Source: Pseudomonadota bacterium (lineage in GTDB: Bacteria; Pseudomonadota; Gammaproteobacteria; Steroidobacterales; Steroidobacteraceae). Taken from it: 64,000 nt of DNA. The stretch covers positions 62,001 to 126,000 of the forward strand of contig JAFEDS010000031.1 of assembly GCA_018241505.1 (NCBI GenBank), read 5' to 3'. The notes beneath the pieces are model-generated. The model saw only the letters and a list, made by a program, of their open reading frames with translations. It ran no database searches and was not told the DNA's origin. This document shows positions 1-64,000 of this stretch, in pieces (within the stretch, counting starts at the first letter, position 1; each line of letters begins with the position of its first letter). Both the position numbers and the translations under genes were made by a program.

Positions 1-1
1 G

Positions 2-1354
2 GTGTTGCTGGCGGCGTTGGCGTCGCACGGCGCTGGGCGATTGCGGGCGGTGCATATCAACCACGGCATTCACCCTAACGCCGCGAAATGGGCGGCTCAT
101 TGCCGCGCATTAGGCCGCCGTCTGGGTGTCAATGTCCGCGTGTTGAAAACCAAAGTTGCGCGCTCGCCGGGCGAGTCGCTCGAGGCCGCGGCCCGCGACG
201 CCCGTTACGCCCTGTTGGCGCAAGACCTCGAGCGCGGCGAGTTCCTGCTGACAGGTCACCACGAAGACGATCAACTCGAGACCGTGCTATTGCAGTTGTT
301 CCGCGGCGCGGGCCTCGCAGGTCTCGCGGCGATGCCGCCAGTCATGCCTTTCGCCCGCGGCTGGCTCGTTCGCCCCCTGTTGTCGCGTTCTCGCACTGAG
401 TTGGAAGACTACGCGCGCGGCACGGGACTGAGTTGGGTGGATGACGACACGAACGCTGACGAATCACTCGACCGCAATTACTTACGGCGCCAGGTGCTCC
501 CCCTGATTCGTGAGCGTTGGAAGGGCGCGGGAGCGGCCGTATCCCGAAGCGCGCGCCACGCTGCCGAAGGGCAGCACTTGCTCGACATGCTCGCGCGCAA
601 TGATGTAGAGCGCGCTTCGAGCGGCGCAGCGTTGTTTGTGCCCGCGCTGCGTGCATTGCAGCCCGATCGGCGGCGCAACGCACTGCGATTCTGGATTATG
701 CAATGCGGCGTGCGCGTTCCGGACACGACGCGCTTGGAGGAGCTCGCAGGGCCCTTGATCGATGCGCGCCCCGATTCGAACCCCAGCGTGACCTGGGGTG
801 ACGTCGAAGTGCAGCGCCACGCGGATTTGCTGACCATCGCGCGTGTTAGTCGCAACGGCGCCGAAGGTGCCGGCGGCGTCGCAGGGCGCGTGGAGCGCCG
901 CAGGCCGCTCGTTGATGCACCGATGCGCCACAGGTCGCTCACTGAAGCGCCCACACGCCGCGGGCGCGATTCGGCGGCGGACGACGGCTATGCCGCACCT
1001 GTTGAATGGGCGTGGAGGACCACGCCGTGCCTCGAGCTCCCCGAGGGAGGTACGCTCGAGCTGAAGGCCGACCCACATGGTCCCATCGACCTCGACATTC
1101 TCCCAGCGCTCGTCACTGTGAGTCGCCGGAGCGGCGGCGAGCGCCTGCGGCCGCGACGTGGCGGTCCACGCCGCACACTCAAGAGCTTATTGCAGGAATC
1201 TCATCTTCCGATTGCGCAGCGGAGCTGCCTTCCCCTCGTCTTTTCGGGGGTGACGCTGCTTGCGGTGGGCGCCCTTTGGGTTGACGAGTCGATTCAAGTG
1301 ACGCCGGGCACGCGCAGCCGGGCTCGCCTGATTCACTCGCAGCCCGTAAGTTGA
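2..1354 (+). CDS. tilS: tRNA(Ile)-lysidine synthase, 5'-truncated
   Basis: This is the 3' part of tilS, cut by the window edge. The enzyme uses ATP to attach lysine to C34 of the CAU-anticodon tRNA-Ile, so that it reads AUA. The visible part starts just after where the SGGxDS P-loop should be. It then shows AVHINHGIHP, the GHHEDDQLETVLLQLFRG segment typical of TilS (usually AHHxDDQAET), DDDTNADESLDRNYLRRQVLPL, and a C-terminal domain ending about 135 bases before pyrG. A low-complexity stretch rich in Arg/Ala/Gly (about residues 280-335) separates the central and C-terminal domains. The GTG at base 2 is only the first in-frame start-like codon, not the true start. tilS upstream of pyrG is a common gammaproteobacterial order. 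Confidence 0.93.
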   Translation: MLLAALASHGAGRLRAVHINHGIHPNAAKWAAHCRALGRRLGVNVRVLKTKVARSPGESLEAAARDARYALLAQDLERGEFLLTGHHEDDQLETVLLQLFRGAGLAGLAAMPPVMPFARGWLVRPLLSRSRTELEDYARGTGLSWVDDDTNADESLDRNYLRRQVLPLIRERWKGAGAAVSRSARHAAEGQHLLDMLARNDVERASSGAALFVPALRALQPDRRRNALRFWIMQCGVRVPDTTRLEELAGPLIDARPDSNPSVTWGDVEVQRHADLLTIARVSRNGAEGAGGVAGRVERRRPLVDAPMRHRSLTEAPTRRGRDSAADDGYAAPVEWAWRTTPCLELPEGGTLELKADPHGPIDLDILPALVTVSRRSGGERLRPRRGGPRRTLKSLLQESHLPIAQRSCLPLVFSGVTLLAVGALWVDESIQVTPGTRSRARLIHSQPVS

Positions 1355-1422
1355 CACTCCAAGGCCCTCCGGCCTCAATCATCTGCGCGTAAGGGGTCGC
1401 GGTGGCGTTCGAGTTGTGGTAA

Positions 1423-5242
<3,820 letters not shown>

Positions 5243-5254
5243 CACAGGTTGTGA

Positions 5255-5317
5255 GACCGTGAGGGCGCGGCGCCGACCGGGCGGCCCCGCTCGGCGGCGT
5301 CCCCGCGCCTCACGGTC
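5255..5317. terminator. long stem-loop between convergent eno and the TraB/GumN gene
   Basis: The arms GACCGTGAGG(G)CGCGG (5255-5270) and CCGCGCCTCACGGTC (5303-5317) are complementary over 15 pairs with a single bulged G. The inner sequence can extend the stem (GCCG/CGGC). There is no T-tract on either strand, so it may act as a bidirectional barrier or mRNA 3'-end stabiliser rather than a classical intrinsic terminator. The right arm includes the stop codon of the minus-strand gene. Confidence 0.5.
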
Positions 5318-6413
5318 CTTCCACCACATACCCCTTCGCGCGCAACGTGGCCAGGATCCCATCGTTGCCCAGCAACCGGTCCATTGATAGCACGGCAAGC
5401 GTCGTCTTGTTTCGGCTGATGGCGTCCTCCGCCTCGATCAACCAGTCTTCCTGCGCACGTGCGACCAGGCTGCGGATCCGCGCGGAGTTCGACACCGCGG
5501 CGAGGCAGGCAATCCGGTCGTCCACGGAGTGTGGCAGCGACCGCAAGGTATCCACATCGCCTAGAGCCCATGCCCGGGCGCGCGCTTGCATGGGGCCCAT
5601 GTCGGTCTCGAGTCGGTTCACGATTGCGGTCAGGCAGGCGATCTCGCCGGCCTTGGGTGTTTCGCCCAGGTCCTTGAGTACATCCACAGGGTCGTCGACC
5701 TTCATTTTGGTCTGATGCACTTTCACACCCTGTTTGTTGGCCAGCTTGAGAACAGTTTTTTGGACCTCGTTTCGCATAGTGAGGCCCGACACGTTCAGCG
5801 CATCGTCCAGCAGTCTCCCGCCGGCCAGCATCGGCCGCAGCTCTTCCAGCTTGTTGTCCTTCGGCGCGAAGCGAGCTTTCAATGCTGAGAAGCGTTTGTA
5901 CAAGTCCGGAGGCAACTGCTCCCGCAACTTCGTGTGGTCGGGGCTCTTCTGGATTTTTCGCCAGGTAAAATACAGCCGCACGGCCGTGAAGGGATTCGCG
6001 CCGACGCCAATCGAAGGCCATGCCGGAATGACTTCCTGCGTTTCGTGCAGAAGCGTTTCCACCGAATCGGATTGCCAGGTCATTCTGCGAGGCAGCGGGG
6101 AGATGGTTCCGAGGATCCACAGCGCGTGATCGCCCTTGGTGACGCGCCACATACGGGGACCTTCGTGCTTGCCTTCGACGACCACCTCCTCGGGTGGTGC
6201 CTGTTCCGCCGCCGCTGGCGATCCAGCCGAGTCCGTCGCCGCTATCAGGTTGGGACGAGCCCACCGCGCTGCGCCGTGAACCTTGATGGCCTCAACGGCC
6301 AGGGCCGCGCCGATTGTTGCGATGATGGCGCAGGCGGCGACAGCACCTTTTGCCACGACGTGAGCCGCGGCGCGTTGCAGGCGCTTCCGTGAATTCGAGC
6401 CAATTCCTCTCAT
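5310..6413 (-). CDS. TraB/GumN family protein
   Basis: 367 aa. There is one hydrophobic segment near the N-terminus (about residues 20-42, rich in Ala/Ile/Val), consistent with a signal anchor or a long signal peptide. It is followed by the LWILGTISPLP(R)RMTW motif typical of the TraB/GumN (TIKI-like) fold. A second conserved region lies towards the C-terminus (DRIACLAAVSNSAR and LSMDRLLGNDGILATLRAKGY). Family members are predicted membrane-associated or periplasmic metalloproteases or hydrolases, but no specific substrate can be read here. The gene is convergent with eno and divergent from ftsB, interrupting the usual eno-ftsB order. I am confident in the family but not in the function. Confidence 0.8.
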   Translation of the reverse strand: MRGIGSNSRKRLQRAAAHVVAKGAVAACAIIATIGAALAVEAIKVHGAARWARPNLIAATDSAGSPAAAEQAPPEEVVVEGKHEGPRMWRVTKGDHALWILGTISPLPRRMTWQSDSVETLLHETQEVIPAWPSIGVGANPFTAVRLYFTWRKIQKSPDHTKLREQLPPDLYKRFSALKARFAPKDNKLEELRPMLAGGRLLDDALNVSGLTMRNEVQKTVLKLANKQGVKVHQTKMKVDDPVDVLKDLGETPKAGEIACLTAIVNRLETDMGPMQARARAWALGDVDTLRSLPHSVDDRIACLAAVSNSARIRSLVARAQEDWLIEAEDAISRNKTTLAVLSMDRLLGNDGILATLRAKGYVVEGP

Positions 6414-6521
6414 CTACAACCCTTCGACCGGCCTTGGGTCCCGAGAATTCCCATTTTCCCCCAGTCGCAGTTATCGCTCCTGCTTCGCGAGCGGTAGCGA
6501 GTCTGATAGGCTATCCAGCTC

Positions 6522-6842
6522 ATGAAGTGGCTCGCCTCGGCCTTGCTGATTGTTGTCGTCCTGCTGCAGTACCGGATATGGCTGTCAGACGATGGCGTCC
6601 GCGACGTGCGCCGTCTCGAGACGGCAGTCGCGACGCAGCGAGCCGAAAACGACCAGCTCGCCGAGCGTAACCGGCAGCTCGCGGCCGAAGTGCGCGACTT
6701 GAAGTCGGGAATGGGGGCACTGGAGGAGCGCGCTCGGAGCGATCTCGGCATGATCGCAGGCAACGAGACGTTTTATCAGGTCGTTCCGCCGCATTCCGTT
6801 GCGCAGGGTACTGATCATCACACGCGGACCGCTGCGCGGTAG
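6522..6842 (+). CDS. ftsB: cell division protein FtsB
   Basis: 106 aa. FtsB joins FtsL and FtsQ in the divisome and links septal peptidoglycan synthesis to FtsN activation. The protein has the expected plan: a very short cytoplasmic N-terminus, one membrane segment (about residues 4-21, WLASALLIVVVLLQYRIWL), and a periplasmic coiled coil (LETAVATQRAENDQLAERN..LAAEVRDLK). The ending ERARSDLGMIAGNETFYQVV is diagnostic of the DivIC/FtsB family. Its position immediately upstream of ispD is the standard gammaproteobacterial arrangement. Confidence 0.95.
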   Translation: MKWLASALLIVVVLLQYRIWLSDDGVRDVRRLETAVATQRAENDQLAERNRQLAAEVRDLKSGMGALEERARSDLGMIAGNETFYQVVPPHSVAQGTDHHTRTAAR

Positions 6843-6866
6843 CGGTTTCCCAGGTCGAGGCTCTCC

Positions 6867-7754
6867 ATGCGTTACTGGCTAGTCATGCCGGCTGCGGGCG
6901 TGGGTCGCCGCTTCGGCGAAAACATACCCAAACAATACGCGGACCTTCACGGCCGGACCGTCATTGAATGGTCCATGGCGCCGTTCCTGTACGACTCCCG
7001 CTGTTTGGGTCTCGTCGTTGTCCTAGGGCAGGGTGATGCGTACTGGCCAAAAGTCGCCGGGCGCTTGCCCGACGTAACAGATACAACGAGGGCAAGCGGA
7101 GCGGTCCTGGCTGCTGCCTTGGCGGATGCTACCCGGGTCGCGGAGCGCGCCGCGGAGCGTACCGGCGGAGCCGACACGGATGGATTCAGCGATCCCGGGC
7201 TGAGTCTTCCGACAGTGCCTGCCGTGACTCTGCCCAAAGTGACGACTGCGACTGGAGGGGGCGAACGCAGTCATTCCGTGCGCAATGGCTTGGCGGCCTT
7301 GATGGGTCGCGCGGCTAGCGATGATTGGGTACTAGTGCACGACGCCGCTCGCCCCTGCGTATCCCGGCAGGATGTAGACCGGCTGTTGGATCGAGTTCAG
7401 ACGCACGCGACGGGCGGAATTCTGGCGGCGCCGGCGGCCGATACGCTCAAGCGAGCAGGCGAGAACAAAGAGATCATCCAGACGATCGACCGGACGAGTT
7501 TGTGGCGTGCGCTAACCCCACAAATGTTTCGATACGGTCGGTTGTGTGAGGCGCTCGACCGGGCACACGCTGAAGGCCGGACACCTACGGACGAGGCGCA
7601 GGCACTAGAGTGGATCGGCGAGCGGCCGCTCGTCGTTGAGGGTTCCACCACCAATTTAAAGATTACGAGCGCGGATGACCTGGTGATTGCGGTAGCCCTG
7701 TTGGCGGCCCACTCCGGCGTCGGCGGCGACGAATCAGGAGATCAGACGACGTGA
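6867..7754 (+). CDS. ispD: 2-C-methyl-D-erythritol 4-phosphate cytidylyltransferase (with internal insertion)
   Basis: 295 aa, against about 225-240 for typical IspD. It forms CDP-ME from MEP and CTP in the non-mevalonate isoprenoid pathway. Recognisable parts are [20 protein letters not shown] (CTP-binding loop), [19 protein letters not shown] (usually GGxERxxSV), [51 protein letters not shown] and a C-terminal [10 protein letters not shown]. The extra length is mainly one insertion of about 45 residues (about residues 75-125, Ala/Thr/Gly rich) between the LP and GGGERSHSV segments. The active-site motifs are intact, so the enzyme is probably functional. The stop overlaps ispF by 4 bases (GTGA). 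Confidence 0.95.
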
Positions 7755-8233
7755 GAATAGGTTCGGGAGTCGACGTACATACCTTTGGGCCGGGCGACTT
7801 TGTCATGCTGGGCGGAGTCAAGGTTCCACACACCCACGGTGTCGTTGCTCACTCTGACGGCGACGTGATACTGCACGCGCTGTGCGACGCGTTGCTCGGG
7901 GCGGCTGGCCTCGGCGACATCGGTCAGCATTTCAAGGACACCGACCCGCAATGGCGCGGGGCTGACAGCAGAACCTTCGTTCGATCCATCATGAACATGC
8001 TTCTGATCCGCAAATTGCGTGTAGGCAATGCGGACATCACAGTGCTCGCGGAGTCGCCGAAAATCGGGCCGGTGCGCGATGAAATTCGCAAGCAGGTAGC
8101 GGAGCTCCTCGAAGTCACCGAAGAGTTCGTCAATGTGAAGGCGACCACCACCGAGAAACTCGGGTTTCTCGGGCGCAAAGAGGGTATCGCCGCACAAGCC
8201 GTTGTGCTGCTGCTCGACTCGCGCGGTCGCTGA
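7751..8233 (+). CDS. ispF: 2-C-methyl-D-erythritol 2,4-cyclodiphosphate synthase
   Basis: 160 aa, the usual IspF size. It cyclises CDP-ME-2-phosphate to MEcPP with loss of CMP. The N-terminus [15 protein letters not shown] holds the Asp and His metal ligands of the DxH motif. It is followed by [20 protein letters not shown], a substrate-binding and metal-binding stretch, then [22 protein letters not shown], and near the end [22 protein letters not shown]. The GTG start overlaps the ispD stop codon. Confidence 0.97.
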
Positions 8234-8238
8234 CGAGA

Positions 8239-9381
8239 GTGAGTGCCGGCGAACCACCCGGCGCGCAGCCCGGCAGCTCAACGGCGGCTGAAGGCGTTGA
8301 CGTGCCCACCGGCGGCCCAACCTCCGCGAGCGCCACGTGGCCGGCGGCGGCGCTCGATCCGCCGCGGGCGTTTGGCCCGCCGCTCAGCTCCGGTGTCCTA
8401 CGCACCCAACCGGACGACTTCGTTGTCGAAGAAGACCTGGGTTTCACGCCGGCCGGTACCGGTCAGCACGTGCTGTTGAAGGTCCGTAAGCGCGATGCAA
8501 ACACCCAGTGGGTTGCGCGCGAGCTTGCGCGAATCTGCCGATGTCGCCCGATGGACGTGGGATTTGCCGGTCTGAAGGACCGTCGAGCCGTTGCCATCCA
8601 GTGGTTCACCGTCCCCAAGTCGTCACAGTCGTTGGAAGCCTGGTCGACTGTGAAGACATCTGAATTCGAGGTGCTGGAAGCCCACGCGCACACCCGCAAG
8701 CTGCCACGCGGCGCACTGGCGGGAAATGGCTTTGTCATTCGAGTGCGTAATGTAACGGTGACAGACCAACAGCTTGCGGATCGAGTTGCCCAGATTACGC
8801 ATCGCGGTGTACCCAACTATTTTGGGCCGCAACGTTTTGGGCGTCAGGGTTCAAATCTCGCGCGGATTTCTGCTGGACTGCGGACGCTCCGGATGCCGGA
8901 GCGCGGTTTCGTGCTGTCGGCGGCGCGGAGTTTGATCTTCAATGTTGTCCTGGCGCAGCGTGTGCGGGACGAAAGTTGGGATCGGTTGGAGGCGGGCGAC
9001 GTTGCCAATCTCGATGGGCGCGGTAGTGTCTTTGCAGTTGACGCACTCGACGCGACGCTCGTGGAGCGATGCTCAAAGCTCGATATCCATCCGACAGGCC
9101 CCATGTGGGGGCGCGGCAGTCCTACCTCTCATGGGCGTGTGCTGGAGCTGGAGAGCGCGGTGGGGGCGCAATTGCCCGACGCCGCTGCGTTGGTCCACGA
9201 GGCGGGGATGAATCAGGAGCGTCGCAGCTTGCGCCTCACCGTGCGAAATTTGGAATGGACCCGAGAACCTGATGCGGTGGTGCTGCGGTTTCGGCTGATG
9301 CGGGGAAGTTTCGCTACGACGGTGATTCGCGAGATGTTCGACGCCGTCAGTGCCGATGGCGAACCCGAAGGCGATGCGTGA
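8239..9381 (+). CDS. truD: tRNA pseudouridine(13) synthase TruD
   Basis: 380 aa. It isomerises U13 of tRNA-Glu. The catalytic Asp lies in VGFAGLKDRRAVAIQWF. FVVEEDLGF, the RNYFGPQRFG-like segment (VPNYFGPQRFGRQG) and LRFRLMRGSFATTVIREM support the family. About 50 residues precede the region where most TruD proteins begin (GVLRTQPDDFVVEE). This extension is Pro/Ala/Gly/Ser rich and starts at a GTG 6 bases after the ispF stop. No internal ATG would give a shorter form, so either the extension is real or translation starts at an internal GTG. ispD-ispF-truD is a standard cluster. Confidence 0.93.
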   Translation: MSAGEPPGAQPGSSTAAEGVDVPTGGPTSASATWPAAALDPPRAFGPPLSSGVLRTQPDDFVVEEDLGFTPAGTGQHVLLKVRKRDANTQWVARELARICRCRPMDVGFAGLKDRRAVAIQWFTVPKSSQSLEAWSTVKTSEFEVLEAHAHTRKLPRGALAGNGFVIRVRNVTVTDQQLADRVAQITHRGVPNYFGPQRFGRQGSNLARISAGLRTLRMPERGFVLSAARSLIFNVVLAQRVRDESWDRLEAGDVANLDGRGSVFAVDALDATLVERCSKLDIHPTGPMWGRGSPTSHGRVLELESAVGAQLPDAAALVHEAGMNQERRSLRLTVRNLEWTREPDAVVLRFRLMRGSFATTVIREMFDAVSADGEPEGDA

Positions 9382-9416
9382 CGCGACGCGCGCGGCCCCA
9401 AGCCGCCTGCGCTCGC

Positions 9417-9466
9417 GCCTCGAGGCCCACGCGCGCTTGCCTCAAGGCCCACACGCGCTTGCCTCA
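9417..9466. repeat. two-unit 22-base tandem repeat plus partial third unit
   Basis: Unit 1 is at 9417-9438 and unit 2 at 9439-9460. They differ at only 2 positions (core AGGCCCAC.CGCGCTT), and the first six bases of a third unit follow. The repeat lies between the truD stop and the end of the minus-strand Smr gene, outside both coding regions. No function can be assigned. Confidence 0.6.
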
Positions 9467-9505
9467 TCGCTAAGCTGCATTGGTCAGCCGCGTCGGCCGC
9501 CAAAG

Positions 9506-10075
9506 CTAACCTCTCCCGGGCCCCACCGCCTTGACTGGCCAAGTCGCCAGCAACACGTACAGCGCCCCTGTGCCGCCGTCCACCTGCCGCGCTGACACGT
9601 ACGCCAGCACCGGCGCAACGCGGCGCAAGACACCACTAATCGCGCTCTTCAACACCGGCCCCCTATGCCCCGATCGCAATCCCTTCCCATGGACGATCCG
9701 CACGCACCGGAATTGATGTTCCAGCGCCTTCGCAAGAAACGCCCGCACCGCTTCCTTGGCTTCCGCCACGGTGAGACCATGCAGGTCGATCTCCGCCTGA
9801 ACGCGGTACTGACCACGGCGGAGCTTTCGCAGGACAGTCTTTTGGATCCCCTCTCGGGCGAATACCAGCTCTTCGCCACTTGCGAGCTCAGGATCGCCCG
9901 TGTCGGTGTACAAGCTCTCCTGCAGCACTGCGTAACGATCTGCGCGCGTAAATCGCGCCTTTGGCGGCGGACGCCGCGCGGGCTCGGCCGCGGGGACGTC
10001 GAAAGCTAGAGGCTTGACGTCCCGTACTGCTTCGCGGAAGAGGTCGGCATCGTCGTCTTCAAGCTTGGGATTCAC
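9506..10075 (-). CDS. Smr-domain protein (MutS2 C-terminal-like)
   Basis: About 189 aa. The C-terminal half is an Smr domain, with EIDLHGLTVAEAKEAVRAFL, VRIVHGKGLRSG, VLKSAI..VLRRVAPVLAYVSA and a final GGTGALYVLL, the conserved LDLHG and HGxG motifs of this nuclease/RNA-binding fold. The acidic N-terminus (NPKLEDDDADLFREAVRDVKPL) is typical of the short stand-alone Smr proteins of proteobacteria. I place the start at GTG 10075: it has a GGAG sequence five bases upstream, and a TATAAT lies about 30 bases further up. An ATG at 10105 overlaps that TATAAT and would leave no leader. The gene is divergent from surE. Confidence 0.88.
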   Translation of the reverse strand: MNPKLEDDDADLFREAVRDVKPLAFDVPAAEPARRPPPKARFTRADRYAVLQESLYTDTGDPELASGEELVFAREGIQKTVLRKLRRGQYRVQAEIDLHGLTVAEAKEAVRAFLAKALEHQFRCVRIVHGKGLRSGHRGPVLKSAISGVLRRVAPVLAYVSARQVDGGTGALYVLLATWPVKAVGPGRG

Positions 10076-10103
10076 GCTAGCTCCGCGAAATGGAGTCAAA
10101 AAC

Positions 10104-10109
10104 ATTATA
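10104..10109 (-). promoter_or_regulatory. -10 element for the Smr gene
   Basis: A perfect TATAAT lies on the minus strand about 29 bases upstream of the GTG start at 10075, followed by a GGAG ribosome-binding site at 10081-10084. No convincing TTGACA-like -35 is visible 16-18 bases upstream. This is a moderate prediction whose main value is in fixing the start codon. Confidence 0.5.
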
Positions 10110-10179
10110 GTGACGCGCCTTTTACTGGCTCCAGCCTCCGGGCACTGTTTCGGCACAACCTATTGAAGACGCAGACTGC

Positions 10180-10938
10180 TTGAAAATACTGGTCAGCAAC
10201 GATGACGGCTTCCGGGCGGAGGGCATCCGCCGGCTCCGCGAAGCACTGTCCACTCTCGCCGAAGTGACGGTGGTCGCTCCGGACCGCAATCGGAGCGGAG
10301 CGAGCAACTCGCTGACGCTGGATGTCCCCCTGCGGGTCTTCGAGGCGGAGCCGGGCGTCTACTACGTGCCGGGTACACCGACCGACTGCGTTCATCTGGC
10401 TGTCTCGGGCCTGTTTGACCATTCGCACGACATGGTGGTTTCGGGGGTCAATGACGGACCCAACCTCGGCGACGATGTCCTGTATTCGGGGACGGTTGCC
10501 GCGGCAATCGAAGGGCGCTTCCTCGGACTTTCCACAATCGCCGTCTCACTGAATACCTCATCCGGCAGCGGCCGAAATTTTCAGGCGGGAGCGGAAGTGG
10601 CGCGGTTGCTGGTTGCACAGTTACTGCGCAAACCCCTCGAACGCGCTTTAATCTTGAACATCAATGTACCGGACCTGCCCATCGGCCAGATTCGGGGGTT
10701 CCGCACCACGCGGCTCGGCTTCCGACACCCCTCGGAGCCTGTCGTGCCGGCCAAGGATCCCCATGGGCGACCTGTTTATTGGGTGGGCCCGGCCGGACCT
10801 AAGAACGAGGCGGGACCGGGCACTGATTTTCATGCCGTCTCCGAAGGGTACGTGTCGGTGACGCCGTTACAAATTGATCTAACCCGGCATTCCGCACTGC
10901 CGGTGGTGCAGAGTTGGCTGGAAGGTATTGATGGTTGA
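10180..10938 (+). CDS. surE: 5'/3'-nucleotidase SurE
   Basis: 252 aa. SurE is a metal-dependent nucleoside monophosphate phosphatase linked to stationary-phase survival. The N-terminus [15 protein letters not shown] carries the double-Asp metal site. [51 protein letters not shown] and the late [10 protein letters not shown] stretch are all family hallmarks. The start is a TTG, because the codon directly before KILVSNDDG is the only start-type codon in the expected place. The end overlaps pcm by 8 bases, as in the surE-pcm pair of many gammaproteobacteria. Confidence 0.95.
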
Positions 10939-11593
10939 CGTTCGACTCGCTGGGATAGGCATGACGTCCGCGCGGACGCGGGATCGTCTCGTGCAACGGC
11001 TGCGCGATCAGGGCATAACGAACCTGGCCGTTTTGGATCGAATCAAAAATGTGCCGCGGCATATCTTCGTGGATGAGGCGCTCGGCAGTCGTGCCTACGA
11101 AGACACCGCGCTTCCGATTGGCTTCGGTCAAACCATTTCTCAGCCCTACATAGTTGCGCGGATGACCGAAGCGCTGCTCGAAGGCGGTCCACTTCATAGC
11201 GTCCTAGAGGTAGGAACCGGTTGCGGTTACCAGACCGCCGTCCTTTCGCCTTTGGTTGAGCGTTTGTACACGATCGAGCGCATTGAGCCCTTAATGCTTC
11301 GAGCCAAAGAGCGCATCAAGGAACTTGGGATACGCAACGTCCGATTCCGCTATGGCGATGGCATACCCGGATGGAAGGCGCACTCGCCGTTTGATGGGAT
11401 ACTTGTTGCCGCGGCCCCACTGACAGTGCCGGAAGCGCTCATTCAGCAGTTGAAAGTCGGCGGCCGCCTGCTCGTGCCCGTGGGCGCGGAGGGCGAGCAA
11501 CAGTTGATTCGCTTCACGCGCAAGGAACAGCGGATCGAAAAGGAGTCCCTGGGGCCGGTCGCGTTCGTACCGCTGCTCGGGGGCATGGCCTGA
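10931..11593 (+). CDS. pcm: protein-L-isoaspartate O-methyltransferase
   Basis: 220 aa. It methylates L-isoaspartyl residues of aged proteins with SAM to start their repair. Visible features are [33 protein letters not shown] (a near-diagnostic PIMT block, given in part), the SAM motif [15 protein letters not shown], and the C-terminal [11 protein letters not shown]. The ATG at 10931 overlaps the surE coding end. In many relatives nlpD and rpoS follow, but here the next 430 bases hold no gene. Confidence 0.95.
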
Positions 11594-12025
11594 TCGAGAA
11601 TCTCAACATTAAGTGACGCGCCCAACTCACTGAACTTGAAGGTCTTTGTTCAGGGTTTTGGCAGAGTTGGGGGTGCCGCCCAAAAAAGCTTGGTATTTCA
11701 GTGGCCTAGCGATCGCCCGGAGCGGCGGCAGCGGCTGTTGGGACGACGTTGGAAGGTGAAAACTCTTTGGTTCGCAAAGCACTTGCGCAACTATCTGGCA
11801 CACAGTTAACATCCGCGCTGTCGCCTAACAACGACATTCCGCTCAGGCCGAGCGGCCTGAAGAAGACACAGGGAGGAGGGGAGTCGAAACAAAAGCAATA
11901 AGGCGGCAAGAAAAAGAAAATAACGACAGTTGTTCGAGTCTGTCAGCTTCGAATGATTGTTAGATTGATTGGTTGAGCTTCTCCCCCTGTGTCTTCTTCA
12001 GGCCGCTGGCGCGGCCCTTCGTTCA
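11594..12025. other. gene-free intergenic region after pcm
   Basis: 432 bases lie between pcm and the minus-strand Mth938-like gene. No ORF with recognisable protein features is present. The region is locally more AT-rich than its surroundings (about 11885-11975) and contains a 23-base perfect inverted repeat whose arms are themselves REP-like (listed separately). It may contain a 3'-end structure for both convergent genes. Confidence 0.6.
11851..12007. repeat. 23-base perfect inverted repeat flanking a 111-base AT-rich core
   Basis: The left arm (11851-11873) starts AGCGGCCTGAAG and ends GACACAGGG. The right arm (11985-12007) is its exact reverse complement. The spacer is 11874-11984. Next to the left arm is a small palindrome, CAGGCCG-AG-CGGCCTG (11844-11859). 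Next to the right arm is GGCCGC-TGGC-GCGGCC (12001-12016). This looks like a pair of REP-like palindromes in inverted orientation (a BIME-like unit), or a small non-coding mobile element. No transposase is present. Confidence 0.65.
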
Positions 12026-12397
12026 TCACTTCAGGAATAAAGCGGCGGCGACCCGCCGGTCCTCCTGGACCAGGATATTGAAAGTCCGGCACGCTGCTCC
12101 CAGGTCCATCACTTCCAGACCGATGCGTTGCTCGGCGAACGCCAGGCGAATTGGCGCGGGTGCGAAGCGTTGACGGGCGCCGGTGCCGAGCAGAACCAAC
12201 TCCGGGCGCAGCTCGAAGATGGGCTCGAGATGATTCAACTGCAGCTCATCGAGGCTGGCGGGCGGCCAGTTCGCGATCAGGGCGTCGGCCATGACAATGC
12301 AGCTCGAGCGGATGCTGTGCTCGCCGATCCGCAACTCTTCGGCTGAGTACGAACGGATGGCATTGGCGCTGGCATTGTTTTCGAGAGTGAACTTCAT
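12026..12397 (-). CDS. Mth938-like (Xcc1710/DUF498) domain protein
   Basis: 123 aa, a single-domain protein. The fold family (Mth938-like, related to the NDUFAF3 complex I assembly factor) is suggested by the pattern of a short N-terminal strand region and SCIVMADALIANWPPASLDE, then PELVLLGTGARQRFAP, then GLEVMDLGAACRTFNILVQEDRRVAAALF. The biochemical role of bacterial members is not established. It is convergent with pcm across the inverted-repeat region. Its ATG is only 6 bases downstream of a TATACT on the same strand, so its mRNA may be leaderless. Confidence 0.85.
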   Translation of the reverse strand: MKFTLENNASANAIRSYSAEELRIGEHSIRSSCIVMADALIANWPPASLDELQLNHLEPIFELRPELVLLGTGARQRFAPAPIRLAFAEQRIGLEVMDLGAACRTFNILVQEDRRVAAALFLK

Positions 12398-12403
12398 GCC
12401 GCC

Positions 12404-12432
12404 AGTATAGATTCCCCTGCGCCGAATATAAT
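12404..12432. promoter_or_regulatory. compact divergent promoter pair
   Basis: TATACT on the minus strand (12404-12409) serves the Mth938-like gene, and TATAAT on the plus strand (12427-12432) serves the gene starting at 12438. Each -10 lies 17 bases from the other, so each occupies the position where the -35 of the opposite promoter would be. The start codons are 6 and 5 bases from their -10 boxes, which predicts leaderless transcripts in both directions. No TTGACA-like element is evident. Confidence 0.45.
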
Positions 12433-12437
12433 GGCGC

Positions 12438-13538
12438 GTGCACCAGCTCGTTATTGTCCTCAGTGATTTCTACGTTTCACAGGAAGCGCCCGAGCGCGAT
12501 TTGCCGGCCGGAGTCGTGCTGCCTGGCTTACAGCAGGCGACCCGCTTCGCGACCCGCACCGGCGTTTCCCGCGGGTGGCGCTCATGGTTGAGCCGATGGC
12601 TGACCGGTCGCGAAGGTGAGGCGCCGGCAACAGTTGCGATTGCAGGCGCGTCGATTACTTCTGCGGCGGCCGCGCGCACGACAAGTTCTTCGGAGCCGCC
12701 CGCCGACGCTCGGCCGACCGTGGCCTTGATGGCGACGCCGGTCAATCTGGTCGCCGGAATGACCAGCCTGCATCTGGATCGCCGCAGCATTCTGCGACTC
12801 GATGCCCATGATCAGGCAGCGCTCGCCGCGGATTTTCAACGCGTATTTCACGACTCCGGCTTTCACCTGCAACCTCTGGCTGCGGGTGACTTCGCAATGT
12901 TGGGTCCACCAATGCCCATCGCGGACAGCCCGGAGCCGGCGCGTTTATTGGGTGCCAGCATGGCAGATACGCACATTGCAGGCGCCATGAACCCGGCGCT
13001 GCTGCGGCTCGGTGCCGAAATCGAAATGTGGTTGCACGATCACACAGTAAACGACAGCCGTCGGCGTCGCGGTGAGCAGCCAGTGACGGCGCTGTGGTTG
13101 TGGGGCGGCGGCCCCGTTCCCACCGGTGCAGCCGCCGATGGGCCCGCGACACCCAACCGCGCCAGCGCGGTACCGCCGCAATCTGACATCGCCCTCGCGC
13201 GCGACTCATACGTAGACGGCCTGTGGGCGTCCGCATGCAACGAGAAAGTTTTCCCATTGCCCCAGCAGCTCGAGGACGTCTTCGGCTATCCTCACGCGCA
13301 ACGCGCGCTCCTCGTAATCGAAATCGGTTTAATGCTGCAATCCAATCCCTCGTGGACGTTCTTTGAAGCCCTGGCGCACATTGATCGAACCTTCGTGACG
13401 CCTGCTATCGAGGCCTTGAGTCACGGTCGGTATGAACGGCTGGTGATTCTCGCCAATGACCACGAATGGACGCTGCGTGCTCGCGATCGCTGGAAGATCT
13501 GGCGGCGCACGCCGCCGGGATTGTCAGGACTGCAATGA
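12438..13538 (+). CDS. conserved hypothetical protein upstream of recJ (COG4255-like)
   Basis: 366 aa, GTG start. I recognise the pattern of a conserved family found next to recJ in xanthomonads and betaproteobacteria, sometimes annotated as phosphoglycerate mutase or regulatory protein. The family-like segments are ALMATPVNLVAGMTSLHLD, LWLWGGGPVP, VDGLWAS and FGYPHAQRALLVIEIG. Two Ala/Ser/Thr/Pro-rich low-complexity stretches (about residues 60-95 and 215-240) interrupt it. No catalytic motif of true phosphoglycerate mutases is visible, so I assign no enzyme activity. The stop overlaps recJ (ATGA), suggesting coupled translation. Confidence 0.8.
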   Translation: MHQLVIVLSDFYVSQEAPERDLPAGVVLPGLQQATRFATRTGVSRGWRSWLSRWLTGREGEAPATVAIAGASITSAAAARTTSSSEPPADARPTVALMATPVNLVAGMTSLHLDRRSILRLDAHDQAALAADFQRVFHDSGFHLQPLAAGDFAMLGPPMPIADSPEPARLLGASMADTHIAGAMNPALLRLGAEIEMWLHDHTVNDSRRRRGEQPVTALWLWGGGPVPTGAAADGPATPNRASAVPPQSDIALARDSYVDGLWASACNEKVFPLPQQLEDVFGYPHAQRALLVIEIGLMLQSNPSWTFFEALAHIDRTFVTPAIEALSHGRYERLVILANDHEWTLRARDRWKIWRRTPPGLSGLQ

Positions 13539-15373
13539 GTCAGTCTCCAACGTCAACGACCCAAAGCGTGTCATCGCTTCTGGCCGCGCTGGTCAAAGCG
13601 CCGTCGGTGGCCGCGAGTGAGCCGCAGCAGCCACCCAACATCACCGCACTGCGTGTAGTTCGCCGGCAACCCGAAAAAGACTGCGCAGGATTCGCAACCG
13701 ATATGCATCCGGTCCTGCAACGCATCTACGCTGCAAGGGGCATCCGTTCGGCATCGGACCTGGACGTGTCACTCGATAAACTCCACCCTGTTGGCACATT
13801 GGAAGGCATCGCAGCGGCGGTCGACCTTCTTCTCGAACATCGCGTCACTGGCAGAGTGCTCGTAGTAGGCGATTTCGACGCCGATGGAGCGACCAGCACC
13901 GCGTTGATGGTTCGAGCGCTTACGGCGTGGGGCTTTGCGTCGGTCGATTTTCTGGTGCCGAATCGCTTTGAATTTGGCTACGGACTTACGCCCGAGATCG
14001 TTGCACTGGCGGCTACGCGTTCGCCAACGCTCATTGTCACGGTAGACAACGGCATTTCCAGCATCGCCGGTGTTGCGGAAGCGCGTTCGCGAGGGATAGC
14101 AGTCCTCATCACCGATCACCATCTGCCTGGCGAAGCGACGCCGTCGGCGAACGTCATCGTCAACCCAAACTTGCCGGGCAGCCAGTTTGCGAGCCGCGCG
14201 CTGGCGGGTGTCGGTGTAGCGTTCTATGTGATGGCTGCGGTCAAGCGTCGGCTCGACGAGCTGAAACTAACTCCACCGGCCGCGCCGGGAGTGTCCCAAT
14301 TTCTCGATCTCGTTGCGTTGGGGACTGTGGCTGACGTCGTACCTTTGGACGCGAATAACAGGGTCTTGGTATCACAGGGCTTGCGACGTATCCGTGCGGG
14401 TCGATGCGTCCCCGGAATCTCAGCTTTGCTCGCAATTGCATCGCGGGACATCGCCGGACTGACCGCCACCGACCTCGGGTTTGCAGTAGCCCCGCGATTG
14501 AACGCGGCAGGCCGTATTGACGACATGTCTATTGGCATCCAGTGCCTGCTCGCTGAGGATGCGGCGGCCGCGCGATTGCTCGCTGATCGCTTGAACGAGC
14601 TCAACGTCGAACGCCGGACAATCGAAGCTCGCATGCAGGCTGAGGCGCTCATGGCAGTGCGTCAGCTCCGCGATCCGGGGCCACACGCGCTTCGCCGTAG
14701 CGGTGTGTGTCTGTTCGATGAGTCTTGGCACCAGGGTGTCGTCGGCCTCGTGGCGAGCCGCGTGAAGGACCGCATCCGTCGTCCCGCGATTGCATTCGCA
14801 TTGGCCGGCGACGACCAACTCCGCGGCTCTGCTCGTTCGGTTCCGGGTATTCATATTCGAGACGTGCTGGATGCAATCGCAGCGCGACATCCCGAGCTGA
14901 TCAGCAAGTTCGGCGGCCACGCAATGGCGGCAGGGCTCACCGTTCAACGTTCGTATCTGGACTCTTTCGCGCAAGCATTTGACGAAGAGGTTGCCCGTTG
15001 GGCTGCCAGAAACGTTGGCGCGGACGCAGTTGAGACCGACGGCGAGCTTTCCGTGGAAGAAATTGCTCTCGAAACTGCGCGCGCGCTTCGCGCAGGCGGC
15101 CCGTGGGGGCAGGCCTTTCCGGAACCCTGTTTCGACGGCGTTTTTACCATTCGCAATACGCGCGTAGTGGGCGAGCGCCACTTGAAAATGTGGGTGGAAG
15201 TGCCCAAAACGGGCCGCTCGTTCGACGCAATAGCGTTCAATCTCATTGAAGAGCCCGACACCTTCGCGCCCCCGGAAGGTGCCGTGCAGCTCGTCTATCG
15301 CCTGGATGTGAACGAATACCAGGGGGAGTGCCGCCTGCAGTTGCTGGTAGACCACGTCCTTCCCGCCGTTTAG
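13535..15373 (+). CDS. recJ: single-stranded-DNA-specific exonuclease RecJ
   Basis: About 612 aa. RecJ is a 5'-3' ssDNA exonuclease of the DHH phosphoesterase family, used in RecF-pathway recombination and mismatch repair. Visible motifs are VVGDFDADGATSTALM (motif I), TVDNGIS, LITDHHLPG (the DHH motif), VALGTVADVVPL, and APRLNAAGRIDDMS. The DHHA1 domain has ESWHQGVVGLVASRVKDR and the conserved FGGHAMAAGLTV. The C-terminal OB-like region follows. I use ATG 13535, which overlaps the upstream stop by 4 bases; the reading frame is open further up but lacks family sequence there. Confidence 0.96.
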   Translation: MSQSPTSTTQSVSSLLAALVKAPSVAASEPQQPPNITALRVVRRQPEKDCAGFATDMHPVLQRIYAARGIRSASDLDVSLDKLHPVGTLEGIAAAVDLLLEHRVTGRVLVVGDFDADGATSTALMVRALTAWGFASVDFLVPNRFEFGYGLTPEIVALAATRSPTLIVTVDNGISSIAGVAEARSRGIAVLITDHHLPGEATPSANVIVNPNLPGSQFASRALAGVGVAFYVMAAVKRRLDELKLTPPAAPGVSQFLDLVALGTVADVVPLDANNRVLVSQGLRRIRAGRCVPGISALLAIASRDIAGLTATDLGFAVAPRLNAAGRIDDMSIGIQCLLAEDAAAARLLADRLNELNVERRTIEARMQAEALMAVRQLRDPGPHALRRSGVCLFDESWHQGVVGLVASRVKDRIRRPAIAFALAGDDQLRGSARSVPGIHIRDVLDAIAARHPELISKFGGHAMAAGLTVQRSYLDSFAQAFDEEVARWAARNVGADAVETDGELSVEEIALETARALRAGGPWGQAFPEPCFDGVFTIRNTRVVGERHLKMWVEVPKTGRSFDAIAFNLIEEPDTFAPPEGAVQLVYRLDVNEYQGECRLQLLVDHVLPAV

Positions 15374-15432
15374 CATCCGCCGTCTGTTTTTCGCGCGCCG
15401 CGCCGCGGCGACTTTTGAGGCACCAGTCAGCA

Positions 15433-16528
<1,096 letters not shown>

Positions 16529-16533
16529 GCAAC

Positions 16534-18042
16534 ATGACTGACCCATCTGAGCAGATTCCCGACGAAAACAAGCTCATCGCCGAGCGCAGGGCCAAGTTGG
16601 CGCAGGTGCGCGCCGGCTCCGGCGGCAATGCCTTCCCCAACGACTTCCGCCGCGATTCGCTGGCCGGCCAGTTGCACGACGGCTTTGGGGAGCGCGATGC
16701 CGCCTGGCTCGAAGCCAACCCCACGCGCGTACAGGTGGGTGGCCGCATCCTCTTCAAGCGCGTCATGGGCAAGGCCAGCTTCGCGAAGATCGCGGACCGC
16801 ACCGGCCAGATCCAGTTGTTTCTGCAGCAGGAGCCTCTGGGCGCCGCCTACGATGCCTTCAAGGGCTGGGATGTCGGTGACATCGTCGGTGCCGGCGGGG
16901 TGTTGTTTCGCACCAAGACCAACGAGTTGTCAGTGCGCGTTGACAGCCTGCGGCTGCTCGTCAAGTCGCTGCGACCCTTACCGGACAAGTGGCATGGACT
17001 CGCCGATACCGAGACCCGTTACCGGCGCCGCTATGTTGATTTGATTGTTACCGAGACGAGCCGCAACGTCTTTGTGACCCGGACCCGCATCATTCGCTTC
17101 CTGCGCAATTACCTGGATGCGCTCGATTTCCTCGAAGTCGAGACGCCCATGATGCAGCCCATTCCGGGCGGGGCGGCCGCGAAGCCGTTCATTACTCATC
17201 ACAATGCGCTCGATGTCGACATGTACCTGCGGATCGCGCCCGAGCTGTACCTGAAGCGCCTGGTGGTCGGCGGCTTCGAGCGGGTCTACGAAATCAACCG
17301 CAACTTCCGCAACGAAGGTCTCTCCACCCGCCACAACCCCGAATTCACCATGCTCGAGTTGTATCTCGCCTATGGTGACTACCGCGATCTCATGGACTGG
17401 GTTGAAAAGGCCCTGCGCGGGCTGGCGGATGCCATCCATGGATCGACCAAGGTGGTTTATCAGGGTCGCGACTACGATTTGAGCGTGCCGTTTCGCCGCG
17501 TGACCGTGGAACAGGCGATCATTGCCAACAATCCGGGCATCGATCCGCTGTCGCTGCGCGATCTCACTTACCTGCGCTCCTGGTGTGAAAAGCTGGGGGT
17601 CCCGGTCAATCAGCACGACGGCGCCGGCAAGTTGCAGATGGAGATATTCGACAAGACCGCGGAGCACACACTGCTCGATCCTACGTTCGTGTACGCCTAT
17701 CCGGCGGAAGTATCGCCCCTGTCCCGTGCCAACGATTCGGACCCGTTCATTACGGATCGGTTTGAATTCTTTCTGTCAGGCCGCGAGCTGGCGAACGGGT
17801 TCTCCGAGCTGAACGATCCCGAGGATCAGGCCGCGCGTTTCAAAGCCCAGGTGGCGCGCAAGGACAAGGGTGACGAAGAGGCGATGTTCTACGACGCGGA
17901 CTATGTCCGCGCACTGGAATATGGAATGCCTCCAACCGCGGGACTCGGTGTCGGGATCGATCGGCTTGTGATGTTCTTCACTGACTCGCCCTCCATCCGC
18001 GACGTCATTCTCTTTCCGCACATGCGGCCGGAGACCGACTGA
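16534..18042 (+). CDS. lysS: lysyl-tRNA synthetase, class II
   Basis: 502 aa. It charges tRNA-Lys. The N-terminal OB-fold anticodon-binding domain includes [18 protein letters not shown] and [11 protein letters not shown]. The class II catalytic core has motif 1 around [21 protein letters not shown], motif 2 [18 protein letters not shown] and motif 3 [22 protein letters not shown] is the lysine-pocket stretch. It lies 5 bases after prfB and abuts murI with no gap. Confidence 0.98.
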
Positions 18043-18858
18043 TTGAGTAACGCGCCAATCGGCGTGTTCGATTCCGGGGTAGGGGGTCTCACGGTGCTCG
18101 AAGCGCTAACCGCAAGGTTGCCGCACGAGCACTTCATCTACCTTGGTGACACGGCGCGCCTTCCGTACGGCACCAAGAGTCCTGAAACCGTTGCGCGCTA
18201 TTCGCTGCAGGCCGCACAGGCGCTGGCGAGGTACGGGGTGAAGTGCCTCGTGATTGCGTGTAATACGGCGTCATCAGTTGGGTTGCCGGTGATCACCAGG
18301 TATATTGAGAACGTGCCGGTGATCGGCGTGATCGAGCCCGGTGCGCAAGCTGCTTGCGCGGCGTCGCGCTCCGGCAATATTGCAGTCATTGCCACCGAGG
18401 GAACTGTTCGCGGTGGCGCCTATCAACAGGCAATTCTTCGCATCCGCCCCGACGCTCAGGTGAACGCGGAACCGGCGCCCTTATTTGTCGCGCTCGCTGA
18501 AGAGGGACTCAACGAGGGGTCCATTGCCGATGACATCGCGAATCACTATCTGAGGCCAATGTTTGGTGCGACTGAGGGCGCGCCCGATACGTTGGTGTTG
18601 GGATGCACGCATTTCCCGATGCTGGCGCGCGCCATTCGTCACGCTGTTGGACCGAAAGTGCAGATTGTTGATTCGGCTGAAACGACGGCGGTTAGTGTTG
18701 ACGCGCGGCTGCGCAAGGCTGGTCTCGCCGGAACCCGAAGCACGGAGGGGGTAGTGCGGCTGCTCGCCACCGATGGACGTGAGCGGTTCGCGAGAGTCGG
18801 GAGCCGCTTTCTGAAGCGGCCCATCTCGCCGGATGAGGTTGAATTGGTGGACTTGTAG
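18043..18858 (+). CDS. murI: glutamate racemase
   Basis: 271 aa. It makes D-glutamate for peptidoglycan. The two catalytic cysteines are in VIACNTASS (about residue 73) and LGCTHFPML. The N-terminus IGVFDSGVGGLTVLEAL and FIYLGDTARLPYGTKS are diagnostic. The start is the TTG immediately after the lysS stop, supported by a GGAG nine bases upstream within lysS. It is convergent with ygfZ, with only a 3-base gap and no terminator visible. Confidence 0.96.
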   Translation: MSNAPIGVFDSGVGGLTVLEALTARLPHEHFIYLGDTARLPYGTKSPETVARYSLQAAQALARYGVKCLVIACNTASSVGLPVITRYIENVPVIGVIEPGAQAACAASRSGNIAVIATEGTVRGGAYQQAILRIRPDAQVNAEPAPLFVALAEEGLNEGSIADDIANHYLRPMFGATEGAPDTLVLGCTHFPMLARAIRHAVGPKVQIVDSAETTAVSVDARLRKAGLAGTRSTEGVVRLLATDGRERFARVGSRFLKRPISPDEVELVDL

Positions 18859-18861
18859 GCC

Positions 18862-19761
18862 TCACTCCGGCAAGGGGTAGGGCAGCGCCACTTGCTCCGC
18901 GTCCACAATCGCCGCGGCCACCGCCGCAGCCGCACCCGCGGCACCACCGCCACCAGCCGCCGCCGCAGTGCCCGCAGCACCCTCAGCGCCGCCACCTACC
19001 GAGGTCACGGCGAGAAAATCACACCGTCCATCCGCCAACGGCGCGCTCAACACAACCTTGAATGACCGTCCGTCGGAAAGCTCACCGGCATCTCCTGGCG
19101 CGAGCTGCAAAGGCTGCCGCGAAACAAACCGCTGCATGCGCCTCTTCACGCGCCCCCGGTAGTGGGCCCGCGCGATCACTTCCTGTCCCGTGTAACACCC
19201 CTTGTCGAATGCGATGGCGTTCAACGCATCGAGATTCAACATCTGGGCAACGAACTCCTCGGACGTTGCCGCGTACACCTGCGGCTGTCCAGCCGCCACT
19301 TCGAGTCGCAGCCAGGTGGCGCGATCGATCGGGGTGTAATCCAACTCGAAGGAGGCTCCCCCGATTGCCAGCCAGCGCGGCGGCTGATCGCTCACCCGTA
19401 CGAACACCGCACGTTCGCCCCGTGGCTCCGCCCCAAGCAGTCCAACGACCCGCCATTGCGCGGACTCGTCCGCAATCTTTACCTTCGCACGCAAAACATA
19501 TTTTGCCAGCCGCGCTGTCACGACAGCGGCGAGCTCGCGAGGGACCAGGGCCAGGATGTCATCCGTGCCCCAGTGCACCAGGCGCAGCAACGCGATCGCT
19601 CGTCCCTGCGGGTTGTGGTACCCGGCGAGCTGCGACTGCCCCGGACCGACCTTTGAAACGTCGTTCGATAGCTGTCCTTGCAGAAATTTTACCGCATCGA
19701 CGCCGCTCACGCGCACGATGCCCATGTCCTCGAGATGGATTGCTTCCAATGCGGTGTGCAT
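18862..19761 (-). CDS. ygfZ: YgfZ/GcvT-like folate-binding protein (Fe-S cluster maintenance)
   Basis: 299 aa from the ATG at 19761. YgfZ is a tetrahydrofolate-dependent protein that helps maintain certain Fe-S enzymes and tRNA modification enzymes. The signature K-G-C-Y-x-G-Q-E is present (DKGCYTGQEVIARAHYRG), as are VKFLQGQLSNDV and AGYHNPQGRAIALLRL. Near the C-terminus is a low-complexity run of Gly and Ala (about residues 253-285) that is unusual for the family. The gene is divergent from the sdh locus, which encodes an Fe-S enzyme. An upstream in-frame extension to 19881 is unlikely to be translated because homology starts at about MHTALEAIHLED. Confidence 0.92.
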   Translation of the reverse strand: MHTALEAIHLEDMGIVRVSGVDAVKFLQGQLSNDVSKVGPGQSQLAGYHNPQGRAIALLRLVHWGTDDILALVPRELAAVVTARLAKYVLRAKVKIADESAQWRVVGLLGAEPRGERAVFVRVSDQPPRWLAIGGASFELDYTPIDRATWLRLEVAAGQPQVYAATSEEFVAQMLNLDALNAIAFDKGCYTGQEVIARAHYRGRVKRRMQRFVSRQPLQLAPGDAGELSDGRSFKVVLSAPLADGRCDFLAVTSVGGGAEGAAGTAAAAGGGGAAGAAAAVAAAIVDAEQVALPYPLPE

Positions 19762-19846
19762 GAGTGGCTTCAGCGTTGTTTTTCCTTCAGTTTCATCCAG
19801 GGTAAGAATGGTCCCTCGAGTGAGATTCTGGCAGAATTGAGCGGCT

Positions 19847-20047
19847 ATGCAGAATGCCTCAGAAGCAGGAGCTGAACCCACCGCTTCAGCGCCCGGATCG
19901 TCCCCGGAGCAGGCACCCCGCGAAGGTGCGGCTTCGGCCCCAGTGCATCAACCCGTGCGCAAGCCCATCGAGCTGGGCGGACCCGCCGGACCTGAGCCCA
20001 CGCGGTTTGGAGACTGGGAGCGCAAAGGACGCTGCATCGACTTCTGA
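19847..20047 (+). CDS. succinate dehydrogenase assembly factor 4-like protein (DUF1674)
   Basis: 66 aa. The last 19 residues, GPEPTRFGDWERKGRCIDF, match the highly conserved DUF1674/SDHAF4 C-terminal signature (xxxxTRYGDWExxGRxxDF). The rest is a Pro/Ala-rich disordered N-terminus. In mitochondria SDHAF4/Sdh8 binds flavinylated SDHA and protects it until it joins SDHB. The bacterial homologue sits just upstream of sdhC here, consistent with the same role. It is divergent from ygfZ across an 85-base gap. Confidence 0.88.
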   Translation: MQNASEAGAEPTASAPGSSPEQAPREGAASAPVHQPVRKPIELGGPAGPEPTRFGDWERKGRCIDF

Positions 20048-20117
20048 GGCTTCCAAATCCCTAACACCCCGGTGGGAGCACAATGCGGCGCCCACAACGC
20101 GAGTACACCTGAACACA

Positions 20118-20513
20118 ATGCGCGCACGACCCATATCGCCACACCTGTCCATCTACAGGATGTCCCGCTACTCGCTGTTGTCATCCATCACCAACCGAAT
20201 CACGGGCGTCGCTCTGTCCGCCGGGCTACTGGTCTTCGTCTACTGGCTCATGGCGGTCGCCGGTGGCAACCGGGCTTACTTGCAGGCGCATGAGATCCTG
20301 TCTTCAGGATTCTTCAAGGTCGTCTATGCCGCATTGCTCTTCTGCTTCTGTTATCACCTGGTCGCGGGCATCCGCCACCTGATCTGGGATACCGGCCGTG
20401 GTTTGGAGCGCGCGCAGTCGAAGCAGAGTGCCGGCATCGTACTCGTCGTCACCATCGTGCTGGCGCTGGCGCTCGGATATTGGTTGTTCCTGGCAGCAGG
20501 GCGTGCGTCATGA
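20118..20513 (+). CDS. sdhC: succinate dehydrogenase cytochrome b556 subunit
   Basis: 131 aa. It is the larger membrane anchor of complex II and binds heme b and ubiquinone. The N-terminus RPISPHLSIYRMSRYSLLSS and SITNRITGVALS form the family signature. There are three membrane segments (about residues 31-51, 67-88 and 106-126), and the heme-ligand His region is CYHLVAGIRHLIWDTG. ATG 20118 gives the normal length; the frame is open upstream but without family sequence. The stop overlaps the sdhD start (ATGA). Confidence 0.95.
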   Translation: MRARPISPHLSIYRMSRYSLLSSITNRITGVALSAGLLVFVYWLMAVAGGNRAYLQAHEILSSGFFKVVYAALLFCFCYHLVAGIRHLIWDTGRGLERAQSKQSAGIVLVVTIVLALALGYWLFLAAGRAS

Positions 20514-20899
20514 AGAGTTTGCGTAGTCCCCTCGGTCAGGTAGCCGGTCTCGGTTCCGCGAAGAGCGGTGTGCATCACTGGTGGTTACAACGCCTCAGCT
20601 CGATCGCGCTGGTGCCTCTCACCGTGTGGTTTATGGTGTCACTGTTGTCTTTGCCGTCACTCGACCACGTCACCGTGGTCACCTGGATGGCGCAAAGCTG
20701 GACGGCACTGCTGTTGATCCTGCTCGTATTGGTGGCGACCTGGCACTCCCAACTCGGCGTACGGGTTGTCGTCGAAGATTATGTACACAACTCCGGATTG
20801 AGGACCCTGACACTCGTGATACTGACGTTCGTGCACGCGTTCCTGGCTGTGGCCGGTGTATTTGCGATCCTGAAAGTGGCCTTTGGAGGCGCCGCGTGA
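20510..20899 (+). CDS. sdhD: succinate dehydrogenase hydrophobic membrane anchor subunit
   Basis: 129 aa. It is the second membrane anchor of complex [29 protein letters not shown] is the conserved quinone-site N-terminal region (given in part), and the heme His lies in [20 protein letters not shown] with VVVEDYVHN after it. There are three predicted membrane segments. The ATG at 20510 overlaps the sdhC stop, and the TGA overlaps the sdhA GTG. Confidence 0.93.
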
Positions 20900-22665
20900 G
20901 TGCCTACGAATTTGTTGATCACAGCTACGACGTGCTGGTTGTAGGAGCGGGCGGAGCGGGACTGCGGGCCACGTTGGGCCTCGCGGAAGCCGGCCTCAAA
21001 ACCGCGTGCATCTCCAAGCTCTTCCCAACACGAAGCCACACGGTGGCGGCACAGGGAGGCATCAGTGCCGCCCTGGGCAACATGGGGGAGGATGACTGGC
21101 GTTGGCACATGTACGACACAGTCAAGGGCTCCGACTGGCTCGGCGACCAGGACGCGATCGAGTTCATGTGCAAGGAGGCACCGGCGGCCGTCATTGAGCT
21201 GGAGCACTACGGCGTGCCGTTTTCGCGCACGGAGCAGGGCCGGATCTACCAGCGGCCGTTCGGTGGTATGACCACTCATTTCGGCAAAGGTATTGCGCAG
21301 CGAACCTGCGCGGCCGCGGACCGGACCGGTCATGCCATGCTGCACACGCTCTACCAGCAGTCGATCCGTCACTCCGCCACGTTCTTCATTGAGTACTTCG
21401 CCATCGATCTCATCATGGAGAACGGGGCATGCCGCGGGGTCGTCGCGCTCGACATGATGGAAGGCAAGATTCATCGCTTTCGTGCGCACATGACTATCCT
21501 CGCGACCGGCGGTTATGGCCGGGCGTATTTTTCGTGTACTTCAGCGCACTCGTGCACGGGCGATGGCAATGCGATGGTGCTGCGTGCCGGTCTGCCGCTG
21601 CAGGACATGGAGTTTGTTCAATTCCATCCCACCGGAATCTACGGCGCGGGTTGCCTGATCACGGAAGGCGCGCGCGGTGAGGGCGGCTATCTGACCAATT
21701 CGAAAGGTGAGCGCTTTATGGAGCGCTATGCACCCAACGCCAAGGATCTCGCCTCCCGTGATGTCGTCAGCCGCGCCATGACCGTGGAGGTTCGCGAAGG
21801 GCGGGGCGTTGGTGCCGAGCACGATCATATCGAGTTGCACCTGGAACACCTGGGTCCCGAAGTCATTCACGAGCGTCTGCCGGGCATAGCCGAGACGGCG
21901 CGGATTTTCTCCGGCGTCGATGTCACGAAGCAGCCGATTCCCGTGCAGCCGACCGTGCATTACAACATGGGCGGAATCCCGTGCAATTACCACGGCGAAG
22001 TAGTCAACACCGGCGGCGTGGTTCCGGGTTTGATGGCGGTTGGCGAAGCCGCGTGCGTGTCGGTCCACGGAGCCAACCGGCTCGGATCCAACTCGCTGCT
22101 GGACCTGGTCGTATTCGGGCGCGAAGCCGCACGGCGGTGCGCTGAAATCGTGAAGCCCGGGACGAATCACAAGCCGTTGCCGAAGGATGGCGCCGACCTC
22201 GCGCTGCAGCGTCTCGACAAGCTTCGAAACGCGAACGGCTCACGGCCCACTGCCGAAATCCGCCTGGAGATGCAGAAGACCATGCAGCGCGATGCGGCGG
22301 TCTTCCGCACGGGCGAGTCTCTCAACGAGGGGATCGTCAAACTGCGCAAGACCTATGAGACCTTCCCCGACGTCAAGGTCACCGATCGTTCGCTCATCTG
22401 GAATACCGACCTGGTGGAGACGATGGAGTTGGAGAACCTGCTGCTGCAGGCGACCGCCACCATTCACGCGGCGGAGAATCGCAAGGAAAGCCGCGGCGCG
22501 CAGGCGCGTGAGGACTTTCCGAACCGCGACGATCAGAGCTGGATGAAACACACGTTGGTATGGGTCGAGGGGGCGGGCCGAGTGCGGTTCGACTACCGGC
22601 CGGTCCATCTCGAGACCCTGACCGACGAAGTAGAAACCGTACCCCCGAAGGCACGCACGTACTGA
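20896..22665 (+). CDS. sdhA: succinate dehydrogenase flavoprotein subunit
   Basis: 589 aa. It oxidises succinate to fumarate with covalently bound FAD. Visible features are the Rossmann motif [19 protein letters not shown] and the FAD-linking His in [18 protein letters not shown]. Active-site residues lie in [21 protein letters not shown], and a conserved C-terminal stretch includes [18 protein letters not shown]. The GTG at 20896 (reading [14 protein letters not shown]) overlaps the sdhD stop. A much longer upstream frame overlaps sdhD and carries no family sequence. Confidence 0.97.
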
Positions 22666-22666
22666 C

Positions 22667-23443
22667 ATGGCCGAATTTCGACTGCCTGAGAATTCCCGCG
22701 TCCGCCCCGGCAAGACCCACAAGTCGCCGGGCACCGCCACCCGCACCTTCCGGATCTATCGCTTTGAGCCGGAATCCAACGAGAACCCCCGAATCGACAC
22801 CTTCGAGGTCGATCTGAAGGGAGTGGGCCCGATGGTCCTGGATGCCCTGATCCACATCAAATCCACCCTCGATTCCAGCCTCACATTCCGGCGCTCGTGC
22901 CGTGAAGGCATCTGCGGCTCGTGCGCGATGAACATCGACGGGTTGAACCGGCTCGCCTGCACGACCTCGATGGACGACCTTGGCTCGAACGTAGCGATCT
23001 ATCCGCTACCGCACATGCCGGTCGTCAAGGACCTCGTGCCGGACCTCACCAATTTCTACGCCCAGTACGCCTCAGTTAAGCCGTGGCTGCAGACGAGAAC
23101 GCCGCCACCGCCGGACCGGGAGCGACTGCAGTCCAAGGAGGATCAGGAAAAGATCGATCGTCCGGCGGCCTGTATTCTGTGTGCGTGCTGCTCGACCGCC
23201 TGCCCCAGCTATTGGTGGAACAGCGAGCGCTTCCTGGGACCCGCCGCGCTGCTGGCTGCGTATCGCTGGATCATCGACAGCCGCGATGAGGCGACCGGGG
23301 AGCGACTGGATGAGCTGGAAGACCCCTTCCGGCTGTACCGCTGTCATACGATCATGAACTGCACGGACGTGTGTCCCAAGGACCTCAATCCCGCGCGGGC
23401 GATTGCGGAGATCAAGAAAATGATGGTGGAGCGACAGTCCTGA
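22667..23443 (+). CDS. sdhB: succinate dehydrogenase iron-sulfur subunit
   Basis: 258 aa. It carries electrons from FAD to quinone through three Fe-S clusters. The 2Fe-2S ligands are in [19 protein letters not shown]. The 4Fe-4S and 3Fe-4S ligands are in [17 protein letters not shown] and [17 protein letters not shown]. The sequence ends in [11 protein letters not shown]. The N-terminus has about 20 extra residues relative to the E. coli protein. It starts one base after the sdhA stop codon. Confidence 0.97.
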
Positions 23444-23445
23444 CA

Positions 23446-23709
23446 ATGACGGTACATCCCGGCACCCTGGACGAAGAAGGGCGCCGCCTGCTGTGGCGGT
23501 GTCGCCGGGGCATGAAAGAGCTGGATATTCTGCTGGAGCGTTATGTCCGCTCGGGCGTCGCGCAGGCATCCGCCGAAGAGCGTGTCACCCTGACGCAACT
23601 CCTGGAGCTACCCGATCCGGAGCTCGCCGACTACCTGTTCGGTCACATTGCGGCGCGCGATCCGCGTATCGCCCGGCTCGTCGCCGACATCCGCGGACGC
23701 CAGCCGTGA
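23446..23709 (+). CDS. sdhE: FAD assembly factor SdhE
   Basis: 87 aa. SdhE (YgfY, DUF339) promotes covalent FAD attachment to SdhA. The signature is RRLLWRCRRGMKELDILLERY (given in part; the conserved element is the RGxxE region, here RGMKE), followed by ELPDPELADYLFG. It lies 2 bases after sdhB and completes an operon SDHAF4-sdhC-sdhD-sdhA-sdhB-sdhE. The stop codon lies within the first unit of a 21-base tandem repeat. Confidence 0.93.
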   Translation: MTVHPGTLDEEGRRLLWRCRRGMKELDILLERYVRSGVAQASAEERVTLTQLLELPDPELADYLFGHIAARDPRIARLVADIRGRQP

Positions 23710-23770
23710 GCCGGACCCTGCCGGGTACGAGCCGGCCCCTGCCAGGTAAGAGCCGGCCCCTGCCAGGTAA
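23708..23770. repeat. three 21-base tandem repeats after sdhE
   Basis: The units are 23708-23728, 23729-23749 and 23750-23770, each starting GAGCCGG and containing CCTGCC(A/G)GGTA. Units 2 and 3 are identical; unit 1 differs at a few positions and overlaps the sdhE stop codon. Each unit contains a small CCTGCCAGG palindrome. The 21-base period equals seven codons, but there is no convincing gene here. Confidence 0.75.
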
Positions 23771-23790
23771 GAGAATATCTTTGGCGCCCA

Positions 23791-23818
23791 TGAACTTTAC
23801 TGGGCTCCCTCGGTCTAT
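23791..23818 (+). promoter_or_regulatory. sigma-E-type promoter of rpoE
   Basis: A TGAACTT -35 element (23791-23797) is followed after 15 bases by GTCTAT (within GGTCTAT, 23812-23818). This matches the sigma-E pattern GAACTT-N15-GTCTGA/GTCTAA in sequence and spacing. It lies about 45 bases upstream of the rpoE start, where the autoregulated promoter of rpoE lies in other gammaproteobacteria. Confidence 0.75.
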
Positions 23819-23864
23819 TCAGGTCGCGGCGCGGCGGCCTGACACCCTGCGGGAGTGAGGCGCC

Positions 23865-24479
23865 ATGAGCGCCGATGTAAGCGATCTCAGCCTGGTCCGA
23901 CGCGTCCAGGGCGGCGACAAGGGCGCCTTCGATGCGCTGGTGCGCAAGTACCAGCACAAACTCGTCAAGCTCGTTATGCGGTATGTGCGCAATCCGGCCG
24001 AAGCCGAGGACATCGCCCAGGAGGCATTCATCAAGGCTTACCGCGCCTTGCCGCAGTTTCGCGGTGACAGTGCCTTTTATACCTGGCTTTATCGTATTGC
24101 CATCAACACCGCGAAGAATGCCGTCGTGTCCCGCGACCGCAGCCCCATTGAATACAACATCGACCGCAGCTCCGACGCCGCCGAAGAGTCCTACGATATG
24201 CAAGGCCGAATGAAAGATTCCGAGACCCCCGAAGGGCTGGTGTTGACGGATGAGATCCGGCGCACTGTCAACGCCGCGATCGAAGCGCTGCCCGAAGACC
24301 TGAAGACGGCCATTGTCCTGCGCGAGCTGGACGGGTTGTCGTACGAAGAGATTGCAGCCGCCATGGATTGTCCCGTGGGCACCGTGCGGTCGCGTATATT
24401 CCGAGCGCGCGAGGCGATAGATCGGCGTCTGCGGGAAGTATTCGAAGGCGGCCTGGGCCGTACGGAGGATTTGGGATGA
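23865..24479 (+). CDS. rpoE: RNA polymerase sigma factor RpoE (AlgU-like ECF sigma)
   Basis: 204 aa. It is the envelope-stress ECF sigma factor. Region 2 shows LVRRVQGGDKGAFDALVRKY and AEDIAQEAFIKAYRALPQFRGDSAFYTWLYRIAINTAKN (in part). Region 4 shows LPEDLKTAIVLRELDGLSYEEIAAAMDCPVGTVRSRIFRARE (in part), very close to E. coli RpoE and Pseudomonas AlgU. It is followed by rseA (ATGA overlap) and rseB. A sigma-E-type promoter lies upstream, so it is probably self-activated when RseA is degraded. Confidence 0.97.
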   Translation: MSADVSDLSLVRRVQGGDKGAFDALVRKYQHKLVKLVMRYVRNPAEAEDIAQEAFIKAYRALPQFRGDSAFYTWLYRIAINTAKNAVVSRDRSPIEYNIDRSSDAAEESYDMQGRMKDSETPEGLVLTDEIRRTVNAAIEALPEDLKTAIVLRELDGLSYEEIAAAMDCPVGTVRSRIFRAREAIDRRLREVFEGGLGRTEDLG

Positions 24480-25138
24480 ACGAGGAGCTCGACAGCCAAC
24501 TTTCCGCCATGTTCGACAACGAGCTGCCGGCGGCCGAATGCGAGCTGCTGGCCCGACGCCTGTCCCGCGACGAAGAGTTGAAGGCGCGTTGGAGTCGCTA
24601 CGCCGCCATCAGCGCGACCATCCGTGCCGAGGGTGGCGCACGTTTGAATGCCAACCTCGCCGTGCGGGTCAGCGCGGCCATCTCCGAAGAGCCGGCAGTG
24701 GTCACCAAGGCTGCCGAGATCGTCGCTCAATCGCCTCACAGAAAGGTCGCGCCGCGCTGGTTGATGCCGGCGGGTGGAATGGCGCTGGCTGCCAGCGTTG
24801 CCGCCGCAGCTATTCTGATCTTGAGATATGAGTCACCGGTGCAGCAGGTCGCGCAGACGGCACCCGTGGCGACGGCGAACCAGACTCTGGTCGCCAGGAG
24901 CGTCGGCACGGCTGCTCCGGACAGCTACACGGTTCCGAAGACCCTGCCGCGCCGATCCATTGTTCCGTCAACCCAACTTGCCAACTATGTCGTCGCTCAC
25001 AGTGAGTTTTCCTCGCCGGTAAATCGACGTAATCTGCTCTCCGCCTTCATGGCGAGTGAGTCGGGAACTACGGGTGCACCGTCCGGGTCCGATGAACCAA
25101 CTGAGGATGTGATTGACGATGCCAAGAGCCCGCATTAG
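24476..25138 (+). CDS. rseA: anti-sigma-E factor RseA (MucA-like)
   Basis: 220 aa. The cytoplasmic N-terminal domain (NEELDSQLSAMFDNELPAAECELLARRL) is the RseA sigma-binding fold (given in part). A single membrane segment lies at about residues 97-118 (LMPAGGMALAASVAAAAILIL). The periplasmic part follows and should contact RseB. In known systems regulated intramembrane proteolysis by DegS and RseP releases sigma-E; neither protease gene is in this window. The ATG overlaps the rpoE stop codon. Confidence 0.9.
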   Translation: MNEELDSQLSAMFDNELPAAECELLARRLSRDEELKARWSRYAAISATIRAEGGARLNANLAVRVSAAISEEPAVVTKAAEIVAQSPHRKVAPRWLMPAGGMALAASVAAAAILILRYESPVQQVAQTAPVATANQTLVARSVGTAAPDSYTVPKTLPRRSIVPSTQLANYVVAHSEFSSPVNRRNLLSAFMASESGTTGAPSGSDEPTEDVIDDAKSPH

Positions 25139-26132
25139 AGAGCGAATCAGTTGGCTCGCTCTCGCGATGTTCGTTGCGACGGCTGTCGCTGCCGAAGAGC
25201 CGCCGACGAAGTGGCTCGAGCGGATGAATCAGGCGCTGACGACCCGGAATTACGACGGCACATTCTCCCACTGGCAGGGTGGCAAGGTGGAGATGCTGCG
25301 CATCATCCATCGCGTCCAGGATGGCGCGGTTGCCGAACGCCTCGTGTCACTCGACGGGTCCGGTCGCGAGTTCATACGGAGCGGTCAGGACCTGGCCTGC
25401 TACCTGCCTGACAAGAAAACCGTCCTCGTCGAGAGGCGTCCCGCCGACGAATCGCTGCTGGGCGGTTTCCCTTCCGTCAATTCGCAAACTGAAGCGTTCT
25501 ACGATATCCAGGAAGTGGCGAAGACCCGCCTCAACCGGCGCGACACCCGCGTCATTACCGTCTCGCCCAAAGACGAATTCCGCTACGGCTATCGGTTGTG
25601 GATTGATGAGACGACCGCCATGCCGTTGAAAACCCAACTTTGCGACGGTCATGGCCGGGTCATTGAGCAGATTGTGTTTGCGAGCCTCACGTTGTCCTCG
25701 CGAATTGCCGATTCTGAATTCAAACCCGATGTGTCCACGGCAGGCTTCCAGTGGCTGCGCAATGACTCGCCGCCAGGCAAGGAACCGCCTGAAAATGCCT
25801 CCCTGGTCTGGAATGCCCTGAAGTTGCCGCCCGGCTTCAAGATGGCCGCCCGCTCGGCGCAGCTCATGCCGGGTTCGACCGATCCGGTCTCGCACCTCGT
25901 CTTCAGCGATGGGCTCGCGTCGGTCTCTGTTTTTGTGGAAGTCGAAACCAAGACCACGACACAGCCGGGAGCGGACGGGCAGGAAGTCACTGAGGAGTCC
26001 ACCCGCGTGGGATCGTCCTCTGTGTATTCGACTGTGATGGGCGGGCGGAAGGTGACCGCCGTCGGCGAGGTACCTCCGGAGACGGTGCGGTCAATCGCAA
26101 CCTCGTTCACGTCAGGCGGTAAGCAGCACTGA
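25113..26132 (+). CDS. rseB: sigma-E regulatory protein RseB (MucB-like)
   Basis: About 339 aa with an N-terminal signal peptide (ISWLALAMFVATAVAAEEPP, cleavage about after AVAA). The mature part is MucB/RseB: WLERMNQALTTRNYDGTFSH, GGKVEMLRIIHRV, ERLVSLDGSGREFIR and a C-terminal domain with KLPPGFKMAARSAQ and HLVFSDGLASVSVFVE. It binds the periplasmic part of RseA and senses LPS or lipoprotein intermediates. The TTG at 25113 has a GAGG six bases upstream; the alternative ATG at 25119 has it 12 bases away. Either start overlaps the end of rseA. Confidence 0.92.
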   Translation: MTMPRARIRERISWLALAMFVATAVAAEEPPTKWLERMNQALTTRNYDGTFSHWQGGKVEMLRIIHRVQDGAVAERLVSLDGSGREFIRSGQDLACYLPDKKTVLVERRPADESLLGGFPSVNSQTEAFYDIQEVAKTRLNRRDTRVITVSPKDEFRYGYRLWIDETTAMPLKTQLCDGHGRVIEQIVFASLTLSSRIADSEFKPDVSTAGFQWLRNDSPPGKEPPENASLVWNALKLPPGFKMAARSAQLMPGSTDPVSHLVFSDGLASVSVFVEVETKTTTQPGADGQEVTEESTRVGSSSVYSTVMGGRKVTAVGEVPPETVRSIATSFTSGGKQH

Positions 26133-26371
26133 TGGAGTCTCGGCTGACGGTAGTCCACCGGCAGGACTGCGATCTGTGTGATGAGATGGTGGCCGAGTTG
26201 GCGGCCCTCGACCGCAAAATCCGGCTACCGCCCGTTACCGTCGTGGACGTCGATGGGGACCCCGAGCTCGTCCGCCGCTACGGCCTGAGTGTTCCTGTCC
26301 TCCTCCTGGACGGCACGGTGGTCTGCAAGCACCGCCTGGACGCCGAAGAGCTCATCCGGCTGCTGCGTTAA
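26132..26371 (+). CDS. glutaredoxin-like thioredoxin-fold protein
   Basis: 79 aa. It is a small thioredoxin-fold protein of the glutaredoxin/DUF836 type, with a CxxC near the N-terminus (VVHRQDCDLCDEMVAELA) and a cis-Pro region (LSVPVLLLDGTVVCKHRLD). It is predicted to be cytoplasmic, with no signal peptide. The ATG overlaps the rseB stop (TGATG). Pseudomonads usually have mucD and mucC around this position. A redox role is inferred from the fold only. Confidence 0.85.
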   Translation: MESRLTVVHRQDCDLCDEMVAELAALDRKIRLPPVTVVDVDGDPELVRRYGLSVPVLLLDGTVVCKHRLDAEELIRLLR

Positions 26372-26426
26372 GCGCTCCGACGTTCAGCGGCCAATAAATG
26401 TAGAATCCGCCCCCGCCGCAGCCTGC

Positions 26427-26447
26427 TCTGTCGGCGGAACCGACAGA
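26427..26447 (+). promoter_or_regulatory. stem-loop in the lepA ribosome-binding region
   Basis: TCTGTCGG (26427-26434), a 5-base loop and CCGACAGA (26440-26447) form a perfect 8-bp hairpin ending 8 bases before the lepA ATG, exactly where a Shine-Dalgarno should lie. No purine-rich Shine-Dalgarno is visible. It could reduce or gate lepA initiation if the transcript includes it. Confidence 0.5.
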
Positions 26448-26455
26448 CCATACCC

Positions 26456-28252
26456 ATGCTGCTGACCAGAAACTTTTCCATTATTGCCCACGTCGACCAC
26501 GGCAAATCCACCCTGGCGGACCGCCTGATCCAGTTGTGCGGCGGCCTGCAGGACCGGGAAATGCAGGACCAGGTGCTCGACTCCATGGAGCTGGAGCGGG
26601 AGCGCGGGATTACCATCAAGGCGCAGAGCGTCACTCTTTATTACGACGCCCAGGACGGTCAGCGCTACCAGCTCAACATGATCGACACTCCCGGTCACGT
26701 CGACTTCTCGTACGAAGTCTCGAGGTCGTTGGCCGCGTGTGACGGGGCGCTCCTGGTGGTCGATGCCTCGCAGGGTGTCGAGGCGCAAAGCGTGGCGAAC
26801 TGTTACACGGCGGTGGAGCAGGGCCTCGAGATCCTGCCCGTCATCAACAAGATCGACCTGCCGTCGGCGGACCCGGATCGGGTGAGCAAGGAAATTGAGG
26901 AAATCATCGGCATCGACGCTACGGATGCCGCGCGCGTGAGTGCCAAGACCGGTGAGGGAGTTCCTGAGCTGCTGGAAGCGCTCGTCAAACGGATTCCGCC
27001 GCCCAAGGGAGATCCGGACGCGCCGCTGCAGGCGCTCATCATCGACTCCTGGTTCGACAACTACGTGGGCGTCGTGTCGCTGGTGCGGGTCATGAACGGG
27101 AGCATCAAGACGGGCGACAAACTGCGGATGATGTCTACCGGCCGCAGTCATGTGGTCGACAAACTCGGCCGCTTTACGCCCAAATCCGTGGTGCTGCGCG
27201 AGCTCAAGAGCGGCGATGTTGGTTTTGTGATTGCCGGCATCAAGGAGATCGACGGTGCCCCGGTGGGTGACACCATCACCCTGGAGAACAAGCCCAGCCC
27301 CGCGAGCCTGCCGGGTTTCAAACAGATCAAGCCGCGCGTGTTCGCGGGCCTGTTTCCCATCAACTCCGAGGACTACGAGGCATTCCGGGACGCGCTCGCG
27401 AAGCTGCGCCTGAACGACTCGGCGCTGCACTACGAGCCGGAAGTGTCCGGCGCGCTCGGATTCGGCTTCCGCATCGGCTTCTTAGGCCTACTGCACATGG
27501 ATATCGTGCAGGAGCGGCTGGAGCGTGAATACAACCTGGAGCTCGTTACCAGCGCGCCCACCGTGATCTATGAGGTCGCGAAAACCGACGGCACGCTCGT
27601 GTATGTGGACAATCCGGCCAAATTGCCGGCTGCCAACGAAACCGAGGAAATCCGCGAGCCCATCATCATTGCCAACATCCTCGTGCCGCCGGACTACGTG
27701 GGCGCGGTATTGAAGCTGTGCAACGACAAGCGCGGCCGGCAGAAAAAGATGTTGTATGTGGCGACGCAGGTGTCGTTGCAATACGAGCTGCCCATGGCCG
27801 AAGTAGTGCTCGATTTCTTCGACCGGCTGAAGTCGGTGAGCCGCGGCTACGCCTCCTTCGACTACGATTTCAGTCATTTCGAGGCCGGCCCGCTGGTGAA
27901 GCTCGATATTCTCATCAACGGCGACAAGGTCGATGCGTTGTCCATCATCGTGCACCGCGAGAATGCCTACGAGCGGGGCCGGGAGTTGGTGGACAAGATG
28001 CAGGAGCTCATACCGCGGCAGATGTTCGAGGTAGCGGTGCAGGCGGCGATCGGCACCTCCGTGGTCGCGCGCGCGACAGTGAAGGCGCTGCGCAAGAACG
28101 TGTTGGCCAAGTGTTATGGCGGCGACATCAGCCGCAAGAAGAAGCTTCTGGAAAAGCAGAAGGAAGGCAAGAAGCGCATGAAGCAGGTCGGTTCGGTCGA
28201 GATTCCCCAGGAGGCCTTCCTGGCGGTACTGCAGGTCGGTAAGAAGAGTTAA
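26456..28252 (+). CDS. lepA: elongation factor 4 (LepA)
   Basis: 598 aa, standard size. It is a ribosome-associated translational GTPase. G motifs are [14 protein letters not shown] (G1), DTPGHVDF (G3) and [10 protein letters not shown] (G4). The LepA-specific domains follow, with [24 protein letters not shown] (in part) and the C-terminal [20 protein letters not shown] (LepA CTD, KRMK following). lepB follows by 8 bases, the standard pair. Confidence 0.98.
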
Positions 28253-28260
28253 AAAGCCCC

Positions 28261-29358
28261 ATGTTTCTACAGATCGTTGCGCTGCTGTCGTGGCTCGCCA
28301 TTCCGGTCGGGTTGATTGTCATCATTGACGACTGGTTCATCCGTCCTACCCGGCAGGTGGCTGCGGCCCCGGCGCCCCCCGTGGACCCGCCGTTGATGAA
28401 AACGCTGTACATGGTGCTGCCTGTATTCATCCTGGCGGCCGTCGTGCGCCTGCTCCTCGCCGAGCGGCTCGATTTCAGCGCCGTGTTGTTCGGCATCACT
28501 GCCATCACGGGGGTGGCCTGGCTGCTGGATGTTGCATTGCTGCGCCCCCGGCGCACCCGGGCGGCCCGGGCCGCCGGCAAGGATCCCGCCCCGATACCCG
28601 AGCCCGGGACGGTCGATTACGCCCGCAGCTTCTTCCCTGTGGCCCTGGTCGTCCTGGTCCTGCGGTCCTTCATTTTCGAGCCCTTCCGGATCCCGTCCGA
28701 TTCCATGATGCCGACCCTGCTGGACGGGGACTTCATCATTGTCAACAAGTACGCCTATGGGCTGCGCCTGCCGGTCCTCAACCGCAAAATCGTCCCCATC
28801 GGCGAGCCGCAGCGGGGCGATGTGGTGGTTTTCCGCTATCCGCGCGATCCTTCCGTGAACTACATCAAGCGGCTGGTGGGCCTTCCGGGCGATCATGTGG
28901 AGGTTCGCAGCGATCGCATTACGATCAACGGCCAACCGGTGCCATTCAAGGTCATATCGCCGTACAACGATGGCTGTTACATCAACATGCAACTTGCCGA
29001 GGAACACCTCGGAACGCATGTTCATCAGTCGATGGTATGTCCGGTGCCGCTGTTTCCGACCTCAATAACTCCGGCAGGTTGTAACCGCAGCGAGTCGCGC
29101 GGCTACTACTGCGGTGGCGAGAACGGCGCGGCGGCCGATGCCCTGGCAGCCGGTGAAGGGCCGACGTTCGCAACGACGGTGCCACCCGGAAGTTATTTCA
29201 TGATGGGCGACAACCGGGACAACAGTGAGGACGGGCGTGTCTGGGGCTTTGTGCCCGAGGACAACCTGGTCGGCAAGGCGACGCGAATCTGGTTCAATTG
29301 GGACCTCAAACGCACGGGGGGACCGCTCTGGAGCCGGCTGGGCTCGGCGATCAAGTGA
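28261..29358 (+). CDS. lepB: signal peptidase I
   Basis: 365 aa. It cleaves signal peptides of exported proteins at the periplasmic face. Hydrophobic segments lie at about residues 3-22, 48-66, 73-93 and 124-135. The catalytic Ser (about 148) is in IPSDSMMPTLLDGDFI and the catalytic Lys (about 203) in YIKRLVGLPGD. The family signature GDNRDNSEDGRVWGFVP is near the C-terminus. A loop between the beta domains (about residues 235-290) is longer than in some relatives and contains several Cys. Confidence 0.96.
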   Translation: MFLQIVALLSWLAIPVGLIVIIDDWFIRPTRQVAAAPAPPVDPPLMKTLYMVLPVFILAAVVRLLLAERLDFSAVLFGITAITGVAWLLDVALLRPRRTRAARAAGKDPAPIPEPGTVDYARSFFPVALVVLVLRSFIFEPFRIPSDSMMPTLLDGDFIIVNKYAYGLRLPVLNRKIVPIGEPQRGDVVVFRYPRDPSVNYIKRLVGLPGDHVEVRSDRITINGQPVPFKVISPYNDGCYINMQLAEEHLGTHVHQSMVCPVPLFPTSITPAGCNRSESRGYYCGGENGAAADALAAGEGPTFATTVPPGSYFMMGDNRDNSEDGRVWGFVPEDNLVGKATRIWFNWDLKRTGGPLWSRLGSAIK

Positions 29359-29387
29359 GTCACCCGGGCGCAACGCGGGAGAGTTCA

Positions 29388-29768
29388 ATGCGTTCGAAGC
29401 AGGCTGGCATCACCTTCATTGGCTGGATCGTACTGTTGGCTCCCATGGCCGTGTGTATTTATGCGGCAGTCCGCCTGACGCCGATTTATCTCAACTACAT
29501 GAGGGTGGCGAAGACCCTCGAGCAGACCAAAAGCGAGCTGAAGGACGCCGGTAATTCCACCCAGCAGCAGGTCAGGCGCTCGATCGAGGACCGCCTGAAT
29601 ATTGAGGGCGTCGAGTTCCCGGACATCAAGGACATCAAGATTGCACGCCAGGGCCATGCGTGGGTGGTGAGCGCCACGTACGACGACCAGACCCCCATGT
29701 TCGCGAACGTCTCCATCACGGTATCCTTCGACAAGTCGGTGACGATCGGGAGCGAAGGCGGCGAGTAA
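29388..29768 (+). CDS. DUF4845 domain protein (between lepB and rnc)
   Basis: 126 aa. It has a single N-terminal membrane segment (GITFIGWIVLLAPMAVCIY) preceded by MRSKQ and a periplasmic domain. It is pilin-like in its short positively charged N-terminus, but no prepilin peptidase site is clear. It is a conserved protein of unknown function found at this locus in pseudomonads and relatives. ATG 29388 gives a sensible membrane anchor; the frame is open further upstream but without conserved sequence. Confidence 0.85.
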   Translation: MRSKQAGITFIGWIVLLAPMAVCIYAAVRLTPIYLNYMRVAKTLEQTKSELKDAGNSTQQQVRRSIEDRLNIEGVEFPDIKDIKIARQGHAWVVSATYDDQTPMFANVSITVSFDKSVTIGSEGGE

Positions 29769-29785
29769 ATGTTTGCGCACTGGCC

Positions 29786-30472
29786 ATGAACGGCGGGGAT
29801 TGGCCCGTCCGTTGGATTCGTGAGCAGCTCGGCTATCCGCCGCGCGATCCTGAGCTGTTCAAGGCAGCCCTGACTCATCGCAGCGCGCCCGGTCCCAACA
29901 ACGAGCGCCTGGAATTCCTGGGCGATGCGGTCCTCAATCTCGTCATAGCCCGGCACCTGTTCTTTGCGTTTCCGGATGGCAGCGAGGGTGACCTCAGCCG
30001 GTTGCGGGCGCGGCTGGTCAGTGCCGAGCCGCTCGCCGAGGTGGCGGCTCAAATCGGCCTGGGCGAAGTGCTGCAACTGGGTTCCGGCGAGCTGAAGACC
30101 GGTGGGTTCCGGCGCCAGTCCATTCTGGCGGATGCGCTGGAAGCCGTGTGCGGCGCCGTATTCCTCGATGGGGGACTGGAAGCCGCCCAGGACGTCATTG
30201 AACGCCTGTTCGGGCCCCGCGTTGCCGCGCTTCCTGCTCCGGCATCGCTCAAGGATGCAAAGACCCGGTTGCAGGAGTATTTGCAGTCGAGGGGCCTTGC
30301 GCTTCCGCGGTACAGCGTGGACCGCACGGAAGGCGAGGCACACGAGCAAACCTTTCACGTCATCTGCGAAGTGCCGGAGATCGGCCGGCGAGCCGAAGGC
30401 AGTGGCTCGAGCCGCCGCCGTGCCGAGCAGGAAGCCGCTGAACACATTCTTCAAGAGATCGAGGCTGAGTGA
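29786..30472 (+). CDS. rnc: ribonuclease III
   Basis: 228 aa. It is a dsRNA endonuclease for rRNA maturation and mRNA turnover. The catalytic signature is NERLEFLGDAVLNLVIA, with the acidic metal ligands also in ADALEAVCGAVFLDGG. The C-terminal dsRNA-binding domain starts at DAKTRLQEYLQSRGLALPRY and ends in SGSSRRRAEQEAAEHIL. The start is ATG 29786. The stop overlaps the GTG of era. Confidence 0.97.
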   Translation: MNGGDWPVRWIREQLGYPPRDPELFKAALTHRSAPGPNNERLEFLGDAVLNLVIARHLFFAFPDGSEGDLSRLRARLVSAEPLAEVAAQIGLGEVLQLGSGELKTGGFRRQSILADALEAVCGAVFLDGGLEAAQDVIERLFGPRVAALPAPASLKDAKTRLQEYLQSRGLALPRYSVDRTEGEAHEQTFHVICEVPEIGRRAEGSGSSRRRAEQEAAEHILQEIEAE

Positions 30473-31377
30473 GCACTGATTCCCCTGTTCCTGCTGAATT
30501 CCGCAGTGGCTTTGCCGCGCTGGTCGGCCGTCCCAATGTCGGCAAGTCGACGTTGCTCAATGCCCTGGTGGGGCAAAAACTCAGCATCGTGACGCCGCGC
30601 CCGCAGACGACCCGGCATCGCATTGTGGGCATTACCCACTTGCCGGATGCGCAGATTGCTTTCGTGGATACGCCCGGATTGCACCAACACGGCAGCCGCG
30701 CCCTGAACCGCGCAATGAATCGCACCGCCGCCACCTCACTAAACGACGCCGACCTCGTGGTCTTCGTCATCGACGCCACCAAGTGGACCGCCGAGGATGA
30801 CCTGGCGCTGGAACGCGTCCGGACTTCCGGGCTGCCGGCCATTGCGGCCGTCAACAAGGTGGACCAGGTCCGGCCCCGAGAGAAGTTGCTGCCCTACCTG
30901 GCGGAGCTGGCGAAGCGCCACCAGTTCGCCGACATCGTGCCCATTTCCGCGCTCAAGTCGGACAATGTCCAAGCACTGAAAAAGACCATTGCCGCGCACC
31001 TGCCCGTGGCGCCCGCGATGTATGCGGACGACCAGTTGACTGAAAGCAGCCTCGAATTCCGGATCGCCGAAATGATCCGCGAGAAGCTGACCTTGGAGCT
31101 CAATCAGGAAGTGCCTTACGGGGTGGCGGTCGAAGTTGAGCAGTTGCAGGAAGCGGACGGGCAACTCACCGTGGACGCCTCGATCTGGGTGGACCGGGAA
31201 GGGCAGAAGCCGATTGTCATCGGCGCCAAAGGCGAGCGCCTGAAGCGCGTGGGACGATCTGCCCGCATCGCCCTCAACGACCTCCTGAACCGCCGTCTAC
31301 ATCTCAACTTGTGGGTGAAAGTGCGCGAGAATTGGGCTGACAATGCTCGTGCGCTCAAGCATCTCGGCCTCGAATGA
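30469..31377 (+). CDS. era: GTPase Era
   Basis: 302 aa. Era binds 16S rRNA during 30S assembly. GTPase motifs are GRPNVGKSTLLNALVGQ (G1), VDTPGLHQHG (G3), AAVNKVDQV (G4) and ISALKSDNV (G5). The C-terminal KH domain has the typical Era sequence IGAKGERLKRVG. The GTG start overlaps the rnc stop (GTGA), and the Era stop overlaps the recO start (ATGA). Confidence 0.98.
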   Translation: MSTDSPVPAEFRSGFAALVGRPNVGKSTLLNALVGQKLSIVTPRPQTTRHRIVGITHLPDAQIAFVDTPGLHQHGSRALNRAMNRTAATSLNDADLVVFVIDATKWTAEDDLALERVRTSGLPAIAAVNKVDQVRPREKLLPYLAELAKRHQFADIVPISALKSDNVQALKKTIAAHLPVAPAMYADDQLTESSLEFRIAEMIREKLTLELNQEVPYGVAVEVEQLQEADGQLTVDASIWVDREGQKPIVIGAKGERLKRVGRSARIALNDLLNRRLHLNLWVKVRENWADNARALKHLGLE

Positions 31378-32075
31378 CCCGCAACGTCCGCCGCATTACG
31401 CTCGCTCCGGCCTATATTCTTCATCACAGGCCCTTCAGGGATACCAGCCGGATTCTCGAGGTGATCTCCCGGGATCACGGCCGCCTGTCGCTGTTTGCGC
31501 GCGGTGCCCGCGGGCCCAAGGCGAAACTGGCTTCGGTGTTGCAGCCGTTCCAGTTGTTGTTGTTGTCCTGGAGCGGCCGGGGCGAGGCCGCGCAGCTCAC
31601 GGGTGCCGAGGTTGCCGACTCCCAGCCGCCGCTGCCGGCCGCTTCGCTGATGGGTTCGTTCTACTTGAACGAGCTGCTGTTGAAGCTGACGACGCGACAC
31701 GATCCGCAGCCTTCGTTGTTTGATGACTATCATGGGACCGTGGCGGCGTTACGGGACGGAATGCGTCTCGAGCCTGCCTTGCGGATCTTCGAGAAGCGCT
31801 TGCTGGAAGCGCTCGGATACGGATTGGACCTGAACGGCGTGGCGGCCGACGGGTATTATCATTTTCGGCCGGCGCAGGGGCTGTTCCCCACCGTTGCGGA
31901 AGCCTCGGGCGCCGTGTCAGGTCATTCCCTCATCAACCTGGCCAACGAAGAGCTGCGAAGCGCACGCGATCTGGATGATGCGCGGCGGGTGTTGCAGGCG
32001 GCGCTGGCACAGTGCCTGGAGGGACGCGAGCTGACGACGCGGGCCGTGGCGAAAGCAGTGGTGAGATTGGCATGA
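31374..32075 (+). CDS. recO: DNA repair protein RecO
   Basis: 233 aa. It loads RecA in the RecFOR pathway. Visible features are [20 protein letters not shown] (OB-fold N-terminus), [38 protein letters not shown], and the RecO C-terminal helices with [15 protein letters not shown]. It lies in the rnc-era-recO-pdxJ-acpS run with 4-base overlaps on both sides. Confidence 0.95.
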
Positions 32076-32797
32076 CAATAGCTCTGGGAATCAACATCGA
32101 TCACGTGGCCACGTTGCGCCAGGCGCGCCGCGGCCGTTACCCCGACCCGATACATGCGGCGCTGTCTGCCGAGATGGCCGGCGCGGACAGCATCACATTG
32201 CATCTGCGCGAAGACCGCCGGCACATCCAGGACAACGATGTGCGCGTGTTGCGCGGGCTGCTGAAGACGCACATGAACCTCGAGATGGCGGTAACCGATG
32301 AGATGATCCGGATTGCCGGCGAGGTTCGGCCGTCGGACTGCTGCCTCGTACCGGAAAAACGCGAGGAGGTCACGACCGAGGGCGGTCTCGATGTGGCCGG
32401 CCAGATTCCGCGGCTCACCGAGGCCATCCGGGTCCTGGGCAGTCACGGCATCCGCGTGTCCCTGTTCATTGATCCGGATCCCCGGCAGATCGAGGCCGCC
32501 GCGCGCGTCGGGGCCCCGGTCGTGGAGTTGCATACGGGCGCCTATGCCGATCATGAAGGTGCTCAGCAGGCAACTGAGTTGGAACGCCTGCGGGTGGGCG
32601 CGCGGCTCGCCGCAGGGCTCGGAATCACGGTCCACGCAGGTCACGGCCTCAACTATCACAACGTACAACCGGTCGCTGCCATCCGCGACATCGTCGAGCT
32701 CAACATCGGGCACTCCATCATTGCCCGCGCGGTGTTTGACGGGTTGGCCGTCGCTATTCGCGACATGAAGCAGCTCATGGTGGCCGCGCGCCCATGA
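32072..32797 (+). CDS. pdxJ: pyridoxine 5'-phosphate synthase
   Basis: 241 aa. It makes pyridoxine-5'-phosphate from 3-amino-2-oxopropyl phosphate and deoxyxylulose phosphate. Family stretches are [34 protein letters not shown], the [10 protein letters not shown] segment, [26 protein letters not shown] and [12 protein letters not shown]. The ATG overlaps the recO stop, and the acpS ATG overlaps its own stop. Confidence 0.97.
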
Positions 32798-33180
32798 TTT
32801 TCGGAATCGGCGTGGATGTGCTCGAGGCGAAGCGCATCAGCCGCACGTTGGAAAAATTCGGCGCGCGTTTCATCAACCACCTGCTGCTGCCGGAAGAAAA
32901 GGCGCAGCTCGCGCGCACCAGGCGCCCCGAGCGCTTCATTGCCATGCGCTTCGCCGCCAAGGAGGCGATTGTCAAAGCCATGGGCACCGGCTTCGCGCAC
33001 GGGGTGTGGATACGGGATGTGGGTGTCGTGCAGAACGCCTGGGGTAAACCCGAAGTGGTCTTTTCCGAGCGCGGCGACAAAGTGCGGCGCGGTTTGGGAG
33101 TAGGCGAGGGGCATGTGACGCTGACAGACGAGGCCGGACTCATTGTCGCAGTCGCGGTGTTGATGAAGGCCACGACGTGA
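32794..33180 (+). CDS. acpS: holo-[acyl-carrier-protein] synthase
   Basis: 128 aa. It transfers 4'-phosphopantetheine from CoA to acyl carrier protein. The Mg-binding [12 protein letters not shown] and the [16 protein letters not shown] motif are diagnostic of AcpS. It overlaps pdxJ (ATGA) and the next gene (GTGA), continuing the overlapping array. Confidence 0.97.
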
Positions 33181-33956
33181 ATACCCTCGTTTTCGATATT
33201 GAAACCGTTCCCGATGTCGCCCTCGGCCGCCGGCTCCATGGCCTGGAGGGGCTCGAGGATGCGCAGGTGGCGAAAGCCATGTTCGCGCTGCGCCGGCAGC
33301 AGTCCGGTGGCGAGTTCCTTGCGCACGAGCAACATCGTGTCGTCGCGATCTCCTGTGTTCTGCGTGGCCAGGAGCACCTCAAGGTCTGGAGCCTGGGCGA
33401 TCTCGCGGCGCCCGAGTCCGAGCTGATCCAGCGTTTCTTTGATGGGATCGAGAAGCTCTCGCCCTGCCTCGTCTCCTGGAATGGCGGCGGCTTCGACCTG
33501 CCGGTGTTGCACTATCGCGCGCTGTTGCACGGGATACAGGCACCTCGATACTGGGAAGTCGGCGATGAGGACACCGCCTTTCGTTACAACAACTACCTGG
33601 GCCGCTTTCACTGGCGGCACCTGGACGTGATGGATGTCCTGTCGGGCTACCAGAATCGCGCGCGTGCTTCGCTCGCCAACACCGCGTGTCTGCTGGGGCT
33701 GCCCGGAAAGATGGGATTCGACGGATCGCAGGTATGGGATGCCTACCAGGCCGGTAACCTCGCCGGCATCCGCCAGTACTGCGAAACCGACGTACTCAAT
33801 ACCTACCTGATCTATCTGCGCTTCGAGCTCATGCGCGGGCGTATTACCCGCGAACGCCATGCTGAAGAAGTTGAACGAGTGAAGGCCTTGTTGCGTGCGG
33901 GCAAGGACCAGCCACACTTTGGCGAATTCCTGCAGGCATGGGAGCGGCCGGCTTGA
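33177..33956 (+). CDS. predicted 3'-5' exonuclease (PolB-like exonuclease domain)
   Basis: 259 aa, GTG start. An RNase H-like DEDD exonuclease domain is visible: motif I LVFDIETVPD (Asp/Glu metal ligands), motif II SWNGGGFDLPVLHYRAL and motif III in YCETDVLNTYLIYLRF. It resembles the family of PolB-related exonucleases (COG3298) found next to rlmD in several proteobacteria. The substrate is unknown. The start overlaps acpS. Its stop overlaps the TTG I prefer for rlmD. Confidence 0.88.
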   Translation: MNTLVFDIETVPDVALGRRLHGLEGLEDAQVAKAMFALRRQQSGGEFLAHEQHRVVAISCVLRGQEHLKVWSLGDLAAPESELIQRFFDGIEKLSPCLVSWNGGGFDLPVLHYRALLHGIQAPRYWEVGDEDTAFRYNNYLGRFHWRHLDVMDVLSGYQNRARASLANTACLLGLPGKMGFDGSQVWDAYQAGNLAGIRQYCETDVLNTYLIYLRFELMRGRITRERHAEEVERVKALLRAGKDQPHFGEFLQAWERPA

Positions 33957-35296
33957 GAGGGGGGCGGATCGTCACGGATGTTGAGGAAGTCGGAACCGTT
34001 GCTGCATTGACGCACGACGCGGAAGGTGTCGTCCGTGAGGGTAAAGCGGCGTTCGTAGCCGGTGCTTTGCCCGGTGAGAAAATCCGCTTCAAGCGCACGC
34101 GCCGTCATCGTCAGCACGACGAGGCGGTGTTGTTGGAAGTGATCGAGCCTTCGCCCACGCGCGTCGTACCGAAGTGCGCTCATTTCGGAGTGTGCGGCGG
34201 CTGCGCCCTGCAACACCTGTCCGCCGACGCGCAGCTCGAAATCAAACAAACGGAGTTGCGCGACAATCTCGAGCGCGTGGGCAAGGTAACGCCGCGCGAA
34301 TGGCTGCCGCCGCTTCGCGGTCCGGTCTGGAGCTATCGCCGCCGGGCCCGCTTGGGCGCCAAGTTCGTCACCAAGAAGGACCGGATGGTCGTCGGATTCC
34401 GCGAGCGCCTGGCGCCCTACGTAGCCGAAGTGCAGCGCTGCGAGGTGTTGGCGGAACCGGTCGGGGCGTTGATCGCGCCCCTGGCGGCACTGCTGAATGA
34501 GCTGAGCATCCGGCATCGTATTCCCCAGATTGAGACGGCGGTGGCTGACAATGTCGTGGCGCTTGTGTTGCGCGTGCTCGAGGCGCCGTCGGCGGAGGAT
34601 GTCAGCAAACTGAAGGCGTTCGCTCAGGCACACGCGGTTCGCTTCTATCTTCAAACCGCCGGTTTGGATTCCGTGGCTGCGTTGGAAGCAGCCGGCGAGG
34701 CCCTGCGCTACGGCTTGCCGCAATTCAAGCTGCAACTGGAATTTACGCCGACCGACTTCGTGCAGATCAACGCGCAGATCAATCAGGCTCTCGTGGGCCG
34801 CGCCGTGGAATTGCTCGAGCTCACGCCGTCGTCTGCGGTTCTCGATCTTTTTTGCGGACTGGGCAACTTCACTCTCGCGCTGGCTCGCAATGCCGGCCGT
34901 GCCGTGGGAGTGGAGGGAGACCGGGGGCTGGTGGAGCGGGGCCGGCACAACGCCCGCCTGAACGGAGTCAGCAACGCCGAGTTCCACATGGCCGATCTCG
35001 GAAAGCCGCTGGATGCGTCAGTACCGTGGTTGCAGGAGTCGTATACCCATGTGCTCCTGGATCCGCCACGCGCGGGCGCGAGCGAGGTGTTGGGCTCCAT
35101 CAGCCGGCTGAATCCACAGCGGGTGTTGTATATTTCGTGTCACCCCGGCAGCCTAGCCCGGGACCTGGGATTGCTCGTACACGAACAGGGGATGAACCTC
35201 GTGGCCGCAGGTGTGTTGGATATGTTTCCGCATACGACGCACGTCGAGTCGCTGGCGATTCTCGAGCCCGGCAAACGCAAAGGGCGCCCGGGATGA
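33953..35296 (+). CDS. rlmD: 23S rRNA (uracil(1939)-C(5))-methyltransferase RlmD
   Basis: About 447 aa. It methylates U1939 of 23S rRNA. The N-terminal TRAM domain (DAEGVVREGKAAFVAGALPG) is followed by the Fe-S cysteines in PKCAHFGVCGGCALQHL. The SAM-binding part has VLDLFCGLGNFTLALA. The catalytic region is LLDPPRAGASEVL..YISCHPGSLARDL, where most RlmD/TrmA proteins read SCNP; the Asn-to-His change deserves note. I prefer TTG 33953, with GGGAG eight bases upstream and a 4-base overlap with the upstream stop. ATG 33938 is the alternative. Confidence 0.94.
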   Translation: MRGGRIVTDVEEVGTVAALTHDAEGVVREGKAAFVAGALPGEKIRFKRTRRHRQHDEAVLLEVIEPSPTRVVPKCAHFGVCGGCALQHLSADAQLEIKQTELRDNLERVGKVTPREWLPPLRGPVWSYRRRARLGAKFVTKKDRMVVGFRERLAPYVAEVQRCEVLAEPVGALIAPLAALLNELSIRHRIPQIETAVADNVVALVLRVLEAPSAEDVSKLKAFAQAHAVRFYLQTAGLDSVAALEAAGEALRYGLPQFKLQLEFTPTDFVQINAQINQALVGRAVELLELTPSSAVLDLFCGLGNFTLALARNAGRAVGVEGDRGLVERGRHNARLNGVSNAEFHMADLGKPLDASVPWLQESYTHVLLDPPRAGASEVLGSISRLNPQRVLYISCHPGSLARDLGLLVHEQGMNLVAAGVLDMFPHTTHVESLAILEPGKRKGRPG

Positions 35297-36348
35297 GTCT
35301 CGGGCCGCTGATGATCGACCTCAGCGGGACGGCCATTGCGCCCGACGAGACCGAACTGATGCGGCATCCCCTCGTTGGCGGCGTCATCCTCTTCACACGG
35401 AACTATGTCGATTCGGAGCAGCTCACCCAGCTCGTCGCCGCCATCCACGCCGTTCGCAGTCCACGCCTCATTGTTGCGGTGGACCATGAAGGCGGCCGGG
35501 TCCAGCGTTTCCGTTCAGGTTTTTCGGAGTTGCCCCCGGCCCGCCGTATCGGCCACGAGTTCGATCTGGACACCCGTGCTGGACTCAGTCTTGCCCGGCA
35601 CATGGGGTGGCTGATGGCCGCCGAGTTGCGCTCCACCGGTGTCGATATTTCGTTTGCCCCGGACGTGGACCTCGACTACGGCATCAGTGAGATCATCGGG
35701 GACCGCTCCTTTCACGCCCGTCCCGAGGTGGTGGGTCAACTGGCCGTTGCCTACATGCACGGCATGCGGGAGGCGGGCATGGCCGCCACCGCGAAGCACT
35801 TTCCAGCCCATGGCGCCGTTGTGGCCGACTCCCACCTGACCCTCCCGGTGGACCGCCGGGAGCTCCCCGACATGGCGGATGATCTTTCTCCCTACTACCG
35901 GCTGATTGCCAATGGCCTGCCGGCTGTCATGGCGGCGCATGTGCTGTTTCCGGCGGTGGATTCGCTGCCCGCGAGCCTGTCGTCTCGCTGGATCCGGGAC
36001 GTGTTGCGCGGTGATCTGAGGTTTCAGGGAGTAGTGTTTTGCGACGATTTGTCCATGGGTGGGGCTGCCGCGGCATACGGAGATATTGTGACCCGTGCAC
36101 GCCAGGCCCTTTCCGCGGGTTGTGACATGCTACCGGTCTGTAACAATCGGGCTGGTGTAGTTACCTTACTCGATCGTCTGAATGTTGAGCCCGAACCGAC
36201 ATCCCGGCTCCGCCTCGTGCGGATGCACGGTAAGGATGGCGTTCCGTGGCGGGAGTTGTCTTCGGTGCCCGAGTGGAAGAGGAGCCGTGAGTTGCTGGCG
36301 CGCTGCACAGTGGCGCCAACATTGAGTCTGGAGGCCGGCCGTAAATGA
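35293..36348 (+). CDS. nagZ: beta-N-acetylhexosaminidase NagZ
   Basis: 351 aa. This cytoplasmic GH3 enzyme removes GlcNAc from 1,6-anhydroMurNAc muropeptides during peptidoglycan recycling. Visible features are GGVILFTRNYVDSEQLTQL, VAVDHEGGRVQRFR, FAPDVDLDYG, the catalytic-loop region TAKHFPAHGAVVADSH and CDDLSMGGA with the nucleophile Asp. The usual motif is KHFPGHG...DSH; here the Gly is Ala, while the His and the DSH remain. Its stop overlaps the next start (ATGA). Confidence 0.95.
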   Translation: MSLGPLMIDLSGTAIAPDETELMRHPLVGGVILFTRNYVDSEQLTQLVAAIHAVRSPRLIVAVDHEGGRVQRFRSGFSELPPARRIGHEFDLDTRAGLSLARHMGWLMAAELRSTGVDISFAPDVDLDYGISEIIGDRSFHARPEVVGQLAVAYMHGMREAGMAATAKHFPAHGAVVADSHLTLPVDRRELPDMADDLSPYYRLIANGLPAVMAAHVLFPAVDSLPASLSSRWIRDVLRGDLRFQGVVFCDDLSMGGAAAAYGDIVTRARQALSAGCDMLPVCNNRAGVVTLLDRLNVEPEPTSRLRLVRMHGKDGVPWRELSSVPEWKRSRELLARCTVAPTLSLEAGRK

Positions 36349-37280
36349 ACAACTGGTCCGCCGAGGCGTGGCGCAGTGTCGTGGACAATGCCCCCGAGGG
36401 CATTGTCGTCTGCGATGCGACCGTGCCGGACCTGCCGGTCATTTATGCCAATGCCGCCTTCGCCCAGATGTGCGGGTATCCGGTTACCGCGCTGCTCGGC
36501 ACCAACTTGCGGATGCTGCAGGGAACAGACCAGGACCAGGAAGCCCGCCAGAAAATCAAGGAAGCGGTGGAGAAGGGCGAACCCGCCCGCGTCCTGATCC
36601 GGAACTACCGTCCTGATGGCACGCTGTTCTGGAACGAATCGGTCATCCAGCCCGTGCGCGATGCGTCGGGTCAGATTACTCAATACATTGGTTATCACCG
36701 CGACGCCAGCGACCGCTTGCGCAATAGCGCGGAACGCGTGACGGCGGGCTTGCCGCCCTGGCTGCGTGAAGATCGCCTGACCGGCCTGCATTCACGGGCC
36801 TATTTCCAAGAGCTGTTACAGCGAGACTGGCTGCTGGCGCAACGCGATTCGCACGAGATCGGACTGACTCTGTTCGATATCGATGACCTCAACAGTTACA
36901 ACGAAACGTTCGAGAAAACGGGCGGCGACGCCTGCATTCGGCGGGTTGCGCGGGTGATCGGGGCTTCCTACCGGCGCGGCGGCGATCTGGTGGGTCGTTG
37001 GGACGGTGGGACGTTTGCTGTGTTGACGCAGGGTGATGCGGCTGAGAAGGCATCGCACTACGCACAGATTGTCAGTCAACGGGTGCGCGACCTGTTGATG
37101 CATCACCCCCGTGCCGGCTCGGAACGCTATGTGACAATCAGTGCGGGCGTGGCGAGCCTGGTGCCGCCTCGCGAGCTGCCCCTCGAGGCGCTTCTAAAAG
37201 CAACCACGGCGGCCCTGAAGCGCGCGAAGAAGTTGGGCAAGAACAGTATCTCGAATGCCGAGGCCGCTGACTTTCACTGA
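36345..37280 (+). CDS. PAS/LOV-like sensor with degenerate GGDEF domain
   Basis: 311 aa, soluble, with no membrane segment. Residues about 10-124 form a PAS domain very close to LOV photoreceptor domains: GTNLRMLQG (residues 52-60), NYRPDGTLFWNE (87-98) and IGYHRD (115-120). The canonical LOV motif is GRNCRFLQ, so the adduct-forming Cys is Leu55. The flavin-side Gln of the last strand is His118. Residues about 140-305 form a GGDEF domain that retains DRLTGLHSR and FDIDDLNSYNE. In it, the active site RxGGDEF reads RWDGGTF (218-224), so the catalytic Asp/Glu are lost. An RxxD inhibitory site (RGGD, 211-214) is kept at the correct distance. It may be a c-di-GMP receptor or a scaffold rather than a cyclase. 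It is translationally coupled to nagZ. Confidence 0.88.
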   Translation: MNNWSAEAWRSVVDNAPEGIVVCDATVPDLPVIYANAAFAQMCGYPVTALLGTNLRMLQGTDQDQEARQKIKEAVEKGEPARVLIRNYRPDGTLFWNESVIQPVRDASGQITQYIGYHRDASDRLRNSAERVTAGLPPWLREDRLTGLHSRAYFQELLQRDWLLAQRDSHEIGLTLFDIDDLNSYNETFEKTGGDACIRRVARVIGASYRRGGDLVGRWDGGTFAVLTQGDAAEKASHYAQIVSQRVRDLLMHHPRAGSERYVTISAGVASLVPPRELPLEALLKATTAALKRAKKLGKNSISNAEAADFH

Positions 37281-37315
37281 GGCGAGGCAGCCGGCTCGGC
37301 GCCGGTCACGCACCA

Positions 37316-37918
37316 TCAACGCCCCGCGGGTCTCGCACCTTGTGCCGGCGTCACGAGCGCGATGACCCCGAACGCGGGGTGATCGTAGTAGTTGCGCTCA
37401 TAAAACTTCACGCGGCGATCCTCATTCAGTTTGAACTCGGTGCCGGGGCTCGCACCCAACCCTGCGGGCGGCGCAGGAATGGCATAGCTCAGCGCCATGC
37501 CCAGGTGCAGATACTGACCGCGCTGCAGGTACACGGTGCCGTTCAGGCCGGGCACATCGACTCCGAGCTTTTGCAGGGGGAAGCCCGCCTTCGTGCCCCA
37601 CGCGCTCGCGGTCTGCGCCCAGGCAACATGGGCCACCGGCACGTAGGCACCGCTGGACTTCAGCTTCGACTCGATGTCGCCGAGTTGGAATTGATCGGCA
37701 CCGAGTGTGCTGATGAAACGGCCAACCTGCGAGGAGCCGCTGGCGTTTTCCTCACCAACCGTGTTGCCCGCGCCGCTCTCGGCGCTCCAGTTCTCGCCGC
37801 CGCCCTGCGCGCCGTTGGCGCGAAAGACAATGATCTCGATGTGATAGCCGGGTGTGGCGGCATCCTGGGACCAGGCGGGCAGGGCCAGCAAGGCCAGCCA
37901 GAGCATTCGTAATTTCAT
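37316..37918 (-). CDS. csiV: CsiV-like exported protein
   Basis: 200 aa with a signal peptide (MKLRMLWLALLALPAWSQ). The mature N-terminus YHIEIIVFRANG and the C-terminal LNEDRRVKFYERNYYDHPAFGVIALVTP fit the CsiV family, a periplasmic peptidoglycan-binding protein that in Vibrio affects LpoA/PBP1A. It is encoded next to mfd in other gammaproteobacteria. It is the last gene of the minus-strand cyclase-mfd-csiV set, starting 15 bases after mfd. I am moderately confident in the family and less so in the function. Confidence 0.8.
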   Translation of the reverse strand: MKLRMLWLALLALPAWSQDAATPGYHIEIIVFRANGAQGGGENWSAESGAGNTVGEENASGSSQVGRFISTLGADQFQLGDIESKLKSSGAYVPVAHVAWAQTASAWGTKAGFPLQKLGVDVPGLNGTVYLQRGQYLHLGMALSYAIPAPPAGLGASPGTEFKLNEDRRVKFYERNYYDHPAFGVIALVTPAQGARPAGR

Positions 37919-37933
37919 AATCGCCAGTATAGT

Positions 37934-40900
37934 TCAGCGCCGTTTCGGCGGGGCTGCAGGGGGTTTGCCCGGGGGTGTCTTGCCGCCACCGGCCGGCTTC
38001 GGTGCCTGCGGTTTCGGCTTCTGCGCCAGGCGCTTCATCAGATCGGCGGCAAACTCGAAGCGCTCCGTCTCACTGCCCAGCAAGTGGGCGATACGCAGCT
38101 TCAGCGAGCCTTCCAACCTGAATTCCAGCGGGTCCTGCTGAATCATCTGGATGACGGTGAGCGGGTCGATCTGGTTGCGTTCTTCGAACAGGATCGTGCC
38201 GCCGCTCGCCCCCATGTCCATGCGCCGGATGCCGAGCCCGCGCGCCTGCAACTTGAGCTTCGCCAGCCCGAGCAGATTCTGTGCACTGTCAGGCAGAGGG
38301 CCGAAGCGGTCATAGATCTCCGCATTCAACTCATCCAGCGCCTCATCTGTTTCGGCCCCCGCCAGGCGCTTGTAGAGTCCCAGGCGTACATGCACGTCGG
38401 CAACATAGGCCTCCGGCAGGAAGGCGGGCAGGCGCAATTCAACTTCGGTCTCGGCGGCCAGCGGCTTGTCGAGGTTCGGTTTCTGACCCTGCTTCAAGGC
38501 CTTCACGGCCTGCTCCAGCATGTCCATGTACATGGCGAGGCCGATTTCGGTCATCTGGCCACTTTGTTGTTCGCCCAGTAACTCGCCGGCGCCGCGGATT
38601 TCCAGATCGTGGGTGGCCAACACGAAGCCGGCGCCCAGGTCCTCCATGGACTCGATGGCTTCCAGGCGCTTGGCGGCATCGCCGGCCAGCGCCTTGCGCG
38701 GTGGCGCCAGGAGGTACGCATAGGCGCGGTGGTGCGAGCGACCCACCCGGCCGCGCAACTGGTGCAACTGCGCCAGGCCGAACCGATCGGCCCGGTTGAT
38801 CATGATGGTGTTGGCGGTCGGCACGTCGATGCCGCTTTCAATGATGGTGGTGCACACGAGCAGATCGAAACGGCGATGATAGAAGTCGACCATCAACTGC
38901 TCGAGATCGCGCTCGCGCATCTGGCCATGGCCGATGCGCACACTGGCTTCCGGAATGAGCGCCTGGACTTCAGCGGCGATTTTCTCGATGGTCTTCACTT
39001 CGTTGTGCACGAAGTACATCTGTCCGCCACGCCGCAATTCGCGTAGCGCTGCTTCGCGCAGTGTCGGCCCGTGCCATTCGATGATGAATGTCTTGATGGC
39101 CTGGCGCATCGCCGGTGGCGTGGTAATCAACGACAGATCCCGCAGACCGCCCAACGCCATGTTGAGAGTACGCGGGATGGGAGTGGCGGTCAGAGTGAGT
39201 ACGTGTGTATCCGCACGCAGCGCCTGCAACCGTTCCTTGTCGCGCACACCGAACCGATGTTCCTCATCGACGATGATCAGACCGAGATCCTTGAATCGGG
39301 CGTGCGAATGCAGCAGCCGATGAGTCGCCACGACAATGTCAACCACACCGCTTTCGATTCCCGCGATGGTGTTGGCGATCTCCTTCGAGTTGCCGAAGCG
39401 CGAGAGCGCTTCGACCCGCACCGCCCAATCGGCGAAGCGATCCCGGAAGTTGGTCATGTGCTGTTGCGCCAGCAGGGTCGTAGGGGCGAGCACCGCGACC
39501 TGTTTGCCGGCTTCAACCGCCGCGAACGCCGCGCGCATGGCCACTTCGGTCTTGCCGAAGCCCACATCGCCGCACACGATGCGGTCCATGGGCTTGCCGC
39601 CCTTCATGTCATTCAACACGCTGCGGATGGCCTCGGCCTGGTCCTCGGTCTCATCGAACGGGAAGGCATCGGCGAACTTCTGGTATTCCTGCTCGCTCAC
39701 TTCGAGCTTCACGCCCTGTTGGGCCTTGCGGCGCGCATACAGATCGAGCAGCTCGGCGGCCACATCACGAACCTGCTCGGCCGCTTTGCGCCGGGCCCGG
39801 GCCCACTGGTCCGTTCCCAACTTGTGCAACGGCGCGCTCTCCGGCGCCGCGCCCGTATAACGGGTGACCAGGTGCAGTGAATGGACCGGCACATACACCC
39901 GGTCGCCGTCCATGTATTCCAACACGAGGAATTCGCCGGACTGGCCGGCGATCTCCATCACCTGCAGGCCGACATAACGGCCGACACCGTATTCCTGGTG
40001 GACGACCGGCGCCCCGGGATTCAGGTCCTGCAGATCGCGCAGGATGGCTTCCGGATCGGACGCGGCGCGTTTGCGCCGGCGCTGCTCCTGGCGCGCCCGC
40101 TGACCGAAAAGCTGTGCCTCCGAAATGATGGCGATCGCCGGGCCCGTGAGGGTCAAACCCTGCAGGCCCGGAGCGACTGTCAGCGCGAGCCTGGCAGCGC
40201 TGGCGGTGAATTCCTCCCAACCCTGTACCGGCGCAATCTGGTACCCATGACCCCGCAACATCTCCTGCAACACTTCGCGCCGTCCCGGCGAATCCGCGGC
40301 AATCAGGACCCGCCCGGCAAACTCATTCAGGAACAGATCCAGTGGCGCGAATGGGTGCTCGGCACGGGCATCGATGCGCAGCTCGTGCACCGCCGTGGTC
40401 GGGAAGTTGTAAACAGGGTCGGCGCCGCTGCCCGGCAGCTCCGTGTCCGCCTTGAAGGTATTCAGGGTAACGGAGGAAAACTGCGCCAGCCGGGTGTCGA
40501 TGTCCTTCGGACTGATGAACAACTCGGTGGGCGCGAGAACCGGCCGCTCGATGTCGTGGCGGCGATCCTCGTAGCGCGCTTCGATGCCTTCCCACGACTT
40601 GGCCAGCGCCCCCGGCAAGTCCGAGTCGTGCACCAGCACCGCGTTGTCAGGTAAATAGTCGAATAGTGTCGCCGTCTCATCAAAGAACAGCGGCACGTAG
40701 AACTCGATTCCAGCCGGCGCGACGCCCTCGCTGACTCCCCGATAAATGGAAGCTCGCGTTGGATCGCCTTCGAAGCGCGTCCGGAAGCGGCGGCGGAACT
40801 CCCGGACGCCGTCGGGATCGAGCGGGATTTCGCGGGCCGGCAGCAAGCGGATGCGCTCGAGCGAATCGAGTGATCGCTGGGTGTCCGGATCAAAGCGCCG

Positions 40901-41482
40901 GATAGCCTCGATCTCATCGTCAAACAGGTCGATGCGCAGCGGGGCCGTCGTACCCATGGGATAGACATCGAACAGGGAGCCGCGAACCGCGTACTCGCCC
41001 GGGCTGGCCACCTGGCTGACACTGACATATCCCGCTTCCACCAGCCGCTGGCGGAAGGGCTCGAGCGCCAGTGCTTCGCCGACCGCGAGCTCGAAGGCGC
41101 GGCCCTGAACGTAGTTGCGCGGCGGCAGCCGCTGCATCAACACGTCGGCTGCGACGACGAGGCAACCGGACTGCAGGCGCGGCAACTCGAAGAGCGTTCG
41201 CAGGCGCTGCGAGGTGATATCCGGATGCGGCGAGAACAGGTCGTAGGGCAACACCTCCCAGTCAGGAAGGGTCAGCAGCGGCAAGCGCTCGCCCGCAAAG
41301 AATTGCAGCTCGGCGGACAGCCGCTCGAGCTCGCGCGCGTCGTCGGTGACGACCACGTACAGCCGTTGATCTGACCGGGTCGCCTCGGCTAGGGCCAACG
41401 CGGCAGCGCTGCCGTAGAGCTGGTGCCAGCTCAGGCGTCGTTGCTTGGTTGTAGGGACCTGGGGCTTGAGAAGTAGGGCCAT
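37934..41482 (-). CDS. mfd: transcription-repair coupling factor Mfd
   Basis: 1182 aa. Mfd removes stalled RNA polymerase and recruits UvrA. The N-terminal UvrB-like domains (to about residue 350) include LPDWEVLPYDLFSPHPDITSQRL (in part). The RNAP-interacting domain has PGAPVVHQEYGVGRYVGLQ. The helicase shows GDVGFGKTEVAMRAAFAAV (Walker A), DEEHRFGV (DEEH box), LTATPIPRTLNMA and QLRGRVGRSHHRAYAYLL. The TRCF domain is at the C-terminus, which ends in a Pro/Lys-rich tail (about 25 residues). It lies 12 bases downstream of the cyclase gene. Confidence 0.98.
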   Translation of the reverse strand: MALLLKPQVPTTKQRRLSWHQLYGSAAALALAEATRSDQRLYVVVTDDARELERLSAELQFFAGERLPLLTLPDWEVLPYDLFSPHPDITSQRLRTLFELPRLQSGCLVVAADVLMQRLPPRNYVQGRAFELAVGEALALEPFRQRLVEAGYVSVSQVASPGEYAVRGSLFDVYPMGTTAPLRIDLFDDEIEAIRRFDPDTQRSLDSLERIRLLPAREIPLDPDGVREFRRRFRTRFEGDPTRASIYRGVSEGVAPAGIEFYVPLFFDETATLFDYLPDNAVLVHDSDLPGALAKSWEGIEARYEDRRHDIERPVLAPTELFISPKDIDTRLAQFSSVTLNTFKADTELPGSGADPVYNFPTTAVHELRIDARAEHPFAPLDLFLNEFAGRVLIAADSPGRREVLQEMLRGHGYQIAPVQGWEEFTASAARLALTVAPGLQGLTLTGPAIAIISEAQLFGQRARQEQRRRKRAASDPEAILRDLQDLNPGAPVVHQEYGVGRYVGLQVMEIAGQSGEFLVLEYMDGDRVYVPVHSLHLVTRYTGAAPESAPLHKLGTDQWARARRKAAEQVRDVAAELLDLYARRKAQQGVKLEVSEQEYQKFADAFPFDETEDQAEAIRSVLNDMKGGKPMDRIVCGDVGFGKTEVAMRAAFAAVEAGKQVAVLAPTTLLAQQHMTNFRDRFADWAVRVEALSRFGNSKEIANTIAGIESGVVDIVVATHRLLHSHARFKDLGLIIVDEEHRFGVRDKERLQALRADTHVLTLTATPIPRTLNMALGGLRDLSLITTPPAMRQAIKTFIIEWHGPTLREAALRELRRGGQMYFVHNEVKTIEKIAAEVQALIPEASVRIGHGQMRERDLEQLMVDFYHRRFDLLVCTTIIESGIDVPTANTIMINRADRFGLAQLHQLRGRVGRSHHRAYAYLLAPPRKALAGDAAKRLEAIESMEDLGAGFVLATHDLEIRGAGELLGEQQSGQMTEIGLAMYMDMLEQAVKALKQGQKPNLDKPLAAETEVELRLPAFLPEAYVADVHVRLGLYKRLAGAETDEALDELNAEIYDRFGPLPDSAQNLLGLAKLKLQARGLGIRRMDMGASGGTILFEERNQIDPLTVIQMIQQDPLEFRLEGSLKLRIAHLLGSETERFEFAADLMKRLAQKPKPQAPKPAGGGKTPPGKPPAAPPKRR

Positions 41483-41494
41483 CTAAAGCAGGTG

Positions 41495-42310
41495 TCAGGC
41501 CTCCAAAGGCACCTGGCTCACCTGCACGCGCGAATGCAATGGCACGCAATAGATGTCGATGGGATTGGTCCGGCCGCGCAAAATCATGGGCGGCAAGGGC
41601 AGGGCGCCGATGTCGAGTCCGTGCGCATCCAGCGACTGCTTGATGGCGCCCGAGAACAACATCTCCCCGGAGCGGGCACGTTGACAGAGGCGCGAGGCAA
41701 TATTCACCGCGTCGCCGATGATCGTGTAGCTCATGTAAGCGGAAGAACCGACGTTGCCGGCAACCACATCGCCCTCGTTGATACCGATCCCGAGGCCCGC
41801 ATCGATCTGGTAACGGCGCTTCCAGGACTGCGCCAGGTTGGAGAACCCGTCCAACATCTCCCGGGCGGTCTTGATCGCCCGGGTGGAGCTGTCTTTCTGC
41901 TCGAGCGGTACTCCGAAGCCCAGCATGAGGCAGTCACCGGCCATGTGAAAAACGGTGCCGTCGTGCCGGAATGTAATCTCTGTGAGCAGGGAGAAGTATT
42001 CATTCAGCAGCGGCACCACCTCGTGCGGCGCCAGTTGCTCGGACATGCTGGTGAAGCCGCGCAGGTCGGCGAACAGGACCACTGCGTGGGTGCGTACGTC
42101 GTTGCTCGACAGCAGGCTGTCCCGCAACTGCACATCCTGGAGGATTTTGTCGGCGAGCCGGGGCGAGACATAGCGGCGGAACGTCTCCCGCATCGTGTCT
42201 TCCCGGCGCTTGATCTCTTCCTCGAGCTGGGCGGCGGCGACTTTTCGCCGCACCGCTCCCGCTCTCATGAGGGCCTCGATCCGAGTCCTCAGAAACTCAT
42301 CAGCCGCCAC
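41495..42310 (-). CDS. class III nucleotide cyclase, soluble
   Basis: 271 aa, with no membrane segment. An N-terminal helix (about residues 1-45, likely coiled coil) leads into FRRYVSPRLADKIL and a class III cyclase domain. Metal Asp residues are in LFADLRGFTSMSEQL and HMAGDCLMLGFG, and the ribose/transition-state residues in TIIGDAVNIASRL. The position that is Lys in adenylyl cyclases (KFxGD) is His here (HMAGD), so base specificity cannot be read from this residue. The other specificity position is Thr, as in bacterial class IIIb cyclases. It heads the cyclase-mfd-csiV operon. Confidence 0.88.
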   Translation of the reverse strand: MAADEFLRTRIEALMRAGAVRRKVAAAQLEEEIKRREDTMRETFRRYVSPRLADKILQDVQLRDSLLSSNDVRTHAVVLFADLRGFTSMSEQLAPHEVVPLLNEYFSLLTEITFRHDGTVFHMAGDCLMLGFGVPLEQKDSSTRAIKTAREMLDGFSNLAQSWKRRYQIDAGLGIGINEGDVVAGNVGSSAYMSYTIIGDAVNIASRLCQRARSGEMLFSGAIKQSLDAHGLDIGALPLPPMILRGRTNPIDIYCVPLHSRVQVSQVPLEA

Positions 42311-42457
42311 TCGTATCCCCTAACCTCAAGGATTGCGCGGACCTACTTCACGCAATTCACCTTTTACGGGCGAAGGCTACCATTCGCGCAGGTGCGTTGC
42401 CCAGCGCAGACAGGGGTCGGGACGGGACTAAAGACTATAGAACGGGTCTTTTATTGC

Positions 42458-42748
42458 TCAGCCGGCGGTGGCGACGGCGTGGATCACCCGATCGTGCTCG
42501 AAAAACACCGAAAAGCCGTTGTAATCCCAACGGGTGATCGGCGGTTGGCCGACGGTCGCATGCTTTTCGACCGGAGCGCCGAAATGCTTTTCGACATCCG
42601 CCATGGTGCTACCGCGCTTCGGTGTCTGGACCGAGGAGGCGGGCACCGTGAGCTGATCGTTGACGACCAGGGTCTCAGCCAGGGCAGCGCCACTGGCCGC
42701 GCAGCCGCATAGCACTGCTATGAGCATTGTCGTCTTTGAGGTCTTCAT
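42458..42748 (-). CDS. small exported protein of unknown function
   Basis: 96 aa from ATG 42748 (MKTSKTT..), with an N-terminal signal peptide (MLIAVLCGCAASGAALA, cleavage probably before ETLVV). The mature part contains KRGSTMADVEKHFGAPVEKH and PPITRWDYNGFSVFFEHDRVIHAV. The GxTMxxVxxxFGxP element is reminiscent of BamE/SmpA-like periplasmic folds, but I cannot name a family. A start at 42757 is possible but adds only three residues. It is divergent from lolC. Confidence 0.7.
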   Translation of the reverse strand: MKTSKTTMLIAVLCGCAASGAALAETLVVNDQLTVPASSVQTPKRGSTMADVEKHFGAPVEKHATVGQPPITRWDYNGFSVFFEHDRVIHAVATAG

Positions 42749-42842
42749 GGACGGCACCTGAGGCGCTTGGCTATATCACTGCCGACTATAGCACCGGGGT
42801 CAATCTGTCAAAGCCATCGCCGCCCGCAGTGCATCCAGACTG

Positions 42843-42868
42843 TGACGCGCGTCCATAGCAGCGCGTCA
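42843..42868. promoter_or_regulatory. inverted repeat upstream of lolC
   Basis: TGACGCGC (42843-42850), a 10-base spacer and GCGCGTCA (42861-42868) form a perfect 8-bp inverted repeat centred about 32 bases before the lolC ATG. It is followed by TTAAAT, a possible -10. The size and placement fit an operator for a dimeric regulator, or a 5'-leader hairpin. No regulator is identified. Confidence 0.45.
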
Positions 42869-42887
42869 TTGTGGTTAAATCGCGACG

Positions 42888-44156
42888 ATGTTTCACCCCC
42901 TGCCGCTGTTTGTGGGCCTGCGCTATGTGCGCGCACGGACCAATAAATTCTTCGTGTCTTTCATCACCTGGGCGTCCCTCCTGGGTGTCTGCGTCGGCGT
43001 CGCCGCGTTGATTGTGATTCTGTCCGTCATGAATGGACTGGAAAACGAGCTGCGCGATTCATTGGTGGCCCTGAGCGCTCACGCCCGCGTTGTGGCCCGG
43101 GTCAGCGACTCTGACAGCCAGCCAGTGAACCCCTCGAATGCCGAGTGGGAGAACGTACAACGCATCGTGCGGTCAGGTGCGGGCGTCGTGGCCGTCGCCC
43201 GCTACGTTGAGATCCAGGGTCTGGCGGTCAGGACACCCGAAATGTTGCCCATCGTGCTCCGCGGCATCGATCCGCAAGCGGAGTCGAGTGTCACCGATGT
43301 GGCCGCTTCCGTTGTCCGGGGCAAGCTGACGGATCTGGCGGCCGGGTCGGATCGCGTGATGATCAGCACAGTCATCTCCGAGCGCCTCGGTTTGGATGTG
43401 GGTGACTCATTAACCGTGCTCATTCCGGCTGTGTCAGCGGACGGGGCGCCGTCGCCGCGGCTCAGAGAGCTGACCGTGGTGGGCATCTTTGAGGTCGGGC
43501 GCTCCGAGCAGGGTACGCTCGTACTGGCCAACATCGATGATGTGCGTGCTCTTGCGCCTGGCGGGGGGGCTGGCGAGGGGCTCAGGGTGCGGTTCCGTGA
43601 CGCCCTGTCCGCATCCGTGCTGTCTGACCAGCTTCGCCCGAAGCTGCCCAATGATTTCGAGCTGTTCGACTGGACGCAGGACAACGCCAACTACTTCCGC
43701 GCCGTCAAAATCGAGAAGACCATGATGTCGCTCATTCTGATGATGATTGTCGCCGTGGCGGCCTTCAACATCGTGGCCATGCTGGTCATGGTCGTGACGG
43801 ACAAGCGTACCGATATTGCGATCCTGCGAACCTTCGGCGCCTCACCGCGCCGTGTCATGGGCGTGTTCATCACCCAGGGGCTCGTGATTGGCTGGCTGGG
43901 TGTGGCACTGGGCCTCATTGTGGGGTTGGGTGTCGGGCTCAACATCGACACGCTCGTGCCGTTCCTCCAGCAGACTTTTCATTTCCAGATATTCGACCCG
44001 GATGTCTATGACATGCCCTCCATACCGTCCGAGGTCCGCTGGCCCAATGTGGTCATCATCAGTGTGAGCGCGCTGCTATTGACCGGTTTCGCGACCATTT
44101 ATCCGGCGATTCGCGCATCCCGTACGGCGCCCGCGGAAGCGCTCCGTTATGAGTAG
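42888..44156 (+). CDS. lolC: lipoprotein-releasing ABC transporter permease (LolC/LolE family, first copy)
   Basis: 422 aa. It is an inner-membrane permease of the Lol system that extracts lipoproteins for the outer membrane. The N-terminus FVGLRYVRARTNKFFVSFITWAS and VILSVMNGLENELRDSL are typical of the TIGR02212-type family. Its four membrane segments are one near residues 25-46, one near 275-300 ([18 protein letters not shown]), one near 320-350 and one at the C-terminus (VSALLLTGFATIYPA). The end [13 protein letters not shown] is diagnostic. It overlaps the next permease gene by 8 bases. Confidence 0.93.
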   Translation: MFHPLPLFVGLRYVRARTNKFFVSFITWASLLGVCVGVAALIVILSVMNGLENELRDSLVALSAHARVVARVSDSDSQPVNPSNAEWENVQRIVRSGAGVVAVARYVEIQGLAVRTPEMLPIVLRGIDPQAESSVTDVAASVVRGKLTDLAAGSDRVMISTVISERLGLDVGDSLTVLIPAVSADGAPSPRLRELTVVGIFEVGRSEQGTLVLANIDDVRALAPGGGAGEGLRVRFRDALSASVLSDQLRPKLPNDFELFDWTQDNANYFRAVKIEKTMMSLILMMIVAVAAFNIVAMLVMVVTDKRTDIAILRTFGASPRRVMGVFITQGLVIGWLGVALGLIVGLGVGLNIDTLVPFLQQTFHFQIFDPDVYDMPSIPSEVRWPNVVIISVSALLLTGFATIYPAIRASRTAPAEALRYE

Positions 44157-45399
44157 CGCCGCCTACGAGTGGTTGATTGGTACGCGCTACCTGCGCTCGA
44201 CCCATCGGCGCGGGTTCGTCTCGTTTGTGGCATTGATGTCGGTTCTCGGATTGATGCTCGGTGTGGCGACACTGATCACCGTGCTGTCCGTCATGAACGG
44301 ATTCGAGCGCGAGCTGCGCAACCGGATACTGAGTGTGACTTCCCACGGCACGTTGAGTGGGATCGATGGCGCCATCACCGACTGGCGCGCGGTGCAGGCC
44401 GCGGCCCTCAAACAACCCGGCGTGCAGGCCGCGGTTCCCTACATTGAAGAGCAGTCGATGCTCGCGAACGGAGTCAGCGTTGCGGGCGCCACGGTTCGCG
44501 GTGTGCTGCCCGATGAAGAGCGCAAGGCCACGGGGCTCGCACAATCACTGACGGTCGGTCGTCTCGAGGACCTGCAGGCAGGTCAGTACCACATCATTCT
44601 CGGCAGCGCGTTGGCCAACGAACTACATGTCAAGGTCGGAGGGCAGGTTGTCCTGATTGCTCCCGAGGGAACTGCGACGCCCACAGGCGTCGTTCCGCGC
44701 ATGCGGCGTTTCCTGGTCACCGGGATCTTCAAGTCGGGGATGTATGAATTCGACCGGGGGCTTGCCCTGGTGCACATCAGCGATGCCGCGCGCCTCTATA
44801 AGCTGGGTGACAAGGTGAGTGGCATCCGCTTGGCGCTCCACGACCCCCTGCAGGCCCCCAGTCTCGTTGTCAAAATCGCTCGCGAGCTGGGCGGCGGTTT
44901 CTATGTGAGTGACTGGACGCGCAACCACATCAACTTCTTCCGTAACATCGAGCTCACGAAGTCCATGATGTTCGTGATCCTGCTCATGATCGTCGGGGTG
45001 GCCGCATTCAACATCGTGGCGACCCTGGTGATGATTGTGAAGGAAAAGCAGACCGATATTGCGATCCTGAGAACCCTCGGCGCGGGACCGCCCAATATTC
45101 TGACGACGTTTGCCATTCAAGGCGTGTTGATCGGGCTCGTCGGTACCTTGCTGGGCGCGGGACTGGGGGGGCTGCTGTCGTACAACCTCGAGGCGCTCGT
45201 TGCTTCGTTGGAACGCGCGCTCGGTACGCATTTTCTGGATGCCAGTGTCTACTACATGAGTGATCTTCCGGCCTACGTGGAATGGATGGACGTGGTGCGG
45301 GTGTGCGCCGTCGCCTTTCTGTTATGTGCCGTGGCTACTATCTATCCCGCGTGGCGCGCGTCGCGCACCGCGCCTGCCGAGGCCCTGAGACATGAGTGA
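44149..45399 (+). CDS. lolE: lipoprotein-releasing ABC transporter permease (LolC/LolE family, second copy)
   Basis: 416 aa, a close paralogue of the upstream permease. It has the same plan: [20 protein letters not shown], a first TM with [12 protein letters not shown] after it, a large periplasmic domain, three C-terminal membrane segments ([19 protein letters not shown]) and the ending [13 protein letters not shown]. Which copy corresponds to LolC and which to LolE cannot be decided from these data, so the names follow gene order. The stop overlaps lolD by 8 bases. Confidence 0.92.
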
Positions 45400-46078
45400 G
45401 TTCGTGCTCGAAGCACGCGATGTGCAGAAGAATTTCACCCAGGGTCCGGTCATCCTCGAGGTGTTGAGGGGTCTGAATTTCGGCGCTTCCGCCGGTGAGC
45501 GGATCGCCATCGTCGGCGCGTCCGGCTCGGGTAAGACGACGCTTCTGCAGATCCTGGGTGGTCTCGACCGGCCCACGACGGGACATGTCTTCGTGTCTGG
45601 TCAGGATATTCACGAGTTGAGTGAGGACGCACGCGGCATGTTGCGCAACCGTGCGTTGGGATTCGTCTACCAGTTCCATCATCTGTTGCCGGAGTTCTCG
45701 GCGGTGGAGAACGTCGCCATGCCGCTGTTGATCCGCCGGACGCCCGTCGCCGAGGCCCGCGACCGCGCGACCGAGATCTTGGAGCGCGTAGGGTTGGGCC
45801 GGCGGCTGGAGCACCGTCCGTACCAGTTGTCAGGCGGCGAGCGGCAGAGGGCCGCAGTGGCACGCGCCTTGGTCACGGAACCGAAGATCATTCTGGCCGA
45901 CGAGCCCACGGGCAACCTCGACGGCCAGAACGCGGAAGGGGTGTTCGAGCTGATGCTGGAGCTGAACCGGGAACGAGGCACCAGCCTGGTGGTGGTCACC
46001 CACGACCTGCGGCTGGCGAACCGAATGGAGCGGGTGTACGAGATCCAGGACGGGCGGTTGACCGAACGACAGGCCTAA
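45392..46078 (+). CDS. lolD: lipoprotein-releasing ABC transporter ATPase LolD
   Basis: 228 aa. It is the ATPase for the LolCE permeases. Walker A is [18 protein letters not shown], the Q-loop is in [16 protein letters not shown], the signature is [16 protein letters not shown], and Walker B is [12 protein letters not shown]. The sequence [10 protein letters not shown] (here [10 protein letters not shown]) is specific to LolD. The order permease-permease-ATPase differs from E. coli lolCDE. The stop codon shares three bases with the convergent DUF2062 gene. Confidence 0.96.
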
Positions 46079-46593
46079 ACGGGCTGGGGGATATGCCGGG
46101 TGCGGTACTTCATCGCCACCCGCCAGCGCCAGGCGAGCTCCAGGGTCATATAGCCCAGCACGCCCCCGACCACCCCCGATACCAGGCAGCCGACCAGGAA
46201 CGGCTTCCACATGGGTCCCAGGCCGTTCTGGAGCCAGTCCCAGCTCATCTGAAAGGCAAAGTGCGTCGGCGGCATATCCAGCAGGAACGCCCCGAGCCGG
46301 TAAGCGAGGTAGTACACCGGCACAATCGTCACCGGGTTGATCAGCAGGATGGTGGCGTAAATGACCGGGATATTGAGCCGCAGCCACACGGCCAGCAGGC
46401 TCGCGACCACGAAATGCACCGGCAGGGGAATGAAGCAGACCGCGAGCCCGATGCCGAACGCCGCCGTGACAGGGCGTCGACATAATCCCCACAAGCGCGG
46501 ATCGGCTATCCGGGTCCCGAAGCGGCGCAGGAACCAGTGGCCCTGCAGGCGGCCGTGGGAGGGGCAAATGCGCTTTAAAAGGCTGCGCGGCAT
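46075..46593 (-). CDS. DUF2062 membrane protein
   Basis: 172 aa from the ATG at 46593 ([16 protein letters not shown]). DUF2062 hallmarks are the N-terminal basic MPRxxLKR, then [32 protein letters not shown] and [24 protein letters not shown] (in part). There are three or four hydrophobic segments. The function is unknown. An upstream in-frame extension to 46773 lacks family sequence and would overlap the exbB promoter region. The gene is convergent with lolD (stop codons overlap) and divergent from exbB. Confidence 0.88.
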
Positions 46594-46730
46594 GATAGGG
46601 AGCCAATCGTAGCAGAAACAATCGCTCCCATTTGCGGTGCGGTTCTCGCCCTTTTTGAAGAGCGGAAACGAAGCCCGGACTTTGCCGCGCCAATAAATGA
46701 TAGTCGACATCCACTTGGTGACGTATCGCC

Positions 46731-46758
46731 TTGAGCGAACTCGGGGCTCCTGTAATAT
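46731..46758 (+). promoter_or_regulatory. sigma-70 promoter of exbB
   Basis: TTGAGC (46731-46736) and TAATAT (46753-46758) are separated by 16 bases. They lie about 33 bases upstream of the exbB ATG at 46791. This placement also argues against translation of the longer frame that begins at 46731. Confidence 0.55.
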
Positions 46759-46790
46759 GCCCGCCGTCGTCAATGCTTGGGGTCACTTGG

Positions 46791-47417
46791 ATGTGGGAAA
46801 TTGTGCGGGCAGGTGGCCCGCTGATGTGGCCGATCATTCTTTGCTCGATAGTCGCCGCCGCCATCACTCTCGAGAGACTGTGGACGCTGCAGGACAAACG
46901 CGTCCTGCCTCAGGAACTGCCCGCCAAAGTCTGGCAGTTGATTGAGACCAACCAGGTCAACGACAAGGTGATTGCCGCCCTCGAGCAGAACTCGCCCCTG
47001 GGCAAGGTGCTCGCCGCCGGACTGGCGAACCGGCACCGGCCCCGTGAAATTCTGATGGAGCGGCTGGAGGATACGGGCCGGCACGTGGTGTATGAGCTCG
47101 AACGTTATATCAACACGTTGGGAACGATCGCATCGGTGTCCCCGCTGCTCGGCCTGCTCGGAACCGTGACGGGCATCATCCGATCGTTCAATGCGATCCA
47201 GGCGGGCGGCATGGGCGATCCGCGAGCGCTCTCGGGCGGTATCGCTGAAGCCCTGATTGCCACCGTCGCAGGCCTCGTTGTCGCCATTCCATCGCTCATT
47301 GCCTATCGCTATCTGCGCGGCCGTGTAGAACGTATCGTGGTGGGCATGGAGAAGCAGGCAATGCGTATGGCTGACGCGGTGGAAGCCACCCCAGGACGTG
47401 GGCGGGCCGCGGCCTGA
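46791..47417 (+). CDS. exbB: ExbB/TolQ-type proton channel protein
   Basis: 208 aa. It is a MotA/TolQ/ExbB family inner-membrane protein that forms a proton-driven motor with ExbD. Membrane segments lie near the N-terminus (GGPLMWPIILCSIVAAAI), at about residues 103-125 (TIASVSPLLGLLGTVTGII) and at about 148-168 (IAEALIATVAGLVVAIPS). LLGLLGTVTGIIRSF is the conserved family core. The pair exbB-exbD ahead of lpxK and kdsB is also seen in pseudomonads. The substrate receptor is unknown, and no TonB is encoded here. Confidence 0.9.
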   Translation: MWEIVRAGGPLMWPIILCSIVAAAITLERLWTLQDKRVLPQELPAKVWQLIETNQVNDKVIAALEQNSPLGKVLAAGLANRHRPREILMERLEDTGRHVVYELERYINTLGTIASVSPLLGLLGTVTGIIRSFNAIQAGGMGDPRALSGGIAEALIATVAGLVVAIPSLIAYRYLRGRVERIVVGMEKQAMRMADAVEATPGRGRAAA

Positions 47418-47418
47418 C

Positions 47419-47850
47419 ATGAACCTCAAGCCTCGTACTCACGACGAGCCCGAGATCAACATCGTGTCGCTCATTGACGTGGTGTTGTTGCTCGTGGTGT
47501 TTTTCATGTTGTCGAGCCGTTTTACCGACGAGGGTCGGTTGCGCGTGCATTTGCCGCAGGCGGCGGGCGTTCCGCAGGCCAAGCCTGAAAGCGAGCCCCT
47601 GGTGGTAACGGTGACCCAGCAGGGCGGTTATCGGGTCAATGAGCGGGAGCTCATCAACTCCAGCCAGGAAACGCTGCGCGCGGCGGTGCTCAAAATAGCG
47701 GGCACGGACCGCGGTCAGCGAGTCGTGTTGCGCGCGGATGCCCGGGCCACTCATCAGTCCGTCATTACGGCCATGGACGTGTTGGGCCGGTTGGGATTCG
47801 GCGAAATCAACATCGCGACCATCAAGGAAGAGTCGGCAGGTAAGCCTTGA
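47419..47850 (+). CDS. exbD: ExbD/TolR-type protein
   Basis: 143 aa. It has a single N-terminal membrane segment with the functional Asp in NIVSLIDVVLLLVVFFMLSS, then a periplasmic TolR-like domain (VVTVTQQGGYRVNERE, VVLRADARATHQSVITAMDVLGRLG). The gene begins two bases after the exbB stop, and its own stop overlaps the TTG of msbA. Confidence 0.92.
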   Translation: MNLKPRTHDEPEINIVSLIDVVLLLVVFFMLSSRFTDEGRLRVHLPQAAGVPQAKPESEPLVVTVTQQGGYRVNERELINSSQETLRAAVLKIAGTDRGQRVVLRADARATHQSVITAMDVLGRLGFGEINIATIKEESAGKP

Positions 47851-49610
47851 ATCAGCCGGGCGCCGAGGTGACGCCGCGCACCACGCTGGATGGCAAGCAG
47901 ACGTATTTGCGCCTGCTGACCTACCTGCGTCCCCACCGCGGTGTGTTTGCGCTGGGCATGTTGGGTGGAGTGATCTTCTCCATCAGCATGGTCAGTTTCG
48001 TGCCGTTCGCCAAGTTGTTCGGCGACAGCGCCTTCGCGAATCGCGACCCCCGCATGATCTGGCTGGTGCCCCTGGCGCTGGTGGGCCTGTTCGTGCTGCG
48101 CGGGTTGGGGGACTTCACGGAAACCTACTGCATGGGATATGTCGGGCGGCGCATCGTTACCCGCCTGCGGACGCAGATCATGCAAAAGGTGCTGCAGTTG
48201 CCCATCGGCTATTTCGATCGCAACTCTTCGGCTGTGCTGCTGTCACGCCTGACATTCAACACCGAGCAGGTGGGCCAGGCGACGACCGACTCGGTCGCCG
48301 TGCTCATCCGCGAAAGCCTCACCCTGATCGGGCTGCTCGGTTACCTGTTCTTTCTCAACCTCGACCTGACATTAGCCGCCCTGGTGCTGGGGCCGCTGGT
48401 GGGCTGGCTGGTCACGTCCATCAACAAGCGCTTCCGGCGCTACAGCCGGCGCATCCAGGACTCCATGGGCGATGTCACGCGCGTCTCGAAGGAAATTTTC
48501 GATGCGCCGCGGCTGATCAAGGTCTACAACGCCCAGGAGCACCTGGGGCGGCAGTTCGAGACGGTGAACGAACACAACTGGCGATCGAACATGCGCCTGG
48601 TGCTGATGAAGGGGCTGGCAAATCCGATTGTCCAGCTCATGACTGCCATCGGCGTGTCGCCCGTGGTGGCGTACGCGATAGCAAGCGCGATCCACGGGCG
48701 GATGACGACGGGCGAACTGCTCGCATTCCTCACCGCTCTGGGCATGCTTGCCCAGCCGTTGCGCAACCTCATCGGCGTCAGCGGCCCGATGCAACAGGGC
48801 ATAGCCGGCGCGCAGAGTATTTTCGAGATGATCGACGAGCCCGCGGAGCCCCCCGGCCGTGGCCATGTCGTGCCACGCGTGCGGGGTGAGGTGGAGTTTC
48901 GCGATGTCTCGTTCACCTATGACACCGGCAAGGGTGCGGCTGTCAGGGGTGTGTCTTTGAAAGTGGCCCCCGGGGAGAACATTGCGATTGTTGGCCGCTC
49001 GGGCAGTGGCAAGTCGACTCTCGTAAATCTGCTGCCTCGCTTTTATGACGTGAAAGCCGGCGAGGTTCTCATCGACGGGCGCGATGTGCGCGACTATGAG
49101 CTACGCAGCCTGCGCGAGCAGATTGCAGTGGTGAGCCAGGATGTCGTGTTGTTCGACGATACGATCCGCAACAACATTGCGTTCGGTCGGGCTGTGTCCG
49201 CCGAGGCGCTCGAAGCGGCGGCCGAGGCGGCCCGTGTGGCGGAATTCGCGCGATTGCAGCCGGAAGGTCTGGACACGATGGTCGGCGACCGGGGTGTGCT
49301 GCTCTCCGGCGGCCAGCGGCAGCGCATTGCGATTGCCCGGGCGTTGCTGAAAGATGCGCCGATCCTGATCCTGGATGAGGCCACGTCCGCCCTGGATACG
49401 GAAGTCGAACGCCAGATTCAGGCGGAGTTGGCGCAACTGGTCCGCAACAGGACGACGTTCGTGATCGCCCACCGGCTCTCGACTGTCGAGGAAGCGGATC
49501 GCATCATCGTACTGGATGGGGGCGCAATCGCCGAAAACGGCACGCACGCGCAGTTGCTGGCCCAGGGTGGCTTGTACTCCCAGTTGTACCGCATGCAGTT
49601 CAACGATTGA
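47847..49610 (+). CDS. msbA: lipid A export ATP-binding/permease MsbA
   Basis: 587 aa. This ABC exporter flips lipid A-core across the inner membrane. Six membrane segments occupy about residues 30-320, and RIVTRLRTQIMQKVLQLPIGYFDRN (in part) is typical of the MsbA family. The ATPase has GRSGSGKSTLVNLLPRFYDV (Walker A), LLSGGQRQRIAIARALLKDA (signature) and ILILDEATSALDTE (Walker B). The TTG start overlaps exbD and has an AGG seven bases upstream. The msbA-lpxK order is the standard one. Confidence 0.96.
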   Translation: MNQPGAEVTPRTTLDGKQTYLRLLTYLRPHRGVFALGMLGGVIFSISMVSFVPFAKLFGDSAFANRDPRMIWLVPLALVGLFVLRGLGDFTETYCMGYVGRRIVTRLRTQIMQKVLQLPIGYFDRNSSAVLLSRLTFNTEQVGQATTDSVAVLIRESLTLIGLLGYLFFLNLDLTLAALVLGPLVGWLVTSINKRFRRYSRRIQDSMGDVTRVSKEIFDAPRLIKVYNAQEHLGRQFETVNEHNWRSNMRLVLMKGLANPIVQLMTAIGVSPVVAYAIASAIHGRMTTGELLAFLTALGMLAQPLRNLIGVSGPMQQGIAGAQSIFEMIDEPAEPPGRGHVVPRVRGEVEFRDVSFTYDTGKGAAVRGVSLKVAPGENIAIVGRSGSGKSTLVNLLPRFYDVKAGEVLIDGRDVRDYELRSLREQIAVVSQDVVLFDDTIRNNIAFGRAVSAEALEAAAEAARVAEFARLQPEGLDTMVGDRGVLLSGGQRQRIAIARALLKDAPILILDEATSALDTEVERQIQAELAQLVRNRTTFVIAHRLSTVEEADRIIVLDGGAIAENGTHAQLLAQGGLYSQLYRMQFND

Positions 49611-49617
49611 TTCTTTC

Positions 49618-50628
49618 ATGGAGCAACGGCTAACCGCGCTGTGGTATCGCGAGTCGGCGGGCTTCTCACTGTTGGCGCCGCTCGGCTGGCTGTATGCCGG
49701 CGTCATGGCACTGCGCCGGGCCGCCTACGCCGCGGGTGTTTTGCCGACTCACCGGGCTGGAAAACCCGTCATTGTGGTTGGAAACCTGACGGTGGGCGGA
49801 ACCGGCAAGACGCCGTTGGTGGCGTGGCTTGCACAACAGCTTTCCCTCACGGGACTTCGGGTAGGCATCGTCTCGCGCGGCTATGGCCGCTCCGGAGATT
49901 CGCCCGAGAGCGTCCATGCCGAGTCCTCGTGGCGGGAGGTGGGCGATGAGCCGATGTTGCTTGCCGGTTTGACCGGCTGCGAGGTTGTAGTCGCGCGGGA
50001 CCGTTTCGCGGGCGCTCAGAAGCTCGTGGCTCTGGGCGTCGATGTGGTGATTGCGGATGACGGGTTGCAACACCTGCGCTTGGCCAGGGACTGTGAAATT
50101 GTTGTGATCGACGGCGCACGGGGTTTTGGCAACAGGCGGCTGTTGCCGGCAGGCCCGCTGCGCGAGCCATCATCCCGCGTAGCCGATGCCGACATTGTTG
50201 TTGTAAATGGCACTCCTGAGCATGCATCGCTTCGCTCCGGGCGCCCGGACGGCCTGCAGATGTCCCTGTCCGGAGGAGAGGTACACCGCGTAGATGGTCT
50301 CGCCGCCCCCGAGCCGCTGGAGCGCTTCAGGGGCCGGCGCGTGCATGCGGTGGCGGGTATCGGCAATCCACAGCGTTTTTTCCGCGACCTGCAGGCCGCG
50401 GGTCTCGAGATCATCGAGCATCCTTTTGCCGATCACCATCCGTTCACGCGCGCCGAGCTGACTTTCGGCGACGATCTTCCCGTGCTCATGACGCAGAAGG
50501 ATGCCGTAAGATGCCGGGAAATCGCCGATGCGCGGCTCTGGTATGTGCCGGTGGTCGCGCACTTTACTGAGTCGCAAGGCCGGGAGCTGCTCGACAGAGT
50601 CGCGCGTGCCCTGGCACCGGGAGATTGA
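49618..50628 (+). CDS. lpxK: tetraacyldisaccharide 4'-kinase (lipid A biosynthesis)
   Basis: 336 aa. It phosphorylates the 4' position of the lipid A disaccharide. It has one N-terminal membrane-associated segment ([16 protein letters not shown]), the P-loop [19 protein letters not shown] and conserved blocks [23 protein letters not shown] and FADHHPFT. It starts 7 bases after the msbA stop. Its own stop codon overlaps the ATG of the Trm112 gene. Confidence 0.97.
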
Positions 50629-50816
50629 TGGACGCACGGTTGTTGGAAATTCTGGCCTGCCCGATTTGCAAAGGCACCCTCAAATACCAGCGCGATGCGC
50701 AGGTGCTGGTGTGCCGCATGGATCGCCTGGCGTATCCGATCCGGGACGATGTCCCTGTGATGCTGGAGGAAGAGGCCCGCCAGCTTTCGGCTGACGATCC
50801 CCTGCTGGATCGCTGA
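50628..50816 (+). CDS. Trm112-like protein (YcaR)
   Basis: 62 aa. It is a small zinc-ribbon-like protein of the Trm112/YcaR family: [17 protein letters not shown] then [21 protein letters not shown]. The conserved Cys positions are CPIC and one later Cys. It lies between lpxK and kdsB, as in E. coli and pseudomonads. Its bacterial role is not established. Confidence 0.93.
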
Positions 50817-50829
50817 AGGACGCTCGGCC

Positions 50830-51585
50830 ATGTTTCGTGTGGTGATACCGGCCCGGTATGCATCGACCCGCCTGCCGGGAAAAGCCCTGCTCACCATTGC
50901 CGGCAAGCCGATGATCCAGTGGGTGTATGAGCGTGCGAGCGCCTCCCGCGCCAGCGAAGTTCTCATTGCCACCGATGATCTGCTCATTGTCAGCGCGGCG
51001 CATTCCTTCGGCGCCGAAACGGTGATGACGGACACGGCTCACGAGTCGGGAACGGACCGCATTGCGGAAGTGGCGCGCATTCAGGGTTGGGCCGGCTCCG
51101 ATATCGTGGTGAATGTGCAAGGCGATGAGCCGGTCATTCCAGCGGCGCTGATTGATCAGGTCGCGTCCTTGTTGGAAACCCATCCCAGTGCCCAGATTGC
51201 GACGCTCGCCACGCCCATCGCCTCGCTTGCGGAGTTCATGGACCCAAACGCGGTGAAGGTTGTTACAGACACAGGCGGTCGCGCGTTGTATTTCAGCAGG
51301 GCGCCCATACCGTGGGAAAGAGACGGCGCTGCTGCCGGTATGGGCAGCCAGACCCGCTTTGCCGGGGCCCGGCGGCATATTGGAATTTACGGCTACCGGG
51401 TGAGCGGCCTGTTGCGCATGGCCGCTCTGCCGCGAACCGCTCTCGAGCAGCAGGAAAAGCTCGAGCAATTGCGCGCGTTGGAAAACGGCCTGGAAATCCG
51501 GGTCGCCGACAGCGTCGAGCAACCGGGGCCTGACGTGAATACCGCGGCGGACCTGGAGCGCGTGACGCGGCTGCTGGAACGTTGA
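50830..51585 (+). CDS. kdsB: CMP-KDO synthetase
   Basis: 251 aa. It activates KDO with CTP for LPS inner-core assembly. Visible features are VVIPARYASTRLPGKAL, IQWVYERA, VLIATDDLLI, HESGTDRIAEVA, VNVQGDEPVIP, and YFSRAPIPWERDG, then HIGIYGYR. KdsA, which supplies its substrate, is encoded at 3.1 kb, and the LPS exporters are just upstream. Confidence 0.97.
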   Translation: MFRVVIPARYASTRLPGKALLTIAGKPMIQWVYERASASRASEVLIATDDLLIVSAAHSFGAETVMTDTAHESGTDRIAEVARIQGWAGSDIVVNVQGDEPVIPAALIDQVASLLETHPSAQIATLATPIASLAEFMDPNAVKVVTDTGGRALYFSRAPIPWERDGAAAGMGSQTRFAGARRHIGIYGYRVSGLLRMAALPRTALEQQEKLEQLRALENGLEIRVADSVEQPGPDVNTAADLERVTRLLER

Positions 51586-51757
51586 TGGGACGCACACCGC
51601 ACTTTTACAATCTGTAACAGGAGCCGGGCTGGAGCGTTGGCTTGGGTGGAACTTACGCCCGTATGCGAGAATCCAACTGCCGGGAGTCCGCTGCAGGTGT
51701 CAACCGGGTATACGGGCTCGCGTTTTTTCCTAAGCACCGGCTTCACGGTTGGACGCA
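51586..51757 (+). other. intergenic region before the envelope-protein pair
   Basis: About 170 bases with no gene. It contains a possible sigma-E promoter (51648-51676) and a T-rich stretch (CGTTTTTTCC, 51720-51729). The T-run follows a GC-rich segment but no clear stem is visible before it, so I do not call a terminator. Confidence 0.5.
51648..51676 (+). promoter_or_regulatory. possible sigma-E-type promoter of the lipoprotein gene
   Basis: GGAACTT (51648-51654) is a perfect sigma-E -35 element. It is followed after 16 bases by ATCCAA, a weaker match to the -10 consensus (TCTGA/TCTAA). It lies about 80 bases upstream of the lipoprotein gene. It is weaker than the rpoE promoter in this window, but it fits the idea that the gene belongs to the envelope-stress regulon. 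Confidence 0.4.
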
Positions 51758-52354
51758 ATGGATATCATGAATTTTACAAATCGTCTGAGAACGCCCTGGG
51801 GCAGGGTGGCTGCCAAGGGTGCGGTACTTCTGACAGCCGCCGCGCTGCTCGCGGGCTGCGTGGAACAACCACAGCCGCGCCGCGTGTACCAGTCGCCGCC
51901 GCCACCGCCGCCGCGCACCGATGTCTACGCCTATCCGACTCAGGGACAAACACCGGAGCAGACGGATCGCGATCGATATGACTGCCACGAGTGGGCGGTG
52001 AAACAATCGAATTTCGATCCCAGCGCGCCGGGCACTCCGCCGCATGATCGCGTGGTAGTGGCCGCGGGGCCGCCGCCGGGAACCAACACGGCGATTGGCG
52101 CAATCGCGGGCGCGATCCTGGGTGCCGTCATTGCCGGCCCTCGTGACAGTGGATTTGGTGCTGTTGCCGGTGGCATTACCGGTGCGGCTATCGGCTCGAC
52201 GGGTGATGCCGCGAACGCCGACGCGCAACGCCAGCAGATCCAAGCCGCGCGTGCGCAGGATGCGCGGCAGTCAGCCGTGCTCGACCAGAGGGCTTCCGAC
52301 TATCGGCGAGCCGTCAGCGCGTGCCTCGAAGGGCGCGGCTACAGCGTGAAGTAG
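51758..52354 (+). CDS. outer-envelope lipoprotein with glycine-zipper region
   Basis: About 198 aa. It has a signal sequence with lipobox LLTAAALLAGC (Cys about residue 33), a Pro-rich linker (QSPPPPPPRTDVYAYP), a module YPTQGQTPEQTDRDRYDCHEW, a glycine-zipper stretch (AIGAIAGAILGAVIAG..GAVAGGITGAAIGSTG), a charged helix, and a final VSACLEGRGYSVK. The first module and the final CLEGRGYSVK segment are shared with the next gene. The glycine-zipper insertion separates them here. The start is ATG 51758; ATG 51767 is also possible. The function is unknown. Confidence 0.8.
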   Translation: MDIMNFTNRLRTPWGRVAAKGAVLLTAAALLAGCVEQPQPRRVYQSPPPPPPRTDVYAYPTQGQTPEQTDRDRYDCHEWAVKQSNFDPSAPGTPPHDRVVVAAGPPPGTNTAIGAIAGAILGAVIAGPRDSGFGAVAGGITGAAIGSTGDAANADAQRQQIQAARAQDARQSAVLDQRASDYRRAVSACLEGRGYSVK

Positions 52355-52372
52355 TTTGATCAGGTGAAGACC

Positions 52373-53062
52373 ATGAGTCACAGGATTACCGCAGCATTGG
52401 CGACCGGACTGTTGGGCGTGCTGTGCCTGGGCGTGGCCCAGGCGCAACACTGGGACCGCCGCGGTGGGCCCCCTCCGGGTTGGAACCACATGGACGGCCG
52501 CTTCGGCCACAATCATTACTACCCGGAGCGTGGGTACTATTTTCATGACCTGCCGCGGGAGCGGGTCATCGTGGGCGGCCCGCGCGGTGGCCGCTACTGG
52601 TACTCGGGTGGTGTCTGGTATTCCAGCGGACCCCGCGGGTTTGTGGTGATCGGTGCACCAGTGGGTGCGTATGTACCCGTGTTGCCCCCGTATTACACGA
52701 CTGTGTATTTCGGTGGCGTGCCGTATTACTACGCCAACGACACCTACTACACATGGAGCAGCATCAACTCACAGTATGAAGTCGTCGATGCCCCTGGCGA
52801 TCCGGGTGTCGGCAGCACCGAGGCGCCTCCGCCGCCACCCAGCCAGAATGGCGACGTGTTTGTGTACCCGAAGAACGGGCAGTCCGAAGAACAGCAGTCC
52901 CAGGACAAGTACGAGTGCCACAAGTGGGCGCAGGGTGAGTCTGGATTTGATCCCACGCAACCCAACGGTGGGGTTTCCCCGAGCGAAGCCGGCAGCAAGC
53001 GGGCTGCGTATCAGCGCGCCATCGGGGCGTGCCTCGAGGGCCGCGGGTACAGTGTGAAGTAG
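52373..53062 (+). CDS. exported protein with a Tyr/Gly-rich domain and a shared C-terminal module
   Basis: About 229 aa with a signal peptide (ITAALATGLLGVLCLGVAQAQ). The central part is unusually rich in Tyr, Gly, Pro and Trp (HYYPERGYYFHDLPRERVIV, YWYSGGVWYSSGPRGFVVIG, VPYYYANDTYYTWSS), resembling the DUF6515 type of periplasmic protein. The C-terminus has VFVYPKNGQSEEQQSQDKY, ECHKWAQGESGFDP and CLEGRGYSVK, matching the upstream lipoprotein. ATG 52373 has an AGGTGA-type ribosome-binding site; a GTG at 52364 would add three residues. The role is unknown. Confidence 0.8.
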   Translation: MSHRITAALATGLLGVLCLGVAQAQHWDRRGGPPPGWNHMDGRFGHNHYYPERGYYFHDLPRERVIVGGPRGGRYWYSGGVWYSSGPRGFVVIGAPVGAYVPVLPPYYTTVYFGGVPYYYANDTYYTWSSINSQYEVVDAPGDPGVGSTEAPPPPPSQNGDVFVYPKNGQSEEQQSQDKYECHKWAQGESGFDPTQPNGGVSPSEAGSKRAAYQRAIGACLEGRGYSVK

Positions 53063-53071
53063 GATTTTCTG

Positions 53072-53548
53072 TTGAAAGTCCTCTTCGTATGCCTCGGTAA
53101 CATTTGCCGCTCCCCAACGGCCGAGATTGTGTTCCGCGAGATCGTGGCGCGTGAGGCGCCCGATCTCGGCATCGAAATCGACTCGGCCGGTACGGCCGCG
53201 TATCACGTCGGTTCACCCCCGGACTCGCGCAGTCGCCAAGCCGCTCTGCGGCGGGGCTATGACATGTCAGCTCTGCGCGCGCGCGTGGTCGAGACGCAGG
53301 ACTTCAGCCTCTACGATTTGATCCTCGCGATGGATCGCCAGAATTTCGACACTCTGAAACAACGCGCGCCGACGGCGGCGCGCGAGCGCATTCGCATGTT
53401 CTTGGAATTCGCGCCCGATGCCGAGGTGACAGACGTCCCCGATCCCTATTACGGGGGACCTAACGGATTCGAAGAAGTGTTGGATCTCATCGAAGCCGCA
53501 GCAAGGGGGTTGCTGCAGCACATCCGGACCGAAGCGCGACGGGCCTGA
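53072..53548 (+). CDS. low molecular weight protein tyrosine phosphatase
   Basis: 158 aa, TTG start with an AGGA seven bases upstream. The catalytic P-loop C-x5-R is VCLGNICRS (Cys7, Arg13), and the general-acid Asp is in VPDPYYGG. It is soluble. Similar phosphatases near kdsB and rne in pseudomonads are linked to exopolysaccharide or signalling regulation. It is convergent with rne, with 24 bases between the stop codons. Confidence 0.93.
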   Translation: MKVLFVCLGNICRSPTAEIVFREIVAREAPDLGIEIDSAGTAAYHVGSPPDSRSRQAALRRGYDMSALRARVVETQDFSLYDLILAMDRQNFDTLKQRAPTAARERIRMFLEFAPDAEVTDVPDPYYGGPNGFEEVLDLIEAAARGLLQHIRTEARRA

Positions 53549-53572
53549 GGCCCATCGCGCTCCCGCTCGCTG

Positions 53573-56500
53573 TTACTCGCGCTCCCGCGTGCTGTCGCGT
53601 GACGGCGCAGAGGACCAGACTACAAACGGCTTGGCCGCCCCACCCGAGCTGCTAGAGCTACCACCGGTGCTCGAAGCGCCGCTGCTGCCCGAGCCGCTGC
53701 TGCCCGAGCCGCTGCCGCCCGACTCACCGCCGCCGCCGCTCGAACCGTCGCGGTTTTCGCCGCTGCCTGCCGACGCCGTGCGAGGTGTTGGCTCGAAATG
53801 AGCCGCAGCCGGTTTCGGCTCCGCATGCTCGGTATGGGATGGGCGTGACTCTTCCGACCGGAATCCGCTCACAGATTGTGGAGGTGGAGGCGGTGCCCTG
53901 AACTCTGAAGGCTCTGCCTCCCGATGCTCGCGAGCTGGAGTCGCTTCACGCGGTGGTGACTCGAAACTGCTCTGCGATGGCTCTCGCGACTGTTGGGGAC
54001 TCGCTTCACCACCACTGCCTATGCGCTCTGCACCGCTCGAGCCACCACCTCCGCTAGCCTCGCCGCTGTTTTGGAAGGCGCCGTTACTCTGCGACGCGGG
54101 CGCGGACTGCGAGACAAACGAGTCCTCTGACCCGCCGGCTTCGGCACCCATGGATGCGCCGCCTTCGCGATTGCCGCCTTCGCCTCGACCACCACCGCCA
54201 CGCCGCCCCCGCCGGCGTCCCCGGCGGCTACGACGTTCTCCAGCGCGCTCTGGACGTTCACCGCCCGGGCCGTTGCCGTTTGCGTCGGCGCCTTCAACGC
54301 GATTGCCGATGTCGTCGGGAGGGAAGCCCGCGTCAGATCGAGGCTGCTCGCCGCGCTGGCCCTGATCGAAATTTCCGCCACGGCCTGGGTCTACGTCGGC
54401 GCCCTGGTCGCCGCGCGCCGCTTGTTCACCCCGGCTCTGGCCGCTCGCTGATTCGCCACGCCCGAAGCCTTCGCCTCGCGCGCCGTTGCGCTCGAAGTTA
54501 GCGCCTGCGTCGCCGCCTCGGTTTCCGACTCGGTCACCACCGCCCGACTCACCGCGTGCTCCGTTGCGATCGAAGCCACCGGCTGCCTCGCCGCGGTTAC
54601 CACCGCGATCGCCACCGCCGGATTCACCACGTTGACCCTCGCTGCGAGCATTCTGGTCCTGACGTCCCTCGCCGCGACCACCGCGCGAGCGATCACCGCG
54701 TGAACGACCGCCATCCCGGCGGTCATTGCGTCCGCCGCCATCGCTGCGACCTTCTGCTCGGGCGCCTTCGTTCCGGTCGCGTCCTTCACCACCGCGATCT
54801 CGATTGTCACGGCCGTCATTGCGCTCACGGCGAGCTCCGGACTCACCCTGGCGGTGACGAGAGTGATCCCGACGCCCATCGCGGCGGCGCCCACCATCGC
54901 GGGATCCGCTACCGGACCCCGAAGAGGAGCGGCTGGTGGAAACAGGTGTCGGCTGCGCCTCGGCAACCGGCGCCGCGGCAGGGGCCGCGGGTGCATCACC
55001 CGCCAGCAATCGCTTGAACCATCCAAACACGCCGCTCGATCCCTGGTTGGTCTGGGCCGCCACGGGAGCGTCAACGACGGGCGTTGCTGAAGGAGGTTGA
55101 TAGACATTGACCGGCAACGGCGCCGCCGTTGGTGGCAGCAAGGTTGCCACCGCAGCCTGTTCGAGCACGGGCTTCTTGTCGCGTGCCGTACCGGGTTCGC
55201 CGACGGCCGGAGCGGTCGGCATGAGGTAGCTGATCTGCTTGTTCTCGGGCAGCTCCAACTCATCGTCGCGCACACGCCGGATCGCATACTCCGGTGTCTG
55301 CATGTTCTCGTTTGGAATGATGATCAGCTCGATTTCACTCTTTTCCTCGAGCGTGCGTAGCCATTCGCGCTTCTCGTTGAAAAGATACGTAGCGACATCG
55401 ACAGGCACCTGCGCGATCACGCGGGCGGTGCGGTCCTTGCGCAGCTCTTCGCCAATCAAACGCAGAATCGACAGCGTCATGGACTCGATACTGCGAATGC
55501 TCCCGATTCCCACGCAGCGGGGGCATACGATGTGACTCGACTCCCCCAACGACGGACGCAACCGTTGCCGCGACATCTCCAGCAACCCGAACCGCGACAA
55601 GCGGCCGATCTGGATTCGCGCGCGGTCCATCTTCACTGCATCGCGCAGGCGGTCTTCCACCTCACGCTGGTTCTTGGTCGACTCCATGTCAATGAAGTCA
55701 ATGACAATCAGTCCGCCGATATCGCGGATACGGAGCTGGCGAGCGATCTCGTCAGCCGCTTCGAGGTTCGTGTTGAGCGCAGTCGTTTCAATGTCACTGC
55801 CGCGTGTCGCGCGCGCTGAGTTGATGTCGATTGAAACGAGAGCTTCGGTGTAGTCGATGACGATGCTGCCACCGGACGGGAGCTGCACTTTGTGCGCGTA
55901 CGCCGATTCGATCTGGCTCTCGATCTGGAAGCGTGTGAAGAGCGGGATGTCGTCGACGTACATCTTCAGGCGGCGCTGGGCGTCCTGCGGCATGAACCGC
56001 TGCATGTACTCCTGCGCCTTCTGGTACGCGCCCTCATCGTCAACGAGGACCTCGCCGATGTCATCGGACAGGTAATCGCGCATCGCGCGGGTCACCGCAT
56101 CGCTCTCGCGGAACACGAGGAACGGAGCAGGGCGATCGCGCCCCGCGACCTCGATCTGCTCCCACTGGGTCTTGAGGTTGTCCAGGTCCCACTGCAGTTC
56201 CTCGGCGGATCGGCCGACCCCGGCGGTGCGGATGATGGCTCCCATTCCGTCCGGTATCTGCAGGTTGTTCATGATCTCGCGCATCTGGTCGCGGTCTTCG
56301 CCTTCGATACGGCGCGAGACGCCACCGGCGCGCGGGTTGTTCGGCATCAGGACCAGGAAACGGCCGGCCAGACTGATGAACGTCGTGAGCGCGGCGCCCT
56401 TGTTGCCGCGTTCCTCCTTCTCAACCTGCACAATGAGGTCCTGACCTTCGGACAACAGCTCGCGGATGTTCATCCGCCCGCCTTGCGGTTGCTGGCGGAA

Positions 56501-56731
56501 ATACTCCTTGGAGACTTCCTTCAGCGGCAGGAACCCGTGGCGTTGCGCGCCGTAATCCACGAAGCAGGCTTCGAGCGAGGGCTCGATGCGCGAAATCCGA
56601 CCCTTGTAGACGTTGGCTTTCTTTTGCTCGCGCGAGGGTAATTCGATACTCAGGTCAAAAAGTTTCTGTCCATCCACCAAAGCGACGCGCAACTCTTCCT
56701 CTTGAGTTGCATTCACCAGCATTCTTTTCAT
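53573..56731 (-). CDS. rne: ribonuclease E
   Basis: 1052 aa. It is the main endonuclease of mRNA decay and tRNA/rRNA maturation, and the degradosome scaffold. The N-terminal catalytic part has the S1 domain ([20 protein letters not shown]), the 5'-sensor/RNase H-like region, the catalytic Asp residues in [13 protein letters not shown] and IVIDFIDM, and the Zn-link [12 protein letters not shown]. It ends near residue 530. The remaining half is low-complexity, with Arg/Gly/Asp-rich (RGG-like) repeats and a Ser/Gly/Pro-rich C-terminus. It probably contains RNA-binding and partner-binding sites. The gene lies divergent from rluC, as in E. coli and pseudomonads. Confidence 0.98.
54476..54628 (-). 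repeat. two tandem 25-26-residue Gly/Arg/Asp repeats in RNase E
   Basis: In the disordered C-terminal half, the unit [25 protein letters not shown] (25 residues, 54554-54628) is followed directly by [25 protein letters not shown] (26 residues, 54476-54553). A partial third unit (GEGFGRGES) comes next. Shorter RGG/RDG-like elements surround them. The protein-level repeat indicates slippage or duplication in this disordered part. Confidence 0.8.
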
Positions 56732-57114
56732 GTGCCCCTACTGTGCATTGAGGGGCCGACACATAAACATCGGGGCGCGACGCATGCGTCGCGCGCGCGG
56801 GCAAGCCAGCGCAACAGCGAAGATTTCGGATTTCAGTCAAAGGCGCCAATGTCTCGTTATTCATCGATGCCCGCCGTCATGGAGGCGGGGCGCCGGAAAC
56901 CTTCGGTGAAACAACCGACGGCGCGACCAGCGGAGTCTTTTCGAGACGTTCGACGCCGGCTGCGCAATCTTGTCGGCCCAATACGATGGCCTCGATTTGG
57001 AGGACCAACTAACATGCGGCGTCCGGGATCTTCCGTGACAGTGTCATGAAGATTCGACTTCGGGCCGCTTACCGTGGCCGGCGCAAATATGGTGAGATGC
57101 GGCCGACTCGCCCC
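56732..57114 (-). promoter_or_regulatory. long structured 5' leader of rne
   Basis: About 380 bases lie between a possible rne promoter and its ATG, comparable to the long (361 nt) autoregulatory rne leader known in E. coli. On the minus strand it contains a perfect 20-base palindrome (56775-56794) and, just before the ATG, a CCCCT...AGGGG hairpin (about 56735-56755). No ORF in the leader looks real on either strand. RNase E autoregulation by leader cleavage is inferred by analogy. Confidence 0.55.
56775..56794. repeat. perfect 20-base palindrome in the rne leader
   Basis: GCGCGACGCA (56775-56784) is followed directly by its exact reverse complement TGCGTCGCGC. In RNA it would form a stem with a very small loop (or an extended hairpin with a four-base loop), about 40-60 bases before the rne start codon. 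It could be a structural element of leader autoregulation or a 3'-end structure. Confidence 0.7.
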
Positions 57115-57144
57115 AGTATACTCTCAAAGGTTTCGTAGAAACAA
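57115..57144. promoter_or_regulatory. shared divergent -10 element of rne and rluC
   Basis: The palindrome AGTATACT (57115-57122) provides TATACT on both strands. For rne (minus) a TTGTTT lies 18 bases upstream (57139-57144). For rluC (plus) no clear -35 is visible. The predicted rluC leader is about 15 bases and the predicted rne leader about 377. Confidence 0.4.
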
Positions 57145-58148
57145 TGTCTTACGGTGATGACGATGCGTCCGGGCAACAGGCTGTGAACGGCGGCACGGAG
57201 GGACGCCCCGGGGTGCGCCACCTCGAGGTCACGCCGGATCAGGCCGGACAACGCTTGGATAATTTCGTGCATCGCGAGCTGGGTGACTTGCCGCGCAGCC
57301 GCATTTACCGGGTGATCCGCAAAGGCGAAGTTCGCGTCAACGGTCACCGGGCAGGGCCCGACACCCGATTGCAGGCGCACGACAAAATCCGCATTCCTCC
57401 GGTGAAGGTCCGGCCGGTAAGCGAGTCGGTGCAGCCTTCGACCCAGCTCATCGAAGTCATCCGTAACGCGATCGTCAAAGAGGACGACAATCTGCTGGTG
57501 CTCGACAAGCCCGCGGGGTTGGCCGTTCATGGCGGCAGTGGTGTGAGCTTTGGTGCGATCGAGGGACTGCGCGCTTTGCGGCCCGGGGCGACGCTCGAGC
57601 TGGTGCATCGACTCGACCGCGACACCAGCGGCGTGCTTCTGGTTGCCAAGAACGCGGCTACCTTACGCACCGTGCACGCTCTGCTGCGCGACAGCGATTC
57701 CTTTGAGAAACGCTACCTCGCCTTGTTGAAAGGGAAGTGGGAGCTGGGACGCAAACGGATTGATGTTCCGTTGCGCACCGATTTGCGCGTGGGCGGCGAG
57801 CGGACTGTGAAGGTGGATGCCTCAGGCAAGCCGTCCGTGAGTGATTTTTCGCCCGTGCAGTTCTTCGGCAAGCGCGCGAGCCTGCTGGAGGTGGCGATCC
57901 TGACGGGCCGCACGCACCAGATTCGCGTCCATGCACTGCATGCCGGTCACCCTGTCGCCGGCGATCAGAAATATGGCGACGACGAGTTCAACACCGAAAT
58001 GAAGTCCGTCGGCCTGAACCGCATGTTCCTGCACGCTCACAGCGTGAGCTTCGAATGGCCTTCGGGTGGTGAATTCAGTGTGAACACACCGTTGCCGCCG
58101 GAGTTGGCGGCGGTGGTCGATCAGCTTGCGGCGCGCGGAAAGCGCTAG
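57144..58148 (+). CDS. rluC: 23S rRNA pseudouridine(955/2504/2580) synthase RluC
   Basis: 334 aa. It has an N-terminal S4 domain (AGQRLDNFVHRELGDLPRSR, IRKGEVRVNG). The RluA-type catalytic domain has the catalytic Asp in LVHRLDRDTSGVLLVAK. Other features are DKPAGLAVHGGSG, YLALLKGKW, and ILTGRTHQIRVHALHAGHPVAGDQKYG (in part). About 25 residues precede the S4 domain. It is divergent from rne; its stop codon shares CTAG with the convergent maf gene. Confidence 0.96.
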   Translation: MSYGDDDASGQQAVNGGTEGRPGVRHLEVTPDQAGQRLDNFVHRELGDLPRSRIYRVIRKGEVRVNGHRAGPDTRLQAHDKIRIPPVKVRPVSESVQPSTQLIEVIRNAIVKEDDNLLVLDKPAGLAVHGGSGVSFGAIEGLRALRPGATLELVHRLDRDTSGVLLVAKNAATLRTVHALLRDSDSFEKRYLALLKGKWELGRKRIDVPLRTDLRVGGERTVKVDASGKPSVSDFSPVQFFGKRASLLEVAILTGRTHQIRVHALHAGHPVAGDQKYGDDEFNTEMKSVGLNRMFLHAHSVSFEWPSGGEFSVNTPLPPELAAVVDQLAARGKR

Positions 58149-58717
58149 GGCAGGGTGTAGCCCACACTGCGCAACGCGCTGGCGAGCCAGATCAACGGCA
58201 GACCGATGAGCGCCGTGGGATCGCGGCTCTCAATGCTTTCAAACAGCGTGATGCCCAGCGCTTCCGCCTTGAATCCGCCGGCACAGTCGAACGGCTTCTC
58301 GCGCTCGACGTAGCGGCTGATCTCCTCCTGTGTCAGGACGCGGAACTGAACGGAGGTGGTGTCCAGGTGAACCAGCCGCTCGCCATTGGCAACCACCGCA
58401 CAACCGGTGTGGAAGCGCGCGGTCTGTCCGCTGAGGGCGGCCAACTGGCTGCGGCAATTCTCGGCATCGCCCGGTTTGTCCAGGACCCGGCTGCCCAGTG
58501 AGGCCACCTGGTCGCTGCCAATGACCACGGCATCCGGCCGCTGCGCCGCCACGGCTTTGGCCTTCGCCCCGGACAGGCGCAGGGCCCGATCGCGCGGCAT
58601 TTCCCGTGGCAAATGCTCTTCGGTAGCGGCGGGCCGGACGACCTCGAAGGGCACTCCGAGGCGCTCCAGGAGCGCCCGGCGGTAAGGGGAGGTCGAGGCC
58701 AGAATCACAGGTCGCAT
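58145..58717 (-). CDS. yceF: Maf/YceF nucleotide pyrophosphatase
   Basis: 190 aa. It is a Maf-family nucleotide pyrophosphatase; the YceF subfamily acts on 7-methyl-GTP and related nucleotides. The N-terminus VILASTSPYRRALLERLGVPF is the Maf signature, followed by KAKAVA, VIGSDQVASL and FDCAGGFKAEALGITLFE. It lies beside yceD-rpmF-plsX, as in many gammaproteobacteria, but on the opposite strand. The subfamily choice is by context and the SDQ motif. Confidence 0.93.
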   Translation of the reverse strand: MRPVILASTSPYRRALLERLGVPFEVVRPAATEEHLPREMPRDRALRLSGAKAKAVAAQRPDAVVIGSDQVASLGSRVLDKPGDAENCRSQLAALSGQTARFHTGCAVVANGERLVHLDTTSVQFRVLTQEEISRYVEREKPFDCAGGFKAEALGITLFESIESRDPTALIGLPLIWLASALRSVGYTLP

Positions 58718-58768
58718 TTACACCGCCTTCGGTCTTCTAGAAACAAGGGCTTAGCCCCCAATTCGGTT

Positions 58769-58797
58769 TTGACTTAGGGTCACCTCATACCTATGAT
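58769..58797 (+). promoter_or_regulatory. sigma-70 promoter of yceD-rpmF-plsX-fabH
   Basis: TTGACT (58769-58774) and TATGAT (58792-58797) are separated by exactly 17 bases, a strong match to the sigma-70 consensus. The predicted transcription start is at about 58804, only a few bases before the yceD ATG (58807), so the transcript would be nearly leaderless. Confidence 0.75.
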
Positions 58798-58806
58798 ACG
58801 CGCCCC

Positions 58807-59322
58807 ATGTCGCCACCCTGGTCCAAGCCGCTCGACATCGACCGGCTGGCTGACGGCGAGGCCGACGTCGACTTTGCTGTCCCGCTTGCCGAGCTTTCTC
58901 GTTTGCGCGCGCAGATTGCGAGCGTCGAGGGGCTGGTTCGCGGGCGCGTGCATTTTACGCGCGAGTCCGGGTTTGTGGTCGCCGATCTGACACTGAGCGG
59001 CGCAGCATCGATGACGTGTCAGCGCTGCCTGGAAGCGATGAGCGAATCGGTGGCCAGCACGGCGCGCATGGCGTTGATTGTTTCGGAAGCCGATGCGAAC
59101 CGGGTACCGGAGCATCTGGAGCCGGTGTTGGCAGCGGACGGCCGCGTCACCATCGGTGAGTTGGTTGAGGAAGAGTTATTGCTTGCGTTGCCGATCGTGC
59201 CGTTGCACGCCGAAGCGAGCGATTGCGTGGTTGCCGAAGAGGTCCCCGCCGTGAAGGTGGAAGCGCCCGAACCGACAACCCAGAAACCGTTTGCGCAACT
59301 CGATCAGTTGCTCAAACGCTGA
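58807..59322 (+). CDS. yceD: YceD family protein (DUF177)
   Basis: 171 aa. It is a DUF177 protein whose E. coli homologue is encoded ahead of rpmF; plant relatives help 23S rRNA accumulation. Visible features are PLDIDRLADGEADVDFAVPLAEL, the metal-like Cys pair TCQRCLEAM, and a conserved C-terminal acidic part with LVEEELLLALPIVPLH. It starts about 10 bases downstream of a strong -10 box, so its mRNA is predicted to be nearly leaderless. Confidence 0.92.
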   Translation: MSPPWSKPLDIDRLADGEADVDFAVPLAELSRLRAQIASVEGLVRGRVHFTRESGFVVADLTLSGAASMTCQRCLEAMSESVASTARMALIVSEADANRVPEHLEPVLAADGRVTIGELVEEELLLALPIVPLHAEASDCVVAEEVPAVKVEAPEPTTQKPFAQLDQLLKR

Positions 59323-59345
59323 AGTAACATTTAGGAGATAGTTCA

Positions 59346-59540
59346 ATGGCTGTGCAAAAAAGCCGCAAGACGCCCTCACGGCGCGGCATGCATCGTTCGC
59401 ACGACGGGCTCGCGAAGCCGGCGCTCTCACAGGATCCGCAGTCGGGTGAGACTCACCTGCGTCATTGCATTACCCCCGATGGCTTCTATCGCGGCAAGCG
59501 CGTGATCGAGAAGCCGGAAGAAGTCGAAGAGCAGGAATAG
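59346..59540 (+). CDS. rpmF: 50S ribosomal protein L32
   Basis: 64 aa. [21 protein letters not shown] and [18 protein letters not shown] are diagnostic of bacterial L32. GGAG lies nine bases before the ATG. The tail is acidic ([10 protein letters not shown]) and slightly longer than usual. It lies between yceD and plsX. Confidence 0.98.
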
Positions 59541-59587
59541 CCCGTTCCCGGCGCGCCACGCGCCAATCTCATTCGCGGCTGCAGCCC

Positions 59588-60592
59588 GTGACAACTATCG
59601 CCATCGACGTGATGAGCGGCGACCACCCGCCGCGCGAGTACGTCGCCGGATCGCTGCTGGCGCTCGGTGACGACGCGGAAATGCGTGTGTTGCTGGTGGG
59701 GCAGCCCGATCAGATCCAACCTCACCTTGCCGCCGTCAACGGCTCGCTGCGTCAGCGCATCGAGGTAGTTCCCGCGGCATCCGTGGTCGCCATGGGCGAC
59801 TCGCCCCGCGAGGCCATCCGCCGCAAGAAGGACTCGTCGATGCGCATTGCCATCGACCTGGTGAAGGAGGGCAAAGCGGGTGCTTGTGTCAGCTCCGGCA
59901 ATACGGGTGCGCTGACTGCCATGGCGCACTTTGTCCTCAAGACCATCGACGGTGTTGAGCGCGCCGCCATCATTTCCGCGATCCCCTCCGCACACGGGCA
60001 CACCCAGATGCTCGATCTCGGTGCAAATACCAAGGCGACTCCCGAGCAACTGCGCCAGTTCGCGGCCATGGGCACCATCATCGCCCGCGACATACATGGC
60101 CTGGAGAAGCCCCGGATCGGCTTGCTCAACATTGGCGAAGAGGACATCAAGGGGCACGAGGTCGTGCAGGCGGCTCATGCCCTCCTGCAATCCACGCGCC
60201 TGAACTACGTTGGATTCGTCGAGGGCGATGACATTTTCTCGGGCGAAGTGGACGTTGTAGTGACCGACGGATTTACCGGCAATGTCGCTTTGAAAACAAT
60301 GGAGGGCGCCGCGCGCCTCATCGGGAACCGCATGCGGGAAGAGTTCAAGTCGTCGTTGACGTCGACGCTGGCGGGTCTCATTGCACGGCCCGTGCTGCGG
60401 CGTGTGGCGGCTGGGCTCGATCCGAACCGTTACAACGGGGCCTGCATGGTCGGCCTCGCGGGGATCGTGGTAAAAAGCCATGGCCGTGCCGACAGCGCGG
60501 CATTTGCGCGAGCGATTTCTACGGCGGCCGTGGCGGAGCGACGCGGTCTGACAGCGCACATCGCCCAGGCCCTCACGGAGTCCTCACATTGA
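59588..60592 (+). CDS. plsX: phosphate acyltransferase PlsX
   Basis: 334 aa. It makes acyl-phosphate from acyl-ACP for phospholipid synthesis. The start region TTIAIDVMSGDHPPREYV matches the PlsX N-terminus (usually IAxDAMGGDxGP); the GTG at 59588 immediately before it is the start. Other features are CVSSGNTGALTAMAHFVL, MLDLGAN and VVVTDGFTGNVALKTMEGAA. Its stop overlaps the TTG of fabH. Confidence 0.95.
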   Translation: MTTIAIDVMSGDHPPREYVAGSLLALGDDAEMRVLLVGQPDQIQPHLAAVNGSLRQRIEVVPAASVVAMGDSPREAIRRKKDSSMRIAIDLVKEGKAGACVSSGNTGALTAMAHFVLKTIDGVERAAIISAIPSAHGHTQMLDLGANTKATPEQLRQFAAMGTIIARDIHGLEKPRIGLLNIGEEDIKGHEVVQAAHALLQSTRLNYVGFVEGDDIFSGEVDVVVTDGFTGNVALKTMEGAARLIGNRMREEFKSSLTSTLAGLIARPVLRRVAAGLDPNRYNGACMVGLAGIVVKSHGRADSAAFARAISTAAVAERRGLTAHIAQALTESSH

Positions 60593-61551
60593 TTTATTCG
60601 CGTATTGTCGGAACCGGCTCCTACCTTCCCGAGAAGGTCCTCACGAACTTCGACCTGGAAAAGCTGATGGACACCAGCGATTCCTGGATCCGCGAGCGCA
60701 CAGGAATCGAACGGCGTCATATTGCCGCTGACGGTGAAACGACAGTCGATCTCGCCGAGCACGCTGCGCGCCGCGCGCTGGATGCGGCCGGTCTACGCCC
60801 GGAAGACGTGGACTTCATCGCGTTTGGAACGACTACGCCGGACCTGGTTTTTCCCAACTGCGGCGTCATTCTCCAGTCGCGTCTCGGTTGCCGCGGGGGG
60901 CCCGCTTTCAGCGTTGAAACCGCCTGCAGCGGCTTCATGTACGCACTGTCAATTGCCGACAAGTACATCCGGTGCGGCGAGGCGAAACGCGCGTTGGTGA
61001 TCGGTTCGGAAACGCTCTCGCGCATTACCGACTGGAGTGACCGATCCACGGCGATCTTGTTCGCCGATGGGGCCGGCGCCGTCGTTCTGACTCCATCCGA
61101 ACAAGCCGGCATTCTGTCGACCCATCTGCACGCGGATGGGCAGTACAAGGACATGCTCTATTGCGGCAGCGGTGTGTCCAAAGGCTTTGGTCCGGAATAC
61201 AAACTCGCCATCTCGATGGTGGGCAGCGAAGTATTCAAGTCAGCGGTGACACTGCTCGGCCGGGCTGTGGATGAAACGCTGGCGGCGAACGGCCTGGACC
61301 GTTCGGCCATTGACTGGCTGGTGCCGCATCAGGCCAATCTGCGCATCATCCAGGCGATTGCCAAGAAGCTGAGTTTGCCGATGGAGCGCGTCATTTTGAC
61401 GGTCAAGGATCACGGCAACACGTCCGCTGCCTCCGTACCGCTCGCTTTGGATCAGGCCGTGAGGGATGGCCGAATCAAGCGCGGCGACCGCCTGCTGCTG
61501 GAGGCATTCGGCGGCGGATTCACATGGGGATCGGCTCTCATCCGGTATTAG
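60589..61551 (+). CDS. fabH: beta-ketoacyl-ACP synthase III
   Basis: 320 aa, TTG start with a GGAG eight bases upstream. It condenses acetyl-CoA with malonyl-ACP to initiate fatty acid synthesis. The catalytic Cys is in VETACSGFMYAL, the His in WLVPHQANLRII and the Asn in VKDHGNTSAASVPLAL. The N-terminus has RIVGTGSYLPEKVLTN and WIRERTGIERR. It overlaps the plsX stop (TTGA). fabD, fabG and acpP, which follow in many relatives, are not here. Confidence 0.97.
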   Translation: MIYSRIVGTGSYLPEKVLTNFDLEKLMDTSDSWIRERTGIERRHIAADGETTVDLAEHAARRALDAAGLRPEDVDFIAFGTTTPDLVFPNCGVILQSRLGCRGGPAFSVETACSGFMYALSIADKYIRCGEAKRALVIGSETLSRITDWSDRSTAILFADGAGAVVLTPSEQAGILSTHLHADGQYKDMLYCGSGVSKGFGPEYKLAISMVGSEVFKSAVTLLGRAVDETLAANGLDRSAIDWLVPHQANLRIIQAIAKKLSLPMERVILTVKDHGNTSAASVPLALDQAVRDGRIKRGDRLLLEAFGGGFTWGSALIRY

Positions 61552-61652
61552 GCCCGCAGCCGGGTTGGGGGCTGCGCCAGCCCACCCCACGCGGGGATCG
61601 AATCGAAGCCGCGGGCGTGCGCGCCAGTCGCGGCCAGGGAAAACGTCACGGC

Positions 61653-61686
61653 AAAAAAAACGCCGCGCCCCATTGGGGAGCGGCGT
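61653..61686 (-). terminator. Rho-independent terminator of the alanine-zipper lipoprotein gene
   Basis: On the minus strand ACGCCGC pairs with GCGGCGT, with an inner CCCC/GGGG extension and a short loop. It is followed directly by eight T residues (the A-run 61653-61660 on the plus strand). It lies 24 bases after the stop codon of the minus-strand lipoprotein gene. Confidence 0.85.
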
Positions 61687-61709
61687 CCGCCTTGCGGCGA
61701 TTTCGCGTC

Positions 61710-62024
61710 TTACTTGGAGATCGAACGCTTGAACATGCGGTCGATTTTCTCGTTGGTGGCGTCAACAGCCGACTGGCTCGCCTGAGCGGCGGCCAACGCC
61801 TGGTTGGCGGTGCTCTGTGCGCTGCTGGCAGCCTGGTTGGCGGCCTGCGCGGTGCTGTTGGCCTGGTCGGCGGACGACTTCGCAGCGGCCACATCCGACT
61901 GCAGCTTCGCTACCTGTGACTTGAGGTCTGCGACATCCGCCTGGAGGGGCTTCAGATCCTGACAGCCTGCGAGTCCCGCCACGACTGCCACCGCAGCCAC
62001 CTTCATAACGATCGCGCTCTTCAT
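61710..62024 (-). CDS. alanine-zipper lipoprotein (Lpp/OprI-like)
   Basis: 104 aa. The signal sequence MKSAIVMKVAAVAVVAGLAGC ends in a lipobox (LAGC, Cys 21). The mature part is a heptad-rich helical coil: LKPLQADVADLKSQVAKLQ, then Ala/Ser/Gln-rich repeats (AQAANQAASSAQSTANQA) and a basic end (DRMFKRSISK). This resembles the Lpp/OprI/alanine-zipper family of abundant outer-membrane lipoproteins. The C-terminal Lys could correspond to the residue linked to peptidoglycan in Lpp. It has an AGGGGA ribosome-binding site and a strong terminator. It is monocistronic. Confidence 0.85.
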   Translation of the reverse strand: MKSAIVMKVAAVAVVAGLAGCQDLKPLQADVADLKSQVAKLQSDVAAAKSSADQANSTAQAANQAASSAQSTANQALAAAQASQSAVDATNEKIDRMFKRSISK

Positions 62025-62388
62025 AAACAGTCCCCTTCTGGGTTGTTGATTCGGGAGGTCCCTGAAACGAATGCGAATGTAGCACGCAAGTTCCATGCCC
62101 CCATCCGCAAGCGCGCAATGGCACCAAATTTACCAATGGATTGCAACTACCTACAGGACTTTGTCGTCCTGTCGCGACATGATGTTGCATTGAAGAAATC
62201 AAAATCAACGCGCGGCGGGCTCGTGGTTCATGAGCGGTTCAGTCAACGCGTTCTAACGATGAGCCTGTAGTGGACGACAAAGTGGCCGCGGGCTCGACTC
62301 GCCCGTCGGGGTGACGGGCTCATCCACTTTGAATGAGGTTCGAGTGGCGCTGTTGCGTCGCCACAGCGAACCTAGGCAGCAGGCCCGC
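62025..62388. other. intergenic region between the lipoprotein gene and lexA
   Basis: About 364 bases without a recognisable protein-coding gene. It has a run of predicted hairpins (62153-62373, listed separately) directly ahead of the lexA promoter. The upstream 100 bases carry the leader of the lipoprotein gene, including AAGGGGAC close to its ATG. Confidence 0.6.
62153..62373. ncRNA. cluster of three strong hairpins (possible structured RNA)
   Basis: Hairpin A: ACAGGAC/GTCCTGT, 62153-62172, with a 6-base loop. Hairpin B: outer CAAAGTGG/CCACTTTG (62278-62285 with 62324-62331) enclosing GCCCGTC-ggggt-GACGGGC (62301-62319). Hairpin C: AGGTTCG/CGAACCT (62336-62342 with 62367-62373) stacked on GTGGCG/CGCCAC (62344-62349 with 62359-62364), with a 9-base loop. 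All pairs are perfect. The region is outside known genes. A structured RNA, a repeat element or a regulatory leader are all possible; I do not recognise a known RNA family. Confidence 0.4.
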
Positions 62389-62440
62389 TTGCCAGCGGAC
62401 GATATCTGGATATAATCACAGTAACTGTATGCAAGAACAG
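62389..62440 (+). promoter_or_regulatory. lexA promoter with SOS (LexA) box
   Basis: TTGCCA (62389-62394) and TATAAT (62411-62416) are separated by 16 bases. Immediately downstream, CTGTATGCAAGAACAG (62425-62440) is a perfect CTGT-N8-ACAG LexA box, as in E. coli. Its position around the transcription start fits autorepression. A potential upstream ATG (62429) lies inside the box, so ATG 62450 is preferred. Confidence 0.85.
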
Positions 62441-62449
62441 GTAGCCGCA

Positions 62450-63073
62450 ATGTCCGATCTGACACCTCGCCAGACGCAGATTCTGCGCCTGGTTCAGCGA
62501 TTTATCTCCGAAACCGGCATGCCGCCGACCCGGGCTGAAATCGCCCGCGAGCTGGGGTTCAGGTCGGCCAATGCGGCCGAAGAGCATCTCAGGGCCCTGG
62601 CTCGCAAGGGCGTCATCGCCCTGGTCCCCGGAACATCCCGGGGTATTCAGCTCAAGGACACCATCCGCGAGCAGATGGGCCTGCCGCTCATTGGCCGAGT
62701 GGCCGCGGGCCGTCCCATCTTCGCCGAAGAAAACTTCGAGGCACGACTGCAGATCGATCCGTCGTTGTTTCAGCCGAAGCCGCATTACCTGCTGAAGGTC
62801 ACCGGCATGAGCATGAAGGATGCCGGCATCCTCGATGGCGACCTGGTGGCGGTCCACCGGACTTCTGAAGTGCGCAGCCGCCAGATTGTGGTCGCCCGGC
62901 TCGAGAACGAGGTGACCGTCAAACGCTATCGCCAGGAAGGCACGATAGTGTGGTTGATGCCGGAAAACGTGGAATTTGAACCTATCAAGGTGGATCTCAA
63001 GGATGAGCCGTTACTCATTGAAGGCATCGTGGTCGGCGTGGTCCGACGTGGGAAGACAACGGGCCTCATGTGA
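62450..63073 (+). CDS. lexA: SOS repressor LexA
   Basis: 207 aa. It represses SOS genes and self-cleaves when RecA is activated. The winged-helix part is [19 protein letters not shown] and [21 protein letters not shown]. The Ala-Gly cleavage site is in [11 protein letters not shown], the catalytic Ser is in GMSMKDAGI, and the catalytic Lys is in [13 protein letters not shown]. It is preceded by its own SOS box and followed after about 120 bases by imuA. Confidence 0.97.
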
Positions 63074-63193
63074 ATCTTGCCGGCGCCGCAGGCGCCGCAA
63101 CGCCTTCGGAGTTCGCGGCTCGGAGCGAACTTCGTAAGTCCCTGCGCGCAGCGCATGAGAATTACTGCGCGCAGCGTATGGGAACTCTGCCCG

Positions 63194-63853
63194 ATGGCTT
63201 GCAATCCAGAACTCGCTCGGTTGCTCGAGCATCCGGCCATCTGGCGCGGCACGAGCGTCGCGCGAGCAGAAGTCCTGCCTTCGGGCTTCGCCGCCCTCGA
63301 TGAACGTCTGCCCGGTGGAGGTTGGCCGCGTAGCGGCCTGATCGAGATCCTCCTATCCCGATTCGGTGTTGGTGAGCTGACATTGCTGCTACCCGTGCTG
63401 GCAGCGCTCACCAGCGCCTCCACGGCCCGCGCATCTGTCTGGGTCGCTCCGCCTTTCGAACCTTTCGCGCCCGCTCTGGCGGCTCATGGCGTCGTCCTGG
63501 AACACCTTCTGGTTGTCAGAGTGCCGGCCGCACTGCGCAGCGGGGCGCTTTGGGCGTTCGAACAATCCCTGAGCTGCGGCGCCTGCGATCTCGCAATGGC
63601 ATGGGCGAAGCGGCCTCGCGCGAAGCAGATCCGCCGATTGCAGCTTGCGGCCGAGCGTGGCCGAACGCTCGGAGTGTTATTTCGGCCGCTACGGACGCGG
63701 AGCGAGTCATCGCATGCTGCGCTGCGGATTGCGATCGAGCCTTCAACCTATGGGGTGCGCGTCAACCTCCTCAAAAGCAAGGGGGGAGTGCGTGGCTCGG
63801 TTGAGCTGGATCTCGCTGACGCCGCTCATGATGTCGTTTCGGCACGGAGTTGA
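63194..63853 (+). CDS. imuA: SOS-inducible RecA-like protein ImuA
   Basis: 219 aa. ImuA is a SulA/RecA-like partner of the ImuB-DnaE2 mutasome. Visible features are LLEHPAIWRGTSVA, LPSGFAALDERLPGGGWPRSGLIEIL (in part) and VWVAPPFEPFAPALAAHGV. The start at ATG 63194 fits the beginning of conserved sequence; further upstream ATG/GTG codons exist in frame. The position directly after lexA and before the imuB start fits the lexA-imuA-imuB-dnaE2 cassette. The stop overlaps the start proposed for imuB. Confidence 0.9.
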   Translation: MACNPELARLLEHPAIWRGTSVARAEVLPSGFAALDERLPGGGWPRSGLIEILLSRFGVGELTLLLPVLAALTSASTARASVWVAPPFEPFAPALAAHGVVLEHLLVVRVPAALRSGALWAFEQSLSCGACDLAMAWAKRPRAKQIRRLQLAAERGRTLGVLFRPLRTRSESSHAALRIAIEPSTYGVRVNLLKSKGGVRGSVELDLADAAHDVVSARS

Positions 63854-64000
63854 GAGTGGCAACACGTCCCCTTCGAAAAAGCGATGCACGGGTCGTCAGG
63901 CTCCCAACATCGCTGCGCTCCGTCGATTCCCGGCGTGAGCCGGCAGAAGCCCCGGAGTTATGGCTCGGCGCCCACGTGGTGAGTGCCGACGCGACGCTGG
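63850..64000 (+). CDS. imuB: start of imuB (Y-family polymerase-like protein), truncated by window end
   Basis: An open frame from TTG 63850 (overlapping the imuA stop, TTGA) or GTG 63856 runs to the window end without a stop. It encodes about 50 residues, ending in PELWLGAHVVSADATL. The LWLG-type stretch fits the N-terminal strand of ImuB (usually LWxxxxLP.L.L), preceded here by a basic extension of about 35 residues. The assignment rests mainly on context (lexA-imuA-imuB). The catalytic residues lie beyond the window. Confidence 0.55.
   Translation, partial: MRVATRPLRKSDARVVRLPTSLRSVDSRREPAEAPELWLGAHVVSADATL

Follow-up and report, generated by a model that had tools for sequence, protein, structure and literature searches.

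In MsLadC, a sensor-domain diguanylate cyclase whose structure is deposited as 8c05 (PMC10396304), a LOV domain precedes a GGDEF domain, and the linkers of light-activated cyclases are reported to measure 21 or 35 residues (PMC10396304). In WspR, an active cyclase whose I-site serves feedback inhibition, c-di-GMP is described as bound by R242xxD245 together with R198, a second I-site arginine contributed by a neighbouring GGDEF domain (PMC2270323). Precedents for c-di-GMP binding by a GGDEF domain with an altered active site are WspR-GGAAF, which is stated, as unpublished data, to bind added c-di-GMP (PMC2270323), and Bdellovibrio CdgA (Bd3125), in which GVNEF accompanies an RxxD motif and for which an absence of cyclase activity and a c-di-GMP Kd of about 2 µM are reported (PMC3271064). 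A natural LOV-like pocket without the adduct-forming cysteine is described for BAT-LOV (PMC4682037). A c-di-GMP receptor role is often assigned to a degenerate GGDEF domain as a guess based on a single sequence. Here we compare one such protein, encoded in a 64,000-nucleotide stretch of DNA (hereafter the window), with its relatives across the order to which its genome belongs.

The 311-residue window protein resembles each of these systems in part. With MsLadC it shares the order of a LOV-like PAS domain and a GGDEF domain, overall size and an RGxD I-site, but it lacks the LOV cysteine, the LOV glutamine and GG[DE]EF, and its linker, by the LadC definition, spans 26 residues versus 35 or 21. 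Its R211, D214 and R167 align with the three c-di-GMP-binding residues of WspR. The likeness to CdgA is one of motif description, the account of CdgA mentioning no LOV-like domain in the parts that describe these motifs (PMC3271064). Whereas BAT-LOV keeps the glutamine and has proline at the cysteine position (PMC4682037), the window protein has leucine and histidine at the two positions and carries an apparently dead GGDEF domain.

Searches against Pfam placed a PAS_9 domain (2.7e-19) and a GGDEF domain (4.5e-32) in the protein (Table 1), and its top PDB match was 8c05 (1e-47, residues 11–301). The top NCBIfam match was the YtvA blue-light receptor family (residues 11–126, 4.3e-30), at 105 bits, which is under the family cut-off of 250 bits. 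The ATG of the gene and the stop codon of the upstream gene share ATGA; from its protein sequence we take that upstream gene to be nagZ, and mfd and rlmD were likewise named from their protein sequences. The segment from R218 to F224 (RWDGGTF) aligns with RYGGEEF in both WspR and MsLadC. The central observations of the sequence-only reading, a PAS domain with LOV motifs in which leucine replaces the cysteine and histidine the glutamine, and an active site lost with RGGD retained upstream, were thus both recovered in the 311-residue reading frame.

Table 1. Features of the PAS–GGDEF gene and its neighbours in the window
Feature	Position	Strand	Basis or remark
PAS(LOV-like)–degenerate GGDEF gene, 311 aa	36345..37280	+	ORF and orthologs
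LOV-like PAS domain, residues 17–122	36393..36710	+	Pfam PAS_9
GTNLRMLQG, residues 52–60; Leu55 codon (36507–36509) at LOV cysteine	36498..36524	+	
NYRPDGTLFWN, residues 87–97; N87 and N97 at conserved LOV asparagines	36603..36635	+	
His118 at LOV glutamine (IGYHRD, residues 115–120)	36696..36698	+	
PAS–GGDEF linker, residues 121–142	36705..36770	+	26 residues by LadC definition
Degenerate GGDEF domain, residues 143–300	36771..37244	+	Pfam PF00990
Arg167, column of WspR R198 (second I-site arginine) and MsLadC R174	36843..36845	+	Alignments
I-site RGGD, residues 211–214	36975..36986	+	
DGGTF, residues 220–224, replacing GG[DE]EF	37002..37016	+	
Pro255 of HHP motif, family mark	37107..37109	+	119/119 members; 58/58 representatives
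nagZ, 4-nt overlap with PAS–GGDEF gene	35293..36348	+	
csiV, convergent neighbour	37316..37918	-	Pfam CsiV and synteny
mfd, next gene of conserved locus	37934..41482	-	Synteny

Full-length orthologs were present in 17 of 37 genomes of the same genus, the window's own included, with the other 16 copies at 70–91% identity; a further copy in one genome (G032) is a contig-end fragment only. A search for related loci returned 11 at 70% identity or more, three of them protein-identical to genus copies already found. Because full-length copies recur in this way, the motif set of the window protein is not a product of chance. Leu55 was invariant in all 26 ortholog rows, and the active-site motif read [DE]GG[TSA][FL] in all 24 rows that span it. 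Residue 118 was less fixed than Leu55 and read H, Y or S, such that of the Leu/His pair singled out by the sequence-only reading the leucine proved constant in close relatives and the histidine did not. The dN/dS of the PAS–GGDEF gene was 0.044, 0.082 and 0.073 in three pairwise comparisons, in each of which nagZ, csiV, rlmD and mfd all gave higher values, with the caveat that synonymous sites were near saturation (dS 1.2–1.6 for the PAS–GGDEF gene). With values of 0.04–0.08 in the window's clade, a reading of the gene as a pseudogene was dropped.

Of 246 genomes of the order, 145 gave a match at E≤1e-60 to a profile built from 13 family members, with one match in each except G518; at E≤1e-45 the profile was matched in 95 of 150 genomes of the taxonomic family. 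A phylum-wide draw contained 397 other genomes, none with a match at E≤1e-60. Homologs from other families of the order, which are 25–33% identical, occupy the same slot, with nagZ on one side and csiV–mfd on the other. From 369 genomes drawn across the class we fetched 30 loci, 25 of them from outside the order; nagZ, csiV and mfd were found in none of the fetched stretches of these 25, and 21 of the 25 carried a GG[DE]EF pattern. The 184 loci with a profile match were reduced to 147 that were syntenic or scored above 215 bits, then to 128 non-redundant loci and finally to 119 members, the loci left out of the 128 being seven non-syntenic ones (L025, L059, L074, L129, L146, L153, L161) and two contig-end fragments (L027, L048). 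Synteny, defined as nagZ, csiV or mfd within the stretch, held for 121 of the 128, a count that is partly circular because synteny was itself one entry criterion; 119 of these 121 have the GGDEF part. Selection by score only (264 bits or more) gave 90 non-redundant rows, of which 88 were syntenic by this definition; the two others (L025 and L153) both belong to family f14. The 119 members represent eight family codes of the order together with seven named records without a code, and as the rows are related, counts among them are not counts of independent events.

What stays constant around the family gene is its location at nagZ…csiV–mfd. The coupling to nagZ proposed by the sequence-only reading is borne out here and in 44 of 112 measured loci by a 4-nt overlap, but in 33 of the 112 more than 300 bases separate the two genes, and in two examples that were scanned another gene lies between them, encoding a phosphorylase-superfamily protein in L143 and a phosphoribosyltransferase in L155. 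We also checked 23 nagZ loci without a profile match, using 1.5 kb flanks, of which eight were clear enough to judge, with csiV or mfd in the stretch. In these eight genomes (L197, L200–L203, L206–L208) csiV or mfd comes after nagZ and the interval holds no copy of the family gene, which can therefore be missing; because it is absent from part of the genus and of the family, it is dispensable. Two further loci (L204, L205) gave weak profile matches near nagZ, which on inspection were PAS-containing reading frames on the opposite strand and far side of nagZ, cut by the stretch end, and were set aside. In the titles and abstract openings of the open-licence papers that were searched, no description of a degenerate-GGDEF family at nagZ…csiV–mfd was apparent.

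Within this family the I-site is nearly invariant and the active site is gone. Among the 119 non-redundant syntenic members, R211 is present in all, D214 in 118 (one has E), R167 in 117 and R218 in 114, in addition to the proline listed in Table 1; among 58 representatives at less than 62% identity, R211 and D214 are present in all 58 and R167 in 57. No member retains an intact [GSA]G[DE]EF, and the active site has drifted through 75 different pentapeptides. None of the 119 has the GGDEF lysine at column 183, which we take to be K332 in PleD. Both acidic residues of the motif occur together in only two members, L173 (GDDEF) and L179 (EDDEF), each with arginine at column 183, and the combination of D178, K183, [DE]222 and E223 occurs in 0/119. 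The constancy of the I-site extends to the 61 members that lack a LOV signature of R56, Q59 and N87 (R211 in 61, D214 in 61, R167 in 59), including L178 and L179, in which the PAS region could not be aligned. The window protein itself has a GGDEF fold in which the catalytic motif is lost, an RxxD five residues before that motif and the second arginine, as looked for in a degenerate-GGDEF receptor; of the marks of an active LadC-like cyclase, GG[DE]EF with the lysine and a coiled-coil linker of 21 or 35 residues, it has none.

The GGDEF domains of the window's own genome provided a control. There are 56 of them, and of the 55 besides that of the window protein, 40 have an intact active site and 15 are degenerate. 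RxxD, counted on ungapped sequence, occurs in 24 of the 55, comprising 23 of the 40 intact domains and one of the 15 degenerate ones; the sole degenerate domain with RxxD (L228) reads GGEEL and is nearly intact. In this genome, active-site loss is thus normally accompanied by I-site loss, and the nagZ-locus family does the opposite. The profile with which members were found contains the I-site columns, and members without an I-site could therefore be under-sampled.

The LOV signature is present in 58 of the 119 members: 49 from family f1, the seven named records without a code, one from f11 and one from f3. Among these, Leu55 is found in 56 (one has Cys, L026, and one Phe), N54 in 49 (D in nine), N97 in 48 and His118 in 49; in the 21 LOV-like representatives at less than 70% identity, Leu55 is found in 19 and His118 in 16. 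The window protein has all of N54, R56, Q59, N87 and N97, the last two corresponding to the LOV asparagines, which in YtvA are N94 and N104 (PMC4682037). To judge from these counts, the Leu/His combination has been maintained for a long time in the window's lineage and is not peculiar to a single genome, and flavin could still fit the pocket. Light sensing, which the sequence-only reading had put forward beside redox sensing, was not supported by the comparison: the photoactive cysteine is missing in 57 of the 58 LOV-like members and the glutamine in all 58. Signalling via photoreduction is described as possible in LOV proteins without the cysteine (PMC4682037), and the LOV glutamine is described as generally dispensable, with histidine listed among natural glutamine-less receptors (PMC9098866). 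Histidine in place of glutamine, however, is reported to have abolished the light responses of YF1 and NmPAL and not to have preserved that of AsLOV2, and among variants changed at both cysteine and glutamine, a leucine one formed little semiquinone and an aspartate one gave a weak response (PMC9098866). A light-gated reading was dropped as the lead, with both photochemical residues replaced and half of the family not LOV-like.

We then considered where the family may have come from. For this a tree was built from the GGDEF portion of the proteins after removal of the active-site columns; it is a quick one, without bootstrap and midpoint-rooted, with several inner forks left unresolved. In it the 58 family representatives and the f14 copies form a single branch (SH-aLRT 99). 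The enclosing branch (SH-aLRT 95) adds four LOV-GGDEF proteins (L059, L129, L146, L161), all with the cysteine, the glutamine and GG[DE]EF, and also L060, which is neither LOV-like nor GG[DE]EF. By the LadC definition, the linker measures 35 residues (31 + 4) in each of those four. Linkers of 21, 28 or 35 residues occur in six of the 119 members and other lengths in 113, the lengths, which depend on the profile alignment, varying widely. As few members have cyclase linker lengths, the family no longer preserves the coiled-coil register through which cyclases are activated. These observations fit an origin of the nagZ-locus family in a light-activated cyclase whose enzyme activity was lost. A fuller scenario is speculative, and we hold it to be rather doubtful: a light-switched diguanylate cyclase would have turned once, near the base of the order, from sender to receiver, losing cysteine, glutamine, catalysis and linker register while its I-site stayed complete, and would have settled at nagZ…csiV–mfd, where it would now connect peptidoglycan recycling or synthesis with c-di-GMP and, in one of its lineages, also with a flavin pocket that has Leu/His and no cysteine.

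Taken together, the comparison suggests that the product of the window gene is probably a catalytically dead GGDEF protein that acts as a c-di-GMP receptor. Signal reception instead of synthesis is probable because relatives throughout the order keep the c-di-GMP-binding pocket with the active site lost, which lends the support of many sequences to the proposal of the sequence-only reading that the protein is an effector rather than a cyclase. In such a receptor, c-di-GMP made by the cell's cyclases would bind the I-site as an intercalated pair and bridge two GGDEF domains, through R211 and D214 in the first and R167 in the second; this bridging would alter the dimer or its partner contacts. 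The N-terminal PAS domain would tune the response to c-di-GMP; in the window's lineage its Cys-less Leu/His pocket may hold flavin or another ligand and is probably not a blue-light switch. The fixed place of the gene between nagZ and csiV–mfd hints at a possible link to cell-wall turnover.

The chief rival explanation, which we consider unlikely, is that retention of the I-site residues serves a protein–protein interface, either the packing of PAS against GGDEF or contact with an outside partner, and has nothing to do with c-di-GMP. It draws on MsLadC, whose I-site is described as sitting in a groove of the LOV dimer, with a D44–R174 contact offered as a stated hypothesis (PMC12805367). Yet the I-site is equally constant in the members that are not LOV-like and is kept in the two whose PAS region is unalignable; the column of D44 holds D or E in just 16 of the 119 members (three of the 58 LOV-like ones), R167 being kept nonetheless, and the variation in linker length likewise speaks against this rival, although an outside partner may still be involved. 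A different proposal, confined to the LOV-like members and compatible with a c-di-GMP receptor, is that they sense redox state (or weak photoreduction) through flavin, with an output that depends on c-di-GMP. Such flavin or redox sensing is possible in that subset, in which Asn54, Asn97, Leu55 and His118 are largely retained, but we hold it only tentatively in view of the variability of residue 118, the absence of the LOV signature from the other 61 members and the effects of glutamine-to-histidine exchange noted above.

The remaining explanations are less probable still. The degenerate domain might bind GTP or another nucleotide allosterically, as is reported for CC3396, or have another activity, as for YybT (PMC7288161), and some columns of the domain are indeed partly kept, N186 in 64 of the 119 members and D195 in 103 with E in 15 more; with D178 in 70 and K183 in none, none of these columns matches the constancy of the I-site, and we regard this as improbable. 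That the protein makes c-di-GMP by means of an atypical active site appears very nearly out of the question: a cyclase with AGDEF is reported to be active (PMC3974145) and L173 and L179 come close to a normal motif, but both acidic residues occur in those two members only, the lysine in none, and the linker has a length other than 21, 28 or 35 in 113. This reading was dropped, the catalytic residue set being present in none of the 119. Equally hard to credit is a decaying, functionless remnant, which would explain why some genomes of the genus and family do not have the gene but sits poorly with the low dN/dS in the window's clade and with columns that are constant across families. Counting against a c-di-GMP receptor are the near-normal motifs of L173 and L179 (without the lysine), the I-site packing of MsLadC, the dispensability of the gene and the possible under-sampling of members.

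As the I-site is fixed while the active site drifts through its many variants, a selected function can be proposed for this family before experiment. Its nearest kin in the tree being intact LOV cyclases, the family looks like a traceable passage from a photoreceptor enzyme to a non-enzymatic receptor, and its members, as putative c-di-GMP receptors, occupy a conserved site amid genes for the cell wall. Deletion of nagZ in Enterobacter cloacae is reported to have raised c-di-GMP, apparently via an EAL gene located elsewhere (PMC11197897).

Pro255 of the HHP motif, invariant in the 119 non-redundant syntenic members of the degenerate GGDEF family at the nagZ…csiV–mfd locus, is a good mark of that family; MsLadC, the LOV-activated diguanylate cyclase that is the focal protein's best PDB match, reads HHK at this position. 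Two family members at the locus, L173 (GDDEF) and L179 (EDDEF), carry nearly normal active-site motifs, and in both the GGDEF lysine is replaced by arginine; these may represent intermediates or partial reversions.

Features discussed in this part (window coordinates)
Feature	Position	Strand	Observation
Pro255, HHP motif	37107–37109	+	invariant in 119/119 family members
Class III adenylate/guanylate cyclase-domain protein, 271 aa	41495–42310	-	Pfam Guanylate_cyc 3.5e-21

The f14 members (L025/L092/L180 and L153) are a relocated branch of the family. They have proline at the LOV cysteine position and degenerate GGDEF motifs (KENSI, QNNSI) with an intact I-site, and neither nagZ, csiV nor mfd was found within their fetched stretches. 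In 11 same-genus genomes that lack the family gene (L188–L196, L198 and L199), neither csiV nor mfd was detected within 1.5 kb of nagZ; in L188, nagZ is followed by a gene for an HlyD-type membrane-fusion protein (2624–4036).

In the window's own genome the active-site motif is degenerate in 15 more GGDEF domains (L228, L240, L247, L253 and L255–L265), 14 of which are missing the RxxD motif. Three of them (L255, L259 and L260) read GGGTF, GGGSF or SGGTF, close to the DGGTF of the focal protein, but lack its I-site.

The Guanylate_cyc-domain gene, which adjoins mfd, is a second cyclic-nucleotide signalling gene near the focal gene.
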